Positions 1 to 64,000 of a DNA stretch of 64,000 bases are shown piece by piece. How positions within the stretch are numbered: position 1 is the stretch's first letter; each line of letters starts with the position of its first letter. Below the pieces are notes generated by a model that saw only the letters and a program-made list of their open reading frames with translations, was not told the origin of the DNA and made no database searches. The stretch is from Verrucomicrobiaceae bacterium. Its GTDB lineage: Bacteria > Verrucomicrobiota > Verrucomicrobiia > Verrucomicrobiales > Verrucomicrobiaceae. The stretch is taken from assembly GCA_019694165.1 (NCBI GenBank), contig JAIBCL010000001.1, positions 682,001-746,000 of the forward strand, in the 5' to 3' direction. The position numbers and the translations under genes are program-made.

Positions 1-1183
1 CGGTGCGCAGGGGCTTGTCGGGCTGGCCTAGCAGCGCCGGCAGGACATTGATACTGTCCGGGCCGCGTGTGTCGGAGCCCGTGAGCGCGGCGAAGGTGCC
101 GAGGAGGTCGATCTGGCAGATGAGTTGATCGGAGGTGCTGCCGGCTTCGATCTTCCCGGGCCAACGCACAATGAAGGGCACCCGATGACCGCCTTCCCAA
201 GCGTCGAACTTGAAGCCGAGCAGCTCGCCATTGAGCCGGTGGCCGGCTTTCCACGCCTGCTGGCCGCCTTGATTGAGCATGCCGCCGTTGTCGCTGGTGA
301 GGATGACGAGCGTGTTCTCACGCAGCTTCAGCTCGTCGAGCGTGCGCATCACTTCACCGACCATCCAGTCGAACTCCTGGATGAAGTCGCCATACGCCCC
401 ACCCTCGCTGCTGCCTTTGAACTTCGCGCCCGGCGTGAAGGGATGATGGATGTGCGGCGTGGCGAAGTAGAGGAAGAACGGCCCGCCCGCATGGCCGCGC
501 ATCCACGTCGTTGCTTTCTCCGTGAGCGTGGTGCCATGCTCTTCTTCGTTGTAGAGCGCGTGCGCAGCCTTCGCGCCGGACATGGCGGGAGTGAGCATCT
601 TTTCGGGAAACGAGAGCGTCTCCTCTTTGCCGCCATACTTCAGCGGATCGTCCGGATCGAGTCCGACGACGCGATGATCCTCCACCCACACAAAGGGCGG
701 ATGGCTGCTCACGACGGGAATGCCGAAGTAGTGATCGAATCCGCACTCGAGCGGGCCTGGCTTCAACTCGGCGTTCCAATCCGGCTTTGGCTTGTCACCG
801 AAACCCAGGTGCCACTTGCCAAAGCACGCCGTCGCGTAGCCCTGGCGCTTCAACATGCCGGGCAGCGTTGGCTTTGACAGATCGACGACGAGCGGGCTCG
901 GATTCATGACCGGTCCCCAGAGGTTTTTGCGAAATGGATACTCGCCCGTGAGCAGCGCATACCGCGACGGCGTGCACACCGACGATGCCGAATGCGCATC
1001 CGTGAACCTGCGACCCTCGCTCGCGAGTCGATCTATGTTCGGCGTCTTCACCTTCGTCGCACCGTAGCAGCCGACATCGCCGTATCCGAGGTCATCGGCG
1101 AGGATGAGGAGGATGTTCGGCTTGTCGGCTGCGAAGAGCGAAGGGCACAGAGCGAAGAGAAATAGCAGTGCGTGACGTGACAT
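1..1183 (-). CDS. Secreted sulfatase, arylsulfatase A-like (3' end outside window)
   Basis: Type I sulfatase that would hydrolyse sulfate esters, probably on a polysaccharide, outside the cytoplasm. The reading frame is open from the ATG at 1183 to the window edge, so about 394 residues are seen and the C-terminus is missing. A signal peptide (about residues 1-18, ending FAA) precedes the first metal-binding strand NILLILADD. The formylglycine motif CTPSR lies at 69-73 and is followed by YALLTG; GKWHLG and an internal TSDNGG metal motif are also present. It is closely similar in layout to the sulfatase at 41534-43090 (shared stretches such as DWNAELKPGPLE), which suggests paralogues. It is the last visible gene of the minus-strand run, 18 bp after the hydrolase at 1202-2110. 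Confidence 0.93.
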   Translation of the reverse strand, partial: MSRHALLFLFALCPSLFAADKPNILLILADDLGYGDVGCYGATKVKTPNIDRLASEGRRFTDAHSASSVCTPSRYALLTGEYPFRKNLWGPVMNPSPLVVDLSKPTLPGMLKRQGYATACFGKWHLGFGDKPKPDWNAELKPGPLECGFDHYFGIPVVSSHPPFVWVEDHRVVGLDPDDPLKYGGKEETLSFPEKMLTPAMSGAKAAHALYNEEEHGTTLTEKATTWMRGHAGGPFFLYFATPHIHHPFTPGAKFKGSSEGGAYGDFIQEFDWMVGEVMRTLDELKLRENTLVILTSDNGGMLNQGGQQAWKAGHRLNGELLGFKFDAWEGGHRVPFIVRWPGKIEAGSTSDQLICQIDLLGTFAALTGSDTRGPDSINVLPALLGQPDKPLRT

Positions 1184-1201
1184 CGTGTGAAGAGCGCGGA
1201 G

Positions 1202-2110
1202 TTAGGGCTTGGCTGGCATCTTCGCTGGCACGTCATCCATCTTCGCACCGCGCACCCACTGACCGACGACGATCTGAAACTCCGGTTCAAAGCTGTGTCC
1301 GCGTCCGCGCATGACGACCTGTGTCCAATCCAGTCCACGCGAGCGAGCGGTGCCGTCCACGGCATCGCTGATGAGATTCAACCGGTCGCGAATGCTGCCC
1401 CACGCGGGCTTGTTGGCGCTCGTGCCCTGCAGCTCTTGATCTCCGCGCAGCATGAGGAAGCGGCAGCGATTCAACGACGGCGCGAAGAGTCCGAACGGCG
1501 TGAGGAACGGCGCGCCGCCATCGACGAAGAAGAACTGACGAAAGTGCGCAAGCGTGAACTCATCCTTGCCCGCGATGAGCAACGCGGTGGCGTGCGCGCC
1601 ATTCGAGAATCCACCCACCGCGCTGCCTTCCGCTACGATGCCGGGCACCTCCTTCATGAGCCTGCTCAACATCGTGCGATAAGCCTGACGCAGCGTAACG
1701 AAATCATCCACACCGAGCGCCATGCCCTTGGCTTCCTCCTTCGGATCATAAACGCGCTGAAACAGCGGAAGCGTAACGGCGATGAAGTTCGTGGTGCCGA
1801 TGATCTTCCGCGCGTTTCCGACCTCCGTGCCTTTTCCGCCGATGCCACCGGCGATGAAGACAAACAACGGCCACTTGCCCTCGGGCGTGTAGTTGTCCGG
1901 CAGTTGGGCGGTGAGCGTGGCGGGCACGTCTTCGTTCTTCGCCTGCGAGTAGAGCGTGGGCGGCAGATCGGGAAACTCGAGTTTGATAATGGCGCTCGGA
2001 CGCAGATCCGCTTCGGCATGCACCGGCATGACGACTCCCAGAACTGTGGCGATGCTGATCAATCGGCAGGGCATGTACATGATAAAGTTCCCGAGCTCAG
2101 GCTCATTCAC
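1202..2110 (-). CDS. Exported alpha/beta-hydrolase-fold protein
   Basis: Probable esterase-like alpha/beta hydrolase of 302 residues. A nucleophile elbow GFSNG sits near residue 169, after a strand/loop region that includes PLFVFIAGGIGG, and a late histidine (RGRGHSFEP) could complete the triad. The N-terminus carries a hydrophobic export segment ending near MPVHAEA. The annotated ATG gives a 4-bp ATGA overlap with the upstream gene at 2107-3138, which supports coupling, although the ATG at residue 13 would give a more ordinary signal peptide. The substrate is unknown; the neighbouring sulfatases and carbohydrate proteins suggest deacylation of a glycan (inference). Confidence 0.7.
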   Translation of the reverse strand: MNEPELGNFIMYMPCRLISIATVLGVVMPVHAEADLRPSAIIKLEFPDLPPTLYSQAKNEDVPATLTAQLPDNYTPEGKWPLFVFIAGGIGGKGTEVGNARKIIGTTNFIAVTLPLFQRVYDPKEEAKGMALGVDDFVTLRQAYRTMLSRLMKEVPGIVAEGSAVGGFSNGAHATALLIAGKDEFTLAHFRQFFFVDGGAPFLTPFGLFAPSLNRCRFLMLRGDQELQGTSANKPAWGSIRDRLNLISDAVDGTARSRGLDWTQVVMRGRGHSFEPEFQIVVGQWVRGAKMDDVPAKMPAKP

Positions 2111-3138
2111 GGAGCGGACACCTCGACGCGCAATGGCGCAATCATCGCCTGTGGACTCGTCACAGCGGTGACGGGTATCGGCTGACCGACGAGGTGAAAA
2201 TAGACGGCGAGTTCTCTTCGCCTCGCCGTGATGTGCATGCGGCCTTCCGACGTGAGCTTCAACCCGATGTCATTCGCTGGTTTGCCGATGCCGAAGGCGG
2301 CAACATGTTCGGCATCGGTGAAATGCCCGCAGCCGTCGAAGCCTTGCGCAAGCGCAAAGACCGAGTCAGCGCCGGTGCGCACTTCCCAGGCCAGGTTGCG
2401 GTGCTGCATGGTAACCGTCTGGCCGTCTTTGCCCAGGTTGCCATACAACCAGCTTCCAGCGCCGAAGTCCCAGAGCAGCGGCAGCTTGGTGAGATCAAAA
2501 TGCGCATCGACGGTGAGTTCGCGCTCGCTCCCTGCTTGTTGGGTGATTTTCACCCACGACTTGGTGTTCACGTACTCGAGCCACACCTGGCCAAGTTTCA
2601 GCGTGACGTTGAATGGGCCGCGCTTCACGATCTCCACCGCGCCCGGCTTGAGCATCGTGCGGATGCCGTCGGGACCGACGAACTCCTTGCCTCCAAAAGC
2701 GACCGAGGCGAGGAGCGGCTTTCCGTCACGGCGGATGCGATGACGAATCGCCGCGGACGCCACGACGATTTCGTCCGCTGTCTCGGTGACGGACAAACCG
2801 GCGCGCAACGGCTGAGCTGGCTTCTTTCCGATCTCCACGCGATAGGTCAGCGTTTCGTGCGGGGCGGGGCTTGGCGAGAAATCCACATCCAGCCCGCGCA
2901 CACTGCCGTCGGGCCATTTCGACATCGCGGTGAACTGCGCGGGCATTTCCTTTCCAGCCGTGTCGGTGAGCCGGATCTCCTCGATGCTTGCCAGCGTCCC
3001 AGACGCACACTCGAGCGATGCCGTGACGGGATACCCAAAGCGGCGCAAACCTGCCGTTTCACTCACGGTGAACCTGATCGACTGCGCCATGGCCGAGGCG
3101 GTGAATGCGAGAGTGGCAAGAAGCAGGCGGAGAATCAT
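2107..3138 (-). CDS. Secreted protein resembling the N-terminal part of YetA/exo-rhamnogalacturonan lyase-type proteins
   Basis: A 343-residue exported protein with a clear signal peptide (LLLATLAFTASAMAQ). The rest is predominantly beta-type: alternating hydrophobic strands, an early RFGYPV segment and a central SWVKITQQAGSE stretch. This recalls the N-terminal barrel domain of PcRGLX/YetA-like lyases, but those are usually far longer, so this would be a stand-alone or truncated version. No catalytic motif is recognised. It lies directly upstream of the alpha/beta hydrolase with a 4-bp overlap, so the two probably form a translational unit. The family assignment is tentative. Confidence 0.5.
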   Translation of the reverse strand: MILRLLLATLAFTASAMAQSIRFTVSETAGLRRFGYPVTASLECASGTLASIEEIRLTDTAGKEMPAQFTAMSKWPDGSVRGLDVDFSPSPAPHETLTYRVEIGKKPAQPLRAGLSVTETADEIVVASAAIRHRIRRDGKPLLASVAFGGKEFVGPDGIRTMLKPGAVEIVKRGPFNVTLKLGQVWLEYVNTKSWVKITQQAGSERELTVDAHFDLTKLPLLWDFGAGSWLYGNLGKDGQTVTMQHRNLAWEVRTGADSVFALAQGFDGCGHFTDAEHVAAFGIGKPANDIGLKLTSEGRMHITARRRELAVYFHLVGQPIPVTAVTSPQAMIAPLRVEVSAP

Positions 3139-3241
3139 CGAAAGACGGAAAATGCTGACAGAAAAATGGGAGCGTCAAATCAGAGACATCTGGATTTCTT
3201 CTCCCATCTGCCGTCAGCGAATAGTTCTTCGGGCAAAGACT

Positions 3242-3571
3242 TCATGATGCAAAAGCGTTGCCAGACTCGTTCGGCTCCTTGCTCAGCTCTCCGGTCGGAT
3301 CACCAGCGACGCATTCGAAAGCGTTGCCATCTCCCATGCCTGCGCACTCGTTCTCCCTCACGATGTTCCGCGACCGCAGCGGATACCCTTTTCGCAACTG
3401 CTCTTCTGACCGCGATCCGATCTTCTCGGTGCGCGGCGTCTGGATGTCCGTGCGGCCGAGACCGCTCATCTGTGCCCCTTGATCCTCGGTGAGAATGAAG
3501 AGGATGTTTGGCTGTGCGGCGGAAAGCGAAAAGCCGAGGGCGAGAAGAAAAACGAGCAGCAGGCGCATCAT
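3242..3571 (-). pseudogene. Chimeric relic: sulfatase N-terminus joined to a PL6-type lyase C-terminus
   Basis: A 109-codon open frame whose two halves match two unrelated families in this same window. Residues 1-47 are a signal peptide plus the first sulfatase strand (NILFILTEDQG, then GLGRTDIQTP), closely matching the N-terminus of the sulfatase at 29311-30738. From about residue 60 (RKGYPL, SRNIV, GMGDGNAFE, AGDPTGEL) it matches the last 50 residues of the PL6-like protein at 17058-20030 (RKDYPL, PRNIV, GMGEGSVFD, AADPAGEM). No sulfatase active site or lyase core remains. The simplest reading is a deletion that fused two neighbouring genes in frame. It overlaps the upstream gene at 3568-5373 by 4 bp and may still be translated. 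Confidence 0.8.
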
Positions 3572-5373
3572 GGAGTGAGCTTCAGCACAACGGCTCCGCC
3601 GGGCCGGGCTTGCACGGCGATGGCGCGGGTGCTGTCCATTTTGCCACGGTCTTTGGCGGTGAGCACATCGGAGACGCGGTAGATCGCGGCGGATTTCAGC
3701 GTGAGTTTGGCTCCGGCGGGGTTTTGGAGGTCTTCGTTGATGATCAGCGCAAAGATCGTGCCATCGGCTTTCTTGCGTGCGCGCAGATGCAGTCGCTTGC
3801 TGGGCTCGGCAAAGGCGAGGCCCACATCCCCCGGCTTCACGATCTCAGTCTCGGTGATGAACTCGGCCATCTTCTGCGAGTCAGCAGCGATCTCGGTCAC
3901 GGCTTCGTAGCGACCATCGGCGAGCGGTTTGAAATCCCAGCCGAGCAGGCCGCGCATGGACATGTGGGTGACGTTGTAGCTGACCTCGACGAAGTAGCCA
4001 TGCACGCCGCCAGCGAGCGCCCACCAGAACTGATTCCGCACCTGCTCCTTCGATGGCACCGTCGCGCCAACGAAGGGCACATGCGCCTGGATGAGCACCT
4101 CGGTTTTGTTTTCGAAAGGACGCCACGCGAGCATCTTCGTCTCCCAGCGCATGAGGTCGGGCTTGTTGCTCCAGCCGCCGATGGGCGCGTAGTCGGTGCC
4201 GATGGTGGTGATGCCCCACGACTTCAGATCACGCATGAGCTGCACCTTGTCAGGTGGGGCGTCGATGGCGTTATGACCAATCACGACCTCGACTTCCGTC
4301 GGCTTCCCGAGCGAGTTGATCCAGCGCACCTGCTGCTCGAGGTCTTTGTATTGCTCCGGCGAGTCCTTCGTGCCGAGCTGGTTGTAGAGATGAAACGCGA
4401 GCAGCCCCGGATGATCCTTCGTGGCGAGGATGACGGTTTTGTGATTCTCCGTGAGCGGCGCGGACTTGTGCGCCTCCTCTTCATTGCCGACATAGAGGCA
4501 AGTGTGGATGCCTTCCTGCCACGCGATGTCGAGCAGACTAACGAATCGCTGCGCGGCATCCGGCAAATCCACGAGCCCGCCGCTTTGCACGACGATGGTG
4601 TTCATGCCGGTGGGTTTCAAAGCGCGCACCATGCGCTGATACGAGGGCAGGTCCGGCATCGGCGAACCCCACACGCGCACGGCGAAGGGCACACGCGGCT
4701 TGGGCGGCGGAGGATGGCGCGTGACGATTCGGTCCCATCCGTTCACTGGCGGAGCGGCTTTTGCTTCGAAGGGAATCCAATAGCAACCCGGCGGCACCTT
4801 CGCCGGCCAGTTCTTGAGATCGTTCACGCCTTCCTTGTTCGGATGGATAGCATGACAAAGCACCGCACCCGCTGAATACGCGCCCTTCATGTCAGCACCG
4901 AGCGCGAGGATCACGCGCTTCGATTTGTCGGTCGGATGATCCGCCGTCTTGATGCGATAGCCGCCAGGCGTGATGCCATCCAGGAAGCCGCTGCCTGCGA
5001 GCTTCGTGGCGAAGGCATTGTTCTGCATCGTGCCGAGGCAGAGCACGTGATGCTTCAAATCATCGTCGCTCACCTTCGATGATGTCGTCACGCGCACCTG
5101 CTTCACCTTGTCGATCACGAAGCGTTTGGCCCAGTCGAGCGCCTTGCTGTCGTAGTCACCGCCAAGACCATCGGGCATCACGATGGTGAGATCGGAGCCG
5201 TTGTTCGTGAAGTCGATGAGCGGCTCGCCTTGCATCAACTCCGGCACTTGCGGCGTGACCGAATCTGGAAACGCAATCGGTGCCGCGCGCCAGAGAATCC
5301 ACTCGTCGGGATCAGCTTTGGAGCCTGCGTGAGCGGAGGAGGCGAGGATGATGAATGCGAGGATGTGTTTCAA
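3568..5373 (-). CDS. Exported glycoside-hydrolase-like protein (TIM-barrel type, family not assigned)
   Basis: A 601-residue secreted protein with a short signal peptide (FIILASSAHA). The N-terminal 180 residues look like the alpha/beta accessory domain found before barrels in hexosaminidases and alpha-glucuronidases (LCLGTMQNNA, ITPGGYRI). From about 225 a barrel-like domain follows (PFAVRVWGSPMP, TGMNTIVVQSGG, HPGLLAFHLYNQ, VEVVIGHN, GTDYAPIGGWSN), then a C-terminal beta domain (HLRARKKADGTIFALIIN). Acidic residues in the barrel are plausible catalysts but none can be assigned. It sits 24 bp downstream of the GH32-like gene in the same minus-strand run, consistent with glycan breakdown. Confidence 0.6.
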   Translation of the reverse strand: MKHILAFIILASSAHAGSKADPDEWILWRAAPIAFPDSVTPQVPELMQGEPLIDFTNNGSDLTIVMPDGLGGDYDSKALDWAKRFVIDKVKQVRVTTSSKVSDDDLKHHVLCLGTMQNNAFATKLAGSGFLDGITPGGYRIKTADHPTDKSKRVILALGADMKGAYSAGAVLCHAIHPNKEGVNDLKNWPAKVPPGCYWIPFEAKAAPPVNGWDRIVTRHPPPPKPRVPFAVRVWGSPMPDLPSYQRMVRALKPTGMNTIVVQSGGLVDLPDAAQRFVSLLDIAWQEGIHTCLYVGNEEEAHKSAPLTENHKTVILATKDHPGLLAFHLYNQLGTKDSPEQYKDLEQQVRWINSLGKPTEVEVVIGHNAIDAPPDKVQLMRDLKSWGITTIGTDYAPIGGWSNKPDLMRWETKMLAWRPFENKTEVLIQAHVPFVGATVPSKEQVRNQFWWALAGGVHGYFVEVSYNVTHMSMRGLLGWDFKPLADGRYEAVTEIAADSQKMAEFITETEIVKPGDVGLAFAEPSKRLHLRARKKADGTIFALIINEDLQNPAGAKLTLKSAAIYRVSDVLTAKDRGKMDSTRAIAVQARPGGAVVLKLTP

Positions 5374-5397
5374 GGCGTTGAGGAAGAGGGGGCAAGT

Positions 5398-7755
5398 TCA
5401 CGACCGTGCTGCGGGCCTGAGCCAGATACTACGCAGCGGCCAGGTGGCAGCATCGGCGGAATGGGTGCTCGGCAGCGAGCTGGCCTTCACGGCATCGGGC
5501 TTTGTAAACCAGGCCCAATGCGCGCTGTTGAGATCGTTGCAGAAAACTTCGACGAGCGCGCCGTCGAGGAAGACACGCAGTGTGACTTTCTCGCCCGCTT
5601 TGGCGGTGAGTGACTGGGTGAAGAGTCGCTTGTCATTCGGGATGTGATTCGCCTCGGCGGGCAGTTTGCGGGGATCAAAAACGAGCTGGTGCTTCTCGGC
5701 ATCGACGAAGATATCGAACGAGTTTTCGCCATCGCCGAGGCGGATGCCTGCTCGTCCGCTGGCGGGCATGGCGAAGGTGATTTCCACTTCTTGATGCGCG
5801 CTGGCGAGTTCACCGAGGGCATGAGGCTTGCCGCGCAACTTTTGCAGCTCGGCGACGGGTGAGAGCGTGAGTTTGCCTGCTTCATCCACGTTCGCCACGA
5901 GCGGCAGACGATGCGTGCGGCCCCAGCCGAGTCTCGCGAGTTCCGGGACGGGGAGTTTCAGGATCTTCGTGGTTTGGAAAAGGTTGCGTCCACGGTCATC
6001 ACGCTCCCAGCCGCCCCAATGCACAAAATTGCCCTTCTCACACAGCGTGCCGTGATGCTGCATGATGAAACGCTGGTTCTCGATGCGGCCCACGAGGTAG
6101 GTGTGCGTGAAGTCCCACAGGTAACGCCCATCCGCGAGCGGGATCATCTGCCCGCATTCCACGCCGAGATCGAGCTTCGCGGGATCGGGGTTCGTGAAGA
6201 AGCTGCCGACGTGCTGCCACTCGCGCAGGTCGGCGCTGCGATAGAGCGGGAAGTCGTAGCCCACGGCATCGTGATGATGGCGCTGGAGTTTGCCTTGTTC
6301 ATTGATGCGGTCCCAGTGTGAGCCTGCGCCGACCATGAAGTAGCTGCCGTCTTGCTTCCACGCATTGCCTTCCTCCCAGCTATACTTGCCGGGCGCGGCC
6401 TTCGGATCGCTGACGTAGTTCGGATGCTCTTTCGTGATGCGCACCTCGTCATTGCGCACCTTCCATTCATCGAGGTGAGCACCCTCCGATGTCGCCAAAG
6501 TGATGGGATAACCGCCCACGATGCCCGGCTTGCCATCCGGGCCGACCATGAAGGTGCCATTCGGCCAGATCGGATGCGGCCAGCCGAGCGGCGCGGGCCG
6601 GATGTCCCAGCTCACGAGATCATGGCTCACGAGATGACGGAAGACCTCGTTGTGATTCAACGCCTCGCCGCGATGAATGAGCATGTAGTGATGCTGGCCA
6701 TCGTGATACAGGCTGTGCAGATTGCAGACGAGCCCCACGAGCGCGATGTGATACTGCGGATACCACGGATCATGCTCGATCTGATGCGCGATGGCCTTTT
6801 TCAGCTCGTCATTCGTCAGCGCAGCCCGCTGCGCATCCGGCGTGCCTTGCGGCAAATGATACTGGCCCAACGCATCCCGCGTGTGCAGCCGCTGCGGCTT
6901 CAAAACAGCTCCATCAGGCTTCAAACCGGCCAAATCGAGCACCTCGGCATCGCTCAGTGATTTCCGCCAGATCGCCACATGATCGATCAACCCACGAAAA
7001 GGCCATCGCCCGCCCGGTTGAGCCCCGATGATGGCTCCCGGCGTCTCATTGAGGAAAAACTCAAAGGGCAATCCACCGGGCAGCTTCTCCGCATTTCGGA
7101 ACAGCAGCTCTCCATTCACAAAGAGATCGAGCACACCCGGCGTGCCAGTTTGCGGCGTTAGTCGCACCGTCAGATCAAGCCAGCCCGCAAGCGGCTTCGG
7201 CGTAGGACAGTAAAAGTCGAGCACCGCCGCCTGTCCCGCCGCCACGCTGCGCTGGAACGACGTGCGAAAGCCGATGCCCTCCGTGCTCAGATGCCCCCAA
7301 GGCATCCGCCAAGCCGCCAAATCCACCGGCATGTGCTCGCGCTCCGCCCAGCTCGAAAACAGCGTGCCATCCAGCGTGTCACCTGCCGGCTTCACCCGGA
7401 GATGCAGCGTGTATTCGCCGTGATCGAACACATCGCCCAAGTCATCCAGCCCCAGATGCCCGCCATCGAGCTTCGCCGCGAAGCCATCGCCTCCGCGTGC
7501 AAGAGATGCCGCTTTGTCTTCGCCCGTGAGTTCGATGCCAGTCGTGGCCGCACCTTGAACTGCAAGCCCACTTGCATCCTTCATTCGCCACACGAAGGCA
7601 GCATCGTGAAATGACTCCGCAGCCTTCGCGCGAAGCGTTGGAAGGACTACGCACAGGAGAACCAAGTGATAAGCGGTCCATGAGGGACGGCTCCAGATGC
7701 GGGCGTTCACAGCATCTCGATGCCGCGCGCCAGCGGAGGGAATGCCTTCCTTCAT
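5398..7755 (-). CDS. Secreted LamG-like/GH32-like protein (divergent fructosidase fold)
   Basis: About 785 residues: an N-terminal segment with a hydrophobic export stretch (HLVLLCVVLPTLRAKA), a concanavalin/LamG-type domain (FVWRMKD through LIDHVAIWRKSLSDAE), then a five-bladed GH32-like propeller and a C-terminal beta-sandwich with the family hallmark LRVFLDGALVEVF. A GH32-style EC pair appears in LGVECGQM. Where GH32 enzymes have the W-M-N-D-P-N-G nucleophile motif, this protein reads CNLHSLYHDG, so the nucleophilic Asp appears to be lost. The ATG at 7755 overlaps the KilA-N stop by 4 bp. A GTG at 7710 would give a more compact signal peptide and may be the original start if the island upstream was inserted here. 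Confidence 0.68.
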   Translation of the reverse strand: MKEGIPSAGARHRDAVNARIWSRPSWTAYHLVLLCVVLPTLRAKAAESFHDAAFVWRMKDASGLAVQGAATTGIELTGEDKAASLARGGDGFAAKLDGGHLGLDDLGDVFDHGEYTLHLRVKPAGDTLDGTLFSSWAEREHMPVDLAAWRMPWGHLSTEGIGFRTSFQRSVAAGQAAVLDFYCPTPKPLAGWLDLTVRLTPQTGTPGVLDLFVNGELLFRNAEKLPGGLPFEFFLNETPGAIIGAQPGGRWPFRGLIDHVAIWRKSLSDAEVLDLAGLKPDGAVLKPQRLHTRDALGQYHLPQGTPDAQRAALTNDELKKAIAHQIEHDPWYPQYHIALVGLVCNLHSLYHDGQHHYMLIHRGEALNHNEVFRHLVSHDLVSWDIRPAPLGWPHPIWPNGTFMVGPDGKPGIVGGYPITLATSEGAHLDEWKVRNDEVRITKEHPNYVSDPKAAPGKYSWEEGNAWKQDGSYFMVGAGSHWDRINEQGKLQRHHHDAVGYDFPLYRSADLREWQHVGSFFTNPDPAKLDLGVECGQMIPLADGRYLWDFTHTYLVGRIENQRFIMQHHGTLCEKGNFVHWGGWERDDRGRNLFQTTKILKLPVPELARLGWGRTHRLPLVANVDEAGKLTLSPVAELQKLRGKPHALGELASAHQEVEITFAMPASGRAGIRLGDGENSFDIFVDAEKHQLVFDPRKLPAEANHIPNDKRLFTQSLTAKAGEKVTLRVFLDGALVEVFCNDLNSAHWAWFTKPDAVKASSLPSTHSADAATWPLRSIWLRPAARS

Positions 7756-8594
7756 CCCTTTCCTCCCTCCAAAAGCCGCGCAGCGCTCGCCGTGAGCGTC
7801 CGCATCTGACGGATGGCAATGCCGTTCAGCTTCGTCAGTCGTTCGCCCGATGGCAGCGCCATGTGAATGAGTTCCGCGTTCAGGCTTTCGAGATTCGCCA
7901 GCACGAGAAGCTGCTCGATGGTCGCGTGGTCGCGCATGTTGCCATCGAGCTTCGGATTGGCATCTCGCCACTGCCGCGCCGTCCGGCCAAAGAGCGCCAC
8001 ATTCAGCAAGTCCGCCTCGCTCGCGTAAGTCATCGCCGCCTGCGCTGGCGTCACCTCCGGCGGGATGAGGTGCTCTTTGATCGCGTCGGTGTGGATGCGG
8101 TAGTTGAGCTTCGACAGCGTGCGGTTGAGATTCCAAGCCAGCGAAAGCCGCCGCCCCTCATCCTCCTTGAGCCGCTGGAATTCTTTGATGAGATACAGCT
8201 TGAACTCGACGGAGATCCACGACGCGAACTCGAACGCGATGTCCTTGTGCGCGTAGGTGCCGCCATACCGGCCTGCCTTCGACACAATGCCGACGGCCCC
8301 CGTGCGTTCGATCCACTGCTTTGCGGTTAGCACAAAACTGTTCAGCCCTGCGTGAATTCTAATCCCATCGAATTCGATGGGATTGAAAGCCGGATTGTTG
8401 AGCCGTTCCCAGATGCCGAGGAATTCGATGGTGTCCCGATTGCGAAGCCAGTTCGAGATGAGGTAATCGGTTCGCTCCGCGTCTTTGAAACGAGCAATGT
8501 CGGTGAGGCAAATGTAGTCATCCTGCCGCTCGGTGAGGATGCTGACGGCGACTCCTTGAACCTCGATGGTGGATTTGGCGGGCGGCTTTTTCAT
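7752..8594 (-). CDS. KilA-N domain protein
   Basis: A 280-residue protein with an N-terminal KilA-N domain, a small nucleic-acid-binding fold common in phages and mobile elements (about residues 10-115: DDYICLTDIARF, SNWLRNRDTIEFLGIWE, GLNSFVLTAKQWIERT, GGTYAHKDIAFEFASWIS). The C-terminal half is helical (LKEDEGRRLSLAWNLNRTLSK, PAQAAMTYASEADLLN, NMRDHATIEQL) and unassigned. It starts only 21 bp after the HerA stop on the same strand, so it probably belongs to the SIR2-HerA transcription unit. Its end overlaps the GH32-like start by 4 bp. Role unknown: possibly a DNA-binding regulator or sensor of the island (inference). Confidence 0.85.
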   Translation of the reverse strand: MKKPPAKSTIEVQGVAVSILTERQDDYICLTDIARFKDAERTDYLISNWLRNRDTIEFLGIWERLNNPAFNPIEFDGIRIHAGLNSFVLTAKQWIERTGAVGIVSKAGRYGGTYAHKDIAFEFASWISVEFKLYLIKEFQRLKEDEGRRLSLAWNLNRTLSKLNYRIHTDAIKEHLIPPEVTPAQAAMTYASEADLLNVALFGRTARQWRDANPKLDGNMRDHATIEQLLVLANLESLNAELIHMALPSGERLTKLNGIAIRQMRTLTASAARLLEGGKG

Positions 8595-8615
8595 GCTGGG
8601 AAAATACGCAACGAG

Positions 8616-10364
8616 TCACGTCATGCTTTGCCTGCGCCATGAGAGGACGGCATCGGCAACGCCGTTATGCTTGCCGCCTTTTGCTGACCACTCATCCCAA
8701 AAGTTAACCGTGGCACTGTCTGGGCGCTGCTTTGGTTCGGTGATGCGGATACGACTTGGCAGCAGGCAGGCATCGCCTACGACTAGCGCCTCGCCAGTAT
8801 CCAGCACGGGTAGCAAGTCGGTGAATCCGCCAAGGCTGTCTGGCAGCAAACGGCGCACGACACTCTGGTCTTCTGCGTTGGTGAGTCGGAGAGCGATGAA
8901 GTTGTTGCACTGGCTTAGAATGGTCCGATTCACCTCAGCCGGACGCTGGCTGATGACGACAAGCCCGACGCCGTATTTCCGTCCTTCCTTGGCGATTCGC
9001 TCGAAATACCGAACTGCGGCTGCGGCTACGCTGTCCGCTTCGCTGCGGTCTGGAATATAGAGGTGCGCCTCATCGCAGAAGATGGCTATCGGGTGGCGCT
9101 TGTCTTTCGGAGTCCACTGCTGGACGGCGAAAATGAGGCTGGCGATGCGTGCCGCAACCAAGGGCAGCACGTCGGATGGCACTTCTGAGAAGTCGATGAC
9201 CTTCACTCCGCCCTGCTTCTTCGGCTGGTCGTCAGTGCCACTCAGAAGCAATTTCGAAAACTTCGGGAGCCAGTCCAACTGCTGTGCCTCCTTGGGCGGC
9301 GTCATCATGAATCCCAGCCGCCTGTCAGCTAGCTTGTTTTCCAGCCGTGAGATGAATCGCGTCAGCTTGCCGTTGAAGTCACCAGCTTTACTCCCGGCGC
9401 TCTTTCCATCCGCTCTCGCAACATCTAAACCGCGCAGAGTCTCCAGCACGGCTTCGAGGTCGTATGGGACAGGGCTATCTACAGTGAAGTTTTTCAGAAG
9501 CTCCGTTTGATTTGCCGCTTCGAGAGCCTTTCGCTTCTCCTCAGTGACCGTTCGTGCGAGCACCATCGCTTGGTTCGGGGCATTGGTCTCTTTCCCGTCA
9601 ATCATCATCGTCACCATGTCCTCGTAGGTCAGGAGCCAGTAGGGGAGAAATAGGACTTCCTTGCTTGGAGGTGCATCCAAATCAGCCGGGCCAGCAATGC
9701 GTAGGTGCTGCACTCCGGCTCCGGCCAGCGTGTGGTATTCCCCGTGGATGTCGAAGAGCACCACGTTCGCATTCGGCAACTCGGCGATCTGTTCGATAAG
9801 CCGCGCTGTCGCCCACGACTTTCCAGAACCGGTGCTCCCGACAATCACCGCGTGCCGCTGGAAGAAGCGATTGGCGTTCAGAAATGCCTCTGCGCTTTCG
9901 TCCAGTGTGTAGTGTCCGAGGCTTAATCGCTGGCCGTCCGTGCCGCTCTGGAACGAAATCGCCTGCATGAACTGAGTGAGTTTTTCGCGCTCAACCGGAA
10001 AGCAAAGCGCATCAATTTCGGGGACGGACTCTAGCGTCCTGCGAAAAACATTGGTTTCCCACCCCTTCTTGTCGAAGAACGTGCCAATCAGCGTGATTCG
10101 GACGACGTTTTGCTCCACCGGCGGCGGAAGTTCATCGCCTGCTGGTTCGTCAGTCAGCGCCTTCTCTGTGACTGCATCCCGAATGATTTTCTGAACGACG
10201 CCTACGAGATGCTGACCTGCCTTCGAACTGCGGAGGACGACGAGGCGATTGACTTGCAGCTTTCGGAGCAGTTCGACGTTCTCCACCGCAACAACGACAT
10301 TGGCAGTGTCCACGGCGCGGACGTTTCCGAGTGAGTCTGAATCTGCGAAATCAAAGAGTGGCAT
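8616..10364 (-). CDS. herA: HerA-type DUF87 ATPase of a SIR2-HerA defence module
   Basis: A 582-residue FtsK/HerA-superfamily ATPase, which in characterised homologues assembles as a hexamer. The N-terminal 150 residues are a beta-rich HAS-barrel-like region. Walker A GSTGSGKS is at 176-183, the strand VVLFDIHGEY at 201-210, Walker B IAIFCDEAH at 426-434 and a sensor-like ISQRP at 471-475. The start is 12 bp after the SIR2 stop, so the two are co-translated neighbours. Paired SIR2 and HerA proteins are an established anti-phage system in which the complex depletes NAD and has nuclease or helicase activity; that role is inferred here from family and adjacency. Confidence 0.93.
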   Translation of the reverse strand: MPLFDFADSDSLGNVRAVDTANVVVAVENVELLRKLQVNRLVVLRSSKAGQHLVGVVQKIIRDAVTEKALTDEPAGDELPPPVEQNVVRITLIGTFFDKKGWETNVFRRTLESVPEIDALCFPVEREKLTQFMQAISFQSGTDGQRLSLGHYTLDESAEAFLNANRFFQRHAVIVGSTGSGKSWATARLIEQIAELPNANVVLFDIHGEYHTLAGAGVQHLRIAGPADLDAPPSKEVLFLPYWLLTYEDMVTMMIDGKETNAPNQAMVLARTVTEEKRKALEAANQTELLKNFTVDSPVPYDLEAVLETLRGLDVARADGKSAGSKAGDFNGKLTRFISRLENKLADRRLGFMMTPPKEAQQLDWLPKFSKLLLSGTDDQPKKQGGVKVIDFSEVPSDVLPLVAARIASLIFAVQQWTPKDKRHPIAIFCDEAHLYIPDRSEADSVAAAAVRYFERIAKEGRKYGVGLVVISQRPAEVNRTILSQCNNFIALRLTNAEDQSVVRRLLPDSLGGFTDLLPVLDTGEALVVGDACLLPSRIRITEPKQRPDSATVNFWDEWSAKGGKHNGVADAVLSWRRQSMT

Positions 10365-10376
10365 GATGGTATTGAG

Positions 10377-11393
10377 TTATGAATTTCCAATAGTTGCGTC
10401 CAGAAACGTGGGGAACTCCCAGATGGAACCGGACACTTCGACGCCATCGGGTGACTGCGAGAAGTAGGCCCGCGTATTCGTGCCTGCCTGTTCCAGCGCG
10501 AGGTAGTGCGGGTTTTCGCACGTCTTGAGAAACCTCCGAATTTCGGCGGACAGAGTCTTCGCCAGAAACACAGTGGGCACCCGGTCATTCGCAATCCGCT
10601 TTTGCATCTTTGGCTGGATATGGCGGTCACGGAAGCCATAGCCCAAACTCAGAATAGACCGCGCAGCTTTGAAGGCATTGTCAGCCCTCGTGATGATGGT
10701 GCGGAACGGGTCATCGTGGGTTTTCTCATACTTGCCGACGCCGGGCGTAACCATCACTGGCGTGAATCCAGCGGGCGGCGGCAGCGAGTCCGGCAACGCC
10801 ACGGGGTTCTGAGCTGCATCAAGAAACCAGTCCAACGAGCCATGCACTTTCAGAATCTCCACCCACGCCGCCTTGCTCGCGGAGAAGTCAGAGAATGTTC
10901 GCCAGTAACCGTGAGAGAACCCCGTCTGGTGAGGAACGTTTGCTTGGTCAGCCGCATACTCCACCAGCCGGTCATAGTTGGTGGTGACGACAACGATGTG
11001 CGGATTCGCTACCCGCAGCAGATATCGAAGCAGCTGAACCAACGTCAGTTTGAGGCTGCCGTCTGCAATTTTCCCGAATACTCTTTGGTCATCAGAAAGC
11101 AGCAGTTTTCGGGTTTCCTCCACGACGCGAAGCTCAAGTGTGTGCGGCAACGTTACGCGATGAAGTGCGTTCTCCAAGTCGCCGTTGGCTTCGATGTCAG
11201 CGACAAATTTGTCCCAAATCGCTGGCTCGCCGCTCTTTTCGTCGGGAACCACATTCTTTCTGAGGCACATGCCCAACTCATCCATTCCACCAACGCCATA
11301 CTGGCGCGAAGCTCCGCTCCCCAGCACGACAACGGGCACTTCGCTCAGGCATTTCTGAGCCAATTCAATGACTTGGTCTTGGGTCGTCTTCAT
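10377..11393 (-). CDS. SIR2-like NAD-hydrolase effector
   Basis: A 338-residue SIR2-family protein. Motifs: Rossmann NAD-binding GSGAS (25-29, in VVVLGSGASRQYG), TTNYD (137-141), the catalytic-type histidine in KVHGSLDW (182-189) and a late LGYGFRDRHI. In defence systems this family cleaves NAD to abort infection, and with HerA forms a two-gene module. The ATG at 11393 gives a 4-bp ATGA overlap with the PIN toxin stop, which I take as the start; a GTG at 11411 would add six residues. Translational coupling to the toxin gene ties it to the leading toxin-antitoxin pair. Confidence 0.92.
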   Translation of the reverse strand: MKTTQDQVIELAQKCLSEVPVVVLGSGASRQYGVGGMDELGMCLRKNVVPDEKSGEPAIWDKFVADIEANGDLENALHRVTLPHTLELRVVEETRKLLLSDDQRVFGKIADGSLKLTLVQLLRYLLRVANPHIVVVTTNYDRLVEYAADQANVPHQTGFSHGYWRTFSDFSASKAAWVEILKVHGSLDWFLDAAQNPVALPDSLPPPAGFTPVMVTPGVGKYEKTHDDPFRTIITRADNAFKAARSILSLGYGFRDRHIQPKMQKRIANDRVPTVFLAKTLSAEIRRFLKTCENPHYLALEQAGTNTRAYFSQSPDGVEVSGSIWEFPTFLDATIGNS

Positions 11394-11833
11394 GTGCTGA
11401 TTGGATTCCACACTCTCCGAAATCCCACCCCCTCGAAGTCCTTCACGTTCACCGTGGCGAACTCGGTGACGCCTTGTGTGATCATGGTGAGGGCGGAGCG
11501 GGCGTCGTAGAGTTTACGGAAGGCAAAGTCCTTGGCGCGGGCTTTTTGCCAGAGGGCATCGTGGAGCGGGCGGCTCTCGATGGGGAAGCCGATGAGCCGC
11601 CAACGAGGGTGGGCGCGGTAGGTCTGGACGACTTCGACGGCTTCGTCGCCTGAGAGTGGGTGCTTGAGCGTGGCGGGGTTGCGCAGCAGGCCGTAGAACT
11701 CTGCGAGGATGAGTTCTGAGATGGCCACGTCTTCCTTGCCAGCGATGGACACGAGCCACGCATGAGCCACTCGGTGGCGGGGGGAATCCTCATTGAAGCC
11801 GTGAAACAGAATGTTGGTATCAATGGAGAGCAT
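11390..11833 (-). CDS. vapC: PIN-domain (VapC-type) toxin
   Basis: A 147-residue PIN ribonuclease. Acidic metal-ligand candidates are D5 in MLSIDTNILFHG, E45 in ELILAEFYGLL, D110 in KLYDARSA and D132 in VNVKDFEGVGF, matching the VapC order. Such toxins cut structured RNA, typically tRNA or rRNA, when released from their antitoxin. The start is 4 bp downstream of the ribbon-helix-helix antitoxin, the standard VapBC arrangement. Its stop is embedded in the SIR2 start codon, so toxin and SIR2 effector are likely translated from one message. Confidence 0.9.
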   Translation of the reverse strand: MLSIDTNILFHGFNEDSPRHRVAHAWLVSIAGKEDVAISELILAEFYGLLRNPATLKHPLSGDEAVEVVQTYRAHPRWRLIGFPIESRPLHDALWQKARAKDFAFRKLYDARSALTMITQGVTEFATVNVKDFEGVGFRRVWNPIST

Positions 11834-11837
11834 TGGA

Positions 11838-12107
11838 CTACTTCTTCCGGCGTTGAGTGAGAGCGACTTCCGTGTTGGTCTTCTGCGCTTCGAGTTTCAG
11901 CTCTGCATCGCTGAGGCCCTTCCAGCCAAGTTTGCGAGGTTTGGGAGGCTGCCACTCGCGTTGTGTGTCCGTCGCCGGTGCATAGACGCTGAGGATGTAT
12001 TCGAGGCCGCGGCGGGCGAGTTCGGCAAGGGAGATTTCCCTCATCTCACAGACCTTCTTAGCGCGAGCAAGAGTTTCGTCGGGGAGCTGGATCTGTGTTC
12101 GTGTCAT
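11838..12107 (-). CDS. vapB: Ribbon-helix-helix antitoxin partner of the PIN toxin
   Basis: An 89-residue protein whose first 45 residues have a ribbon-helix-helix pattern (RTQIQLPDETLARAKKV then REISLAELARRGLEYIL), followed by a basic proline-containing tail (PPKPRKLGWKG, TQRRKK) that could wrap the toxin. It would bind its own promoter as a dimer and neutralise the PIN toxin encoded 4 bp downstream. As the first gene of island A it is placed to autoregulate the whole antitoxin-toxin-SIR2-HerA-KilA-N unit (inference). The 67 bp between this start and the sulfatase end at 12175 would have to hold the island promoter. Confidence 0.85.
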   Translation of the reverse strand: MTRTQIQLPDETLARAKKVCEMREISLAELARRGLEYILSVYAPATDTQREWQPPKPRKLGWKGLSDAELKLEAQKTNTEVALTQRRKK

Positions 12108-12174
12108 GGCGACAGATTGCCATCACGACGGGCTGCCGTCAATCCGGCTGCATCTCACGAGTTCTCGGCTCAGG

Positions 12175-13599
12175 CTACGGCTTCGGCTGGGTCGGCGTCG
12201 CCTCCGACTTCGCCTTCAATGCCTCCCGCTTCTTGCGGTTGTCCGCGCCCGTGGGCTTCTTCGCGCCCTCGCTGACGGCGCGCCACATGGGGCGTGCATT
12301 TTCGCTGTCCCATTTTTTCCAGCGAGCCGTGAGTTCGGCGAGTTTTTCGGGATGGGATGCGGCGAGGTCTTTCTTCTCCAGCGGATCGGTTTTCAAATCA
12401 TAGAGCGCGACACCACCGGGCTTGCCCACGAGCTTCCAATCGCCTTCATCGCGGAAGGCGTAGTCGTCGTCCATGCGCCAGGCGAGCGGGCGATTAGGAA
12501 TCGATGCGGTGGCGAGTAGATCGGTGCCTTCCAACTTGGTTTCGGCTACTGCCACTCCGGCGGCGGCGAGCGCGGTGGGTGCGATGTCGAGGAAGCTCAC
12601 GCGATCCTGACGCTGCGCACCAGCGGCAATGCGACCGGGCCACGACAGAAACATGAGCGATCTCAGGCCTCCTTCCATCATCGTGCCTTTGCCGCCGCTC
12701 CATTCGCCGGGGGAACTGATGCCGTGGTCGTTGACGAAGATGACGAGCGTGCGCTCACGCTGGCCGCTGTCGGCGAGTGCCTTCATCATCACGCCAACAG
12801 CATCATCGAGGTGCGAGATCGTGGCTGCGAGCTTGCGCCGCGCGTCGTTTTCGATGTGAGCGAAACGTTTCTCGCGCTCGGGATCGGGCTGGTGCGGACC
12901 GTGCGGGGCATTGAAGGCGCAATACATGAACCAGGGCTTCTCTTTGTTCGCGCTGATGTAGCGAGCGGCCTCAGCACCGAGCATGTCGGTGATGTTGGAG
13001 GTGTTTTTGACCCACTTGCCGTTGTCGAGCAGGCAGTGATTCAGCGGCGGCGTGTCTCCGGCGCGTTTGGCCTCCAGATTCGTCATCGGACGATAACTCT
13101 GCACGCCGGGCAGGAAGCCATAGCAATGCTGAAACCCGTGATTTTTCGGCTGTGCCCATTCCGCCTCGCCGAGATGCCATTTGCCGATCCACGCGGTCTG
13201 ATAGCCAGCGGTCTTCAAGTGCGTGGCGATGGTCTTTTCACTCTGCGGGAGGCCATTTTTGAAACGATCGGGATGCTGAAGACGGTTCCCCTGATCCTCG
13301 GCGACGTAAGGCTCGGGATTGAAGTCAAAACCGAAACGAGCCTGATTCCGCCCCGTGAGCAAACCCGCCCGCGACGGCGCGCACAGCGGCGCGGTGCAGT
13401 AGGCCTGCGTGAAGTGAGTGCCCGAGGCACACAGCGCGTCGATGTGCGGCGTGGGGATGTCTTTGCAACCCGTGATGCCGAGATCGTGATGCTTCAGGTC
13501 GTCGGCAAGGAGGATGAGAATATTCGGCGGAGCCGAAAAGCCCGCATGTGGAATGCTGACCGACGAAAGAAGACCGAGGAGAAGAACAAGGGATTTCAT
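12175..13599 (-). CDS. Secreted sulfatase
   Basis: A 474-residue type I sulfatase with a signal peptide (LLLGLLSSVSIPHAGFSA), first strand NILILLADD, formylglycine motif CAPSR at 73-77 followed by AGLLTG, then GKWHLG and the second metal site FVNDHG. The C-terminal 30 residues are Lys/Ala-rich and probably disordered. It would be activated in the cytoplasm by a formylglycine-generating enzyme or maturase; none is seen in the window. It overlaps by 4 bp the upstream gene 13596-14534. Its 3' end abuts island A, so this gene marks the island boundary. Confidence 0.93.
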   Translation of the reverse strand: MKSLVLLLGLLSSVSIPHAGFSAPPNILILLADDLKHHDLGITGCKDIPTPHIDALCASGTHFTQAYCTAPLCAPSRAGLLTGRNQARFGFDFNPEPYVAEDQGNRLQHPDRFKNGLPQSEKTIATHLKTAGYQTAWIGKWHLGEAEWAQPKNHGFQHCYGFLPGVQSYRPMTNLEAKRAGDTPPLNHCLLDNGKWVKNTSNITDMLGAEAARYISANKEKPWFMYCAFNAPHGPHQPDPEREKRFAHIENDARRKLAATISHLDDAVGVMMKALADSGQRERTLVIFVNDHGISSPGEWSGGKGTMMEGGLRSLMFLSWPGRIAAGAQRQDRVSFLDIAPTALAAAGVAVAETKLEGTDLLATASIPNRPLAWRMDDDYAFRDEGDWKLVGKPGGVALYDLKTDPLEKKDLAASHPEKLAELTARWKKWDSENARPMWRAVSEGAKKPTGADNRKKREALKAKSEATPTQPKP

Positions 13600-14534
13600 G
13601 GCTTGCCAATGAATTGAATCAGTTCACCTGCGCCGGGAGCGAAACGCTTCGGAGCTTCTGCCCAGGCGGTGGTGGCTGCCTTTGCACAACGCGCGGCGGG
13701 ATCGCGATACGCAGCCTGCACAATGCGGCGGACGGCATCGGCTTCCGCCGTGTAGAGAGCGGAATAGGCTGCGTTGGCTTTGAGGTTCGCGGCGTGAGCC
13801 ATCGCTTCGCTATTGAGATCCATCGCGAAGACGATGCGGCGCTCGGTGTTCTCAGCTTCTTCGACGGCAGCGTGAAGCGGAGTGCGTTGCGCTGACCAAG
13901 CAGCGAGAGCGGCATCGAAAGCAGCCTGGTCGTCCGGTTTGCCAAGCGCACGGATGATGATCTTCGCGGTGGCATCGCCGCGAGTGTGACCCGTGTCTTG
14001 CTTGGCGAACTCCTTCCACTCACCGGCGATGAGCTTCGCCTGCTGCTCTGGCATCAACACACTCCACACCGCCCGGGCAAAGCGATACTGCGCCAGATGC
14101 TCCTGCTCTGTCCAGATCATGCGCAGCCGCATCCATTCGCCGAGTTGTTGGCGATGCGCTCTCGCGTCAGCCTCGCTGGCAGCGGCGTGGAGCCACATCT
14201 GCTCGGTCCACTTGCAGCGCAGCGTGTTCCGCTCGTCATGCCAGCGCGAATGGCCAGGCGTGTGCTCGTCCAGCACGGCCATGAGTCGCGTGCGCTGCTC
14301 CTCGGCGAGCAGCCTCTTCGCGTGCTGCTTCAAACCGAAGGCGTAACGCAGGAAGAATGTCCCCGGATCAGGTCGCGCGAGAATGGCAGCGACCTTCGAG
14401 TCGTCAGGTGCTGTTGTGTCTGCGATTTGAAGCCGTGGCTGGAGAAAGGCTTCGACGCGTTGCGACAAGTGGTCGTTTTCTGCCGAGAAAATCGGCATTG
14501 GCGCGATCAGGAACAGCGCGAGGAAGCGAAGCAT
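13596..14534 (-). CDS. Exported protein of unknown function
   Basis: A 312-residue protein with a signal peptide (FLALFLIAPMPIFSA) and an otherwise helical, Ala/Arg/Glu-rich body (FGLKQHAKRLLAEEQRTRLM, EADARAHRQQLGEWMRLRM, AKIIIRALGKPDDQAAFDAALAAW). No catalytic motif or known domain was recognised. Its stop codon overlaps the start of the sulfatase 12175-13599 by 4 bp, and the DUF1080 gene ends 23 bp upstream of its start, so it is probably made with these exported carbohydrate proteins. A periplasmic helical accessory protein is the most that can be said. Confidence 0.75.
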   Translation of the reverse strand: MLRFLALFLIAPMPIFSAENDHLSQRVEAFLQPRLQIADTTAPDDSKVAAILARPDPGTFFLRYAFGLKQHAKRLLAEEQRTRLMAVLDEHTPGHSRWHDERNTLRCKWTEQMWLHAAASEADARAHRQQLGEWMRLRMIWTEQEHLAQYRFARAVWSVLMPEQQAKLIAGEWKEFAKQDTGHTRGDATAKIIIRALGKPDDQAAFDAALAAWSAQRTPLHAAVEEAENTERRIVFAMDLNSEAMAHAANLKANAAYSALYTAEADAVRRIVQAAYRDPAARCAKAATTAWAEAPKRFAPGAGELIQFIGKP

Positions 14535-14557
14535 GGCGAACCGTCTGTGTCAGCTTT

Positions 14558-15280
14558 TCAGAGGCTTCGAATCCGAATGTTCCGATAGCGCACGATCCCG
14601 ACGAACTTGTCGCCGCCGTGCACTTGCAAACCGATGTGGCCCTTCGCGGGATGCACGCTCGCGGGTTCGGTGTGCTGCATGATCTGCACGCCATTCACCC
14701 ACGTCGTGATCGTCGGAGGATCATCGGTGATGCGCGCGCGAACTTCGTTCCACTCGCCGATGCGCCAAAAGCTCTTCCATGACTCCGGCAAAACGGGACA
14801 CGGATGCTCGGGATTGTCGTTGAGCGTGATCACGTCCGGCGATTTGCCGAAGGTGTAGTTGCGCACGCCACGACGCTTCCAGATGCCTTCGCCGAGAATG
14901 CCGCCGATGGTGCCGCCTTCGTGGTAGTCGATGAGACACTGGTAGGCTCTGCCGTCTTCGGTGCAGCGCATGAAGATGCCGCTGTCGGGACCGAAGTCGT
15001 TGTTCGTCTCCAAGCTGACCTCAAACTCGCCGAACTGCTCTTCGGTAATGAGCAGACCGCCATTCCCGGGCGTGTCCTGCGAGCCAAAGATCGTACGCTC
15101 CTCCACACGCCAGTTCCCGGCCGTTTGGTGGCCGCTGGCTTTGCTGTGCGGGCTTTTCGCGGTCGACTTCCAGCCCTTCAACGTGCTGCCATCGAACAAC
15201 GAGCGCCACTCCGCTCCATCCGCCCAAAGCGGCAGTGCGAGGCTGCTGGCGAGCGTTTTGAGCAGATGTCGGCGGTTCAT
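14558..15280 (-). CDS. DUF1080 (3-keto-disaccharide hydrolase) family protein
   Basis: A 240-residue exported DUF1080 protein, a concanavalin-like beta-sandwich abundant in Planctomycetes and Verrucomicrobia; some members hydrolyse 3-keto-glycosides. Tat-like start MNRRHLLKTLASSLAL, then the family opening WRSLFDGSTLKGWK, followed by NGGLLITEEQFGEFE, GPDSGIFMRC, EWNEVRARI and GHIGLQVHGG. The ATG at 15280 overlaps the stop of the TIM-barrel gene 15277-16146 by 4 bp, which fixes the start; upstream in-frame codons are shadow. The pairing with an isomerase-like protein recalls keto-sugar pathways (inference). Confidence 0.9.
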   Translation of the reverse strand: MNRRHLLKTLASSLALPLWADGAEWRSLFDGSTLKGWKSTAKSPHSKASGHQTAGNWRVEERTIFGSQDTPGNGGLLITEEQFGEFEVSLETNNDFGPDSGIFMRCTEDGRAYQCLIDYHEGGTIGGILGEGIWKRRGVRNYTFGKSPDVITLNDNPEHPCPVLPESWKSFWRIGEWNEVRARITDDPPTITTWVNGVQIMQHTEPASVHPAKGHIGLQVHGGDKFVGIVRYRNIRIRSL

Positions 15281-16146
15281 GGAAATGAAAGCGTGCAGAT
15301 GTCGATGGCCTGTTTGAGCGCGACGAGGGGTTCGAGGCGTTTCGGGCCGAACTCCTGGCCCAGGAAGTCGCGGTAGCCGGTGTCGAGGATGGCTTTCACG
15401 ACGGCGGGGTAGTGGATCTCCTGGGTATCGTCGATCTCGCCACGTCCGGGCACGCCGGCGGTGTGATAATGGGCGAACCACTGATGATGCGCCTTGATCG
15501 TGGCGCAGAGGTTTCCCTCCATGATCTGCATGTGGTAGATGTCGTAGAGCAGCCGGAAGCGCGGATGGCCGGTCTTCTCGCACAGTGCGATACCGAAGGG
15601 CGTGTTGTCAGCCATGTAGTCGGCGTGGTTCACTTTGCTGTTGAGCAGCTCCATGACCATCGTCACGCCTAGCTTGTCGCAGAGTGGCATGAGGTTCGAG
15701 AGACCGGCTGCGCAGTTCTCGATCCCCGTCTTGTCGTCCATGACCTTGCGCGGGCCGGAGAAGCAGATGACTTTCTTCACGCCCGCTTCGGCGGACTTAT
15801 TAATGAGTTCCGTGTAGCCTTCGATGAGCACCGGATGATACTCTGGTCGATTCCAGCCGCAGTTGATGTGTGACTCGGGCAGCTTCTTCGTCGTAAAACG
15901 GCCCACGGCGCATTGCAGGCCGTGTTTGAGCACAGTGGCGTAGTCGGCCGGTTCGAGCAGTTCGATGGATTCGATGCCCATGCCTTTGCAGGCCTCGCAA
16001 AACGCATCGAGCGGGATTTTCGAAAACGGCGCACGACGCACGCTGTGGCGCAATTTGGCTCCGGCGGGCGATGCTTGAGCAAAGACACGGCTTTGAGCCG
16101 CGATGGCAGCGGAAAGGCTGCCGAGGAGAGCTTGCCGGCGGTTCAT
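15277..16146 (-). CDS. Hydroxypyruvate-isomerase-like sugar isomerase/epimerase (TIM barrel, Tat-exported)
   Basis: A 289-residue AP-endonuclease-2/xylose-isomerase-like barrel with a twin-arginine start (MNRRQALLGSLSAAIAA). Landmarks expected of hydroxypyruvate-isomerase-like members include GIESIELLEP, VKKVICFSGP, a glutamate in VMELLNS, the metal-site region RLLYDIYHMQIMEGN, HYHTAGVPGRGE and the final GYRDFLGQEF. It would isomerise or epimerise a small sugar or sugar acid outside the cytoplasm; the exact substrate is unknown. It is coupled by a 4-bp overlap to the DUF1080 gene downstream and follows the SGNH-like gene by 14 bp. Confidence 0.87.
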   Translation of the reverse strand: MNRRQALLGSLSAAIAAQSRVFAQASPAGAKLRHSVRRAPFSKIPLDAFCEACKGMGIESIELLEPADYATVLKHGLQCAVGRFTTKKLPESHINCGWNRPEYHPVLIEGYTELINKSAEAGVKKVICFSGPRKVMDDKTGIENCAAGLSNLMPLCDKLGVTMVMELLNSKVNHADYMADNTPFGIALCEKTGHPRFRLLYDIYHMQIMEGNLCATIKAHHQWFAHYHTAGVPGRGEIDDTQEIHYPAVVKAILDTGYRDFLGQEFGPKRLEPLVALKQAIDICTLSFP

Positions 16147-16160
16147 TGTTGGAGGAGCTA

Positions 16161-17027
16161 CTACTTGACCCCGCTCATCGGGTGCGCGCTCACCGTATCC
16201 CAGGCGATCTGCTGGAGCTGTGTGTTGAGTTTCGCCCTGTCATCATCGCTCATGTCTTTGAGCGTGCCAAAGGCCAGCGGCACGGGAAGGCCGACGGGAC
16301 TCTTGCGGTAGATCACCGCATAGTGGCAGTAGCTGGAGAGAAATTGGAGCGGCAGCAACGCATGGCCCCAGTTGTCGCGGAATATCTCGCTCTGCTGCTT
16401 CAGACCGGGCGCTTCGCCTTTCACGATCTTCTCACGCAGCGTCACTGCCGCCATGCCGACGGGCACAATCAGCACCGCGTCCTTGCCGAGGCGCTGGTTG
16501 ATGCCTTTGACGTAATCTTCGATGTCCTGCGCATAGCGCATCGTCGCATCACGTAGCTTGGCGAGATCCGTGGCGTTGTGATCGACCTTCTTCTTCGTCT
16601 GAAGCGGATAGACCGGCTCATACTCGTCATTCGGCATCCAATACTCCTGCACCGTGATGCGCATCGCCGGATTATGCTCGATGCCGAGCTTCACGAACTT
16701 CTCGATTGCCTCGTCCGGCAGCCAGATCGGCGAAAGCGTAAGCACATCGGCTCCTCCAGCCTTCAGCACCTGCTTCACCGTGCTCTTCTCCTCCGGCACA
16801 TCCCAATGCTTCTGCACCGTCGAGCCACCGATGCTCGAAAGCCCAACCGACTGATGTTTCAGGCCCGCCGCAACCGCGATCTGCTCCACCTGACGATAGG
16901 TGAATACATGAAAGCTGTGCCCGCAAGTTGCCACGCGCTGGCCGGTGGTGATGGGGGGCTGCGGATCAGCCGCCCAGGCGATGCATGAGGCAAAAACGAG
17001 TGTCGCAAGGAGATCAAGAACTCTCAT
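16161..17027 (-). CDS. Exported SGNH/GDSL-hydrolase-like protein
   Basis: A 288-residue secreted protein. I place the start at the ATG at 17027 because it follows an AGGGGG ribosome site and begins a good signal peptide (VLDLLATLVFASCIAWAA); an upstream ATG at 17057 adds ten residues. The N-terminal GQRVATCGHSFHVF resembles block I of SGNH hydrolases with serine in GHS, and GADVLTLSPIWLPDEA may correspond to the later block. PVGMAAVTLREKI and a terminal WDTVSAHP are also seen. Probably an esterase acting on decorated glycans, given the neighbours; the assignment is moderate. Confidence 0.55.
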   Translation of the reverse strand: MRVLDLLATLVFASCIAWAADPQPPITTGQRVATCGHSFHVFTYRQVEQIAVAAGLKHQSVGLSSIGGSTVQKHWDVPEEKSTVKQVLKAGGADVLTLSPIWLPDEAIEKFVKLGIEHNPAMRITVQEYWMPNDEYEPVYPLQTKKKVDHNATDLAKLRDATMRYAQDIEDYVKGINQRLGKDAVLIVPVGMAAVTLREKIVKGEAPGLKQQSEIFRDNWGHALLPLQFLSSYCHYAVIYRKSPVGLPVPLAFGTLKDMSDDDRAKLNTQLQQIAWDTVSAHPMSGVK

Positions 17028-17057
17028 GGCCCCCTGAAACGTCAGACGCGCACTCAA

Positions 17058-20030
17058 TCACTCATCGCATCCCGCCGGCCATGGCCGGAACACATTCCGT
17101 TCTTCACGCAGCTCCTTCCGCATCTCTCCGGCTGGATCAGCGGCGATGAAGTCGAAGACGCTGCCTTCTCCCATGCCGGTAAAGTTGTTGTCGCGCACGA
17201 CGATGTTTCGCGGCAGCAACGGATAGTCTTTCCGCGCGTAGATGCCGGCGGCGATGCGTTTGTCGCAGTGGTCGAAGCGATTTCGTGTGATGAGGATGTC
17301 GCGGGCGCGGCCATAGCCGCCGAGCTGGTCGGTCTCGCCGAAGATTTCGAGATCGCTGGCCATCAGTGAGACGGGCCAGTTGTAGTAGTCTTTGGGCTTT
17401 CGGAGATTGCGGAAGGTGTTGCCGATCAGGACATGACCGTCGCCTTGCAAACGCACGCCGCCGGTGTTTTCGCGGCCCTGGCCGTCGAAGACATTGTCCT
17501 GCACGAGCACGCGGCGGGAGGTGCGCAGACAAAGGACGCCCTGGCTGGCGATAAAGCGATTCCCACGCACGACGACATCGGATGCCTTGAGCGTGATGAG
17601 TTCATTCTCGCCATCGCAGCGCTCAAACGTGTTTCCTTGGATGAGCGATCCCGTGGGAGCCGCCCGCACGCCGCTCCAGCCGATTTGCAGGACTTCGTAG
17701 CCGTTTTGATCATCGAGATGCGGGCGGTCGATGAAGTGGTTGTTCAGCACATGGAGCTGCTGCGGGCCGTCGAGCGGCAATTCAGCGGCTCCGAGCATCT
17801 GGCCGATGTTTTGCAGCCCGCGAAAGGTGCAGTCCGCCACCGTGTTGCCGCGTCCGCGCAGGCTCATGAGCCACAGATGCAGCTTGGTGCGCTCTTCAGG
17901 ATTCGTGGAGCCGCAGTTCTCGAAGCGCAGTTGGTGGAACAGACAGTGATTGGCCGGTTTGGCCTCGCCATTGCCGACGGCGAAGATGACGGTGCTGTTC
18001 TTCGTCGAATGAACCCCTCGAAACGCGAGGTCATGCACGATGAGATGCTTGCCGTGGAAGCGCACCGTCGATTCGCCGGTGAAAACGACGCTCCCCGGCT
18101 TCTCCGGTCGGATCAAGATCGGCGCGTCCATCGTGCCGTAGCCTTCGAGTGTGAATCGCGCATCCTTCCACTCGCCGCTCGCGAGCACGAGCTGATCGCC
18201 AGGAGCCAGTTTGCCCGATAAACGGCCCACTTCCGCCGCGGAGCGCGCCAGATACGTTTTTCCGCGAAAGAGGCTGCTTTGCAAAAAGTCACCCGCTTCG
18301 AGCTTCGCGAGCCTCGGGTCGATGGGACGCTGCAAATCGAGTCGCAGCCGGTTTTTCATGCCGGCGTCCGCGATGACCTGGGCGAGTTCATCGACGGGTT
18401 TGCTGGCGAGCAGCCGAAACGTGCGCGTCACCGGCTTCGCGGTCTGCACGCGCGGTTCGATGCTGCGGCCCCATTGCCAGGCGGTGACGGTGATCTCGAC
18501 GGGAAATCGCGTGCGTGGAGGCACGGGCGTGAAGTGCAGCGCATCGCCCTCCACTTTCGCAGGACCGGCGACGACGTAAAAGCGCACTTTCATGCCTGAA
18601 CCGGCCCTAGCGATGAGCGGCACGCTTTGGATGCCGGCGATTTGATCGGCGACGGGCTCAAAATCGATTTCTTGTGCCGCACCTTCGCTGTTCGGCACGA
18701 GTTCCAGATAGCCCGGCTGCACCACATCGCGTATCTCAGCCGTGCCGCGATGCCGCAGGGTCACGCAGACCGGTCCCTGCGGCCAGGTGCGATCCAGCGC
18801 GATGCGAAAGCGTCCGCTCTCCACGGGCGCCACCGGGCCGGCGAGCCATTCCACGACCGGCGTGCCGGGTGCCATCGCCAAAGGCTCGCCCACGCCGACA
18901 AAACCCGCCGGAATCTCAGGCAGCAACCCACCACGCACCTCAAACGTGATGCCGTCCTCGCCGGTGACGAGCGGCACGGGTTTCGTGATGCCTTGATGGA
19001 GCATCGGCACGGGTATTCCCGCAACGTCGAGGAAGGTGGGAAGCTGGCTGGAGGCCTTCCAGTTGATCGCCGCCATGCGCTGCGCATCACGCGCCAGCGC
19101 CTCATCGAGATACCAGGGCTTGGTATGTGTTTTGGTCTCGGTGGCGGCGGCATCCGGCAGTGGCAGACCTGCTTCGACACCTGCGTCGATGGTGACAGCG
19201 CGCAGAGGTGCCTCCGGCTCCGCAGGCAGGCGCGCGTTCGTCACGGCAGTGATGTAACCGGCAAAGTGCCGCGCCATCGCCTCCGTGCAGTCAAAGTGGC
19301 CGCTGCCGCCTTCCACGAGCAGGCTCATCGGCCATGTGGGATGCTTCTGGCGCTCGCGCAGCAGCGTGTCGTAGAAAGCGAGGTCCTGCCACTTCGTGCG
19401 GATGTCCTTCTCGTTTTGAAACCACTCCTGCGCCGTGCCCACCGCGACGAGCAGCGGTGTCTCGCGATTTCTGCACAGCGAGAGCGACACGGCGTTCTTG
19501 ATGCAGATGCCCGCGATGCAGCGCTGCGGCGCCGCGTTTAAGAGGTGATACACCATGCGCAGGTGCATCGATTCGCCCATCGGCAGCCATGGCACGCTCG
19601 CCACCTCATCGTAGCCGGAGGTTGCCGCGAGCCCGTCGAGCAACTGCTGCAAAAATGCGACGTGCTTCGCCGAATCATCGAGCGTCTTCACACTCATGAA
19701 CCTCGGCGAGCACCACACGATGCCGAGATCGCCCGCCGCACACGCCGCACGAATCGCCGGATGGCCCACGATCCCGTGCTCGGTCACGTTTTCGCCGAGA
19801 ACGAGCAGTCCACGCAGATGCCCGCACGTCTCGGGAATCCAAAGATGCGCCGTCGTTTTCACCTCATCGCCCGGCGCATACTCCAGCGTGCCGTGCTGCA
19901 TGAACTGAAACACCTGATTCTCCGGCGAGCGCGTCTCTGCGAGTGCGGTGACAGCAAGCAGGCAAATGACAATGAGAAGACGAGTGAGGCGCAGCATGAA
20001 GGACGACGGCATGAAAGCGTCATCGTTCAA
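17058..20030 (-). CDS. Large exported fusion: esterase-like N-terminus and PL6-type beta-helix lyase C-terminus
   Basis: A 990-residue secreted protein with a signal peptide (LLIVICLLAVTALA). Residues 40-260 resemble an alpha/beta hydrolase: GLLVLGENVTEHGI, LGIVWCSP, a possible nucleophile elbow PMGESMH around S154 and a histidine in EGGSGHFDCTE. A beta-sandwich middle (about 290-570) follows. Residues 590-985 are a right-handed parallel beta-helix of the PL6 alginate lyase/chondroitinase B type: SGEWKDARFTLEGYGTMDAPI, FERCDGENELITLKAS, then SQGVLCLR. In PL6 enzymes the catalytic base lies in a G-K motif; here the equivalent stretch reads CTFRGLQNIGQML, so activity is uncertain. It starts 43 bp downstream of the gene at 20074-20865. 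Confidence 0.8.
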   Translation of the reverse strand: MNDDAFMPSSFMLRLTRLLIVICLLAVTALAETRSPENQVFQFMQHGTLEYAPGDEVKTTAHLWIPETCGHLRGLLVLGENVTEHGIVGHPAIRAACAAGDLGIVWCSPRFMSVKTLDDSAKHVAFLQQLLDGLAATSGYDEVASVPWLPMGESMHLRMVYHLLNAAPQRCIAGICIKNAVSLSLCRNRETPLLVAVGTAQEWFQNEKDIRTKWQDLAFYDTLLRERQKHPTWPMSLLVEGGSGHFDCTEAMARHFAGYITAVTNARLPAEPEAPLRAVTIDAGVEAGLPLPDAAATETKTHTKPWYLDEALARDAQRMAAINWKASSQLPTFLDVAGIPVPMLHQGITKPVPLVTGEDGITFEVRGGLLPEIPAGFVGVGEPLAMAPGTPVVEWLAGPVAPVESGRFRIALDRTWPQGPVCVTLRHRGTAEIRDVVQPGYLELVPNSEGAAQEIDFEPVADQIAGIQSVPLIARAGSGMKVRFYVVAGPAKVEGDALHFTPVPPRTRFPVEITVTAWQWGRSIEPRVQTAKPVTRTFRLLASKPVDELAQVIADAGMKNRLRLDLQRPIDPRLAKLEAGDFLQSSLFRGKTYLARSAAEVGRLSGKLAPGDQLVLASGEWKDARFTLEGYGTMDAPILIRPEKPGSVVFTGESTVRFHGKHLIVHDLAFRGVHSTKNSTVIFAVGNGEAKPANHCLFHQLRFENCGSTNPEERTKLHLWLMSLRGRGNTVADCTFRGLQNIGQMLGAAELPLDGPQQLHVLNNHFIDRPHLDDQNGYEVLQIGWSGVRAAPTGSLIQGNTFERCDGENELITLKASDVVVRGNRFIASQGVLCLRTSRRVLVQDNVFDGQGRENTGGVRLQGDGHVLIGNTFRNLRKPKDYYNWPVSLMASDLEIFGETDQLGGYGRARDILITRNRFDHCDKRIAAGIYARKDYPLLPRNIVVRDNNFTGMGEGSVFDFIAADPAGEMRKELREERNVFRPWPAGCDE

Positions 20031-20073
20031 CGCTCGTGCAGCATCCGCTCTACCGTGATGAGGCAGAAATGGC

Positions 20074-20865
20074 TCACCAGAACGCGCGACGCGAGATCGT
20101 CACATCATCCACATAGAGCGTGTGCGCGTGCTCGGTGCTGCCATTGGCGGTGATGCCGACTTCGAGTCGGTCATAGATGGTCCTCGCGGTGGGGAGCGTC
20201 TGGCCATGTGCGTCGATCACCTTTGTGTCGTCCTGCCAGATCTCCATGATGCCGTCGGACTGCTCCGAGAGAAAGAGATGCACGCGAAGGCGCACCCAAC
20301 GATCGAACGGGAACGGCACGGCTTGTTGCGGCGGCTGCCGGAAGATGTTGGAGAAGAACCACTTGCCCAGATCGGAGGCGATCACGTCGCCCTTTTGCAA
20401 ATAGATGCGACGACCGGGCGACTGCCATTTGTGGCTCGATTCGAGGTCCCAAAGGAAGACATGCTCCGCGCTGCTGCCACCCTTGAGCCAAAGCCAGCAC
20501 TCGGACCACACATGATCGCCTTTGACGAAGTGCAGCAGCTCGCGCTCGACGTCGGACTTCGAGGTGATGTCATTGCGTTTCACGCTCGCGAAACACTTCA
20601 ATGACTGCTGTCCTGAGTGTGCCTTCTCGGTGCTGAGGTCGATGGTGTTCCGCTCAGGCACCTGCTGGATGCCATGCCAGCGCGAGAGGTCTTGAGGGAA
20701 CAAATCGCGAAACACCGCAGCCTTCTCAAAGCTATCACGGAAGACGAATGCGCTCTCATTGCGCGCTGGAATTGGTTCAAACCAATCCATTCTGACTGCC
20801 AGCAATCCAGCAAGCGTCGCTACCGTGAGAAGAACGACGCTAAGCAAGATGCGCTTGAGTTTCAT
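20074..20865 (-). CDS. Membrane-anchored lectin/polysaccharide-lyase-like jelly-roll protein
   Basis: A 263-residue protein with one N-terminal hydrophobic segment (ILLSVVLLTVATLAGLLAV) serving as anchor or signal. The body fits a heparinase-like/concanavalin jelly roll: DSFEKAAVFRDLF, HSGQQSLKCFAS, WSECWLWLKGG, FDRWVRLRVHLFLSEQSDGIMEIWQDD and TLYVDDVTISRR at the end. Proteins of this type bind or cleave polysaccharides; no catalytic residue can be named. It lies between a sulfatase and the PL6-like fusion in the same orientation, consistent with a shared polysaccharide target. Confidence 0.6.
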   Translation of the reverse strand: MKLKRILLSVVLLTVATLAGLLAVRMDWFEPIPARNESAFVFRDSFEKAAVFRDLFPQDLSRWHGIQQVPERNTIDLSTEKAHSGQQSLKCFASVKRNDITSKSDVERELLHFVKGDHVWSECWLWLKGGSSAEHVFLWDLESSHKWQSPGRRIYLQKGDVIASDLGKWFFSNIFRQPPQQAVPFPFDRWVRLRVHLFLSEQSDGIMEIWQDDTKVIDAHGQTLPTARTIYDRLEVGITANGSTEHAHTLYVDDVTISRRAFW

Positions 20866-20889
20866 GAGGAAGTAGTGGTTCGCCGAGGA

Positions 20890-22710
20890 CTACTTCACCT
20901 TCACCGGCTCGCTTTGCAGATACTGCGGAGTCGTTTTGAAGTCCTCGCCAACGAAGGCCGCGAACTTCACGTTCTTGCCGGCGACATCCGCAGGCACGGC
21001 GAAGGTCACCGATGCTTCGCCTTCGCCTTTGGCCTTCACCACCTTGCGTTCGATGCGGTCTTTGCCCGCACCTCGCAGCAGAGTGACGGTGATGGCTTGC
21101 TCCTTGTCTGTGTCGGCAAAGTGATGCTCGATGCGCAGCGTGACGTTTTGTGATGCGGTGATGTTCTCGGGCAAAGTCATGCTGATGAGCTTGGCTTTGC
21201 CGCCTTTGCCCTGTGGCTTCGCTGGAGCTTCAGCGGCGGCCGTCTTGCCCTTCGCGGCTTTGCCTTCCTTTGGCCCGCGCACATACTCATTGATGAGCTT
21301 CTCCTTCGCGGCAGCGAGGATCTCAGGTTTGTCGAGATGGGCGAAGGCTTCCGCCAGCGGATCGCCGGTGCGCTGCATGAGCGCGAGCAGTTCGGCGCGT
21401 AGCTGCGCGATCTCGGCCTGACGCGAGGTGTCGGCGATGAGGTTGTTCCGCTCGAAGCGGTCGCTGCTCATGTCGTAAAACTCCTCGGGCTGGCGGTAGA
21501 GGTAGTAGTCGGTGCGCGCCCTGATGTCGGGGTTCGTGGGCGCGGCTTCGAGCATGGCCTTCCAGGTGAGGCCGCTCATGTTCTCCGCCTGATACTTCAT
21601 CTTGCCATCGCTCCACGCGTTCCAGATGTAGGATCGGTCCTTCGTGCGGATGCAGCGCATGAGCAGCCAGTTGCGACCTGCGGACTGATTGTAGAACGTG
21701 AACACGCGATCCCAGCCGTCCATGTGCTGGCCTTTGATCGCGGGCAAAAAGGAGCGGCCATCAATTCCTGGCAGCGCGGGCAGTCCAGTCGCCTCCAAAA
21801 GCGTGGGCGTGAAGTCGAGCGTGGATACCAGATGATCGCGATCCACACCGCCGGGCTTGATCGTGCCGGGCCAGCGGAAGATCAACGCGCCGCGCGAACT
21901 GTTCTCGTAGTTGTTCGACTTCCCATACGGGAACGACATGCCGTGGTCGCCGCCGTAGAACATGACGAGCGTATTGTCCTCCAGGCCCTCGTCCTTCAGC
22001 GCCTTCAGCACCGCACCCACGCAATCATCCAGGCGTCGCACACTGGTGTAATACTGCGCCATCTCGCGCCGCACCTCGGGCAGATCGTCGAGGAAGCCGG
22101 GCACGCCATTGATTTCCTCCGGCCTGATCCAGCGGCTCGGCTGATCACCGCCCGCAAGATCGTCTGGCCCCTTCGCACCGATGAACGGATGATGCGGATC
22201 GGTGCAGTTCACATGATGGAAGAAGGGCTTCTTCTGCTCCTTCGCCATCGTGAGGAACTTGTGCGTCGCCTTCGCGATCTCCGCAGGCGAGCGCGTGATG
22301 CGCGTCTCTTCGTAGTCCACGCAGAACTTCTCCGCCGGCTGGTAGTGCGGGTTCTTGCCGAACATCGAGATGAGATAGCCCGCGTCGTGAAGCTGCTGGT
22401 TCAGTGTCCGCACCTCATCCTTCAAAGGGAAGAAGCCCATCGCGCCATTGCGATGCGGATACATCCCCGTGTGCATGATCTCGCGCACCGGTTGGCACAC
22501 CGCGACGGTCGAGTAGGCGTAGTGAAACCGCATGCCATCTGCCGCGAGCTTGTCCAGGTTCGGCGTAAGGTCAGGAATCGCGCAGCCATAGCAACCGGCG
22601 GAGTCGTGATTCATGTCGTCCGCCGTGATGAAGACGACGTTCAGCGGGGCCGAGAATGACGAATGTAAAATGACGAATGACGAAAGGAGAGGGAGGACGA
22701 GGGAACGCAT
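20890..22710 (-). CDS. Secreted sulfatase with C-terminal beta domain and atypical formylglycine motif
   Basis: A 606-residue sulfatase. The start at 22710 gives the signal peptide MRSLVLPLLSSFVILHSSF; the reading frame stays open far upstream but that part is antisense shadow of the neighbouring gene. The first strand is NVVFITADDMNHDSAG, the nucleophile motif is CQPVR at 72-76 followed by EIMHTG, and the second metal site is FYGGDHGMSFPYGK. The fourth motif position is normally S, T or A and here is V. A Lys/Ala/Gly-rich linker near residue 490 joins a C-terminal beta-sandwich. A proline-type CxPxR core remains, so it may still be matured. Confidence 0.88.
   Translation of the reverse strand: MRSLVLPLLSSFVILHSSFSAPLNVVFITADDMNHDSAGCYGCAIPDLTPNLDKLAADGMRFHYAYSTVAVCQPVREIMHTGMYPHRNGAMGFFPLKDEVRTLNQQLHDAGYLISMFGKNPHYQPAEKFCVDYEETRITRSPAEIAKATHKFLTMAKEQKKPFFHHVNCTDPHHPFIGAKGPDDLAGGDQPSRWIRPEEINGVPGFLDDLPEVRREMAQYYTSVRRLDDCVGAVLKALKDEGLEDNTLVMFYGGDHGMSFPYGKSNNYENSSRGALIFRWPGTIKPGGVDRDHLVSTLDFTPTLLEATGLPALPGIDGRSFLPAIKGQHMDGWDRVFTFYNQSAGRNWLLMRCIRTKDRSYIWNAWSDGKMKYQAENMSGLTWKAMLEAAPTNPDIRARTDYYLYRQPEEFYDMSSDRFERNNLIADTSRQAEIAQLRAELLALMQRTGDPLAEAFAHLDKPEILAAAKEKLINEYVRGPKEGKAAKGKTAAAEAPAKPQGKGGKAKLISMTLPENITASQNVTLRIEHHFADTDKEQAITVTLLRGAGKDRIERKVVKAKGEGEASVTFAVPADVAGKNVKFAAFVGEDFKTTPQYLQSEPVKVK
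22654..22684. repeat. GAATGACGAA repeat within a signal-peptide coding region
   Basis: Two copies of the decamer GAATGACGAA (22654-22663 and 22675-22684), antisense to the sulfatase signal peptide SSFVILHSSF. The same decamer recurs in the equivalent place in other exported-protein genes of this window. Confidence 0.75.
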
Positions 22711-22736
22711 GAGTCGATTGAGCTTGGTTGACCAGA

Positions 22737-25700
22737 TCACTTCTTGAACATCCCACCCTTCGCATCGCCGCCGGAGAGCAGATAAGCCACTAGGTCGAGG
22801 ACTTCGTTGGGGTTCATGCTGTTGATCAGGCCGGGCGGCATGAGCGAGACGGGTGAGACCTTGCGGCTCTTGATGGTGTCGTTGCGCAGTTCGGTGATTT
22901 CGCCGGGGGCAGCGGGGTTGGTGGCGACTTGGAGGATGCCGCCTTCTTCGTTGTTCACGCGGCCGATGATGGTGGTGCCGTTCTTGAGTTCGAGGATGCT
23001 GCTTTCGTATTGATCGGAGATGACCTTGCTGGGGTCGATGATGTTCTCGAGCAAGTCGCGCAGTGTGTAGCGGTTGGCCGCGCCGGTGAGGTCGGGGCCG
23101 ACTCCGCCGCCCTCGTTGCCGAGTCGATGACAGGCCTGGCACGCAGAGGCGATGAAGAGTTCGCGTCCGCGCTGGAAGTCGCGTTGCTTGAGCCCGTCCT
23201 TCGCTAAGGCGACGACCTCGTCGATGCTGTAGTTCCTGCCGGGGCCTTTCGGTGGCTTGATCGACTCGGGCTTGATGGCGAGCGTCTTCGGCGTGCCGAG
23301 TTGGTCGAGATTCTTGCGTTCGGCGGCGTCGGTCACCACGTTGGCGAGCGCGTCCTTGCGCATGGTGTCGATGAAGCCGCGGAATTGATTGCCGCCAAGC
23401 CACGGGCCGGTGCTGCCGAACCACTGGAACAACTGCTTCCGCAGCTCAGGCGTCCATCCGTTCTTCGCCACGCGCAGCGCGTAGGCATAGGCGATCTGCT
23501 GCGTGTTCGGTCGCGCGGAGCCGCTACGCAGGAAGTTCGGGCCGTAGCGATCATTGCGCGCGATGCGTTCCGCGGAGATCCACGAGATGGGATCGTCCTT
23601 CGCAGTCGCGAGGAGCTTCATCGTCTTCGGCACGGCGTTCGATGAACCGAGCGCGATGAGCGTGCGCGAGAGTTCGCGATTCAAGTCATTCGTCTTCGCG
23701 GGATAGACGGCGTCGAGTTGCGCGATGCTCTTCGCGAGCGCGTCGCCTTCGGGCACGCCGTTGCGTGCGATGGTGAGTTCGTAGGCACGGATGAGCGCGA
23801 GTTGTTGCGCTTTATTCAGCTTCGCAAAGTCGAGTCGCTGGAGAATTGCGAGCACGTCGTTCTGATGTTCCTTCCCACCCATGCGTGCGAGCGCGACGGC
23901 GGACTCGAGTGCTGCCCAAGGTTCGGTTTGTTTCAAAGCACGCGCGGCCCAGAGCTTCGCTGGCTGACGCTCGATCGCGACACGCGCGGCGTAGCGCACG
24001 AGACGATCCGCGTGACCGAGATGCGGCCACGCCTTGTCGATGGCCTCGGGGCCGGTGCCTTCATCGTGCAAGCGCTCGAGTTCGACGCGCAGCTTGTGCT
24101 CGGGTGTCTCGGCGAGATCGGGAGCAGGCGCGGTGCTTTCTTTGCCAACGTAAGTCACGCGATACACGGCCGACTGCGTGCGACGGCCGCCGATGGCGAA
24201 ATACATCGCCTTGTCCTTGCCGATGACGACATCGGTGAGCGGCAATGGTTTGCCCGTGACGAACTCTTCGAGCTTCGCTTCGTAGCCAGCTCCGTGCGGT
24301 TTCAGCTGCACCGCGTAGAGCGTGCCGTAGGTCCAGTCGCAGGCATAAATGCAGTTCTGATACTTCGCGGGAAACGCCGCCGCGAGTCCTGACACGACAC
24401 CCGTCGGGCAACCCGGTCCCACTTCGACAAGCGGCGGCACCACATCGGGGCAGTAGCTGAGCAGCTTGCCCGATGATTCGCGGAAACCATAGTCGCCGCC
24501 GCTCACCACATGATAGATGCGCGTGGGCCGATACCACGGCGTGCCTGCGTCCCACTCCATGTCGCTGTCATAGGTGAAGAGATCGCCGAGTGCATTGAAG
24601 GCGATGTCGAAGTGATTGCGCATCCCCGCATTGATCATCTCCACGCGACCGCCATCGGGTGAGACCTTCAGCGTGAAGGCGTGAGGCTCGGTGTCGGACA
24701 TCTCGGCACCTTTCGACGTGCGCGGCACGACTTGATCATCGGCAAAGGGTCGCGCGAGCCGCGTGTGCTCCAGCGGGCTGGGCTGCGTGGTGCCATTGCC
24801 GCAGGCGATGTAGATGCTTTTGCCATCGGGCGAGAGCGTGAGCGAGTGATTGCCATGCTCGCCCGTGCCGCGAATCTCGCGGAGGTAAGTCTTCTCCTCG
24901 AACTGATCGGTGCTCTTGTTGTAGCTGAAGCGATACAACCCAGGCGGATTCGGCTTCTCGTTCACCATCACGTAGAGGCTGTCGAAGGCATACAGCAGAC
25001 CATGCGCGCCGCTGATCTCAGCTGTGAGCTTCTCCACCTTCGCCAGTTCCTTGCTGTTCAACGCGGGTGGCGTGAGACGATACAAGCCGCCGTATTGATC
25101 GCTCGTGATGAGCCGACCACGATCATCGACGGTCATGCTCACCCACGAGCCTTCGTCGGCCTTCGCGACCTTGTGAATCAACTCGACCTTGAAGCCCGGC
25201 AACGTCTTGATGTCGCTCGGCTGGATGACTTCATCGGAGGTGGACTGCGAGGCTTTGCGCTTGTCGGCTTGTGCTCTGTCGAAGATCTCGCCATACGGCC
25301 TCTTTCCATACTCGTTCACCACCTTCGCGGGCTTCCAATCATCCGTGCCTGGAGCTGCCGCAAGCCATGAGGCATCGGTGAAAAGGCTGCGCTCGCTGCC
25401 ATCGGCGAACTTCACATCCAGCACCGCGATGAAACCCGCCGCGCTGCCCTTGTTCGTCGCTTCCGCGCGCAGCTCGTTCTTTCCGGCACGCAGCTTCTTC
25501 GTCACGTTCGACTGCGTGGGCCGCTGCCAGTCGGGATTCGTCAGCACCGATTCGCCATTGAGGAACACTTCTGCGCCATTGTCGCAGGTCACGCGCAGCA
25601 CCGCTTCCTTCACCTTCGCATCGCCAAGATCGAACTCCTTCTTCAACCGCGCCGCGCTCTTCGACTCGGGCGAATCGCTCCACAGCCACTTCCATTCCGG

Positions 25701-26510
25701 TGAACCCGATCGCGGAGTCGCAGGCGTCGCGTCCGCCGACTTCGGAGCTTCTTGCTTCGGCTTGCCTTTGTCCTTCGACTTCGGCGCTGCCTTCTCGACC
25801 GGCTTGGCATTCGCGATCAGACTCTTATCAAACGAAGGCACCCGCGCATCCGGCAGCTCTTTGAGCATCACGTCCTTGATCTGCACCGTCATCGCCGGAC
25901 CGCGATGCAATTGAAACGCGAGGATCCCTTCGAGCAGTTGCGTCTTCACGCCGAAGTCGAGCAGGTCGATGGTCATCTTCCCGTCGATCTTGTGCACCAG
26001 ATGATTCCCCTGCGCGATGATCGTGTAGTCGTGCCATTCCGCGATGTCCACCGCCACCGGCTCACGCTGTGCTGTCTGCCACTTCTTCCCCTCGGGATCA
26101 ATCACCACGCTCTGTCCATTCTGCACAAGCACACCGCCCCACTTCTCGCCATAGACCATGCCGTTGTTCGGCGCTGCGGGATGAATGTCACACTGATACC
26201 CACCGACCGACCACTTGCCCACTTCCGGAAACTCACGGCTCCGATACTGAATCCCCGTGTTGTTGCCGCTCTGCTTGATCTTCGCGCGCAATTCAAAGTT
26301 CTTCAGCACACCGCCACGCCAGATGAGGAACTGATTGTAGCCCAGCGACTCCGGCCCCTTCGTCTTCCCCGTCAGCGCGCCATCTTCGACGGACCACAGC
26401 TCCGGATTGCCATCCCAACCGGTGAGGTCCTTGCCGTTGAAGAGTGGACGAAAGCCCTCCTCCGCGTGAAGCAGCGTGACGAGTGAGAACAAAGCGATGA
26501 GTGATTTCAT
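22737..26510 (-). CDS. DUF1080 / beta-propeller dehydrogenase-like / HEAT / PVC-type cytochrome c fusion
   Basis: A 1257-residue exported protein. The start at 26510 gives the signal peptide MKSLIALFSLVTLLHA. Order: DUF1080 sandwich (about 18-225, opening FRPLFNGKDLTGWDG), a Lys/Pro/Ala linker, a galactose-binding-like sandwich (about 285-425), a PVC-type sorbosone-dehydrogenase-like propeller (about 440-860: LPGFKVELIHK, DDRGRLITSDQYGG, GVVSGLAAAFP), HEAT-like helices, then a haem c domain with CQACH at 1124-1128 and the family ending VSLMPPGLINSMNPNEVLDLVAYLLSGG. Such proteins are thought to oxidise sugars in the periplasm and pass electrons to the haem. Carrying a DUF1080 in the same chain suggests oxidation coupled to keto-glycoside cleavage (inference). 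Confidence 0.92.
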   Translation of the reverse strand: MKSLIALFSLVTLLHAEEGFRPLFNGKDLTGWDGNPELWSVEDGALTGKTKGPESLGYNQFLIWRGGVLKNFELRAKIKQSGNNTGIQYRSREFPEVGKWSVGGYQCDIHPAAPNNGMVYGEKWGGVLVQNGQSVVIDPEGKKWQTAQREPVAVDIAEWHDYTIIAQGNHLVHKIDGKMTIDLLDFGVKTQLLEGILAFQLHRGPAMTVQIKDVMLKELPDARVPSFDKSLIANAKPVEKAAPKSKDKGKPKQEAPKSADATPATPRSGSPEWKWLWSDSPESKSAARLKKEFDLGDAKVKEAVLRVTCDNGAEVFLNGESVLTNPDWQRPTQSNVTKKLRAGKNELRAEATNKGSAAGFIAVLDVKFADGSERSLFTDASWLAAAPGTDDWKPAKVVNEYGKRPYGEIFDRAQADKRKASQSTSDEVIQPSDIKTLPGFKVELIHKVAKADEGSWVSMTVDDRGRLITSDQYGGLYRLTPPALNSKELAKVEKLTAEISGAHGLLYAFDSLYVMVNEKPNPPGLYRFSYNKSTDQFEEKTYLREIRGTGEHGNHSLTLSPDGKSIYIACGNGTTQPSPLEHTRLARPFADDQVVPRTSKGAEMSDTEPHAFTLKVSPDGGRVEMINAGMRNHFDIAFNALGDLFTYDSDMEWDAGTPWYRPTRIYHVVSGGDYGFRESSGKLLSYCPDVVPPLVEVGPGCPTGVVSGLAAAFPAKYQNCIYACDWTYGTLYAVQLKPHGAGYEAKLEEFVTGKPLPLTDVVIGKDKAMYFAIGGRRTQSAVYRVTYVGKESTAPAPDLAETPEHKLRVELERLHDEGTGPEAIDKAWPHLGHADRLVRYAARVAIERQPAKLWAARALKQTEPWAALESAVALARMGGKEHQNDVLAILQRLDFAKLNKAQQLALIRAYELTIARNGVPEGDALAKSIAQLDAVYPAKTNDLNRELSRTLIALGSSNAVPKTMKLLATAKDDPISWISAERIARNDRYGPNFLRSGSARPNTQQIAYAYALRVAKNGWTPELRKQLFQWFGSTGPWLGGNQFRGFIDTMRKDALANVVTDAAERKNLDQLGTPKTLAIKPESIKPPKGPGRNYSIDEVVALAKDGLKQRDFQRGRELFIASACQACHRLGNEGGGVGPDLTGAANRYTLRDLLENIIDPSKVISDQYESSILELKNGTTIIGRVNNEEGGILQVATNPAAPGEITELRNDTIKSRKVSPVSLMPPGLINSMNPNEVLDLVAYLLSGGDAKGGMFKK

Positions 26511-26574
26511 AGGTGGAGATGAGCGCGTCGTTAACGTGAGTAAAGCGTGGATGTTCTGGTGGAATGGGTCGGCA

Positions 26575-28212
26575 TCACGGCATGCCCGCGAGCCATTTGC
26601 CATCTTCGAGGGCGACACCGCTCAGCGTGGCGCTGCCGCCTTCTTTGACAATGTAGCCCGCTTTGTTCAAGGCATCGATGCTTGGCTTCGGCCACTTGGC
26701 TTGATGCTCGACGAGCTTGCCGCCTTCCGCGTGCAAGCGCGGTGAGGCGAGTGACTTGCCGAAGGGCTGGCGGTGAATGACGTGCTGCGTGAGGAACTCG
26801 AGCATCGCGTTCGGAATCTTCCGTCCACCGCGACCTCCGATCGCGACGACGGGCTGCGTGCCCTTTGTGATGATGACAGGCACCATGTTGTGCAGCGGAC
26901 GCTTGCGCGGACCGGGCGCGTTCGGATGATCGGGGCGCGGATCGAAACGCGACATGCCGTGGCCGAGCGTGAGACCGAGACCATCCACCGTGACATGCGC
27001 GCCGAAGCCATCGCCATGCGTGAGCGTGAGAGCGGCAATGTTGCCGTGCTTGTCACAGGCACTGAAGTTCAGCGTGCCGCCTTGCGTGCTCGTTTTGAAA
27101 TCAGGCTCCAGGATCTTCCCGGCGCTCACTGCAGCGCGAATCTTCTCCGCGCATTCAGCCGCGTAATCATCGGACAGCAGATTCTCATGCGGCACCGGGC
27201 CGAAATCAGGATCGCCGAGCAAGGTGAGCCGGTCACGCCACGCGAGCCGCATCGCTTCTACACGCAGCACGAGCCGCTGACGACCATCTTTGATCGTGTT
27301 CCATTTCAGCGCCTTCAGGATGGCGAGGATTTGCAGCACCGTGATGCCGCCACAAAGCAGCGGCGGCGTGTGAATCGTGTGCTCGCCCCACGATAGCTTC
27401 AACGGCTCGACCATGCGCGCCTGATATGCCGCGAGATCGTCCTTCGTGACCAAGCCGCGATTCTTCGCGAAACCCTCCGCGATGCGCTGCGCGATATCGC
27501 CGCGATAAAACGGCTCGATGGAGTTCGCCTTCGCCAGCGTGGTGAGCACTTCGGCCAGCTCGGGATTCTTGAAGAGCGCGCCCGCTTTGGGAGGCTCGCC
27601 GCCAGGAAGGAACAACCGCATCGTGCCCGCGTCTCTGGAGAAAGAGGCTCTCGCCGCCGCGATACGTCCAGCCAGTGCCGCAGGCAGCGTAAAACCTTCG
27701 CGCGTCAGCTTGATGGCCGGTTGCAGCACATCCTCGAACGACATCGTGCCAAACTCATCCAGCGCCCGCTTCAGTCCCGCGATCACACCCGGCACACCGG
27801 TCGATAGCCAGCCGTGGTAGTTCTTGCGATCCGGCACCTCGCCCTTCGCATCGGGTTTAAAGATGTCCTTCGTGAACGCTGCCGGAGCGACGGTGTTCGC
27901 ATCCAACGCTGCGATGCGTCTGCCGCCATCCATCGCAAACATCCCATGCGTGGCATACCCGCCGATGCCCGTTTGATGCGGCTGCGTGATCGCACCTGCG
28001 AGCGCTGTCGCAATGAGCGCATCGACCGCATTGCCGCCGTCCGCGAGAATCTTCGCGCCGACACCTTCGACTACCGGTTCACCGACTACATAGCCGTTAT
28101 CGTTCGCCGGACGCAAATCAGCGCGCACCCATGCGGACGACAGCGAGGCTGCCATCAGACCGGTAGATCGCGCGATGAAGCGGCGGCGTGAGATGGATGA
28201 TGAATCAAACAT
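26575..28212 (-). CDS. ggt: Gamma-glutamyltranspeptidase family protein (Tat-exported)
   Basis: A 545-residue Ntn-hydrolase of the gamma-glutamyltransferase family. A twin-arginine signal (SRRRFIARSTGLMAASLSSA) indicates folded export. Family landmarks are GGNAVDALIATALA, GIGGYATHGMF, STGVPGVIAGL, and the autoprocessing/nucleophile Thr380 in STQGGTLNFSACDKHGN. Other members usually have T-T-H-F-S here; this one has T-L-N-F-S. Glutathione hydrolysis is the textbook role, but divergent members act on other amides. It sits between a Dabb-domain gene and the large cytochrome fusion with short gaps. Confidence 0.88.
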   Translation of the reverse strand: MFDSSSISRRRFIARSTGLMAASLSSAWVRADLRPANDNGYVVGEPVVEGVGAKILADGGNAVDALIATALAGAITQPHQTGIGGYATHGMFAMDGGRRIAALDANTVAPAAFTKDIFKPDAKGEVPDRKNYHGWLSTGVPGVIAGLKRALDEFGTMSFEDVLQPAIKLTREGFTLPAALAGRIAAARASFSRDAGTMRLFLPGGEPPKAGALFKNPELAEVLTTLAKANSIEPFYRGDIAQRIAEGFAKNRGLVTKDDLAAYQARMVEPLKLSWGEHTIHTPPLLCGGITVLQILAILKALKWNTIKDGRQRLVLRVEAMRLAWRDRLTLLGDPDFGPVPHENLLSDDYAAECAEKIRAAVSAGKILEPDFKTSTQGGTLNFSACDKHGNIAALTLTHGDGFGAHVTVDGLGLTLGHGMSRFDPRPDHPNAPGPRKRPLHNMVPVIITKGTQPVVAIGGRGGRKIPNAMLEFLTQHVIHRQPFGKSLASPRLHAEGGKLVEHQAKWPKPSIDALNKAGYIVKEGGSATLSGVALEDGKWLAGMP

Positions 28213-28236
28213 GGCGAAGTGGCGGTGAGCTTTGAA

Positions 28237-28542
28237 TCATGACGCATTCGCGCTCCAAGGCGCATAGTCGATCTCCAGAAACTCCGCGACCTCCGGCAGC
28301 CAGCGTTCCTGCACGAACTTCGTGTGCTCGGGGTGATCGTTGTAGCCGCGATAGGCTTCCTCATTGTCGAACTCCATCGAGAGGCCAAAGGTGAACGCGT
28401 TCTTCGTTCCGATCTGCCGCAGGCACTCGAACCGCTCCACGCCGGGTAGGTTCGCGAGAGCGCAGGCAGCTTGGAGGAAATCACGCTCAGGGGCGGAGTT
28501 CAGCGGATGCTTCAAACGAAAGACGACAGTGTGGCGGATCAT
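28237..28542 (-). CDS. Dabb (stress-responsive alpha/beta-barrel) domain protein
   Basis: A 101-residue ferredoxin-like dimeric alpha/beta-barrel protein. The start at 28542 is chosen because MIRHTVVFRLK is the canonical Dabb opening; the frame extends upstream with atypical residues. FGLSMEFDNEEAYRGYNDHPEHTKFV contributes the conserved HP-H pattern (described here by its ends H341-like positions only loosely) and the domain ends IDYAPW. Members are small soluble proteins of mostly unknown role. It is flanked by the transpeptidase and the AlkD-like gene on the same strand. Confidence 0.85.
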   Translation of the reverse strand: MIRHTVVFRLKHPLNSAPERDFLQAACALANLPGVERFECLRQIGTKNAFTFGLSMEFDNEEAYRGYNDHPEHTKFVQERWLPEVAEFLEIDYAPWSANAS

Positions 28543-28583
28543 AGCCGCACTCAACGGCGCGGATGGACGCATCATTGCGCCGC

Positions 28584-29291
28584 TCAACACCGTGTCGTCT
28601 TGCGCTTCGGAGCCACGGACAATCCGCGACGACTCTTCACGATGTAGGTCGCAGCGTCGGGCACCTGGCAGTCGGTCTCACCCATGTCCACTTCCACGCG
28701 ACCGATCTTCTTCGCGGCTGTCATCGCTTTGTCAGCCAGCGGCGCAACGTAGGTGCCGCAGCATATGACGAAGTTGTTCATCGTGTAGCGCACGCGATTC
28801 ATCGAAGTGTGAATCGTCTTCACTACGCGAGCGAGCAGCGCATCGAGTTGCTTGATTGGCAGGTCGTCGTCTTTTCGCACACTGACCACCGCTGCCATGG
28901 TCGCCCAGCCAGCGACGGCGATTCCTTCCTTCGGCGAATCGATCCACTTCATCGCGATCTCGATCGCATCGGGATGCTCCGAGGCGACCCACGGCACTGT
29001 GCAGCCGGAGATCATGTGCCACGTCGCTCCCTTCGCCCAGCGATCCAGTTCCGCGCGCTTCATCTTCGCGCCATCCGCCACGAGGCCCGCGAGATACATC
29101 GCATCCGAGTTGCCCGTGGCATAGAGCTGCATCGCCAGCGCTTGATCGCCTTTGATCTGCTTCGCGATGGGTTTCAAATCACCAACCTTCACGCCAAACA
29201 TGGTTTCCGGCGCGCCATGTCGGCGAAAGGTCTTCCGCGTCTGCTCGCTGCCCTTCGATTCGAGCAGCTTCATGGTTTCGTCGAGCGTCAT
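28584..29291 (-). CDS. DNA alkylation repair (AlkD-like) family protein
   Basis: A 235-residue protein of the DNA-alkylation-repair HEAT-like family: MTLDETMKLLESKGSEQTRK, RHGAPETMFGVKVGDLK, LADKAMTAAKKIG. AlkD homologues are solenoids that remove alkylated bases; several branches are uncharacterised and short ones like this may not be glycosylases. The start at 29291 gives the expected helical N-terminus; upstream codons in frame overlap the sulfatase and are shadow. A basic tail (KRKTTRC) ends the protein. It lies 19 bp downstream of the sulfatase 29311-30738, an odd partner for a catabolic gene. Confidence 0.82.
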   Translation of the reverse strand: MTLDETMKLLESKGSEQTRKTFRRHGAPETMFGVKVGDLKPIAKQIKGDQALAMQLYATGNSDAMYLAGLVADGAKMKRAELDRWAKGATWHMISGCTVPWVASEHPDAIEIAMKWIDSPKEGIAVAGWATMAAVVSVRKDDDLPIKQLDALLARVVKTIHTSMNRVRYTMNNFVICCGTYVAPLADKAMTAAKKIGRVEVDMGETDCQVPDAATYIVKSRRGLSVAPKRKTTRC

Positions 29292-29310
29292 GGTGAGAGA
29301 ATGCGTTAGA

Positions 29311-30738
29311 TCAAGGAGCCGGAGGAATGAGCATCGTGCTGTCACCAGTGTCCGCGTGCCACTTCTTGAAAGCGGCCAGGAGGCGTTCGAGATGCGGGTG
29401 CGCGGCGGGATCGTTGGCGAGGTCGTGGAGTTCGCCGGGATCGTTTTGCAGATCGTAGAGTTCGATGAGCGGCGGGTGACCATCGAGCGCGTGCGGGTCC
29501 ATCGTTTGCAACATGCGATAGGCGTCGGGGAAATCGGCCCTGCGGCGCACGAGTTCGCCATAGACGCGATTGATCCACGGTTTCCTGTCGCGCAGGTCGG
29601 CGTTGATCACCTTCGGCTCGTCGAGCTTGCAGCGGAGAATAAGCTGATGCGTGGCATCGAGCACCGAGCGCTCTTCCATGCCGCGCGTTTGATTCAGCGA
29701 GCGCCCCGACACCTCGGCAAAGATGAAGTCGTGGCCCTTCGCGTCGCTTTTGCCTTCGATCAAAGGCTTGAGGCTCCGGCCATGCAGCGGTGCATCGTAG
29801 GCAATGCCGAGCACGTCGAGCAGCGTGGGCAACAAATCGAGTTCGCTGACGAGCGCATCGCTCACAAGCGGCTTCGCGCCGGGCAAACGAACGACGAGCG
29901 GGATGTGCAGACCGAAGTGATACGGCGTCATCTTCCCATGCGGATAGGCCGGGCCGTGATCGCCCATGAAGAGGATGATCGTGTTCGATTCCTGACCCGA
30001 CGCGCGCAACGCATCGAGCATCTCGCCCACGGCTTGATCCGCCTTCTGCACACCGTCGAGGTATTCCGCCCAATCGCGACGAATCACCGGCGTGTCTGGC
30101 AGATGCGGCGGTAACGTGACCTTCGCGGGATCGGCGCTGATCGGCTGCTTCTCGCTGTCCACATACGGCCGATGCGTCGAGGTGATCGTGTTGTGCATCA
30201 GGAACCACGGCTTGCCCGACGCGCGCTTGATCGTGCCATTGAGCGCCTGCTTCGCGGGCACCTTTGGGAAGAAGTCGTGATACGGAAACCGCTCGTTCGG
30301 CGCGACGTGGAGCTTGCCACTCACCGCCGCGTGATAGCCATACTGCACCAGCACCTCGACCAATGTCGGCGCCGTGCTGCGAATGCGCGTGTGCAGGTAT
30401 GGCGGCGAGTTCTTCTCCGCGTCCGTGAGTTTCTCGGCGCGCTTGAGGTAGTTGTTCGTGTTGTTCACGAGCCCGTTCGTGTGGCTGTGCAAACCCGTCA
30501 TGATGCACGCCTTCGATGCCGAGCAGACCGGATATGCGACATAAGCCCGCCGAAACAACGCCCCACTCGCCGCCAGCGCATCCATGTTCGGCGTCCGGAT
30601 GTCCGTGCGACCGAGAGCGCTCATGTGCGCGCCCTGGTCCTCGGTGAGGATGAAGAGGATGTTTGGGCGCGGCGTGGCCGCGAATGACGAAACCAGGATT
30701 CCGAATGACGAAAGGAGGAGGGCGAAGATGAAGCGCAT
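29311..30738 (-). CDS. Secreted sulfatase with variant CSASK nucleophile motif
   Basis: A 475-residue sulfatase-family protein. The start at 30738 gives the signal peptide MRFIFALLLSSFGILVSSFAA. The first metal strand reads NILFILTEDQGAHMS, with E-D in place of the usual D-D. The formylglycine position is C72 in CSASK (72-76) followed by ACIMTG, so both the proline and the arginine of C-x-P-x-R are replaced (A and K). GKLHV and the second metal site FMGDHGPAYPHGK are present. This is the closest relative in the window to the N-terminal half of the chimeric relic at 3242-3571. Activation by the usual generating enzyme is uncertain. Confidence 0.9.
   Translation of the reverse strand: MRFIFALLLSSFGILVSSFAATPRPNILFILTEDQGAHMSALGRTDIRTPNMDALAASGALFRRAYVAYPVCSASKACIMTGLHSHTNGLVNNTNNYLKRAEKLTDAEKNSPPYLHTRIRSTAPTLVEVLVQYGYHAAVSGKLHVAPNERFPYHDFFPKVPAKQALNGTIKRASGKPWFLMHNTITSTHRPYVDSEKQPISADPAKVTLPPHLPDTPVIRRDWAEYLDGVQKADQAVGEMLDALRASGQESNTIILFMGDHGPAYPHGKMTPYHFGLHIPLVVRLPGAKPLVSDALVSELDLLPTLLDVLGIAYDAPLHGRSLKPLIEGKSDAKGHDFIFAEVSGRSLNQTRGMEERSVLDATHQLILRCKLDEPKVINADLRDRKPWINRVYGELVRRRADFPDAYRMLQTMDPHALDGHPPLIELYDLQNDPGELHDLANDPAAHPHLERLLAAFKKWHADTGDSTMLIPPAP
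30682..30712. repeat. GAATGACGAA repeat within a signal-peptide coding region
   Basis: Two copies of GAATGACGAA (30682-30691 and 30703-30712) antisense to the SSFGILVSSF part of the sulfatase signal peptide; same placement and 21-bp period as the pair at 22654-22684. Confidence 0.75.
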
Positions 30739-30772
30739 GGTGAGCAATGGTCGTGCGGATGATGGTTTGAGA

Positions 30773-31330
30773 TCAATCAACGTATTTGGCAAGAAGGCGC
30801 GTAGCGAGCTGATGCCCAGTTTGATCGCTCTTCGACAATGTCTCTATCAATCGCTGGGATGTTGAGTGAGTGCGCAGCCGCTCGTTGAACTGCATGGCTT
30901 CGAGAAGTTGAAGCATTGTGACACCATCGAGGTCACAATCATCGTCCAAGATTGAAATCAAATGCTCCTCCGCGTCAGAGAGAGTCTCTTCGATTCTCTC
31001 GGTCACAGAGAGGCAAGCGGCACAGGCTTTCTCAAGTGGTTTGCCGGACCCCAAAGCTCGAGCAACGACAGGAATCGCAGCTTCACGAGCAGGGCCAGAC
31101 GTGACGAGGTCGGCTTTGAGATGCCACAAAGCGATCACTGCATCGGTTGGCTCGAGTTTGGGCGGGAAGGTCACAGTGATGGAGATGGGGGAACTGTAGA
31201 GCGTTGGTGGCTGAGAATGGACGAGGCCAGGCAGTGACAAGTTGCGGATGATTGCCGAGGCTTTTCTCCAACTGGGTGAATCCAGCGCGCGACACCATTT
31301 GCACGCGTGTTTGTCCCAAACTTCACTCAA
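30773..31330 (-). CDS. Unrecognised helical protein, third gene of a nucleotidyltransferase triad
   Basis: About 185 residues from a TTG at 31330, the only plausible in-frame start that does not run deep into the gene upstream; no ATG serves. The C-terminal two thirds are helical and acidic (AVIALWHLKADLVTSGPA, PLEKACAACLSVTERIEETLSDAEEHLISILDDD, TMLQLLEAMQFNERLRTH). No domain was recognised. It overlaps the end of the nucleotidyltransferase by 8 bp, so it is likely expressed with it. If real, it could be the effector or regulator of the triad. Start and function are uncertain. Confidence 0.5.
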   Translation of the reverse strand: MSEVWDKHACKWCRALDSPSWRKASAIIRNLSLPGLVHSQPPTLYSSPISITVTFPPKLEPTDAVIALWHLKADLVTSGPAREAAIPVVARALGSGKPLEKACAACLSVTERIEETLSDAEEHLISILDDDCDLDGVTMLQLLEAMQFNERLRTHSTSQRLIETLSKSDQTGHQLATRLLAKYVD

Positions 31331-31898
31331 TCGGCGGGATCGACGCGCGAATCTCATCGAGCAGGGCGCGTGTGCCGTGCGCCGCGCACCAGTGGTGGAT
31401 GTAGTCCCAGTCCAGCGCCTCGTCTCCCTGCACGGCGATGATGTTGCGAACATCGTCGCGGTCCTTGTCACGCTTGGCGATGGCGGCCCAGCGGAGCTTC
31501 GTCACGATCACATCTTCCGCTGTAGGGACCGCGATCTCCCTGCCGACCAACTCATCTTTGACCCGCACACGACGATTGAAGCGGGATTGATCGTGCGCAT
31601 CCCGGCTCAGGTGGAAGATTTCGATGTCGAAGGGAACGGACGGCACGCGCACGCGTTCCCGGAACGTGCCCGTCACGGTTTCAAACGAGGGTTGCTCGTC
31701 AAACTCGAACTCGCCGCCCAGCTCATGCTGAAGCTCGGCGAGCTTGCTGCCGCCCAACACAGCCACGAAGTCTGCATCCTTGGTGGAACGCGGGATGCCG
31801 TAGAGGTTCGACGAAAACGAACCCGCCACCATGTAGTCCACGCCGAGGCGTTCCATTACTTCCACCACGCGGGCGGCGACGTCATTGCCATTCTTCAT
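31323..31898 (-). CDS. Nucleotidyltransferase-fold protein (MNT/DUF6036-like)
   Basis: A 191-residue protein with the pol-beta nucleotidyltransferase signature in MVAGSFSSNLYGIPRSTKDADF (G-S at about 26-27 and the D-x-D pair in KDADF), a later acidic strand VPFDIEIFHLSRDA, and TAEDVIVTKLRWA. This order matches toxin-type or repair-type nucleotidyltransferases such as the MNT and AbiEii groups, which transfer nucleotides to RNA or protein. The start at 31898 overlaps the stop of the small gene upstream by 4 bp, a toxin-antitoxin-like coupling. Confidence 0.82.
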   Translation of the reverse strand: MKNGNDVAARVVEVMERLGVDYMVAGSFSSNLYGIPRSTKDADFVAVLGGSKLAELQHELGGEFEFDEQPSFETVTGTFRERVRVPSVPFDIEIFHLSRDAHDQSRFNRRVRVKDELVGREIAVPTAEDVIVTKLRWAAIAKRDKDRDDVRNIIAVQGDEALDWDYIHHWCAAHGTRALLDEIRASIPPIE

Positions 31899-32152
31899 GC
31901 GGTGTGACGACGATAGATGCCATGCTCGGCCACCTGCCGAAGCCGGTTGAGCCTTTTCAGGAGCAGCGCTTCCACCTCGACCTCGCTCGCCTGCGGGAAC
32001 TGATGCCTGATGCCGTCTTTCATGCGAACGCATGCCTCATCGAACAACTCCGGCCCCCAGCCCATCTTCCGCGACAACGGGGCCGTGCGCGCCCGCTTCA
32101 CCTTCTCGATGAAAAGGGCGTCTGCCAGAGGCTTGATGTCGGCGTCGTTCAC
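31895..32152 (-). CDS. Small basic protein preceding the nucleotidyltransferase
   Basis: An 85-residue helical protein (DADIKPLADALFIEKVKRARTA, KMGWGPELFDEACVRMKDGI, SEVEVEALLLKRLNRLRQVAEHG). It has no recognised domain. Position and the 4-bp overlap with the nucleotidyltransferase start make it the likely partner of that enzyme, in the place an antitoxin or adaptor would occupy. It is too short for a HEPN domain and lacks an R-x4-6-H motif, so the HEPN-MNT pair is not supported. Confidence 0.62.
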   Translation of the reverse strand: MNDADIKPLADALFIEKVKRARTAPLSRKMGWGPELFDEACVRMKDGIRHQFPQASEVEVEALLLKRLNRLRQVAEHGIYRRHTA

Positions 32153-32255
32153 GTCGCGATGATAGCTTCCACTCGCGCGCTTCCAAGCACGATTCCCGTG
32201 TTTTCAATCAAAGTGGCTGCGGGTGAACTCACTCCGTCATTGGGCTCGGTGACAG

Positions 32256-33341
32256 CTATGCTGTCTTCCTGGCATCAGACATGACCATCCGATACACGCG
32301 CTCAAGATCAGTCTTCGTCAGCTTCTTCAGCGACGTGAACGCTCGTTTCATGTTCAATCGGTCCGACAACTCTGGATAGTAGTCCTCCTTTGATCGTCCC
32401 ATTCGCCCCATGCTTGCCTTGATTGCGGTGATTCGATCATTCCTCCACATCTCAGGAGCCGACGTCTTGCGTTCAGACTTCAAAATCACCAGTTGTGTCT
32501 TATGCCATCTCTCCAGTTCTGGCATCTCGATCGAGAGAATCTGCTGATACTTGGCCACCTTGCATTTCTTCGTGAGCCGCTTCCACCACATGGCGAATGC
32601 CTCTCCTCTGGTCTTTCCTGTCGTGAACTCAGCAAGTTCTTCGATCCATTCGGTGATCTGCTTTTGTTCGTCCGGCGTTATCGATCCCTCTGGCAGCGGA
32701 ACGACTTGCCTGATGACCGGTGGTTTTTGATAGATGGTGTTGTGATCACCCACGACTTGAGTGTTGCCCGAGCCGCTTTGGTTGATCGCAGATGCAGTCG
32801 GTTTCCTCCGGGCCTTGGTGCCTCCGCGCTTCGCCAGTTTCTCATCCATATACTTGGCGAGATGCTTGCCGAACTCCGACCTCAGTTGCGCACGGCTCCG
32901 AAAACGCCATGCCAGACCGCTGGGCTGCATTTCCTCACGAAAGCGGTGAAGGCGGGCTAGCTGGGCTTCATCGACGTCAGATGGCAAAGGCTCCAAGTCC
33001 GAGAAATACAGGAACACTCGGGTTTTAGCCGCAATGGCCCGGCGAACTTCCTCCTCGGTGCCCGAACTTGCTTTGCCTGTCGGCGTGCCGAAGCGCGACC
33101 AAAATACTGCCACAATCAGGTCGGCATCATCGATCAACTGTTGGTTGATGATTCCCTGAGGGCGGTCTGACATGTCTGGTGTCGCATCGGCCCGCCAGTG
33201 GCGGCTCTTGATTCCGCAGTTGGTTGCGTCCCAGTGAAGGTGATTCCATTCAGCAATTACTTGTTCAAGGATGGTGACTTCTTTGCTCACGTCCCCGGGA
33301 GCACAGAGGGTGATGCGGATGATTTGTGATTTTGGTTTCAT
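32256..33341 (-). CDS. DUF4062 domain protein with C-terminal ORF6C-like domain
   Basis: A 361-residue protein. Residues 5-150 fit DUF4062, a TIR-related Rossmann-like domain found at the front of signalling and defence proteins: IRITLCAPGDVSKEV, SRHWRADATPDMSDRPQ, LIDDADLIVAVFWSRFGTPTG, SGTEEEVRRAI. A linker with INQSGSGNTQVVGDHNTIYQ follows, a beta-prone motif seen in other multi-domain defence proteins. Residues 235-290 resemble the phage-derived ORF6C domain (GEAFAMWWKRLTKKCKVAKYQQI). The tail is basic. It lies 61 bp after the 325-residue unknown gene. Function is inferred as a sensor or effector; no enzymatic residue can be assigned with confidence. Confidence 0.78.
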   Translation of the reverse strand: MKPKSQIIRITLCAPGDVSKEVTILEQVIAEWNHLHWDATNCGIKSRHWRADATPDMSDRPQGIINQQLIDDADLIVAVFWSRFGTPTGKASSGTEEEVRRAIAAKTRVFLYFSDLEPLPSDVDEAQLARLHRFREEMQPSGLAWRFRSRAQLRSEFGKHLAKYMDEKLAKRGGTKARRKPTASAINQSGSGNTQVVGDHNTIYQKPPVIRQVVPLPEGSITPDEQKQITEWIEELAEFTTGKTRGEAFAMWWKRLTKKCKVAKYQQILSIEMPELERWHKTQLVILKSERKTSAPEMWRNDRITAIKASMGRMGRSKEDYYPELSDRLNMKRAFTSLKKLTKTDLERVYRMVMSDARKTA

Positions 33342-33402
33342 GGTTATTCAGTGTGGCGGTGCCATGATGCACTCGGGGCGGATGTAGAATAGAGTCTTCA
33401 AA

Positions 33403-34380
33403 TCACAGCGATTTCGTGGCTCTCGTTGCCCTCTCCCAGCTAAGTGGAAGAGACTCCGTTGGAACAAACGGCAACACCTCGTGAAACCGCCGGAGTGCGA
33501 GTTCCCTGAGCTTGTCACAATGTCGTCTCCCCATGTTCTTCAGTTTGGATGGGAAATGCGGGTGCGAGAAGGGATAGTGATGAAACGCTCGCATGATGCC
33601 AATGCCATCAAGGGCCGCACGGTCATCGTTGATCTTCTTGCCTTTCCGAATGGGTTCCGGGCAAGACCGAGCGGTCTTCAACCAAGCTGAAAATGTTTCG
33701 ATGATTTCTCGGTCGGTATAGAGTGAGAAGTTGATCGTGAACGCTGCGGTCAGTTCTCTCACATCGGGGTCGCGCTCGTCTTTTGGCATCTCGACGGGTT
33801 CTGACGATTCATATCCCAGCATCTCGAGGGTATCGTCATACTTGGCCTCGGTAACACCTGTCCTGAGATCAATGATCTCTTTGCCATTGGTCGTCCAGAG
33901 ACCCTCAAGGTCACGAAGCATCGCTGGCTGGAGTGGCGGAAATATTCCCGGATCGTTGAGGCGCTTGATTGCATCCTGTCTGAGTTCCGCAGGGAATCTC
34001 TGCCAAGGCTTCGACCATGGGCGCGCATACTGGGTCACTTGCCAGTAGAAGCCGTTGAACGCTTGATGAGATCGAAACAAGCGGTCACGGTGCCCATCCA
34101 GGTCGAACGCCAGATCATTGAGTTCCTCCAACGCCTTTTTCCGAGAACGCGCAGAGTTCTTGATGTGCTTTTGAGCCTTGGCATCCCAACGGGTAGGTTG
34201 AGCCTTCGCCTCCAGTTCTTCTGCCCACTCCGCCGCATAGAGGTCGAACGATTCGCGTCCGCACTCCCATATCAGGCAAGCACGAACTTCCTCGTCGGGC
34301 AAGACATGTCCATTAAAGTCCCACTCGGCGTCATCCAGCACAAATGATGTGCCCTGGTCTGTTGGAACAGATGAAGCCAT
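33403..34380 (-). CDS. Unrecognised protein between ParE and DUF4062 genes
   Basis: A 325-residue soluble protein, rich in Trp and charged residues (DDAEWDFNGHVLPDEE, YAAEWAEELEAKAQPTRWDAKAQ, RARSRKK-type basic stretch near 80, HQAFNGFYWQVTQYARPWSKPWQRFP). The middle includes DLRTGVTEAKYDDTLEMLGYES and the C-terminal half FTINFSLYTDREIIETFSAWLKTARSC. No family, membrane segment or motif was recognised. It begins 2 bp after the ParE stop, so it is very likely translated from the same message as the toxin-antitoxin pair. That placement, not its sequence, is the reason to suspect a defence role. Confidence 0.7.
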   Translation of the reverse strand: MASSVPTDQGTSFVLDDAEWDFNGHVLPDEEVRACLIWECGRESFDLYAAEWAEELEAKAQPTRWDAKAQKHIKNSARSRKKALEELNDLAFDLDGHRDRLFRSHQAFNGFYWQVTQYARPWSKPWQRFPAELRQDAIKRLNDPGIFPPLQPAMLRDLEGLWTTNGKEIIDLRTGVTEAKYDDTLEMLGYESSEPVEMPKDERDPDVRELTAAFTINFSLYTDREIIETFSAWLKTARSCPEPIRKGKKINDDRAALDGIGIMRAFHHYPFSHPHFPSKLKNMGRRHCDKLRELALRRFHEVLPFVPTESLPLSWERATRATKSL

Positions 34381-34382
34381 CG

Positions 34383-34715
34383 TTACTCCTCATCAGGTGC
34401 CTCTAGCAACCGGCGTGGCAGGTCGCGTGCGCCGTGCATCACGCGCTCGATGCTGATTTGATCTCCGGCTTGGTAGAAGATCAGATGCTTGTCGAAGGGG
34501 CGTGCTGCCTGGAAGCTGCGAATGCCTGCCAGTTCGGGAGATTGAAAGTGTCGGCGGATACCGAGTCCGGGATTCTCCGCGAGATGCTGAATGCTCTGAT
34601 CAATGGCGATTAGGTAGCGCTCGGCGATTTCCGCATCGGCGTTCTTGAGATACCAGCCGTATTGCAGAGCCATATCCAGCTCCGCGCGTTCGGCGATGAT
34701 GATGGGCAGGCTCAT
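34383..34715 (-). CDS. parE: RelE/ParE-family toxin
   Basis: A 110-residue ParE-type toxin: IIIAERAELDMALQYGWYL, AERYLIAIDQSIQHLAENPGLG, RSFQAARPFDKHLIFYQAGDQISIERVMHGARDL. The closing strand with HGARD is typical of the family, whose members poison gyrase or, in the RelE branch, cut mRNA at the ribosome. The start overlaps the antitoxin stop by 4 bp. The stop is 2 bp from the next gene, making this pair the leader of island B. Confidence 0.9.
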   Translation of the reverse strand: MSLPIIIAERAELDMALQYGWYLKNADAEIAERYLIAIDQSIQHLAENPGLGIRRHFQSPELAGIRSFQAARPFDKHLIFYQAGDQISIERVMHGARDLPRRLLEAPDEE

Positions 34716-34942
34716 GCCTTGGCCGTCTGGCGGATGCGTTCGAGCACCGTGGCATCATACGGACGATGCGGGGAGCGCACGCCTTCCAGCAGTGCGGCCT
34801 CGAGTGCGGGAGATTCGTCGAACTCCTGATGCTCGAGCATTCGCAAGGCTTCGCGCACGACATCACTTTCGTCGGCGTAGCGTCCGGTGTGAACGAGACG
34901 CTCGACAAGCTGGCTAAGCGCAGGTGGCAGGGCGATGGTCAT
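34712..34942 (-). CDS. parD: ParD/CopG-type ribbon-helix-helix antitoxin
   Basis: A 76-residue antitoxin: MTIALPPALSQLVERLVHTGRYADESDVVREALRMLEHQE has the ParD pattern of a beta strand, two helices and the conserved G-R-Y-x-D/N-x-S-D-V-V-R turn, followed by an acidic tail. The start at 34942 is the first ATG that yields this pattern; the open frame upstream is shadow of the DUF4838 gene. It would repress its own promoter in the 70-bp gap to 35013 and neutralise ParE. Confidence 0.87.
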   Translation of the reverse strand: MTIALPPALSQLVERLVHTGRYADESDVVREALRMLEHQEFDESPALEAALLEGVRSPHRPYDATVLERIRQTAKA

Positions 34943-35012
34943 GGGCGGATGGTAATTGGTCGAGCGATGAGTCTCAAGTCTTGAAGTAGCCACGCGGCGT
35001 ATCAGCGTCACC

Positions 35013-37685
35013 TCAAAACCCCACCTTCCCCAGCGCCTTCGTCGCGGTGCCATACGGGGCATCGAGCCAGAGGAGGCTTTGGCCGTTGCGACCGCGACCG
35101 GCGTTGAGGCCCCAGGTTTCGCCGGGCTTCGGTGCGCCGCCGAAGTCGGTGAAGGGAATCTTGAACCAGGCGGTCCAGGTGCGATCAGGCAATGAATAAG
35201 GGCCTTTTTGGCCGGTGACGCTGAAGCGGAATTGCCAGGTGCCGTTCCAGGTTTTGTCTTCGACGAGATCTCGTTTGCCGGGTGTATAAACGGCATCATA
35301 GCGCGAGCCTTCGACGGGGTTCGCGGCGATGCGATAGACTTTGCCGCCGGCGTTTGGCGGCGCGATGGCGAGTTCGACATACTCTTGCGTGAAGGTGTCC
35401 TTGTCCGGCTCGCGCTGATAGAAATCCTCGGGATGCACGAGCGGGTGCAGGCTTTCGATGCGCACGTAGAGATGTGCGTTGTCGCGCAGCAGCTTCATGC
35501 GCGTGGAGATGTTGGCGAAGGGCATTGAGTCATGCACGCGGAAGTATGACTCGGGCACGGTGTCCCAGGCTTTCGAATCAAGAGTGGGCTCAGCGTCCAC
35601 ACTCGCGATCTTGAGTTCGTGCTTGTCGGTCAGCACACCGGCGCGGATGGCGCGTGTGTCCCAGTTGATGCAGGTCTTGTTCCACTGCTGCTGGTAGCCT
35701 TCGCTCTCCAGCGCGGCGTGAGTGTAGAAGTGACCGCTGAACGGCGTCATCTGCGGCCAGTCGGCGAGCGGCTTCATGGAGGAGCGACCGCGACCACCAG
35801 CCAGCTTTTCCAGGCTCGCGTGCCATTCATCAATCGCGTCCATCAGCGGATCGAGGTTCACCTGCAAGGGGTTCATGGTCCACGCGTTCTGAAGATAGAA
35901 GATGCGCGAGAGCTGCCGCGCGTAGTCGAAGTCGATGCGGATCAAATGCAGCCGCGCGAGCACATCGGCGTCCTTCGTGCCCGACTCCGCGCGTGCAAGC
36001 AGACGATCCGCATCTGCGCAGAACTCGGGCGTGTAGAGGTTCATCACGTGCCACTTGCTGTCGTGATACAGCGAGCGCGAATACTTGCGATCCCACGCGG
36101 ACATGAAGACACCGAAAAAGTCGGAGTAGATCGCCATCTTCGTGTGCAGCAGATCGAAGAAGTCATTCATCGGCTTCGCAGCCTCGCCGAAAGCCGCTCC
36201 GCAAAACTCTTGCTGCAACGCGTGCCAGTCGGCGCTGGGATCATCCATCAGGCGGCCATAGACATAGTAGGCCGGGGCTTGCAGGCCTTTGACATAACCC
36301 ATCGCACCATCGCGATGCGACCACTTCACTTTGTTTCGCTCGATCGTGCGCACGACTTCTGCCATGTGCTCTGGCGTGCGCTCGGCGATATACGGTCCCG
36401 CTTGTCCGAAGCCTGTGAAGGTCTCTTCAAAACCGCTGATGCCAGCGGGGAACGCCACGCCTGCGAGCTTGTCGAAGTCATGCTGCGAGGCGAACTGGAT
36501 GTCAGGGATCACATTCTCCGGAAAGCGCTGGATGATCTCCGCAGAGATGGGCGTGTCCTGGTAGTTCAGCACGACAAAGCGCACCGCCGGATGCTTCGCA
36601 CGCACGCGCTCGGTGATGCGGAAGTAGGCCTGCCAGAGCTTGCCGCTCGCGCCGCGTGCTTTGACATCATTGAAGTCCATCGCCTTGCTGCCGAAGAGCT
36701 TCACGCAGTCATCGCAGTTGCACTGGCACAGCCGAAAACCATCCATCGGGCTGAGGTGGATGAGATTGTGCCCTTCCGCGATGCGCTTCTCCACTTCCGC
36801 AAACATGAGGTCCTGCACGCCCTGGTTCATCGGGCAATACATCATGTGATCATCAAAGCCGACCTTCCGCTCGATGGCGCGCTTGCCATCCGGCAGGAGC
36901 GCGAAGAACTCCGGGTGCGTTTTGCCAAACGTCGCCGTGGGCATCACCGTGTTCCAGCGCACCTCGCCGCCTTGCAGCGAGCCGAGACGCGGGAAGAAGT
37001 TGTTCGCGATGTTGTAGAACGTCTCGTGCGAGTGATCGTAGTTCGCCAGCATCAGCGGCTTCTTTTGCCGGTCCAAATCCGAGGGCATCGTGATCTTCGC
37101 CACCGGCAGAAACGCGATGCTGCGCGGGTCGAGCGCCAGCGGTGCCTTCTCCTTCGCCCGCTGCGCTTGCATGTTGTCACTGGGATAAATGTTCGGCTCG
37201 AAGTTGATGAAGAGGAACCGCGTTCCCACACGCTCGCGCAGGAAATCGCACACGCCCTTCACCGTGCCGAGCAACGCAAGCGGCTCGACTTGCCCCTTGC
37301 TCGTCTTGATAGCATCACGCTTGTCCCGACCCGCGATGATCACATCGCGCCCGACGACCCTTTGGAAATACGTCCAGTCCTCGAGCTGCTCCACCGCCAC
37401 GCCATGCGCCATCGCAAACTGCGTCGCCCCGAGATACAGTCCCGGCTTGTCCTTCGCCTTCGCGTTCTCGGTGTTGATCGCGATCTCAAAACCATTCTTC
37501 GCAAACGCCGCCTGCGTCAGCCGCGCCGACAACGTCAGCCAACCATCCACCACCACATCCCCCGTCGGCTCCGGCACGATGATCTGGTAATCGCACGCCT
37601 TGTTCTCCGCGATGATGAGATCGGCGGCGGGGAGTGAGGATGCAAAGACGAATGAAGCGAGGCAGAGGAGTAGGCTGATCTTCAT
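35013..37685 (-). CDS. DUF4838 carbohydrate-active protein with C-terminal CBM9-like domain
   Basis: An 890-residue secreted protein; the start at 37685 gives the signal peptide MKISLLLCLASFVFASSLPA. The N-terminal 150 residues are an alpha-glucuronidase/hexosaminidase-type accessory domain (LYLGATQFAMAHGV). The DUF4838 barrel region includes a cysteine cluster CQCNCDDCVKLFG, FVVLNYQDTPISAE, SHRDGAMGYVKGLQAPAYYVYG. Residues from about 680 to the end form a CBM9-like sandwich (DAEPTLDSKAWDTVPESYF, WTAWFKIPFTDFGG, GLNAGRGRNGQSLLWL). Related PVC proteins occur in polysaccharide loci; the reaction is not established. It is divergently transcribed from the SGNH gene at 37842. Confidence 0.88.
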   Translation of the reverse strand: MKISLLLCLASFVFASSLPAADLIIAENKACDYQIIVPEPTGDVVVDGWLTLSARLTQAAFAKNGFEIAINTENAKAKDKPGLYLGATQFAMAHGVAVEQLEDWTYFQRVVGRDVIIAGRDKRDAIKTSKGQVEPLALLGTVKGVCDFLRERVGTRFLFINFEPNIYPSDNMQAQRAKEKAPLALDPRSIAFLPVAKITMPSDLDRQKKPLMLANYDHSHETFYNIANNFFPRLGSLQGGEVRWNTVMPTATFGKTHPEFFALLPDGKRAIERKVGFDDHMMYCPMNQGVQDLMFAEVEKRIAEGHNLIHLSPMDGFRLCQCNCDDCVKLFGSKAMDFNDVKARGASGKLWQAYFRITERVRAKHPAVRFVVLNYQDTPISAEIIQRFPENVIPDIQFASQHDFDKLAGVAFPAGISGFEETFTGFGQAGPYIAERTPEHMAEVVRTIERNKVKWSHRDGAMGYVKGLQAPAYYVYGRLMDDPSADWHALQQEFCGAAFGEAAKPMNDFFDLLHTKMAIYSDFFGVFMSAWDRKYSRSLYHDSKWHVMNLYTPEFCADADRLLARAESGTKDADVLARLHLIRIDFDYARQLSRIFYLQNAWTMNPLQVNLDPLMDAIDEWHASLEKLAGGRGRSSMKPLADWPQMTPFSGHFYTHAALESEGYQQQWNKTCINWDTRAIRAGVLTDKHELKIASVDAEPTLDSKAWDTVPESYFRVHDSMPFANISTRMKLLRDNAHLYVRIESLHPLVHPEDFYQREPDKDTFTQEYVELAIAPPNAGGKVYRIAANPVEGSRYDAVYTPGKRDLVEDKTWNGTWQFRFSVTGQKGPYSLPDRTWTAWFKIPFTDFGGAPKPGETWGLNAGRGRNGQSLLWLDAPYGTATKALGKVGF

Positions 37686-37841
37686 GGGCCGAAGCATACG
37701 CAACCGGGCTGCGGATTCCTTGCGTGCCATTTCGAGCGTTCGGCACGCCCTGTCTGCGGATCCTCTGCCCACACTATTCGCCCAGCTTTGAGGGCCGGAA
37801 GACACGCACTGCCGTGCAAGCTCCCGTGCCTTCGTTCGGTA

Positions 37842-40325
37842 ATGTCCCACATGCTTTGTCGCATTCTAACTCTCCTCTTTGTCAGTTTGTCTGCTGGTTC
37901 GGCCATCGCGCAATCACCATCGAATCTGCTGCTCAATCCCGCGCTGAACTTCCATTGCTTCACCAACTCCCGCACAGGCGAGGGCGCGGAGTTCAAGAGC
38001 GGCAGCATCGCGTGCTGGGATGTGGCGACGTATGGCGATGCGGAGGCGTATCGCGCGGCGCGGCAGCAGGTGTTTCGTCCGGGCTTCGCGGTGGACAATG
38101 TGATGGTCATTCATCCGGGGAAGAGCGTCTCGCAATTCGCGCTGCTGGCGGAGCTGGGGCTCGATGGCGGGGAGCATGTGAGCCTCTCGGTTTTCGGACA
38201 TCAGGCCAAACCGAAATCGCTGCGTGCGTCGATTCACATGATGCGGCTCGACAGCGATGAAGGCTCGTGGAGTCCGAAGGAATTTGGGTTGTCCGATGCA
38301 CGCACCTTTCCAAAACACTCGCGCGGCGAACTGACAGCGCTGCCGACGATGGCGAGCGTGTCGGGCGAGCAGACGGACTTTGAACTCAAAGTGGAGAAGG
38401 CAATGATCCCGTTTGGCTTCACGGAGAGCGGCACGACTTCGACGAAGCAGCCCAACGTCATCGGCATCACCGTCGAGTTCACGAATGCAGGCAGCGAGGA
38501 CGTGTGGATTTACTCGCCTTGTCTCGCGCGTGGCGATGTCGCGGTGAATCGTTTGCCTGAAGGGCGCGCGATACCGGACTACTATCGCGGCATCCCGCGC
38601 ACGATTCAGAAGCTGTGGCGAGGCGAGCCGCTGCATTTGATCGTCATGGGTTCGAGCATCGATCGCGGCAGCGCGAACCCGCCGATGACGGCCTATGACG
38701 AGGCCCCGAAGTCACCGACTTTCAAACAACCGCTGTCGAAGGTGCGTGAGTTCGAGGGCGACGTGGTGGGGCATCCAGAATGGAACGACTACACCGGCTG
38801 GTGGCAGCATCACTACATGTATGGCGGGCGATTGCGGCAGTGGTTGATGCAGAAGTTCAATTACCCCATCGACCGTCTGCTGCTGAACACGATGGCCTGC
38901 GATGGCTCCTGCATCGCCGAGTCGCACTCCGGCCTCGAAGCGTATGCGACGCTGAGTTTGCCACCCGATCCTGGCGCGAACGGACATGCCAAAAGCAAGA
39001 CCTGGCAGGAGCTGTATCCGGCGGTCTTCTCACGACCTGAGGGCGCGAGACCTGATCTCGTGATCTTCGGCAGCGGTGCGAATGAGAAGGTGGATGGAGC
39101 GGATGAAGTCGCTGCATTTGAAGGAGCCATCCGCTGGTTCCAGCGACACTATCCGGGCACGGAGTTCGTCTTCTGCATGTGGCAGAATCGCGAGACCTAC
39201 ACGCCGAACACAGGCCATCTGCGCGAGCTGTCGCTGCGTTATCAGATTCCCTTCATTGACCTCGGCCGCGTGATCAGCGAGACGACGCGCTACTGCAACA
39301 GCTACGCGCTGGTGCCGAGCGACGGCCATCCGCAAGCCGCCGCGCACTACCTTTGGGCCAGGCAACTCGAGCGCGCCTTCGAAGTGGCGGATCCCATCGC
39401 GTCGGGCATCGCGCAGCTCAGCTTGCCCGAACGATTGAGTCCGCACACCATCGGCTGGGAAGGCGAAGTCACGACCTACAATGCCGACGACAAACGCCTG
39501 CACGGCAATCGCGCCTTCATCCTCGATGACACCTTCGTGAATGTCTGGGCCACGACGAAGGATGACCTCGTCGGCATCCGACTCGACGGCGCGCCCGACG
39601 AAGCCTCGCGTCGTCGTCCCTCGCGTGCTCGCGACAATCGCAACTCCACCTTCGCCACCGGTAGATTCAGCCTCGGTGATCGACACATCATCGAAGTCAC
39701 AGGCAAAGATTCGGCCCTCGTAGCTGTCGATGCGAAGACTGCGCTGAACCGCCAGACCGTGCCCGTGACGGGCCCGCGATGGAAGCTGCCAACCAAGCTC
39801 GAGCCCTTCGCCTCCGAATGGGGTGCTCCCTTTGGCGATGCATCCGTGAAGCTCACGCCAGGAGCCTCAGCCATCACAGACTTCATCGGAACCGATCTAT
39901 CCGTTGCTTATGTCGATGCCGCCGACGGCGGTGAATTGATCGTCACCGTCGATGGCGAAGAACGCCTCAAAACTTCAACGAACACGGCCTTCACCGACGC
40001 CGATGGCAAACCGCACTTCATGGAGAATCGCAAAGGCATCCGCGGCCTGCCGTATGGCTGGCATCAAGTTTGCGTCACCTGCGACGGCAAGCCTGTGCGA
40101 CTGCTCGGAGCCTTCACCTATGACACGCGCCCGAACCGCCAGGCCGAGCGCGTCGAACGAGGCCGCGCCTTCCCCGGCGAGACGATCCGATTCACCGCAG
40201 GTTTCAAAAGCAGACCGTGGATCGTTTGCAGTGGTGGTCTGCAAGTGAAGATCGAAGATGTGAACGCGATGAGTGTGAAGTTCACCGGCACGGGCGAAGG
40301 CGGCTATGAGGTCATCGGCGAGTAG
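37842..40325 (+). CDS. Large exported SGNH-hydrolase-like esterase
   Basis: An 827-residue protein. ATG at 37842 (or 37851) starts a signal peptide (ILTLLFVSLSAGSAIAQ); the frame is open slightly further upstream without a sensible N-terminus. The first 250 residues are a beta-sandwich (NLLLNPALNFHCF to DVWIYSPCLARGD). An SGNH-type core follows: block I HLIVMGSSIDRGS with Ser near 271, DLVIFGSGANEKVDG as the block III equivalent, and a late VPSDGHPQAAAHYLW that supplies the D-x-x-H pair. The C-terminal 280 residues are beta domains. Likely an acetyl- or similar esterase for polysaccharide side groups (inference). Confidence 0.8.
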   Translation: MSHMLCRILTLLFVSLSAGSAIAQSPSNLLLNPALNFHCFTNSRTGEGAEFKSGSIACWDVATYGDAEAYRAARQQVFRPGFAVDNVMVIHPGKSVSQFALLAELGLDGGEHVSLSVFGHQAKPKSLRASIHMMRLDSDEGSWSPKEFGLSDARTFPKHSRGELTALPTMASVSGEQTDFELKVEKAMIPFGFTESGTTSTKQPNVIGITVEFTNAGSEDVWIYSPCLARGDVAVNRLPEGRAIPDYYRGIPRTIQKLWRGEPLHLIVMGSSIDRGSANPPMTAYDEAPKSPTFKQPLSKVREFEGDVVGHPEWNDYTGWWQHHYMYGGRLRQWLMQKFNYPIDRLLLNTMACDGSCIAESHSGLEAYATLSLPPDPGANGHAKSKTWQELYPAVFSRPEGARPDLVIFGSGANEKVDGADEVAAFEGAIRWFQRHYPGTEFVFCMWQNRETYTPNTGHLRELSLRYQIPFIDLGRVISETTRYCNSYALVPSDGHPQAAAHYLWARQLERAFEVADPIASGIAQLSLPERLSPHTIGWEGEVTTYNADDKRLHGNRAFILDDTFVNVWATTKDDLVGIRLDGAPDEASRRRPSRARDNRNSTFATGRFSLGDRHIIEVTGKDSALVAVDAKTALNRQTVPVTGPRWKLPTKLEPFASEWGAPFGDASVKLTPGASAITDFIGTDLSVAYVDAADGGELIVTVDGEERLKTSTNTAFTDADGKPHFMENRKGIRGLPYGWHQVCVTCDGKPVRLLGAFTYDTRPNRQAERVERGRAFPGETIRFTAGFKSRPWIVCSGGLQVKIEDVNAMSVKFTGTGEGGYEVIGE

Positions 40326-40390
40326 CGGCCCTCGTGAAGGAATCAAAACACAACCACGCGCGAATCACCGTATCGCTCAAACACTCCGCC

Positions 40391-41482
40391 ATGAAAGCCA
40401 TCCTGCTCACCTCACTGCTTTTCCTCCCCATCATCGCGACCGCGCAAACAGCCGCGCCAGTCGTGACTCGCACCGCTGCAATCACCGGTCAGGGATATTT
40501 TCCCGTGGCGCAGCGACTTCACGATGGACGCATCGCCGTCATCATGCGTGGCGGCGCGGAGCATCTCGGACTCAAGGGTCGGCTCGACATGATCTTCTCC
40601 AGCGACGAAGGCAAGACGTGGAGCAAGCCGGTGGTGGTGAATGATTCACCCATTGATGATCGCAATCCCGCACTCGGTGTGGCGAAGGACGGCACCATGG
40701 TGGTCGGCTTCTGGCGAACCGCCACGTATGATGAAACCGGCAAATACAATCCGAAGCTCACGGACAAAGAACGGTCCACCTGGGTGACGCGCTCGAAGGA
40801 CGGCGCCACTTGGTCGGAGGCAACGCAGATCGACACGAGCGAAATCGAACTCGGCAGTCCCTTTGGTCGCATGATCACACTGCCAGACGGCACGATGCTC
40901 ATGCCCATTTACGGCTACGAAGTGCGGCCCGCTGGCAAGAAGCTCACGTCGGATCGCAATCACAGCTACATCTATCGCTCCACCGACAATGGCCAGACGT
41001 GGAAGCGACTCTCCGAAATCGGCGATGGCAAACAACAGCTCAATGAGACCGCCATCGAGCGTCTCGCGTCCGGCAAGATCATCGCCGCGATGCGTTCACG
41101 CGCGGGTGAAGTCTGGCTCTCCGAAAGCGCTGACAACGGCGCGACGTGGTCCAAAACCAAGCAGCTCTCACCAGTGAACGCGCATCCCGCCGATCTCTGC
41201 CTGTTACCCGATGGCCGCATCCTCATGACCATCGGCAATCGAATCGGCGCAGACGCAAACTTCGGCGTCTTCGGCCTCGTCAGCGATGCCAGCGGCAGCT
41301 TCGCCTTGGAGAAACGTTTCCCGCTCGTCACCGATGCGCTCAGCCGCGACTGCGGTTATCCGAGCAGTGTCGTGCTGAAGGACGGACGTGCGCTCACGCT
41401 CTACTATGCGACACGAGTGAAGGAACACCCCGAGTGGAAAGTCCACTGCGGCGCGCTCGTGTTCGATGTGCCGAAGCCGTGA
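40391..41482 (+). CDS. Exported sialidase-like BNR/Asp-box repeat protein
   Basis: A 363-residue six-bladed propeller protein. Start at 40391 begins the signal peptide MKAILLTSLLFLPIIATAQ. Four Asp-box motifs are visible: SSDEGKTWSK, SKDGATWSE, STDNGQTWKR and SADNGATWSK. The usual sialidase arginine triad cannot be assigned with certainty, so a glycan exo-hydrolase is likely but sialic acid need not be the substrate. It follows the SGNH gene by 65 bp on the same strand and converges with the sulfatase at 41534. Confidence 0.88.
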   Translation: MKAILLTSLLFLPIIATAQTAAPVVTRTAAITGQGYFPVAQRLHDGRIAVIMRGGAEHLGLKGRLDMIFSSDEGKTWSKPVVVNDSPIDDRNPALGVAKDGTMVVGFWRTATYDETGKYNPKLTDKERSTWVTRSKDGATWSEATQIDTSEIELGSPFGRMITLPDGTMLMPIYGYEVRPAGKKLTSDRNHSYIYRSTDNGQTWKRLSEIGDGKQQLNETAIERLASGKIIAAMRSRAGEVWLSESADNGATWSKTKQLSPVNAHPADLCLLPDGRILMTIGNRIGADANFGVFGLVSDASGSFALEKRFPLVTDALSRDCGYPSSVVLKDGRALTLYYATRVKEHPEWKVHCGALVFDVPKP

Positions 41483-41533
41483 TTGGATCGGGAATAGCTC
41501 TCGTCCCCACTTTGCTTCTGCTCTTCAGCTCAG

Positions 41534-43090
41534 TCACCGGCTCCGCTTGTCCTCGCACAGCTTCTCGAAGAGTTTCGTCAGCTTCGCCACGATGTCGGGG
41601 TGCTCGCGCCAAAGGTTCTTCGTTTCGCCGGGATCGGAGTCCAGGTCGTAGAGCTGCGCGGGCGGGGCGTCGGGCTTGAGTTGGCCGTCGGGGGTGTAGT
41701 CGCTGTTGGTCATGCCTACGTCGGCGAATTTCAGGTAGGGCGCGCGGTCGGTTTTCTCGGTGGAGTAGCCGGAGCCCTGGCCCATGACGAGCTTCCACTT
41801 GCCCTCGCGCACCGCCCAGAGGCCTTCGCGACGCTTCTCGAAGTAGCTCGATGAACCGGACTGCACGACGAGGTTAGGTCGCACCTCGGACTTCGCCTCG
41901 CCGAGCATCGCAGGTAGCACATTGAAGCTGTCAGGACCAGCGTCGTCGGGCAAAGACTGGCCGGTGATCGCGGCGAAGGTGGATAGCATGTCAGTGAGGC
42001 AGATAACTTGCTTCGACGTGGTGCCCGGCGCGATGCGGCCCGGCCAGCGCACGAGAAAGGGCACGCGATTGCCGCCTTCCCACACGTCGCCTTTCTGGCC
42101 GTTGAGCGGTGCACAAGACCGATGGCCGTGACCGAATCCCTCGCGCTCATACACGCCGCCGTTGTCGCTGCTGAAGATGACCAGCGTGCGCTCAGTGAGC
42201 TTCAGTTTGTCGAGCAACGCAAGCAATTCGCCCACCGACCAGTCCAGCTCATGCACAAAGTCGCCGTATTTCCCCGCCTCGCTCGTGCCTGCAAATTTCG
42301 CATTCGGCGTCAGCGGCGTGTGGATGTTGTTCGGCACGTAGTGGAGATAAAACGGCTCGTCCTTGTGCTGCTCGATAAACGCCATGGCCTTCGTGTGCAG
42401 CGTGCTCGCGTTGTCCTCGTTCTTCATCGTGAAGGCCGACTTGCCGCTGACGACCTTTTGTCCCTCGATGCGAATCGGATCATCCGCGCGCAGGCCGACG
42501 ATGCGATGGTTCTCGACGTAAGCGCCCCAGCGATTCGACACATCGCCGAAGAAGTAATCGAATCCGATCTCCAGCGGCCCGGGCTTAAGTTCCGCATTCC
42601 AATCCACCTTCTGCTTCGCGCTGCCAAAGCCGAGGTGCCACTTGCCCACGATGCCGGTCGCATATCCCGCCTGCTTCATCAGCGACGCGGTGGTCATGCG
42701 CTTCTCCTCAATCAACAACGCCGCGCCCGGCGATGCCCACGTCTGCTGTTTGCGTCGCCACGGATAGCGTCCCGTGAGCACGCCATAGCGCGTGGGGCAG
42801 CACAAGCCTGCGGGTGTATGCGCATCGGTGAAGCGAATGCCCTCCTTAGCGAGGCGGTCGATGTTTGGCGTCTTCAACTTCGTCGCGCCCTGGCAGGTGA
42901 GGTCGTTGTAGCCGAGATCGTCGGCCATGATGAAGACGATGTTTGGCTTCGCTGACTCAGCGCCGAATGACGAAGCCAGTGCCCAGCAAACCGAAAAAGC
43001 CAGCACAGCGAATCGTGTGCTGCTCCAGAGTAGTGAGCGCAGCGACGTAGTGAGGAATGACGACAGGAGGAGGGTAAAGATCACACGCAT
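41534..43090 (-). CDS. Secreted sulfatase, arylsulfatase A-like
   Basis: A 518-residue sulfatase with an unusually long N-terminal region (about 44 residues, two hydrophobic stretches, LLLSSFLTTSL and FAVLAFSVCWALASSFGA). The first metal strand is NIVFIMADDLGYNDL, the formylglycine motif CCPTR at 97-101 followed by YGVLTG, then GKWHLGFG and FSSDNGG. C97 is the modification site because it fits C-x-P-x-R. The protein resembles the sulfatase at 1-1183 along its length. An internal Met after the first stretch is absent, so the long leader is accepted as annotated. It lies 67 bp downstream of the next sulfatase. Confidence 0.93.
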   Translation of the reverse strand: MRVIFTLLLSSFLTTSLRSLLWSSTRFAVLAFSVCWALASSFGAESAKPNIVFIMADDLGYNDLTCQGATKLKTPNIDRLAKEGIRFTDAHTPAGLCCPTRYGVLTGRYPWRRKQQTWASPGAALLIEEKRMTTASLMKQAGYATGIVGKWHLGFGSAKQKVDWNAELKPGPLEIGFDYFFGDVSNRWGAYVENHRIVGLRADDPIRIEGQKVVSGKSAFTMKNEDNASTLHTKAMAFIEQHKDEPFYLHYVPNNIHTPLTPNAKFAGTSEAGKYGDFVHELDWSVGELLALLDKLKLTERTLVIFSSDNGGVYEREGFGHGHRSCAPLNGQKGDVWEGGNRVPFLVRWPGRIAPGTTSKQVICLTDMLSTFAAITGQSLPDDAGPDSFNVLPAMLGEAKSEVRPNLVVQSGSSSYFEKRREGLWAVREGKWKLVMGQGSGYSTEKTDRAPYLKFADVGMTNSDYTPDGQLKPDAPPAQLYDLDSDPGETKNLWREHPDIVAKLTKLFEKLCEDKRSR

Positions 43091-43157
43091 GAGCCTGAAA
43101 CGAAGCGAAGCAGCCGAAAATGCCCAAACTCAATCTGCGCTTTGTCCCTATGTCTCA

Positions 43158-44564
43158 CTACTTCGCGCTTTTGCTGGTCTTCTTCTCGTCGCCCGGCTTC
43201 AAGATCGGAGCCACAGCTTCGCTCGAATACTTGTCGAGGCGTTGCAGCAGTTCCTTCACCTTCTCGGGTTGAGTCTCGGCAAGGTTGTTCTTCTCCGAGG
43301 GATCAGTGACGATGTTGAACAACTCGATCACATCCGGCGCATTGCGTGCTTCACGGCGTTTGCGCTGTTTGTCTTCGCGCGTGGTGGCTGCGGCGCCTTC
43401 GCCTTCATCGTCCTCACCTGCCTTGCCCTTGCGCACGAGCTTCCAGTCGCCCGCTCGCACAGCACCGCTGCGTCCGACGGTGTTGAGCAAAAGGTCTTCG
43501 TGCGGTGATGGCTTGTATTCGGTGATCACAGGCCAGATGTCGCGGCCATCAAGCGGATGCGCGTGAGCGGAGGCCGCGCCCGCGAGCTTCATCAGCGTGG
43601 GGAACCAATCCACCATGTGCATCGGCTCCTTCACCACGGAGTCGGGCTTGATGTGACCGTCCCACGCGGCGAACGACACGACACGCACGCCGCCTTCATA
43701 GAGACTGCCTTTGCCGGCGCGCAGCGGGGCATTGCTTGCCGCAGGGGTCTTGGTGGTGAGACCGCCATTGTCGCTGGCGAAGATGAAGAGTGTGTTGCCG
43801 CGCATGCCGGCCCTTTCGATCACTGCGACAACACGGCCGATGCCTTCATCCATCTCGGTGATCATGCCGGCATAGACGCTGCGGTCGGGTCCGAGATGGG
43901 CGTAGGGCTTCGAATATTCCGACGGACATTCGAGCGGGTTGTGCGGCGAATGATAGGCGAGGTAGAGAAAGAGCGGCTTGTTCGTATCGCGCTTCTCGAT
44001 CAGTCGCACCGCCTCGCGCGTGATCAGTTGAGTGAGCGTTCCGCTGTCCGGCACGGGCTGCTCATCGCGCATCATGCCGTCCGCCTCCGTGATGAAATGA
44101 TGAACGTGACCACGCTGATCGAGACGGATGCCATACGAATGATCGAAACCGCGATGCGTGGGCCAGTAGGATTTGTCGAAATCGCCGAGATGCCATTTGC
44201 CGCAGTGCAGCGTGGCATAGCCTGCCTCGCGCAATGCTTCCGGCAACAGCTTCTCATCGAGCGACAGGCCGACCTGCGAGTTGGGCCGCAGCACGTTGTA
44301 TTGCCTGCCATAGCGGATCGGGTAGCGACCCGTCATGAGCGCACTGCGCGTCGGCGTGCAAACCGGCATCGCATAGAACGACTCCAACTTCGCGCCAGCC
44401 GCCGCGAGTTTGTCGATGTTCGGCGTCTTGATCTCGCTCCCGTGAAAGCCCACGTCGGCGTAACCGAGATCATCAGCGAGGATGAAGATGATGTTCGGCG
44501 GAGCCGAGAATGTCGAATGCGGAAAGACGAATGACGAAAAGACAAGGGCGACGAGAGTGCGCAT
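43158..44564 (-). CDS. Secreted sulfatase
   Basis: A 468-residue type I sulfatase; the start at 44564 gives MRTLVALVFSSFVFPHSTF as signal peptide, and upstream in-frame codons belong to a decayed cytochrome gene. The first strand is NIIFILADDLGYADVG, the nucleophile motif CTPTR at 69-73 followed by SALMTG, then GKWHLGDF and FASDNGG. A Lys/Arg/Glu-rich insertion (GEDDEGEGAAATTREDKQR) interrupts the C-terminal part. It forms a tandem with the sulfatase at 41534-43090 and is probably expressed with it. Confidence 0.93.
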   Translation of the reverse strand: MRTLVALVFSSFVFPHSTFSAPPNIIFILADDLGYADVGFHGSEIKTPNIDKLAAAGAKLESFYAMPVCTPTRSALMTGRYPIRYGRQYNVLRPNSQVGLSLDEKLLPEALREAGYATLHCGKWHLGDFDKSYWPTHRGFDHSYGIRLDQRGHVHHFITEADGMMRDEQPVPDSGTLTQLITREAVRLIEKRDTNKPLFLYLAYHSPHNPLECPSEYSKPYAHLGPDRSVYAGMITEMDEGIGRVVAVIERAGMRGNTLFIFASDNGGLTTKTPAASNAPLRAGKGSLYEGGVRVVSFAAWDGHIKPDSVVKEPMHMVDWFPTLMKLAGAASAHAHPLDGRDIWPVITEYKPSPHEDLLLNTVGRSGAVRAGDWKLVRKGKAGEDDEGEGAAATTREDKQRKRREARNAPDVIELFNIVTDPSEKNNLAETQPEKVKELLQRLDKYSSEAVAPILKPGDEKKTSKSAK

Positions 44565-44581
44565 GAAGGAAGTTGGAGAAC

Positions 44582-45238
44582 TTACCTCAACGACTGCAAA
44601 TAGGCCAGCAGGTCGGCCAGTTCGGATCCGGCGAGGGGCTTTCGAGGCCGGGGGCACAAGCGATACAGCAACAAGGGAAAGGCTTTGCATGTTGGCGGCG
44701 GGGACGAGCCGCGACTGACCGGTGGCGTCGATGAGACTGAAGTGATCGCGATGGTCACCTTCGAGAGTGCCTTGGGCATGCGCACTCTCTTGAGCGTGGG
44801 GGGGCAGGTCTCGTATGCGCGGGCAAAGGCGGCGCTGGGATACAGAACGGCCTCCAGGAAGTCGCGTCGCGTGCGCACGAAACCGAGCGTGCTGCGGTCC
44901 GGGCCGATGTGGCCAGCCTAGCATTTCGCGCGATGGCAGGCGATGCATGAGGCCTTCGCAAAGGCCGCAGCACCACGCGCAGGGTCGCCTTTGTCATGCA
45001 AACGGGCATCAAGAGCCTGGGTGGTGGCCTTTTGCTGCGTGTGCGCGTTTTGCAGCTCCTGCAAAATCGGTGCCGCTGCCTGCTGCGAGGCATCGCTGAA
45101 ATTGGCGAACAGAGGTGTAAGAGCTTTGAGCGTGAGCCCGGCACGCGCGGGACTGACGCCTAGCGCGTTGAGCGACGGCGCCGGGCTGACGCCTTCGAAG
45201 TTCACGGCAGAGTTTCCTTCGCCGGCACGGTGTTGCAA
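44582..45238 (-). pseudogene. Decayed PVC-type haem-binding (cytochrome c) protein gene, C-terminal part
   Basis: Homology to the C-terminal haem domain of PVC propeller cytochromes is spread over three reading frames. The first frame (to 44918) has ALTPLFANFSDASQQAAAPIL and ends ASCIACHRAKC then a stop. A second frame continues with RRDFLEAVLYPSAAFARAYE, a third carries LIDATGQSRLVPAANMQ with VSLVPP, and the second frame returns with GSELADLLAYLQSLR at the natural C-terminus. Several frameshifts and the missing upstream propeller and HEAT part show a dead remnant. It lies just upstream of the sulfatase at 43158-44564. Confidence 0.82.
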
Positions 45239-45378
45239 GTCTGCGCCTCCGCCTTCTCCCGGGCACCCTTCCCTTCTCCGACGTCTTTTTCGGTGATTTG
45301 TTTTGGATGAACCCCTGCCGGTGTGAGCCGGGACATGATTGCCCCCGGGTCAGCGCAACAGCTCCACTGACCTCCTCC

Positions 45379-46542
45379 TCAGGCGACGGAAGGGACCGGC
45401 TCAGTTTCCTTGCTGCTTCCGCGGATGCCTATGCCGATGAGACTGGTGCCAAACGTCTTTTGAAAGGCGACGGGATCAAGGAGTTCGTAGTCAAGGCCGT
45501 TGCTCAGAAACCATGAAATCACCTCGTGGAACGTGTGCCGCCAAGCGAACTTCGGCAGCCAACGGTCGCTCATCGAGTGCATGGAGTTCTTGAATTCCCA
45601 CTTGTCCTTGTTCATGCCATACTTGGTGTGGTGCCGGTAGTGCCAGACGGACATCGGGTAAAGCCACACATGCTGCAGCCACTTCGGCAACTCCGCCAGG
45701 ATCGGACGGACGGCAAACTCGGTGTAGTGGCCGATGGTGCGCTTGATGCCTCCCCGCATGGCATCCTCAAGCGCATAGACCCAGATGTAAATGCGCCCGC
45801 TCACCTTCTTCATTTTCGGCAGAATGCTGAGAAACGCCTTCTTTGTGTCGAAAGTGTGGTGCAGCACGCCGTGGCTGTAAACCAGGTTGAACGTATCGTT
45901 GGCGAATGGCGGAGCAAATGCGGATGCGAGAGCCACGGTCACGAGCGGATTGTTCATGAGATGCTTCACACCGTTCAGCATTGAGAAATTGATGTCGATG
46001 CCAAAGGTCGGTCGCTTGATGACATTGAAAAGAAACTGCGACTCCATGCCGAACCCGCAGCCCACGTTCAACGCCACGTAGTCCACGGGGATCGTCGCAT
46101 CCTTGTCGATGATCTCCAGCTCGATAAATTTCTCGCGCTCCTCGTGCGTGTAGGTAAAGGTCAGCTCGTGGTTCTGCACCATGTTCCACTGCGTGGTGAA
46201 GCTCTTTTGCACGAAAAGCTCGCCCTTGCGCGCGCGGGATGATGGAGGGCGCTTGTACTTTTTTGCAGCCGCCTTGAACAGTTCCGCCTTGTAGTAAAAT
46301 TCGTTCTTAAAGTCAAAGAGCACCGGAACGAACTCATAAACGGGGTAGAAATAGTTCGACCCGGGGGCGTGAAGCACCGCCGTGCGAACCCGCTGCTCCA
46401 GTTTCTCCACCGGCAGCCCAAGCCTTTTTGCCAGTTCCCGCGTCTCGTCGGTGAGCGGAACCGTTTCGATCACGGCATCCTCGAGAATGAGTTTTTCGCC
46501 GGAAATCGGGCAACGGAAAAATTCGAGGCTCCAAAGTGTCAT
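45379..46542 (-). CDS. SAM-dependent methyltransferase
   Basis: A 387-residue cytoplasmic class I methyltransferase. The N-terminal 80 residues resemble a Trm112-like or YcaR-type leader (FRCPISGEKLIL, then VYEFVPVLFDF). SAM motif I is VALNVGCGFGMES (156-168), followed by the acidic end of strand 2 in FGIDINFSM and motif IV-type FNLVYSHGVLHHTFD. The C-terminal 130 residues are aromatic and basic (WLQHVWLYPMSVWHYRHH). With the glycosyltransferase 178 bp upstream on the same strand it may modify a glycan or lipid (inference). It marks the change from catabolic genes to a different block. Confidence 0.85.
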   Translation of the reverse strand: MTLWSLEFFRCPISGEKLILEDAVIETVPLTDETRELAKRLGLPVEKLEQRVRTAVLHAPGSNYFYPVYEFVPVLFDFKNEFYYKAELFKAAAKKYKRPPSSRARKGELFVQKSFTTQWNMVQNHELTFTYTHEEREKFIELEIIDKDATIPVDYVALNVGCGFGMESQFLFNVIKRPTFGIDINFSMLNGVKHLMNNPLVTVALASAFAPPFANDTFNLVYSHGVLHHTFDTKKAFLSILPKMKKVSGRIYIWVYALEDAMRGGIKRTIGHYTEFAVRPILAELPKWLQHVWLYPMSVWHYRHHTKYGMNKDKWEFKNSMHSMSDRWLPKFAWRHTFHEVISWFLSNGLDYELLDPVAFQKTFGTSLIGIGIRGSSKETEPVPSVA

Positions 46543-46720
46543 GCGGTCGAGGTTGTTGTCCTGAGTGTTGAGGCGGGCAGGCGAAGGTCAGCAGCTTCAG
46601 CATCCACGCGTCACGAGACATAAGCAGGCCGGGCGTCGTGTAAAGCCGGCAGCCGGTTCCCGGTGCACTCCATGGTGCCTTTGGTCAACAAGGGCCGGCA
46701 ACCGCGATGCGGCAGCCCCT

Positions 46721-48004
46721 TCAACCCTTCCCGCGATCACGGCGCGGGCGCGGCCAAGCAAGTACTTCCCGCAGGCGCGCCGCCACACCGCGCTTCGGCT
46801 TGCCATGTCGTCGGCAAAGTTCTTCGATTTTGTCCTGCGCTTTTTGCAGCCGTGCGCGAACCTTTGCCAGTTTCGCTTCGCTGTTGAAAAAGGCATCGAG
46901 GATGCGGTCCACCTTCACGGCGTCCAGTTGGTCCGGGCACTCCGGTTCCCTCAGGTCGTGCCAGAACTCCTGGGTCTTGCGTCCCAGTTTCCATGCATGG
47001 GTGCACTCCGCGAGGAATCTGGCCGCGAAACGCGCAATGCGCTCCGCATCCGCCCTGGCACCGCCGCCATCCGCCACAGTGCGAGCGTACAGGTCCTCGA
47101 GCTGGTCGATCGTACGCTCTAGGCCGCACGTTTCCCGAACGACCTCGGCCACGCGAGCCACCTCGGCGGCATCAACCTCCGAAAGTCGCGCCATCACCCG
47201 GGCGGGGTCTATGCTGTCTGTCATGCACGGGTTTCCAAAACTCAGCCGCCGCATGGCTTCAAGGTTTTGCGTGGTCACGAGCGGACCAAGGCCGGCCGTA
47301 TCACACACCACCACCGCGCAACCGGTGGCGAGCGCCTCCAGCGCGGCTTTGCCTTTGGCGAAGACGACATCATAAGATTCCAGAATCTCATGCGGAGTTG
47401 GATGAACATTTCCCGCCGCCGAGCCGATGACCACCAACTCCGCGCCAGCATGCTCACAGGCCGCACGCACCGCTGGCACGTAGTTTTGCTCACTTGCGTA
47501 GTTGCTCAGTATCAACACGCGCTTCACGGTAGTGACGGGCGTTTCGCGCAGCTTGAATCGGACGAGATCGACTCCGTTGAGCACCATTTCCACCCTGTCC
47601 GGCTGCACCCCCGGCGTTTTCAGCAACCGATCGCGGCAGGCTTCGTCCACCGCGACCCAACGCACGACGTTTGGCGCAAGACACGGCACCTCCGGCCAGT
47701 TCTCAGGTCCGCGGCAGAATGAGATCACGGGCGCGTCAAAAAACCTCAGCGCCGCAATGGTAGTCTCCCACGAGTGATGCCCGTGGATAACATCAGGCAT
47801 CCACGGCAGGGTTTCGAGATTTTCGACAACTCCCACCCCCTGTTCCCGCAGCCGGGACGCGATCTCCCCCAAGTGAGCCGAGAACGCAGCCACCAAGTGT
47901 CCGCGCCGTGCGAGGGACGATGCGTAGTCGAACACCGACAACTCCGTGCCCGCAGGCTTTGCCAGCGTGTTGTTGGTGATCAAGATACGAAGAGATCCCG
48001 GCAT
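46721..48004 (-). CDS. GT4-family glycosyltransferase
   Basis: A 427-residue glycosyltransferase with GT-B layout. Start at 48004 gives MPGSLRILITNNTLAKPAGTE; the open frame upstream has no coding character. N-terminal domain: AGTELSVFDYASSLARRGHLV and PDVIHGHHSWETT. C-terminal donor domain: RVLILSNYASE and the KGKAALEALATGCAVVVCDTAGLGPLV region, the equivalent of the E-x7-E segment. A helical C-terminal tail (about 330-427) with coiled-coil character (KLAKVRARLQKAQDKIEELCRR) ends basic. It is read divergently from the HAD phosphatase at 48247 across 242 bp in which nothing is recognised. Confidence 0.83.
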   Translation of the reverse strand: MPGSLRILITNNTLAKPAGTELSVFDYASSLARRGHLVAAFSAHLGEIASRLREQGVGVVENLETLPWMPDVIHGHHSWETTIAALRFFDAPVISFCRGPENWPEVPCLAPNVVRWVAVDEACRDRLLKTPGVQPDRVEMVLNGVDLVRFKLRETPVTTVKRVLILSNYASEQNYVPAVRAACEHAGAELVVIGSAAGNVHPTPHEILESYDVVFAKGKAALEALATGCAVVVCDTAGLGPLVTTQNLEAMRRLSFGNPCMTDSIDPARVMARLSEVDAAEVARVAEVVRETCGLERTIDQLEDLYARTVADGGGARADAERIARFAARFLAECTHAWKLGRKTQEFWHDLREPECPDQLDAVKVDRILDAFFNSEAKLAKVRARLQKAQDKIEELCRRHGKPKRGVAARLREVLAWPRPRRDRGKG

Positions 48005-48246
48005 CGCGCCCAGTATCGCCACCGGACTGGCACTGGCGCAAGCGGCGATTCCACAACATCGCGGCGATGCCGGCGACGGGATCAGTGCGGACGGAACGCC
48101 AAGCACGATTCCTTTGGCCGCAAGCGGGCTTGCCTTCGCATTCAAAAGAGTCAAGAGACAAGCGCCCGAATTGTGTCGCCCGCGTGCAGCGGCCCAATAC
48201 CGGCAGTCGCCACTACCACAACCAAAGTCCGGACACATCACCCGCC

Positions 48247-48837
48247 ATGCTCACCCTGCCTGACCATCCTTTCCGCGCCTACATTTTCGATTGTGACGGC
48301 ACGCTCGTCGATTCGATGCCGCTGCACTACCTCGCCTGGGTGGAATCCCTGGCGCTGCATAATGCACCGTTCGATTTTGATGAAGATGTGTTCTACGCCT
48401 ATGCCGGAGTGCGCGAGCAGGACGTGGTGAGGATTTTCAACGAACGCCACGGCACATGGATCGACCCTGACAGCGTAGCAAATCGGAAATCAGAGATATT
48501 TCACCGGACCATTCCGCAGGTAAGCCGGGTCGAGCCGGTGGCCGCACTCGCCCGGGAGGCTCACGGCAAGCTGCCGATGGCCGTAGCATCGGGAAGTGAG
48601 GAGCACACCGTGCGCGCATGCCTCGGTGCCACGGGACTGCTGCACCTCTTCGACACGATTGTCACCCCGAAGGACGTGAGGCGCGGCAAACCCGCGCCTG
48701 ACATGTTCCTGCTCGCCGCCGAGCGCCTCGGCGTGAATCCATCTGAGTGCCTCGTCTTTGAAGATGGGAAATCCGGGATCGAAGCCGCAGCAGCGGCGGG
48801 CATGCAGGCCGTATTCGTGCCTCGTGCATTGAGGTAA
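48247..48837 (+). CDS. HAD-superfamily phosphatase, beta-phosphoglucomutase-like
   Basis: A 196-residue HAD hydrolase: motif I YIFDCDGTLVDS (nucleophile D15, D17), motif II in MAVASGS, Lys of motif III in GKPAPDMFLLAAERLG, motif IV FEDGKSGIEAA. The helical cap (residues 20-85) is that of the phosphoglucomutase-like subfamily. ATG at 48247 lies immediately before the motif I strand and is preceded by non-coding sequence. The substrate is probably a small sugar phosphate. Confidence 0.92.
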   Translation: MLTLPDHPFRAYIFDCDGTLVDSMPLHYLAWVESLALHNAPFDFDEDVFYAYAGVREQDVVRIFNERHGTWIDPDSVANRKSEIFHRTIPQVSRVEPVAALAREAHGKLPMAVASGSEEHTVRACLGATGLLHLFDTIVTPKDVRRGKPAPDMFLLAAERLGVNPSECLVFEDGKSGIEAAAAAGMQAVFVPRALR

Positions 48838-49754
48838 AACCAAGTCCTTCGCGACCCCAGTTTGCCATCCAAGATACCTTTGTGGATTTCACCTAAATCC
48901 GTCCCTGTCACCAAGCGTCACAGGCCGTTCGCGGACAAGTTCGGCATTCTTCGGCGGAGCGGACTCGTCAACGAAGTGTTCGGACAAGCGGGGTTTTGCA
49001 AAACACTCATTCGTGCAAACCTCGTGAGGGAATTCGCGGCGTTTTGCCAAATCTGCACCCTTTTTCATCAGCCTCAGCCATAGAGAGGGAAACATGCCGC
49101 TCGGCTGCCAAGGTTGCACGAAAAAGCACGACCCGGCGTCTTCGCCACTCGAAGCACGAACCGACCCAGCGCCATCGGCCTCAGTCTGGCAAGTCTTATC
49201 CCAATCGAATTCTTCCACGGCTGATCCTCCCCGTCGCAAGAGTAGATGCGGTCGATGGCGCTTCCGTGAACGAACATCAAATCTCATGTTTTCTGGCGCG
49301 AGATCCCTCCTCAAAATTCGAGCGGACCGGGCTACCTCGCCTCCACCGATTCGTACACTTGAAGACACTTGTATCCAGCCGGACGGAATTCCCCACCTCG
49401 ATTTCGACGCGCCGGCCATCGTGAATCGGTTGCTTCAACTCCTAACGGCACTGATTTTTGACGTTGAACCTCGGGCGTGTTTTCGGCATCAGGTTGCCGG
49501 GGCGGAATCTGAAGTGGCGGAGGAGAAGCAGGCGTTTTGGACTGGCAATACTGGAAGCCGCGCACGCAGCGGCCACTTGGTCGTCGAAGTGCATGAGCGA
49601 CTGATCGGCTCAAAGCACGGAGATTTGGTGCTCATTTTCCACGGGTGAAGAATCACCACTTGATATTTGAGCATTTTTGAATATTATTTTGTCAAAATCG
49701 AGAGCGGAATTAACCTCCGACCGACATATATATTATGGGAAATATAGATTTAAT
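48838..49754. other. Stretch without a convincing gene, possibly decayed coding sequence
   Basis: About 0.9 kb between the HAD phosphatase and the MarR promoter. Open frames occur on both strands, but none has a recognisable domain or a clear start, and they are Arg/Ser/Pro-rich like antisense shadows. Minus-strand fragments with protein-like composition sit in different frames near 48.89-49.08 kb and 49.09-49.28 kb, which would fit a frameshifted gene. The last 80 bp (from about 49,675) are markedly AT-rich. Confidence 0.5.
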
Positions 49755-49782
49755 TTGAAATTGGCTGTGGAAACGTTAAGAT
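49755..49782 (+). promoter_or_regulatory. Candidate sigma-70 promoter of the MarR gene
   Basis: TTGAAA at 49755-49760 and TAAGAT at 49777-49782 with a 16-bp spacer, 48 bp before the MarR start, in the only conspicuously AT-rich stretch of the window. Resemblance to consensus only. Confidence 0.5.
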
Positions 49783-49830
49783 AACCCGTAAACTACGATT
49801 TTTTGCCTCACTCCTTATTCATCTGCCCTT

Positions 49831-50286
49831 ATGTCTCTCAGCAACGGAATCAAACCCCAAGCAAAGGACCACGCCAAGCTGGCGGATTTTATCCTGTTTA
49901 GTCAGCGTGAATTCCTGCTCAACCTATCGAAAGAGTTGAACCGGGATAACATCTCGTTCGCGCAATTTTTTCTCCTCAGCTACCTCTCGACCTCGAAGGA
50001 GCTCACCATGACCGACATCGCCCGCAAGATGGGGCACTCTACCGCAGCAGCCACGGGCTTGGTGGACCGGTTGGAGAAGCTCGGCTACATGGAGCGCACT
50101 CACGCGATTGATGATCGCCGAAAGGTCATGGTTCGGGTTACGCAGAAGGGTCTCGAATTGGTTGGCCGGCTTCGGGACGAACTCCAAAATCGGATCGCCG
50201 AGGCTATGCACGAAACAGCCGCTCCCGATGCCGTGAGCTTTATGGCCGCGTATCGAAAACTCGACGAAACTGCGGTGCTTCGATAG
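49831..50286 (+). CDS. MarR-family transcriptional regulator
   Basis: A 151-residue winged-helix regulator: helix-turn-helix LTMTDIARKMGHSTAAATGLVDRLEKLGYMERTH (described by its first and last residues 58-91) and the wing DDRRKVMVRVTQKG, the family signature. The N-terminal helices carry FAQFFLLSYL. MarR proteins bind palindromes near their own promoter and respond to small ligands; a candidate promoter lies at 49755-49782. Downstream PgeF-like and IspE genes are on the same strand but 84 bp away, so regulation of them is only possible. Confidence 0.92.
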   Translation: MSLSNGIKPQAKDHAKLADFILFSQREFLLNLSKELNRDNISFAQFFLLSYLSTSKELTMTDIARKMGHSTAAATGLVDRLEKLGYMERTHAIDDRRKVMVRVTQKGLELVGRLRDELQNRIAEAMHETAAPDAVSFMAAYRKLDETAVLR

Positions 50287-50370
50287 AAGATCCCCATCGT
50301 CCGAATCGTCCAAGACCATGAGCACGCGCCGCTGCTGTCGGCTTTTTCTTGGTGCGGGCTGTTTTGCCCC

Positions 50371-51051
50371 GTGGCAACGATACCCATGGAGGCTGCCTCA
50401 TGGATGACATTTTCTGCGCTGAGTGAACTGAAACGATTCAGGCATCGCTTCACCCTGCGCAATCCGTCGATAGATGTAAACGAGCGTCGTGAACTGGTGA
50501 TCGAGAGGCTCTGGGACTGGCACCGCGATCACGTCTTGCAGATGGGTTTCGACAAAGAGGGTTTGAGGACGGCGGAACAGGTGCATGGAAATCAGGTGAC
50601 AGTGCTCCGAGCGGCAAAGGAGTTCGTGAAGGCTCCGGCATGTGACGGCCTTGTCACCAATCTGCGTGGCATCACACTGGGGATCTATGTCGCCGACTGT
50701 TGCGCCGTATTCCTCGCCGATCCACGGACTGGAGCGTTCGGCATCGTGCACTCCGGCAAAAAGGGAACCGAGGGCCGGATCGTCCATCATGCCATCCACG
50801 CGCTCTCAGACAACTACGGGAGCGATCCTCGCGACGTCGTGGTCCAACTCAGTCCGTGCATTCGCCCTCCGGCCTACGAAATCGACTTCGCGGCAAGCAT
50901 CCGACAGCAATCCCTAGAGGCCGGCGTGCTTCCAGGCCATCTTCACGACACCGGCATCTGCACTTCCACCAACTTGACCACATTTTACTCTTATCGGATG
51001 GAAAAGGGGAAAACGGGGCGAATGCTCGCCCTCCTGGGTAGATGGGATTGA
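50371..51051 (+). CDS. pgeF: PgeF/YfiH-type laccase-domain protein (peptidoglycan editing factor)
   Basis: A 226-residue YfiH-family protein. Active-site pattern: AEQVHGNQV with H72, CDGLVTN near C91, VADCCAVFLAD with C110-C111, IVHSGKKG with H127, and the C-terminal FYSYRMEKGKTGRM. Members bind a metal and act as purine-nucleoside phosphorylase-type or peptidoglycan-editing enzymes. The motif usually reads HAGWRG; here HSGKKG, a noticeable divergence. The start at 50371 is the first ATG giving full length; a later Met at residue 12 is possible. IspE begins 31 bp downstream. Confidence 0.88.
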   Translation: MATIPMEAASWMTFSALSELKRFRHRFTLRNPSIDVNERRELVIERLWDWHRDHVLQMGFDKEGLRTAEQVHGNQVTVLRAAKEFVKAPACDGLVTNLRGITLGIYVADCCAVFLADPRTGAFGIVHSGKKGTEGRIVHHAIHALSDNYGSDPRDVVVQLSPCIRPPAYEIDFAASIRQQSLEAGVLPGHLHDTGICTSTNLTTFYSYRMEKGKTGRMLALLGRWD

Positions 51052-51082
51052 ACACAAACATCCGTCAGCGTCCGACGATTGA

Positions 51083-51943
51083 ATGAACCAGATCACCCTT
51101 GCATCCCACGCCAAGATCAATCTGTCGCTCCGGATTCTCGGCAAAAGGCCGGACGGGTTCCACGAATTGACCACCCGCCTATGCAAGATCGCGCTCCGCG
51201 ACCGAGTGTTCTTGAGCCGTGGCACCGCTGATGAGGCTACCGTGCTGACGTGCGATGCTCCCTCAGTGCCGGTGGACGAGTCGAACCTCGCCTTGCGCGC
51301 CCTCCGAGCATTCGAGCAAGCCACCGGGTTTCGCTCCGCATGGCGGATTCATCTGGAGAAGCAAATCCCCGCTGGTGCGGGCCTTGGTGGTGGCAGCAGC
51401 AATGCGGCTGCGGTGCTTCGGGGATTGAATCAACTTTGCGGGCATCATCTCCCGGATTCCCGGTTGATCCAAATTGCGGCGGAGATCGGCTCAGACGTGC
51501 CGTTCTTCCTTCTGGATCAGTCCGCAGCAATCGGCACTGGGCGAGGTGAAATCGTGACTCCGGTCGCCTTCCCTTGGCAACTGCCCCTGGTCCTCATCAA
51601 ACCACCGTTCCCGATCCCGACACCGTGGGCCTATCACAGGTGGGCAGTCTCCCGTGAACTCCCTGGCGTCGTTTACGCCCCCCAGCTTTGTCCTTGGGGG
51701 GAAATGGTGAATGACCTTGAGCGACCGGTATTCGAGAAGCACCTGCTGTTGGCCATGCTCAAGTCCAGACTGCTCGAATCTGGCCTCACAGTGGCTGCTC
51801 TCATGTCCGGTTCGGGTTCCACCATGTTCGCGGTCGCGAGATCGGCAGTCGTTGCCGAAGAAATCGCCGACCAGGCTCGCGACTGGTGCGGCCCGGCGGC
51901 GTTTGTCAAAGTCACCCACACGCTGCCTTTAAATGGAATATAG
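51083..51943 (+). CDS. ispE: 4-diphosphocytidyl-2-C-methyl-D-erythritol kinase
   Basis: A 286-residue GHMP kinase of the MEP isoprenoid pathway, phosphorylating CDP-methylerythritol at position 2. Motif 1 ASHAKINLSLRILGKRPDGFHEL holds the substrate Lys and His; the ATP loop PAGAGLGGGSSNAAA is at 96-110; the catalytic Asp is D138 in GSDVPFFL; motif 3 is LMSGSGSTMFAV. Length is normal. It directly follows PgeF on the same strand and ends at a terminator-like hairpin. Confidence 0.97.
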   Translation: MNQITLASHAKINLSLRILGKRPDGFHELTTRLCKIALRDRVFLSRGTADEATVLTCDAPSVPVDESNLALRALRAFEQATGFRSAWRIHLEKQIPAGAGLGGGSSNAAAVLRGLNQLCGHHLPDSRLIQIAAEIGSDVPFFLLDQSAAIGTGRGEIVTPVAFPWQLPLVLIKPPFPIPTPWAYHRWAVSRELPGVVYAPQLCPWGEMVNDLERPVFEKHLLLAMLKSRLLESGLTVAALMSGSGSTMFAVARSAVVAEEIADQARDWCGPAAFVKVTHTLPLNGI

Positions 51944-51985
51944 CCTGCATCCACATTGATGTGGATTCCTGCTCAGAAAAAAATT

Positions 51986-52018
51986 GGAGCCGGGCGGCTC
52001 CCGATTCCACCCGGCTCC
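51986..52018 (+). terminator. Terminator-like hairpin after ispE
   Basis: Perfect 9-bp inverted repeat GGAGCCGGG (51986-51994) and CCCGGCTCC (52010-52018), 15-base loop, followed by TTTG. The T tract is short, so termination may be weak. Confidence 0.6.
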
Positions 52019-52161
52019 TTTGTTGGCATCAACCTCAAGACAAACCCGCTTGCGCGGTGTTTGAGTGACAACAACCAATCACTCTCAAGACCAGCACATG
52101 GAGGTGTTACCCATCCATCACTGTATGCGTTGTTTGTTTCCCGGGTTACGAAGCCGTTCAA

Positions 52162-53718
52162 TCATCCGCGAAAATTTTTTGCCTGTTTTTCAGGCCGCCT
52201 GTTCAGCGTGTAATAGGCGTCACGGTGCCACAGGGGAATGCCCGTTTCAGAACGCAGTTCCGGCAGCCGGACCTCATGCACGAATCCCTCGCGCAGTCCA
52301 GCGCAGCGCACAGTCAGTGTGCGTCCGTCCGCAGACAGCGTGCCGTCATCGAACACCAAGGGCTGCGGATCCACTTCGGCGCTTCCGTACTTCGCCTGAT
52401 AAATGTACGTGTAACTCTGGCCGGTGACCTTGCCCAGGCTCTTGCGATTCACCGGCAGTGTGAAGGTGAAACGAAAACCATCCCTCGTCGCCTCCATCTT
52501 CCGTACTTCGAGCGGTGCCTGCTCTGTCGGGACGATCCGCTGCAAGCCGAATGGCCGGTTTCCCGAGCTGTTCCATCCGCGATTCGATTCGCCCACGATC
52601 ATCGACCCGTCGCTCAGGAAATTCACCGCCAGCACGCCGCATTGCAGATCCTTCACGAACGGAAAACACGCGCCCTGATATTCGCCGCCAACCGTCTCGA
52701 GGAACACGCGGTTCACACCTGAGATCACAAACTCACCCACAAACATCTGCTTCTCGAACGGTCCGAACTTGCCGCCCGTCTCGTCACACCGGATGCCCGT
52801 CGTGCTCTGTCCCATCTTCACATACGGAAACCACACCGCCGGCGGACAGAAGCCTGGCACCTTCTTGATCGCCTCCGCCACCGTGATCCCGTCCGGCAGC
52901 TTGCCAGGGTGCCTCACCGGCGAATCGGGGCGCTTCGTGTCTTCGAGTGCGTCCGCGTGACCGAAGAACGCACCCTTCCGCACGTGCATCAGCGGATTGG
53001 TCGCCATCCAGGTGCCTTGCTGGTCGGTCACAAAGAGATCGCCTTCCGCGTTCAATCCGATCCCGATCGGACTTCGAAAACCCGCCGCAAAACCCTGCGC
53101 CACGTTTTTTCCCTTCGGCGTCATCACCGCCCAGCCGCGCCACAGCGTGTGCTTTGCCTCATCACCGGCACCGTCCCACTTATTGCCCATCGAGCAGTTC
53201 AGCGTGTTGAACATGTTTCCCTCGCGGTCGAAGACAGGTCCATACGCATACTCGTGATACGCCCCCGATACGCCCCAGCCATGTGACACACAGCGATACT
53301 CATCCGCCGCTCCGTCGCCGTCCGCATCGTGCAGCCGCGTCACCTCGCTGCGTTGCGTGACAAACAGATCGCCGTCGTGAAAAGTCATCCCGAGAATCTC
53401 ATGCATGCCGCTCGCGAAGAGTTTGTAACCGAGATTCTCCACCGTCGGCGGTTCCGCGGTCGGGTGCTCGATGATCCATACTTCGCCACGTCGAATCGCT
53501 ACCGCCAGCCTGCCGTCGGGCAGAGCAGCCAGCCCACTGGCTTCGAGATTCAACCTCTCCGGCACTTCAAACGTGAACGTACGATAATAGTCCTCCTGCT
53601 GCTGCGCGGCCAAATTCAGCGCGCAAGCGGACGCGCAGATTTGGAGTGCGGTGGCGAAGCGAGGCGCGAGCGCAGACACCGCTTTCACTCGTTCGCGGAA
53701 GAATCGCGGCAGAGCCAT
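52162..53718 (-). CDS. Exported PVC-type beta-propeller protein (sorbosone-dehydrogenase-like)
   Basis: A 518-residue protein; the ATG at 53718 gives a signal-like N-terminus (VSALAPRFATALQICASACALNLAA) preceded by basic residues. The propeller follows: ASGLAALPDGRLAVAIRRGEVWIIEHP, EILGMTFHDGDLFVTQRSEVTRLHDADGDGAADEY, GFRSPIGIGLNAEGDLFVTDQQG. A C-terminal beta domain begins near 415. No haem motif is in this chain; the partner at 53787-55940, 68 bp upstream on the same strand, supplies five. Together they suggest a dehydrogenase with a separate electron carrier (inference). The open frame continuing upstream is shadow. Confidence 0.85.
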   Translation of the reverse strand: MALPRFFRERVKAVSALAPRFATALQICASACALNLAAQQQEDYYRTFTFEVPERLNLEASGLAALPDGRLAVAIRRGEVWIIEHPTAEPPTVENLGYKLFASGMHEILGMTFHDGDLFVTQRSEVTRLHDADGDGAADEYRCVSHGWGVSGAYHEYAYGPVFDREGNMFNTLNCSMGNKWDGAGDEAKHTLWRGWAVMTPKGKNVAQGFAAGFRSPIGIGLNAEGDLFVTDQQGTWMATNPLMHVRKGAFFGHADALEDTKRPDSPVRHPGKLPDGITVAEAIKKVPGFCPPAVWFPYVKMGQSTTGIRCDETGGKFGPFEKQMFVGEFVISGVNRVFLETVGGEYQGACFPFVKDLQCGVLAVNFLSDGSMIVGESNRGWNSSGNRPFGLQRIVPTEQAPLEVRKMEATRDGFRFTFTLPVNRKSLGKVTGQSYTYIYQAKYGSAEVDPQPLVFDDGTLSADGRTLTVRCAGLREGFVHEVRLPELRSETGIPLWHRDAYYTLNRRPEKQAKNFRG

Positions 53719-53786
53719 CGCGCGCCCGGTCAAGCCACCTGCGCCAGAGCCAATGCGGTGTCTTCGCCACTGCACTCCAAATCTCC

Positions 53787-55940
53787 TCACCACGACACCA
53801 CCTCCGTCTTTGTTGTCGCTCCCTGTTTCACGATGCGCTGAAAGCTCCTGCCATCCCTGACCGCTCGCAGCGTGTCTTCCACATCCTGGCCGCCGAGCGT
53901 ATAGAGCATCGTCGGCACACCTGCCTTGTCGATGCGATAACCTTTGAACTCCGCCTCGCCGCTCCGCTCTTCCGTCAGCGATTTCACATCGGTGCCCAGC
54001 GGTTTGACCGGCGGCATTTCGCGCGTCTGCCAGTTGCTCATCGCATCGAGGAAGCGACCCCGCCACACCACGCGCCACTCGCACTTCACCGCATCGAAGG
54101 CCGCGTTCACGCCTTCGGGGAATCCCACGCCGATCGCATGAGTGCCCGCGCCTTCGATGAAGCTGCGAAACACGATCGGCCTCCCCGCCTTTGCCGGCTT
54201 CAATTCCAAATCCTCCGTCGAAAGCAACCCCTCCGGCAACGGTTGCCCGTCCAGCTCGCGCAGATACGTCCAGATGCTCTCGATCTCCTGACCCGCCTTC
54301 TTTCTTCCCACAAATAGCGGCGGCATCACCGTGCCCTGCTGCGTCGCCTGCGGATTGAGCAGCAGTTCTTTGAAATACTCCGGCTGCAACCGCTCCACCG
54401 TGTGCGTCAGCCGGATCACCGGCGGCCCGAGCGACTTCTTGTCCTTCAAGCCGTGACACGCCACGCACGCCAGCCCCTTCGTGCCCATCAAGGCACGCCC
54501 CAGCTCCGCACGGTGATGCTTTTGCAGCCCGCTCACGTCGATGCTCACCGGCTTCTCGCGCACATCGGCCTCCGCGAGCAGCGGCACCAGCATCTTCGTC
54601 TGCGCCTCGCCGAAGTTCGGCATCCGCACATTCAAACACGAACGCACCGCGCCGCCCTCACCCCAAAGAATTTTCGCCAGCCACTGCGGCGTCAGCTTGT
54701 GTCCCACACCATCCAGCATCGGCGGCAGATGCGCCAGTTGTCCCAGCGACTCCGCACCCGCATCGTTCGCGCCGAAGTAAGCCGCGCGCGGATCCTCAGG
54801 TCCGCCCTTGCCGTTGCGATCATGGCACGCATAGCAGTTCAGCCGGCTCATCTGCCAATCCACAGCTTGCGCCGCCGACACCTTCAGCGGCGGCCCCTTC
54901 TTCACCGCCGCCAGCGCCAGTTTCAGCGCGCGTTTTTCCAGCTCGTTCAAATCAAAGCGCGGCGTGCCTGTCGGCTGCGCCACGGCCATGCAGCCTTTGT
55001 TTGGGTTCACCTTGATCAGATCGGTCAGACCCGTCTGACTTGTCTGACCCGTCGGGCCTGCGGCGTGACACACCACACACCGCATCCCAGAAAACAATTC
55101 CCCGCCCCGCGCCACCGTCTGCTTCGGAATCCCCAGCGCCTCACGCTCCTTCTGTTTCTCCGGCACACGACCCGTGTGCAGATACGCCGCCACATCCGCC
55201 GCTTCCTGCGCGCTCAGATGCATCGATGGCATCCGGCCCGCTGGCCGGTAGCGCAGCGGATCGCTCAAGAAATGCGCCAGCGCCGCTTCATCATAATCAT
55301 CCGCCAGCGCGATCGGCACCGACGCATTGCCCGGCTTCTCCACCGTCTCATCCGCAGGCACGCCAGGCGGCCGATAATCCGTCGCCGGCTCATGACACGC
55401 CACGCAGCCGACTTCGTGATAAAGCTTCTTGCCACTCTCCGCATCGCCCTTCGGCACCTTCGTCTTCGACGCAGGCTCTTTGAGCGATGACAGATACTCC
55501 ACCAGCGCCTCCACCTTCTCCGCATCGCCTTCCTCATTCGCGAAGAGCCCCGGCATCTGTGTCCCCTTTTTCCGATGCTGCGGACTGCGGATCAGCAGCC
55601 ACAGCGCATCCGCGCTCAAGCGCGAACCCACGCCCGCCAGATTCGGCCCCGGCTTCGGCGTGAGCCGCTCCTGCCACGCCGCCGGTGCCGCGTGACACGC
55701 CGTGCAATTCAACTCCGCCAGCAAAAGCACGCCACCGTCCACCAGATGCTCATCTGGATCTTCCGCCAGATAGAACTGATCGAAGTTGAACACATACGCA
55801 TGGTCCAGCGGCTCAGCCATGAGAGGATGGGCGTGCGCTGGGGAGGCGAAGAGGAAAGCGGTAGCGGCGACAAGCACGCAATGACGAATGAATGACGAAA
55901 CGGACGCTGCGGATGCCGGGATGGGGTTCGGGTTCGTCAT
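53787..55940 (-). CDS. Pentahaem c-type cytochrome (PVC-type)
   Basis: A 717-residue exported protein with signal peptide FIRHCVLVAATAFLFASPAHA. Five CxxCH haem sites are visible: CTACH at 79, CVACH at 179, CVVCH at 288, CYACH at 369 and CVACH at 492. Several are followed by mono-haem-type folds (GPNLAGVGSRLSADALWLLIRSPQ, RMPSMHLSAQEAADVAAYLHTG). The C-terminal 180 residues lack haem and are a beta domain resembling the end of propeller dehydrogenases. It is transcribed immediately upstream of the propeller protein and could carry its electrons toward the respiratory chain. Confidence 0.92.
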   Translation of the reverse strand: MTNPNPIPASAASVSSFIRHCVLVAATAFLFASPAHAHPLMAEPLDHAYVFNFDQFYLAEDPDEHLVDGGVLLLAELNCTACHAAPAAWQERLTPKPGPNLAGVGSRLSADALWLLIRSPQHRKKGTQMPGLFANEEGDAEKVEALVEYLSSLKEPASKTKVPKGDAESGKKLYHEVGCVACHEPATDYRPPGVPADETVEKPGNASVPIALADDYDEAALAHFLSDPLRYRPAGRMPSMHLSAQEAADVAAYLHTGRVPEKQKEREALGIPKQTVARGGELFSGMRCVVCHAAGPTGQTSQTGLTDLIKVNPNKGCMAVAQPTGTPRFDLNELEKRALKLALAAVKKGPPLKVSAAQAVDWQMSRLNCYACHDRNGKGGPEDPRAAYFGANDAGAESLGQLAHLPPMLDGVGHKLTPQWLAKILWGEGGAVRSCLNVRMPNFGEAQTKMLVPLLAEADVREKPVSIDVSGLQKHHRAELGRALMGTKGLACVACHGLKDKKSLGPPVIRLTHTVERLQPEYFKELLLNPQATQQGTVMPPLFVGRKKAGQEIESIWTYLRELDGQPLPEGLLSTEDLELKPAKAGRPIVFRSFIEGAGTHAIGVGFPEGVNAAFDAVKCEWRVVWRGRFLDAMSNWQTREMPPVKPLGTDVKSLTEERSGEAEFKGYRIDKAGVPTMLYTLGGQDVEDTLRAVRDGRSFQRIVKQGATTKTEVVSW

Positions 55941-56073
55941 TCAGTTTTTCGGAGGCGCGGACGATGCTTCGGCACTGAAGGGTTTCAAGCGGGCGGTTGC
56001 GAATTGGTCAAGGTTGTCGATCGACTGTGGGTTTCCAGAAGGCAGAGCTACTCCACAGCAGCCATGGACGAAG

Positions 56074-56260
56074 TCCTTGGACTGCGGCAGCCCTGCTGCC
56101 GCTTTTTCAAAGGCAGCCCTGCTGCCGCCAATGACCCCAGAACGTCCATCCTGCGGGTGATCCGCCGAACCGGACACAAACACAACAAACTACACGCTGG
56201 AGCATCCGACGCCAGCAGGGCTGGCTTGTAAAAGCGGCAGCAGGGCTGCCGCAGTCCAAG
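56074..56260. repeat. Inverted-repeat element with 33-bp perfect arms
   Basis: Arms 56074-56106 and 56228-56260 are perfect reverse complements over 33 bp, separated by 121 bp. Each arm contains its own hairpin GCGGCAGC-CCT-GCTGCCGC. A related GGCAGCCCTGCTGCC unit lies inside the left arm, and a partial GCCAGCAGGGCTGG inside the right, so the element is a nested set of palindromes as in REP doublets. It sits in the non-coding stretch 55941-56452 between a cytochrome gene and the beta-helix gene. Confidence 0.88.
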
Positions 56261-56452
56261 GAGCCTTCGGCTCACCTCCGTCCACGGAAACCTGCGGCTC
56301 TTCCGTGCCGTCCGCAAAGAAACTTATCGCCAAAACCTTGCCGCTCTGTCACTCTCCGCACCGGTTCAGGTCATCCGGTGTGCTTTGAGGATGAGATCAG
56401 CGATCTGAATGCATCCGCCAGCCAGCGTTCGTCATTCCTCCTTCCACTTGCG

Positions 56453-58117
56453 ATGAAACCAACCACACCCTTCTCCCTCCTCGCCACCGGCTTCTTTCTC
56501 GCCGCCGTCCGGGCGCGCGCGGCAGGGGCGGCGGAGACCTCATGCCGGCTTTTGCTGGCCGGGGGCGGTTGCCTTTTCCAGACCACGAAGACCTCGCTCC
56601 GCTCCTGCCTCCTGCTGCTCGCCTTTGCGGCGTCGGCGCGCGCCGCCAGCTTCACCGTCACTACGGCGGTGGATGAATTCAACACGCCCTCCGGTGCGAA
56701 TGTCTCCCTGCGCGAGGCCTTGCGTGATGCCGAGGCGTCGCCAGGCGCGGACACCATCACCTTCGCCCCCGCGCTCAGCGGGCAGACCATCGTCTTGGGC
56801 AGCGAGATCGCCATCACTGATCCAGGGGCCGTCACCGTGGATGCGAGCAGCCTCTCTTCCAAGTTGGTGATCGATGGCGGACCGGGCAACAACCGGATCT
56901 TTTATATCGGCGGGAGCGCCACTGTCAGCATTGTGGCAATCAAGCTTACGGGCGGAAACGGTTCGGGGTCGGTGGATCCGAATGTCGGCGGTGTCGCCTT
57001 CAACAATGGAGGCAGCCTCACGCTGACTTTGTGCGACTTGAGCAACAACTCCGCCGGCGCTGGCGGCGCGATTTACAACCACTACGCCACGTTGGTGCTG
57101 GACCGCTGTTCGTTCTCCGGGCACACGGCAGTCAATGGAGGCGCGCTGGTCAACACAGGCAGCATCACGGCGCAACGGTGTAGTTTTACGGGAAACACCG
57201 TAACCGGGGATGGAGGCGTGCTTTTCAGCAGCGACGGTAGTGTGAGCCTGAGCCACTGCACCCTTCAAGGCAACTCGGCCGGCGGTGACGGTGGTGCGAT
57301 CAAAAACTTTACCCAGCTCGATCTGACGCACTGCACTGTGACGGGAAACAGTGCCGGAGGCATCTTCGGCGGCGGCGGCATCTACCACGTCCGCCATTAT
57401 CTGACCGTGGCCAATTCCATCGTCGCCGGCAACTCGCTCAACGGCACCGGTTTCGGCGCGGACATCCGCTTCGATTATCAGTTCAACATCTGCACCCTGA
57501 CTCGCGTGGGAGCGAACATCATTCAAAGTCTCGCTGTCGGCGGCACCGGGGGCAATCCCACCGGCCCTCCGCACATGATTGCAAATCCGCTGCTCGCCCC
57601 GCTTAATGACTACGGCGGCCCCACGCCCACGATGGCGCTGCTGCCCGGCAGCCCCGCCCGCAATGCCGCCACCAGCAGCACCATCACCAGCGACCAGCGC
57701 GGCTTCCCCATCGTCTTTACGCCCGATATTGGCGCGTATGAGTCCGGCACGCTCAACAACTACAACGCCTGGATCTATGAAACCCTCCCCGACACCGCCA
57801 CCGTCCCCCAGCACGCCAGCACCTTTGACTACGACGGCGACGGCGTGAGCAACGGTAGCGAGTGGCCCGCCCGCACCGATCCCGGCGACGCATCAAGTTA
57901 CTTCCAAGTGACGCAGAACAGCTTTAACGGCGGGCAATTCAACATGACAGTCACCACCGTCGCCGGGCGCACCTATAGCCTCGAAACCAGCTCCGACCTC
58001 GTGACGTGGATTCCGACCGGCTTCGGGGCTGTCTCCCTACTCGGCATGCCGATTAGCTTCAGCTACGGTCCGATCACCCCGACTCCGAGGCTCTTCTTCC
58101 GCGTGAGCGTGCAGTAG
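56453..58117 (+). CDS. Exported choice-of-anchor Q / parallel beta-helix protein
   Basis: About 554 residues from the ATG at 56453. The core is a right-handed beta-helix of polymorphic-outer-membrane-like repeats (FTGNTVTGDGGVLFSSDGSVSLSHCTLQGNSAGGDGGAIKN pattern, here cited only by its ends near residues 225-285) and the choice-of-anchor Q ending GGPTPTMALLPGSPARNAA, SDQRGFP, PDIGAYE. A short region with DYDGDGVSNGSEW follows, then a beta domain with FFRVSVQ at the C-terminus. Two hydrophobic segments precede the helix (LLATGFFLAAVRARAAGAA and LRSCLLLLAFAASARAA); the second directly abuts the mature fold. Likely a cell-surface adhesin or carbohydrate binder. Confidence 0.85.
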   Translation: MKPTTPFSLLATGFFLAAVRARAAGAAETSCRLLLAGGGCLFQTTKTSLRSCLLLLAFAASARAASFTVTTAVDEFNTPSGANVSLREALRDAEASPGADTITFAPALSGQTIVLGSEIAITDPGAVTVDASSLSSKLVIDGGPGNNRIFYIGGSATVSIVAIKLTGGNGSGSVDPNVGGVAFNNGGSLTLTLCDLSNNSAGAGGAIYNHYATLVLDRCSFSGHTAVNGGALVNTGSITAQRCSFTGNTVTGDGGVLFSSDGSVSLSHCTLQGNSAGGDGGAIKNFTQLDLTHCTVTGNSAGGIFGGGGIYHVRHYLTVANSIVAGNSLNGTGFGADIRFDYQFNICTLTRVGANIIQSLAVGGTGGNPTGPPHMIANPLLAPLNDYGGPTPTMALLPGSPARNAATSSTITSDQRGFPIVFTPDIGAYESGTLNNYNAWIYETLPDTATVPQHASTFDYDGDGVSNGSEWPARTDPGDASSYFQVTQNSFNGGQFNMTVTTVAGRTYSLETSSDLVTWIPTGFGAVSLLGMPISFSYGPITPTPRLFFRVSVQ

Positions 58118-58123
58118 CCTTCC

Positions 58124-58253
58124 GTACAGTAGCCCTCTCGCTCCGCGAGAGGTGCTCTGTGCTCCCGCTGGCAGGGACGATTCTCGAACTGCCACGCGCT
58201 GCCTTCGTGCGGAAGCTCCTCGCTCATCTCGCGGAGCGAGATGGCTACTGTAC
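58124..58253. repeat. Inverted-repeat (REP-doublet-like) element with 27-bp arms
   Basis: Arms 58124-58150 and 58227-58253 match as reverse complements at 26 of 27 positions (GTACAGTAGCC, one mismatch, then TCTCGCTCCGCGAGA). Each arm contains a hairpin TCTCGC-TCC-GCGAGA. GTAGCC recurs just outside both arms. It lies between the convergent beta-helix and DJ-1 genes, 6 bp after the former's stop codon. Confidence 0.88.
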
Positions 58254-58265
58254 TTCGCACGGTGG

Positions 58266-58844
58266 CTACTTTGCCGCCATCCTATCACGCTCCGCATCCA
58301 GCGCCTTGATCCACGGGCCGACGAATGCGCCGCTGTCGTGATAGGTGCGGCCGCTGAACATGTGTTTGTCGATCACGCACGGCTCGTTCACGTAGATGCC
58401 GCCGCAAATTTCGAGGTCGAATTTGCACTTCGCCACCGTCGCCATGCGCAGGCCGTTCACGATGCCCGCGCGAGCAGGAATCTCGACGCCGTGGCACACA
58501 CTGGCGCACGGCTTGCCCTGCTCCCAGAACCACTTGGTGATGCGCAGCAGATCCTCGTCCTCGCGGATGTATTCCGGCGCGCGGCCGCCGCTGAAGAAGA
58601 TGCCGACGTATTCCTCGGGCTTGATGTCCTTGAACGCGATGTCCGCATCGATGCTGTAGCCTTCCCACTCCTTCGTGATCGTCCAGCCGGGCTTCACCTC
58701 GTGCAGCACCATCTGATACTTCCGCTTCTCCGGCGCGGCGACGACGGGCTTGTAGCCGCCTTCGATGAGACGGTAAAAAGGATACAAGGTGTCCACGGTT
58801 TCCGTGGCATCACCGACGATGAGAAGGACTTTGGCTTCGGGCAT
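58266..58844 (-). CDS. DJ-1/PfpI-family protein
   Basis: A 192-residue class I glutamine-amidotransferase-like protein: AKVLLIVGDATETVDTLYPFYRL with the conserved Glu15, the nucleophile elbow ASVCHGVEIPARAG with C117, and GGRAPEYIRED as the preceding motif. ATG at 58844 starts directly before the first strand. Members act as chaperones, deglycases or proteases; the exact role is unknown. It reads toward the inverted-repeat element at 58124-58253. Confidence 0.9.
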   Translation of the reverse strand: MPEAKVLLIVGDATETVDTLYPFYRLIEGGYKPVVAAPEKRKYQMVLHEVKPGWTITKEWEGYSIDADIAFKDIKPEEYVGIFFSGGRAPEYIREDEDLLRITKWFWEQGKPCASVCHGVEIPARAGIVNGLRMATVAKCKFDLEICGGIYVNEPCVIDKHMFSGRTYHDSGAFVGPWIKALDAERDRMAAK

Positions 58845-59222
58845 GGCTGAAGGGAACGAAGATGAGGGATGGTTTGCTGGACTGCTGGAAATGACTTGGC
58901 AGACAAGAACGCGCCTGCCATCGCTCACTTGCCGCAACCTCACCGCTCACGCAAGCAGAGCGCGAACGTTCCGACCGCCACGGGCTTCCTGCACATTCGA
59001 GGCGTACGACTCGACCAATCTGAAATCCTCGCACCATTTTCGTCTTACCAGCACACCGCCCGGCGATATTTGTCCGAAGCACTGGAGACGGCAGCCCCGG
59101 GCGAACGACCTTTGTTCCTCCGGTGATCCCGGAAAACTGAGTGCTTGATCCGCGCGTGGCAGCGGCAACAAGGTGCCCAACGCACGCTCCTGGACTTTGA
59201 ATCCCGATCCCCACCCCTTGCC
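58845..59222. other. Divergent intergenic region, no gene seen
   Basis: 378 bp between the DJ-1 gene (minus) and cdsA (plus). Overlapping open frames on both strands have no recognisable domain. It should carry the two divergent promoters, but no consensus pair stands out. Confidence 0.5.
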
Positions 59223-60170
59223 ATGCCCTTCCCGCCCGCTGTCACCCGGCTATTTCTGGCCATCGTAATCGTGCTCGTCATCGCAAGCATCATCGGCCGG
59301 CTGCTGGCGCTGCGAGCCACGTCGGAGCCGGGCAAGGCAACCGTCGGAAATCTGAACGATCGCGTCAAGAGCTGGTGGGTGATGACGGCCGTGTTCTTCG
59401 CCGCGCTGGCATCAGGGCGGGGTGGATCGGTATTGATCTTCGCCTTCATGTCATTCCTCGCCTTGCGGGAGTACATCACCGTCACACCGACGCGCGTGGC
59501 GGATCACCGGACGCTCTTCGCCATGTTTTTCATCGTGCTGCCTTATCAGTACTGGCTCGTTTACACGAGCTGGTACGGGATGTTCGCCATCATGGTGCCG
59601 GTTTATGCGTTCATCTTGATTCCGGTTCTCTCGGTGATAGGCGGTGATCCGAAGGAGTTCCTCGAGCGCAGCGCGCGCAATCAGTGGGGCCTGCTCGTCT
59701 GCGTGTACTTCATCAGCCACATCCCCATGCTGTTGAACCTGCGCGTGCCGGAGCTTGCCCAGGGCAATGCCGGACTCATTCTCTTCCTCGTCGTGGTCTC
59801 GCAGGGCAGTGATGTGCTCCAGTATTGCTGGGGCAAGCTGACAGGGCGGCATCCCATCGCGCCGACGGTCAGTCCGAAAAAGACCGTCGAGGGCTTTGCG
59901 GGCGGCGTGCTGTCGGCCAGCGCGCTGGGTGCGTTGATGCATGATCTCACGCCCTTCGGTCCGCTGCGTGCCGGCGGGATCGCCTTTGTCATCACGCTCA
60001 TGGGCTTCTTCGGCGGGCTGGTGATGTCCGCGATCAAACGCGACCGCGGCATCAAGGACTGGGGTGCGATGATCGAGGGCCACGGGGGCATGATGGACCG
60101 CATCGACTCGCTGTGCTTTTCGGCCCCTGTTTACTTTCACATCATCCGTTATTGGTTCAGCGCGGAGTGA
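59223..60170 (+). CDS. cdsA: Phosphatidate cytidylyltransferase
   Basis: A 315-residue integral membrane enzyme converting phosphatidate and CTP to CDP-diacylglycerol, the branch point of phospholipid synthesis. It has about eight hydrophobic helices (LFLAIVIVLVIASII, VMTAVFFAALA, TLFAMFFIVLPYQYW, LILFLVVVSQGSDV) and the C-terminal signature SAIKRDRGIKDWGAMIEGHGG followed by MDRIDS. Length and topology match the CdsA family. The Pro-rich protein gene starts 42 bp downstream on the same strand. Confidence 0.95.
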   Translation: MPFPPAVTRLFLAIVIVLVIASIIGRLLALRATSEPGKATVGNLNDRVKSWWVMTAVFFAALASGRGGSVLIFAFMSFLALREYITVTPTRVADHRTLFAMFFIVLPYQYWLVYTSWYGMFAIMVPVYAFILIPVLSVIGGDPKEFLERSARNQWGLLVCVYFISHIPMLLNLRVPELAQGNAGLILFLVVVSQGSDVLQYCWGKLTGRHPIAPTVSPKKTVEGFAGGVLSASALGALMHDLTPFGPLRAGGIAFVITLMGFFGGLVMSAIKRDRGIKDWGAMIEGHGGMMDRIDSLCFSAPVYFHIIRYWFSAE

Positions 60171-60212
60171 CGCAGTTGATTTCACTCTCCGCACGCCTAA
60201 TCTTCGTCAACC

Positions 60213-61160
60213 ATGAAAGCTCTGCTGGTCCTCCTGCTTGCCATCGCCGTCGGCTACATCGCCTACAATCACGCCTACGTTCCCGTGCTTGATGCGCTTG
60301 GCATCGACCGCATCCGCGTGGAACCCAAGAAGGAAGTGGCGGTGGTGACGCCGCCGCCCGCGCCGAAAGTGGAGCCAAAACCCGAGATCAAGCCGGAGCC
60401 GAAGCCGGAACCAAAACCCGAGATGAAACCCGAGGCACCGCCCCCGCCGCCCGCGCCCGTCGAGAAACCCAAGCCGAAGGAGGGCGAGTTTGTGCCCCCG
60501 CATTTCGATCCGGTCGAGGTGGTGACGGCGAACTGGTCCGCCGTGCCCAAGGGCTTTTTTGCTTCGCCAAAGCCGGTAAAGCTGCTCAAGGAGGTGCAGA
60601 TCGCCATGAAGGTGGGTGCAGGCACGGCCATGCAGAAAATCCCCGCCGGCGGCACGGCCTACGCGCTTTCCCAGGAGGGCACGATGATCACCGTCACACC
60701 CTCCGTCGGTTCCCCCGGGCGGGTGCAGGTGGCCATGGACGACACAGACTTCAAGGAGGTCTTCATCCAGGCCTACGAGCAGGTGAAAGTGGCCTCCACC
60801 GAGCGGGCGCGCCAAGCATTCGAGGCCAAGAAGATCGCCGATGCGGAACCGAAAAAGCCCTCCGCGGTCACAGTCGGCTCTGGCTCAAATCCGAAACCTG
60901 CGCGAGATGCCGACGGCTCGTATCCACTTCTTCTGATGAGCATGAAGGCCGGCCAGGTCACCGAGATCAAGCCCGACAACGTGAAGAACTGGGGAGATGC
61001 GAAGCAGGAGAAAATCAACAAGGAGACTTTTTGGACAGTCGTGGTGAAGTACGAGACGCAGACGATGTTCGGCAAGTTCGAGACCGAGGCCCAGGCCCGC
61101 ATCAAGGACGGGAAGGTGGAGAAGTGGGTTTACGTCGGTTCCGGTGAAGTGGTGCCGTAA
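60213..61160 (+). CDS. Exported or anchored protein with Pro/Lys/Glu-rich linker
   Basis: A 315-residue protein with an N-terminal hydrophobic segment (ALLVLLLAIAVGYIAY) followed by a 60-residue PxPE/KPE-rich stretch (about 40-95, repeats of KPEPKPE and a PPPPPAP run) as in TonB-like proteins that span the periplasm or wall. The C-terminal half has beta and helical parts (WSAVPKGFF, GTMITVTPSVG, FETEAQARIKDGKVEKW). No family was recognised. It follows cdsA closely and converges with trpE. Confidence 0.8.
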   Translation: MKALLVLLLAIAVGYIAYNHAYVPVLDALGIDRIRVEPKKEVAVVTPPPAPKVEPKPEIKPEPKPEPKPEMKPEAPPPPPAPVEKPKPKEGEFVPPHFDPVEVVTANWSAVPKGFFASPKPVKLLKEVQIAMKVGAGTAMQKIPAGGTAYALSQEGTMITVTPSVGSPGRVQVAMDDTDFKEVFIQAYEQVKVASTERARQAFEAKKIADAEPKKPSAVTVGSGSNPKPARDADGSYPLLLMSMKAGQVTEIKPDNVKNWGDAKQEKINKETFWTVVVKYETQTMFGKFETEAQARIKDGKVEKWVYVGSGEVVP

Positions 61161-61269
61161 AGCCCGGATCAAGGAGCAGGTACACTTTGTCTCCCGTCGG
61201 TCGCCCTCGACAAGCAGGCACACGAACGAACTTGCGGCGGGACAGCAGTGCCCTCCTCCCTTGCCTGCC

Positions 61270-62781
61270 TCACTTCCCCAACTGCCGCGCCCACTGGATG
61301 GCACGCATCATGCCGGTGGCTTTGTTCACCGTCTCGCGGTACTCGTATGCAGGATCGGAATCCGCCACGACACCTGCACCGGCCTGCACGTATGCCCTGC
61401 CGTTTTTTAGAACGCAGGTGCGCAACGCGATGCAACTGTCGAGATTCCCGTCAAAGCCAAAGTAACCCACCGCACCGGCGTAGGCGCAGCGCTTGTTCTT
61501 CTCCAGTTCGTTGATGATTTCCATCGCACGCACTTTCGGCGATCCACTGACGGTGCCCGCAGGAAACGTGGCGCGCATCACGTCGTAGGCGCTTTTGCCG
61601 GGGCACAACTGCCCTTCGACGTTCGAGACGATGTGCATCACGTGCGAATAGCGCTCGATGATCATCAACTCCGTCACCTTCACACTGCCGTAGCTGGAGA
61701 CGCGGCCCACGTCGTTGCGCGCGAGGTCCACCAGCATGATGTGCTCGGCGCGCTCCTTCGGATCGTTCAGCAGCTCCTCAGCCAGCGCCTCGTCCTCACC
61801 GGGCGACTTGCCTCTCCACCGCGTGCCGGCGATCGGCCTGATCTCGATGCGTCCATCCAGACATTTCACATGCACCTCCGGCGAGCTGCCCACAAGCGCG
61901 AAGCCCTGCGGAAACTGGAGACAGAACATGTAGGGCGATGGATTCACATGCCGCAGCGCGCGATACAGATCGAGCGGCGTGCCTTTGTATTCCGTCTCAA
62001 AGCGCTGCGAAGGCACAAACTGGAACACGTCTCCCGCGGCGATGTATTCCTTGCCGGCGCGAACCATCCGCTCAAACTCCTCGCGCGTGGTATTCCCCGC
62101 CGGCGGCGGCTCGACCGATGCGGCCACGGGCGGAAAGGCGCTGAGCGGCCGCACCGCGAGCGGCCGCGAAAGCTTTTCGATCACCGACTCGATCTGCGCC
62201 TTCGCCCAAGCATAGGCGGCATCGAGCGAGGCGTGCTCGCTTGTGAGCACGTTCGCCACAATGGAGAGCTTGCGATGTTTGTGGTCGAAAATGACGACCG
62301 TGTCCGTCAGCATGAAAACCATGTCCGGCAGCCCCAGGTCATCACGCGGCGGTAACGGCAGAGTAGGCTCGAAGAAGCGCACCATGTCGTAGGCCAGATA
62401 GCCGACAGCACCACCGTGGAACACGGGGATACTGCCGGGTTCCGCGGGCTTGTACAGCTTCATCAGCGCCTCCAACTCGACGAGCGGATCGGCAGCCGTG
62501 GTGAACTTGCGGACCTCCCCCCTCTCCTCAATCTCGATCTCCTTTCCGTGCGCCGTGAAAATCAATCGTGGCGAGCTGCCGAGCAGTGAGAAGCGCCCCG
62601 AGTGCTGCGTCAGTTCCGCCGACTCCAGCAAGAAGCCGCAGCGCCCGTCGTGAATCTTCTGAAAGGTTGAAAGCGGTGTCTCATAATCCGCCGCCAGCTC
62701 CGCCGTCACCGGCACGAGATTTCCCTGCGCGGCAAGCGCACGGAAGGCATCGAAATCTGGCTGCAAGAACTCGGAAATCAT
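61270..62781 (-). CDS. trpE: Anthranilate synthase component I
   Basis: A 503-residue chorismate-binding enzyme making anthranilate from chorismate with ammonia from the TrpG partner, the first step of tryptophan synthesis. The N-terminal feedback motif LLES is at 51-54. The catalytic domain shows PSPYMFCLQF, GSSPEVHV, RPIAGTRWRGKS, HIMLVDLARNDVGRVS, FPAGTVSGSPKVRAMEII and GAVGYFGFDGNLDSCIALRT. Length matches TrpE. TrpG is not seen within the window. The 356 bp upstream to the HTH gene hold palindromes. Confidence 0.96.
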   Translation of the reverse strand: MISEFLQPDFDAFRALAAQGNLVPVTAELAADYETPLSTFQKIHDGRCGFLLESAELTQHSGRFSLLGSSPRLIFTAHGKEIEIEERGEVRKFTTAADPLVELEALMKLYKPAEPGSIPVFHGGAVGYLAYDMVRFFEPTLPLPPRDDLGLPDMVFMLTDTVVIFDHKHRKLSIVANVLTSEHASLDAAYAWAKAQIESVIEKLSRPLAVRPLSAFPPVAASVEPPPAGNTTREEFERMVRAGKEYIAAGDVFQFVPSQRFETEYKGTPLDLYRALRHVNPSPYMFCLQFPQGFALVGSSPEVHVKCLDGRIEIRPIAGTRWRGKSPGEDEALAEELLNDPKERAEHIMLVDLARNDVGRVSSYGSVKVTELMIIERYSHVMHIVSNVEGQLCPGKSAYDVMRATFPAGTVSGSPKVRAMEIINELEKNKRCAYAGAVGYFGFDGNLDSCIALRTCVLKNGRAYVQAGAGVVADSDPAYEYRETVNKATGMMRAIQWARQLGK

Positions 62782-62957
62782 GAGAGCCGGACTTGAGCAC
62801 CAGTTCCCGCGCCGGGCAACCTTGGAAGGTGCACAGCGGCGATGCCCGTCTGCGGTGACGGATCAACACCCGCGTCACAGTGAGCGTTGAAAGCCTGGGA
62901 CCTTCAAACCCTCGCAACCCAGGCGGAACGGGCGGCTAATTCTTGAGGGTAGTCAAA

Positions 62958-63032
62958 TGTCAGATCACTCGCCAGTGACCGCATCTGACATCTCAGGCAC
63001 GCTAGCTATCGGCTAGCCTATACCTTTAGGCT
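62958..63032. promoter_or_regulatory. Cluster of palindromes between trpE and the HTH gene
   Basis: TGTCAGAT (62958-62965) and ATCTGACA (62983-62990) form a spaced 8-bp inverted repeat. Downstream GCTAGC recurs at 63001 and 63012, and AGCCTA (63015-63020) pairs with TAGGCT (63027-63032). These are plausible operators for the HTH protein or attenuator-like structures; function is unproven. Confidence 0.45.
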
Positions 63033-63137
63033 TCCCCGCACTCTGAATTCATTCAATCGACTAAATATGAAAATTATCTCGCAAGCTCTTCACTTTTTTC
63101 TTCCATGTCGTATGACATTTCGCTTCAATGTCGAATC

Positions 63138-63899
63138 ATGCCCGCACTCGGAACAAAATCCCCTGGTGAAATCCTTGAAGCGAAAATCAAGGACAAGAAC
63201 CTCACCCAAGCCCAGGCGGCGGACCGGATCGGCATCACGCGCCAGTACTTGAACGGCATCATCAACGGCAAGTACCCGTTCACCGCCGACCTCGGGCTGA
63301 AGCTCACCGAGCCGCTCGGCACCACGCCGGATTTTTGGAACGATGCGATCCGCGAGTTCGAGAGCTTTGCCGACACCGACGCAGGGCAGGCGCAGCAGCG
63401 CGCGAAAGACCGTGAGTCATTGGTAATGGACTTTGAACTCCAGGGCGTGCGCGCACTGGTGGATCACCAGATCGACAGCGCCCTGCAGGCGCGGCACCTC
63501 AACATCGAGCCGCCGCTGCACCGCGACCGCATCCAGGCCAGCTACGTGCTTCTGGGCTTCGGACTGAAGGGCTTCCTCTACGGGGCCAACGGACAGGCTC
63601 AACCGGTGGCCACCAAGCCATCTCTCACCCTGCGGCGCGGCGAGTCGCTGACCATCCCCACGCATGAAAAGATCAACGTGCCCGCCCGCCTGCGCGCGCG
63701 TGTGTACGGGTTGAGCGACTCGCTGGCCGACAAGTTTCTCTCTTGGAACTGCGTCAGCGTCCTTGATGCGCCCTTCAACAACCAACTCACGCTCGGCCTC
63801 ACGAACAACGGCCCATTCGAGGTCAAGATATGCCACGGCGACCCCTGTCTCATGGTCGGCTTCGAATTCCTCTCACAAGAGCCGGTGCGCTCCGCGTGA
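63138..63899 (+). CDS. HigA-type HTH protein with C-terminal dCTP-deaminase/dUTPase-like domain
   Basis: About 253 residues from the ATG at 63138 (an ATG at 63105 would add 11). N-terminal HigA-type helix-turn-helix: GEILEAKIKDKNLTQAQAAD, ITRQYLNGIINGKYPF, LGTTPDFW. Residues 100-253 have the dUTPase/Dcd fold pattern: ALVDHQIDSALQARHLNIEP, IQASYVLLGFG, SLTLRRGESLTIPTHEKI, then the core LTLGLTNNG and the ending GFEFLSQEP. The catalytic Glu of the deaminase core appears to be a Leu in LTLGLTNNG. No HigB toxin is beside it. A nucleotide-sensing regulator is likely (inference). Confidence 0.78.
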   Translation: MPALGTKSPGEILEAKIKDKNLTQAQAADRIGITRQYLNGIINGKYPFTADLGLKLTEPLGTTPDFWNDAIREFESFADTDAGQAQQRAKDRESLVMDFELQGVRALVDHQIDSALQARHLNIEPPLHRDRIQASYVLLGFGLKGFLYGANGQAQPVATKPSLTLRRGESLTIPTHEKINVPARLRARVYGLSDSLADKFLSWNCVSVLDAPFNNQLTLGLTNNGPFEVKICHGDPCLMVGFEFLSQEPVRSA

Positions 63900-63970
63900 C
63901 TCCTTTTCCCTTCCCTTCCCGCCCAAGTCCACACATCACACCCCGTCAAAGTCTCAACCGCCCGCCCGCC

Positions 63971-64000
63971 ATGCTGCACCGCCTCCTCTACCCATGGAAT
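63971..64000 (+). CDS. Possible start of a further gene (cut by window end)
   Basis: ATG at 63971 opens a frame of ten codons (MLHRLLYPWN) to the window end. Too short to judge. Confidence 0.2.
   Translation, partial: MLHRLLYPWN

Follow-up and report, generated by a model that had tools for sequence, protein, structure and literature searches.

A probable decaying pseudogene joining a sulfatase start to a PL6 lyase tail in a Verrucomicrobiaceae genome

Introduction

Sulfatases of family S1 (PF00884) carry a formylglycine motif (C/S-x-P/A-x-R/K) and a catalytic domain, and lyases of the PL6 or chondroitinase B family (PF14592) have a parallel beta-helix catalytic domain with a Lys/Arg pair. 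Truncated or fused pseudogenes that arise from deletion are also known in bacteria. The open reading frame described here, referred to as the relic, touches all three. It is found at 3571..3242 on the minus strand of the window, the 64,000-nucleotide stretch of Verrucomicrobiaceae DNA that was analysed. The relic begins as a sulfatase and ends as a PL6 lyase, and it lacks the motif and catalytic domain of the former as well as the beta-helix domain and Lys/Arg pair of the latter. It is probably a decaying chimeric pseudogene, which a deletion may have produced by joining a sulfatase start to a PL6 tail.

The relic and its immediate surroundings

The relic (3242–3571, minus strand) is a chimeric ORF of 109 aa, running from ATG to TGA and recognised from its sequence and from the BLASTP matches of its two halves. 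The first-pass annotation had described a 109-residue ORF with a signal peptide at this position, and both the frame and the signal-peptide-like start are confirmed: the N-terminus is the stretch MMRLLLVFLLALGFSLSAA (residues 1–19, 3515–3571, minus strand), inherited from the sulfatase, as the sulfatases of relatives start alike. A Pfam search with the relic returned no match. Of the start/stop overlaps that had been reported, the upstream one stands, with the relic start overlapping the stop of a 601-aa gene (3568–5373, minus strand) by four bases (ATGA, 3571–3568), but on the downstream side a gap of 103 bp separates the relic from the next gene, which encodes 343 aa. The 601-aa protein is secreted and has no Pfam match.

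The downstream gap contains a strong hairpin (3154–3218, minus strand; z about -3.5) with the arms GCTGACGGCAGATGGGAG and CTCCCATTTTTCTGTCAGC, recognised by folding and by comparison with the relatives G014 and G019. In these two genomes the outer arms GCTGAC/GTCAGC are kept and the inner stem is not. The hairpin may have a terminator-like or regulatory role. It is present as a single copy in the genome, so that a genome-wide repeat was rejected, and a search of Rfam gave chance matches only.

The sulfatase-derived half

Residues 2–63 of the relic match the sulfatase of the window (29311–30792, minus strand) with 48% identity (BLASTP, E 2e-15), and residues 60–107 align with the C-terminal end of the 990-aa PL6 protein of the window (17058–20030, minus strand) at 53% identity (BLASTP, E 8e-14). 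Both matches are far beyond chance, and the two halves had been recognised correctly as a sulfatase N-terminus and a PL6-lyase C-terminus.

Alignment with intact relatives places the sulfatase-derived part at 3430–3571 (minus strand), up to codon 47 and cut ahead of the formylglycine site, which in the intact relatives is CSASK at residue 66–72, past the sulfatase end of the relic. Residues 20–47 align with the N-terminal segment of intact S1 members. At the DNA level, a sulfatase designated H5 is identical to the relic at 26 of 26 bases up to the junction. The window sulfatase, intact and of the same subfamily by Pfam (PF00884) and BLASTP, has the unusual modification site CSASK instead of the usual C-x-P-x-R, a feature common to H5 and the sulfatase of relative G010.

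The PL6-derived half

The in-frame lyase part was located by alignment at 3242–3394 (minus strand) and comprises residues 60–109 and the stop codon; the PL6 codon that would follow relic residue 70 is missing. In an intact ortholog of 439 residues the PL6 profile match covers 62–389, and the final 48 relic residues lie essentially beyond that region. The intact ortholog of G019 matches the solved PL6 alginate lyases 7dmk and 6qps. The relic retains no catalytic residue of either enzyme; since its sulfatase part does not reach the formylglycine site and its lyase part lies past the PL6 profile region, neither enzyme can work. Among 12 intact PL6 proteins, 12 columns are invariant, and the lyase part is altered at four of these (L to R, P to S, F to C and D to E). 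Each intact protein, when left out in turn, is altered at zero to two such columns.

The 990-aa protein of the window is an intact PL6-type lyase by Pfam (Chondroitinase B/PL6, PF14592) and BLASTP. In G039 its counterpart is two genes of 545 aa and 475 aa (L031:4417-7509), lying in a single frame with a stop and a further signal peptide between them. On either side of the split G039 carries a short similar stretch (VD*LAKVIAD and DDLAKIVAA), of which the window has a single copy (VDELAQVIAD), so that the 990-aa gene would seem to be a genuine in-frame fusion, perhaps made through loss of the intervening signal peptide.

The junction and the reading frame

Identity to the sulfatase stops at about 3430 (GCGCA) and falls to chance level thereafter. 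A continued sulfatase frame past codon 47, with 'TEKIGSRS' read as a diverged MDALAAS, was considered and is unsupported (p 0.1-0.4), as against p 0.001 for an out-of-frame PL6 alignment. From about 3430 the DNA of the relic aligns with PL6 (CGAGCACTGCGACAAGCGCATCGCCGTC...), one base out of the downstream frame. The junction itself is placed at 3430–3432 (minus strand), where the 26/26 identity to H5 ends and PL6 similarity begins, and where GCA is common to the sulfatase (CGCGCAT) and to PL6 (CGAGCAC). These three shared bases would fit an illegitimate recombination with a microhomology of about 3 bp.

Residues 48–59 of the relic are PL6-derived DNA read out of frame. This segment (3395–3429, minus strand), found by frame-shift alignment, is 52% identical to PL6 at a shift of +1 (shuffled mean 36%, p 0.001), and its translation in the other frame, AHREDRIAVRRAVAKR, has EHCDKRIAVGIYARKE as its PL6 counterpart. 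It ends with a net gain of one base relative to PL6, before 3394 and about 35 nt past the junction, which puts the lyase frame back. As PL6 homology before residue 60 is in the other frame, the joint in the DNA does not keep the lyase frame, which the net +1 restores. The relic had been called an in-frame chimera. This holds for the present reading frame, which is open throughout, but not for the joint, where PL6 homology is frame-shifted.

Parentage and synteny

The sulfatase and PL6 genes of the window had been taken as the parental genes. They are paralogs, and the levels of identity rule them out as parents of the relic. Residues 1–55 of the relic are 74% identical to the sulfatase of G010, as against 50% for that of the window; the lyase half is 52% identical to the PL6 of the window and 54-62% to PL6 proteins of relatives (G014, G019, G039, G061, G062, G074), so that the window gene is no closer. 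Matches of residues 60–107 to the C-terminus of PL6/chondroitinase-B-type lyases lie at 53-63% identity. The genome holds no intact source copy of either half.

The syntenic anchor of the locus is the 343-aa gene (2107–3138, minus strand). An ortholog search of 68 family genomes found it in only five others (71-75% identity), making it a rare accessory gene present in 6/68 genomes. For its product, Pfam gave no more than a sub-threshold hit, to the N-terminal domain of PcRGLX-like lyases. In all five relatives (G014, G019, G039, G061 and G062) an intact PL6 gene lies directly before the ortholog on the same strand. The spacer between PL6 and the 343-aa gene in G014 and G019 can be aligned with that of the window, including the outer hairpin arms (GCTGAC..GC and CTGTCAGC). 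Taken together, this arrangement and the alignable spacer identify the tail of the relic as the remnant of the PL6 gene native to the locus; the 3′ half is thus orthologous to that gene by synteny and is not a copy of the window PL6.

An orthologous intact locus was found in the relatives on the PL6 side only, and the search for a sulfatase-side ortholog there was negative. The 601-aa gene failed as an anchor for this side, as searches of 387 genomes across the phylum and of 68 family genomes found no relative of it at E 1e-40. The first-pass annotation had suggested looking for an undeleted sulfatase–lyase tandem in close relatives. None with a relic-type sulfatase was seen at their PL6-bearing loci or at their relic-type sulfatase loci. 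A same-strand sulfatase does lie two genes upstream of PL6 in G061 and G062, but it belongs to another subfamily.

Uniqueness and selection

A second copy of the chimera was absent from 68 family genomes, 38 near relatives and a scan of GTDB contigs, and plasmid records gave no match. The same 109-residue ORF, conserved as an independent family in many genomes, was looked for in relatives, and none carries the chimera; a conserved small-protein family was rejected on the genomes searched. Matches in G014, G019 and G039 to residues 30–107, first taken as the same architecture, lie inside intact PL6 genes. Pairwise dN is about 0.25-0.5 and dS about 0.85-1.6, values that come from one relic sequence and include history before the junction. 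The codon-position counts of the relic lean to third positions, likewise for one sequence with its pre-junction history included. A dN so far below dS would speak against a pseudogene, but it probably reflects mostly the history before the joint.

Origin of the relic

Two truncated parents are joined at one point in the relic, as in a pseudogene formed by fusion or deletion. We infer the following course. In the ancestral cluster, a sulfatase gene in translational coupling with the 601-aa gene would have been followed by a PL6-type lyase gene and then by the 343-aa gene. An illegitimate deletion using a microhomology of about 3 bp would have joined sulfatase codon 47 to lyase codon ~383, out of frame, with a loss of about 2.4 kb if the sulfatase and lyase genes were adjacent or about 3.2 kb if the gene of 249-279 aa found in relatives lay between them. 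A later net gain of one base would have brought the lyase tail back into frame, and one lyase codon would have been lost. Through coupling with the preceding stop, the relic ORF may still be translated and its product exported. The first-pass annotation had read the relic as the trace of a deletion within a lyase/sulfatase pair. A sulfatase/PL6 chimera from which the remainder of each gene has gone is well supported, but the tandem is unseen and rearrangement is an alternative.

No relative has the sulfatase subfamily of the relic beside PL6, which speaks against a pseudogene made by deletion, and it is for want of such a tandem that an inversion or translocation may have placed the sulfatase start beside the PL6 tail instead. 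Shuffling is indeed visible in these clusters (the gene at 16161–17057 follows PL6 in the window and its G074 ortholog lies upstream of PL6), and none of the other genomes searched has the 601-aa gene. Such a rearrangement would alter only the route, the product still being a pseudogene, and it is rather unlikely. A same-strand sulfatase ahead of PL6 is a usual arrangement, as the other-subfamily sulfatases of G061 and G062 illustrate, and one deletion is simpler. A deletion within the gene pair is the simplest account, plausible but unproven. An artefact of assembly is very unlikely. The contig is a draft and possibly metagenome-derived, from an assembly of 66 contigs with 96% completeness, but a k-mer misjoin would need more than the ~3 bp shared at the joint, intact source copies are absent from the genome, and the lyase tail is altered around and after the joint.

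The open, restored frame of the relic could be explained by selection, and the relic had been suggested to be a secreted mini-protein. A domesticated chimera of this kind, its translation coupled to that of the 601-aa gene, would account for the signal-peptide-like start, the ATGA overlap, the frame re-established after an out-of-frame joint and the codon-position pattern, which is not neutral. The loss of invariant PL6 positions, the out-of-frame middle, and the lack of a complete domain, of a Pfam match and of any homolog with the same architecture among the genomes searched argue against it, and the suggestion, having found no positive support, is improbable. Slightly less probable still is expression through coupling with retention of the chimera, once its frame had been restored, as a new secreted small protein; the relic would then be a de novo fusion gene made from two enzymes of a polysaccharide-utilisation cluster. 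The relic is most likely an ordinary genomic scar in which function is absent.

Comparison with known systems

As a pseudogene, the relic records a single event in the reshuffling of lyase/sulfatase clusters in Verrucomicrobiaceae. It is also a checkable example of a scar that gene-finding programs would annotate as a small secreted protein. It changes no understanding of mechanism. Relative to sulfatase family S1, its first 47 residues keep the signal peptide and the start typical of the subfamily (PNILFILTEDQGA...GRTDIQTPR), but it ends before the formylglycine site, lacks >420 residues and is undetected by Pfam. Relative to the PL6/chondroitinase B family, its last 48 residues align with the C-terminus of intact members, whereas the beta-helix core and the catalytic residues are missing. 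Like the truncated and fused bacterial pseudogenes that result from deletion, it consists of two gene ends joined with an indel at the joint and with conserved positions decayed. Unlike these, it has by chance an uninterrupted frame through the joint.

What the first reader, a model, noticed from the sequence alone, without database searches (positions are those of the whole stretch)
63138..63899. HTH regulator fused to a dUTPase/dCTP-deaminase-like fold
A HigA-type DNA-binding domain is joined to a nucleotide-binding barrel-like domain that seems to lack the catalytic Glu. dCTP deaminases and dUTPases are involved in anti-phage nucleotide depletion, so a nucleotide-sensing repressor is conceivable.
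Basis: partly seen in the sequence, partly recalled or inferred. Interest (0 to 1): 0.5.

Follow-up and report, generated by a model that had tools for sequence, protein, structure and literature searches.

The report
Self-regulating repressor with dead-enzyme domain
A bacterial gene switch has a DNA-binding part fused to what looks like a broken copy of a nucleotide enzyme, sits beside a conserved partner of unknown function, and probably controls that two-gene unit.

Summary
Window 63138-63896 encodes 253 aa: a HigA-type HTH (Pfam HTH_3, 1.1e-10) plus a dCTP-deaminase-like domain (PF22769, 28.2 bits, cut-off 27). The catalytic-Glu column is G, R, Q or H, and the R115 column is never Arg, in 9 of 9 homologues. 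dN/dS is well below 1 in both halves.

The window cuts off a second feature. Gene B (~245 aa; no significant match in Pfam, NCBIfam or PADLOC) lies 36-77 bp downstream in 9 of 9 genomes with the regulator; it starts at 63971 and leaves the window. In the bacterial family A is in 9 and B in 10 of 68 genomes, 9 shared; the tenth contig starts at B.

The 8-mer TGTCAGAT recurs upstream in 6 of 7 independent relatives (0 of 200 shuffle sets reach 6). The paired site at 62958-62990 and the exact palindrome at 63105-63118 each occur once in the 7.8 Mb genome. This suggests a local autorepressor.

Nucleotide sensing is possible but weakly supported. Best reading: an autorepressor using a dead DCD scaffold for assembly or protein binding, with B as partner (coregulator or, less likely, toxin). 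Nothing was tested experimentally.

The parts
63138..63899 (+). Gene A: HigA-type HTH (about residues 7-75), linker, dCTP-deaminase-like domain (about residues 108-243) without the catalytic Glu and R115 equivalents
63971..64000 (+). Gene B, first 30 bases only; continues past the window (L010:5972-6706 plus stop), 245 aa, conserved partner with no significant Pfam, NCBIfam or PADLOC match
62958..62990 (.). Distal inverted pair TGTCAGAT...ATCTGACA, the only TGTCAGA-N(2-30)-TCTGACA in the genome; probable operator
63105..63118 (.). Proximal near-palindrome ATGTCGTATGACAT; its counterpart in G001 is its exact reverse complement; only exact match of ATGTCRTAYGACAT in the genome; probable operator
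63127..63140 (.). AATGTCGAATCATG overlapping the start codon of A, nearly identical in G001 (AATGTCGCATCATG); possible operator half-site
63001..63032 (.).

Best explanation
A and B form an autoregulated two-gene chromosomal module. Shown from sequence: A has a HigA-type HTH joined to a dCTP-deaminase-like domain whose catalytic Glu and R115 columns are not kept in any of the 9 members found, and B follows A in all 9. Inferred: A binds TGTCAGA-type sites in two groups upstream of its start and represses transcription of A-B. The DCD-like domain, whose enzymatic relatives are homotrimers, no longer does the deaminase chemistry and serves as an assembly and protein-binding scaffold. B binds it and acts as co- or anti-repressor, tuning DNA binding. 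Step likelihoods (my judgement): not an active deaminase or dUTPase 0.95; local autoregulation 0.75; DCD domain as scaffold or interaction module 0.55; B a direct partner of A 0.6.
For: HTH and DCD domains. E138 column G/G/G/G/R/Q/H/H/H and R115 column D/E/T/T/D/G/G/G/G in 9 rows; of the 26 columns invariant in 3 family Dcds, 3 are kept in all 7 distinct A rows (an L, the E of TxE, and the N after the catalytic position), which I read as fold-keeping. dN/dS 0.07-0.25 for A and 0.06-0.24 for B in 5 pairs each, 0.05-0.18 for the halves of A in 3 pairs. B next to A in 9 of 9; A in 9 and B in 10 of 68 family genomes, 9 shared, the tenth contig starting at B. In 288 phylum genomes full-length A and B are each in the same 2. 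TGTCAGAT upstream in 6 of 7 independent relatives, while the best 8-mer of each of 200 shuffled sets reached at most 4. The paired site and the exact proximal palindrome each occur at one place in the genome.
Against: No binding data. One relative (L014, G011) lacks TGTCAGAT and shows one weaker site. With 6-mers instead of 8-mers the sharing is not unusual: 67 of 200 shuffle sets reach 6 or more. The motif could belong to another factor. Absence of other exact palindromes does not exclude regulation through single or degenerate sites; one 1-mismatch match lies on contig C6, as many as the control gives. No structural evidence for trimerisation: the model of A is poor (pLDDT 63, pTM 0.38) and the fold comparison covered the HTH only. 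The model of B is weak (pLDDT 54.7, pTM 0.55).
Confidence: 0.48

Rival explanations
1. Type II toxin-antitoxin-like module: A is the antitoxin and autorepressor, B a new toxin neutralised through the DCD-like domain.
For: HigA-type HTH, two-gene arrangement, probable autoregulation with sites found only here, strict pairing. Charged or polar positions of B are kept: E128, R147 and S185 in 9 of 9 full-length B, S56, R199 and R201 in 8 of 9, so an active site is not excluded.
Against: No significant match of B to a toxin family: Pfam 5 proteins, NCBIfam 4, PADLOC 9 rows. B is large at ~245 aa for a classical toxin (recalled). Not found on plasmids, phages or viral contigs. No Pfam match in 3 small ORFs near the start of A.
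Confidence: 0.22
2. Nucleotide-sensing repressor: the DCD-like pocket binds a deoxynucleotide and releases A from its operator.
For: The fold belongs to a dNTP-binding superfamily; DCD enzymes are cooperatively regulated by dTTP (PMC4827122, passages). The domain is under purifying selection. This protein keeps the S111 and S112 columns, and three relatives have K in the R110 column, as one of the three Dcds does.
Against: R115 and E138 columns lost in 9 of 9; S111 kept in 2 of 9. The operator-type patterns tested lie only at this locus. The genome shows no other PF22769 and no PF00692 match at E<=0.01, and A does not track with Dcd or Dut in 68 family genomes.
Confidence: 0.15
3. Anti-phage defence: A guards against phage interference and releases B as effector.
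For: HTH repressor plus effector layouts occur in defence systems (recalled); patchy distribution, B in 10 of 68 genomes and 5 of 11 genera.
Against: PADLOC: A (one protein) has HTH matches only, best E 1.3e-5; B none in 9 rows. Downstream neighbours shared by 3 of 4 g4 genomes fit chromosomal inheritance rather than a mobile island.
Confidence: 0.08
4. Decaying fusion without function.
For: Catalytic residues lost; marginal Pfam score of the DCD part.
Against: Open frames in 9 of 9, dN/dS well under 1 in both halves and in B, conserved upstream motif.
Confidence: 0.02

Closest known systems
HigA antitoxins (TIGR02607; 6chv, 4mct, 6f8h GraA, 6jpi/6lb3 PaHigA)
   Same: HTH sequence and fold (6chv: Z 12.8, rmsd 2.5, 80 aligned). 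PaHigA binds palindromes in its own promoter as cooperative dimers (PMC6987408, passages), comparable to the palindromes here.
   Different: Solved HigA chains are about 100 aa without a DCD domain and pair with HigB; here no HigB was seen next to A, there is an extra domain of about 140 aa, and the partner B has about 245 aa.
dCTP deaminases / DCD-like superfamily (PF22769; E. coli Dcd 1xs1, 4xjc)
   Same: Homologous domain by sequence.
   Different: Catalytic Glu and R115 equivalents lost; fused to an HTH; by sequence not a deaminase.
SaPI Stl repressor with phage dUTPases (7dlv, 6h4c, 8p8o)
   Same: Repressor control through contact between an HTH protein and a dUTPase (abstract starts in the listing); similar HTH.
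   Different: There the dUTPase is a separate phage protein; here a DCD-like domain is part of the repressor. Analogy only.

Membership tests
HigA antitoxin | Score over the TIGR02607 cut-off (47.7 bits) | tested here: not met
   44.0 bits
HigA antitoxin | Adjacent RelE/HigB-type toxin gene | tested here: not met
   3 small ORFs near the start of A and 5 B proteins give no Pfam toxin match
HigA antitoxin | HigA-type HTH | tested here: met
dCTP deaminase (enzyme) | Catalytic Glu in the LTLExxN motif | tested here: not met
   G/R/Q/H in 9 of 9
dCTP deaminase (enzyme) | Score over the TIGR02274 cut-off (92.8 bits) | tested here: not met
   31.2 bits
DCD-like superfamily (fold) | Score over the PF22769 gathering cut-off (27 bits) | tested here: met
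   28.2 bits; 8 of 9 members match at E<=0.1
DCD-like superfamily (fold) | Homotrimeric beta-barrel structure | tested here: inconclusive
   Model poor in this part; fold comparison covered the HTH only
Trimeric dUTPase | Score over the PF00692 cut-off (22 bits) | tested here: not met
   12 bits
Type II toxin-antitoxin system | Two-gene unit of regulator and partner | tested here: met
   9 of 9, gap 36-77 bp
Type II toxin-antitoxin system | Autoregulation through operators in the own promoter | tested here: inconclusive
   Conserved motif with genome-unique pair and palindrome; no binding data
Type II toxin-antitoxin system | B is toxic and A neutralises it | not testable with these tools
   Needs expression experiments
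Known anti-phage defence system | Match to PADLOC models beyond the HTH | tested here: not met
   A, B; 9 B rows

The most novel reading that the evidence does not exclude
A new class of self-contained regulatory module: a repressor that uses a catalytically dead, trimer-forming deaminase barrel as its assembly and sensing hub, bridging two groups of operators some 150-200 bp apart by DNA looping, with a new partner protein family (B) as effector or signal receiver.
Probability: 0.17. Interest if true: 0.65.

Novelty: new variant of a known kind. Interest (0 to 1): 0.45.

Why it matters
It would be a pseudoenzyme of the dUTPase superfamily recruited as the control domain of a bacterial repressor, an inverse of the Stl-dUTPase story where the two are separate proteins. 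The partner B is a conserved family without a significant match in the libraries searched. The module is a small, concrete target: two genes, one short promoter and a predicted operator.

Tried and rejected
Global regulator of nucleotide metabolism: not the main reading, since the paired site and the exact palindrome are each at one place in the genome and no other DCD or trimeric dUTPase was found in it. A as replacement for a lost Dcd or Dut: not supported, since most family genomes show neither, whether or not A is present. Mobile or phage origin: no full-length relative in phages, plasmids or viral contigs; the 17 plasmid and 5 phage records cover at most 43% of A, residues up to 116. The viral-contig scans use short peptide patterns and reach close relatives only. 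tRNA-linked island: of 8 loci scanned a tRNA-Arg lies 1.1-1.2 kb from the module in 2, a tRNA-Lys 4.4-4.7 kb from B in 3, none in 3; not pursued. Common ancestry of the DCD domain and B: hhalign probability 0.3. Fold of B: the model suggests a beta-alpha-beta-beta-alpha-beta core (residues 128-243), but Foldseek has no match at E<=0.001 (best 4.9e-3) and VIA Z is at most 8.6 (rmsd 2.5, 90 aligned) to an unrelated protein, so no relative is claimed. PHROGs matches of B are weak (4 proteins scanned; best E 1.1e-4, one protein, unknown family). My first argument that B has too few conserved polar residues to be an enzyme rested on an alignment with one truncated row; redone without it it fell, and I moved the toxin rival from 0.20 to 0.22 and the best explanation from 0.50 to 0.48.

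Literature: no paper holding 'dCTP deaminase', 'helix-turn-helix', 'fusion' and 'antitoxin' together; one search found none for its terms. The listings (15 of 855 papers shown; 12 of 97; 10 of 61; 15 of 24; 1 of 1) show no such fusion in titles and abstract starts; the papers not shown were not seen. I make no wider claim of absence in print. Passages only were seen of PMC6987408, PMC5122711 and PMC4827122.

Not done: a Foldseek search with the model of A and a separate model of the DCD domain (both prediction jobs used). In the phylum searches at most 9 candidates per genome were scored.

Full report
What was checked. The ORF at 63138-63899 is real. Its first part is a HigA-type HTH (Pfam HTH_3 1.1e-10; TIGR02607 44.0 bits, below its 47.7 cut-off; PDB HigA matches). 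Its second part passes the Pfam DCD cut-off narrowly (28.2 against 27 bits). Because this is narrow I tested it in other ways. 8 of 9 family members match PF22769 on their own at E<=0.1. A profile of the 9 hits solved dCTP deaminases (4xjc E 1.1e-7, 9ln0 1.5e-5, E. coli 1xs1 9.5e-4). A 7-sequence DCD-part profile aligns with three ordinary Dcds of the same bacterial family at hhalign probability 93.7. A 4-sequence DCD profile gave only E 0.028 at best, so the homology is sound but distant. The AF2 model (4 sequences, pLDDT 63, pTM 0.38) is too poor to test the fold, and the structure comparison covered the HTH only.

Catalytic state. In the joint alignment the E138 column (E in the three Dcds; E, A or D in the E. 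coli Dcd entries aligned) is G, G, G, G, R, Q, H, H, H in the nine A proteins; the R115 column is D, E, T, T, D, G, G, G, G. The R110 column is L, V or K, and one of the three Dcds also has K. The S111 column is S in 2 of 9, this protein among them. Numbers and roles of E. coli Dcd residues are recalled. Of the 26 columns invariant in the three Dcds, three are kept in all 7 distinct A rows: an L, the E of the TxE turn and the N after the catalytic position; I read these as fold-keeping. So the domain is very likely no longer a deaminase. It is nevertheless maintained: NG86 dN/dS is 0.07-0.25 for A and 0.06-0.24 for B (5 pairs each) and 0.05-0.18 for the halves of A (3 pairs); dS is 1.2-1.8 in the G000-G001 and G010-G017 pairs, so those ratios are rough.

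The neighbour that the window cuts off. The contig continues past the window. Gene B starts at window 63971, 71 bp after the stop of A, and encodes 245 aa. A relative of B follows A on the same strand at 36-77 bp in 9 of 9 genomes (in G022 it is cut by the contig end). B has no significant Pfam match (5 proteins, best E 0.16), no NCBIfam match (4 proteins), no PADLOC match (9 rows) and only weak PHROGs matches. Over the 68 held genomes of the family B is found in 10 and A in 9, 9 shared; in the tenth (G008) the contig begins at B. Over 288 genomes sampled from the phylum, full-length A and B are each in the same 2 (at most 9 candidates per genome scored); the other listed A matches are to the HTH part, apart from one DCD-only match in a 193-aa frame. 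Three of the relatives lie on named records: MAGs called Prosthecobacter debontii, Verrucomicrobiota bacterium and Verrucomicrobiaceae bacterium (L058-L060); their contig lengths equal those of G001, G017 and G010. A first scan of genome contigs with the single protein found nothing. Full-length A was not found in phages, plasmids or viral contigs, nor was B. Neighbours differ between genera: a trpE-like gene and mutM here, PPK2 in G001, obgE in G011. Downstream genes look alike in 3 of 4 g4 genomes, and one downstream gene is shared by the two g10 genomes.

The operator. Among 260-bp upstream regions of 7 independent relatives (L017 and L018 dropped as near copies of L016) the 8-mer TGTCAGAT/ATCTGACA occurs in 6; the best 8-mer of each of 200 dinucleotide-shuffled sets reached at most 4. 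For 7-mers the best is also 6, shuffles at most 5; for 6-mers 67 of 200 shuffle sets reach 6 or 7, so the signal lies in the longer word. The miss is L014. Over the nine fetched regions L010-L018 the 8-mer occurs 9 times in the 2.3 kb upstream of A and 6 times in the other 113 kb (my count; near copies included). In the window it occurs twice, both in the pair at 62958-62990; two is no excess for 64 kb (1.69 expected), but their place is. TGTCAGA-N(2-30)-TCTGACA occurs at one place in the 7.8 Mb genome, this one, with no control match. A second site, ATGTCGTATGACAT at 63105-63118, is the reverse complement of its counterpart in G001 and the only exact match of ATGTCRTAYGACAT in the genome; with one mismatch there is one more place, equal to one control match. 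Looser TGTC(A/G) sites lie in two groups, about -143 to -258 and -9 to -56, in 5 of 7 relatives (L012 has only the far group by this pattern, L014 only one near site); about one such 5-mer per region is expected by my arithmetic, 1 to 7 were seen. This is the layout of a local autorepressor; looping between the groups is conjecture.

How it most likely works. Shown: domain make-up, loss of catalytic residues, strict A-B pairing, conserved upstream motif with a genome-unique pair, purifying selection. Inferred: A binds these sites and represses A-B; the DCD barrel, a homotrimer in its enzymatic relatives (PMC4827122, passages), works as assembly and interaction platform; B modulates A. The AF2 model of B (3 sequences, pLDDT 54.7, pTM 0.55) hints at a ferredoxin-like beta-alpha-beta-beta-alpha-beta core, with no specific relative. 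In 9 full-length B sequences E128, R147 and S185 are invariant and S56, R199 and R201 are kept in 8, so B could be a binding protein or an enzyme; a toxin stays possible.

Fusion and lost Glu: correct. Nucleotide sensing: possible, but the Glu and R115 columns are gone and the sites tested show no wider regulon. The genome shows no other DCD and no trimeric dUTPase, and most of the family shows neither, which neither demands nor supports a sensor. Anti-phage role: no evidence found.

Verdict. A confirmed observation, a partly supported interpretation, and a more interesting unit than described: a new variant of an HTH autorepressor with a pseudoenzyme domain and an unnamed conserved partner.

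Noticed in passing
G000 whole genome; family genomes: No trimeric dUTPase (PF00692) and no ordinary dCTP deaminase found in this 7.8 Mb genome (96% complete). PF00692 matches in 2 of 68 and PF22769 in 12 of 68 family genomes, 6 of these 12 wholly or partly through gene A itself. How these bacteria make dUMP and remove dUTP was not followed; all-alpha dUTPases were not searched. The survey 'Life without dUTPase' (PMC5122711) does not hold the words Verrucomicrobi or Akkermansia in its main text.
   Followed up: partly
G010:C13:100549-101499: A 378-aa frame with two DCD matches, about 43 kb from the A-B locus on the same contig; looks like a tandem-domain dCTP deaminase.
   Followed up: no
L012:8178-8202 (upstream of A, minus strand): TTAACATATGTTAATAATATGTTAA, an AT-rich palindromic array in the promoter of one relative, unlike the TGTCAGAT sites.
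   Followed up: no
L010:7879-7953; L012:9199-9270: tRNA-Arg (CCT) about 1.2 kb downstream of B past mutM in the window's genome, and a tRNA-Arg (CCT) about 1.1 kb upstream of A in G010.
   Followed up: no
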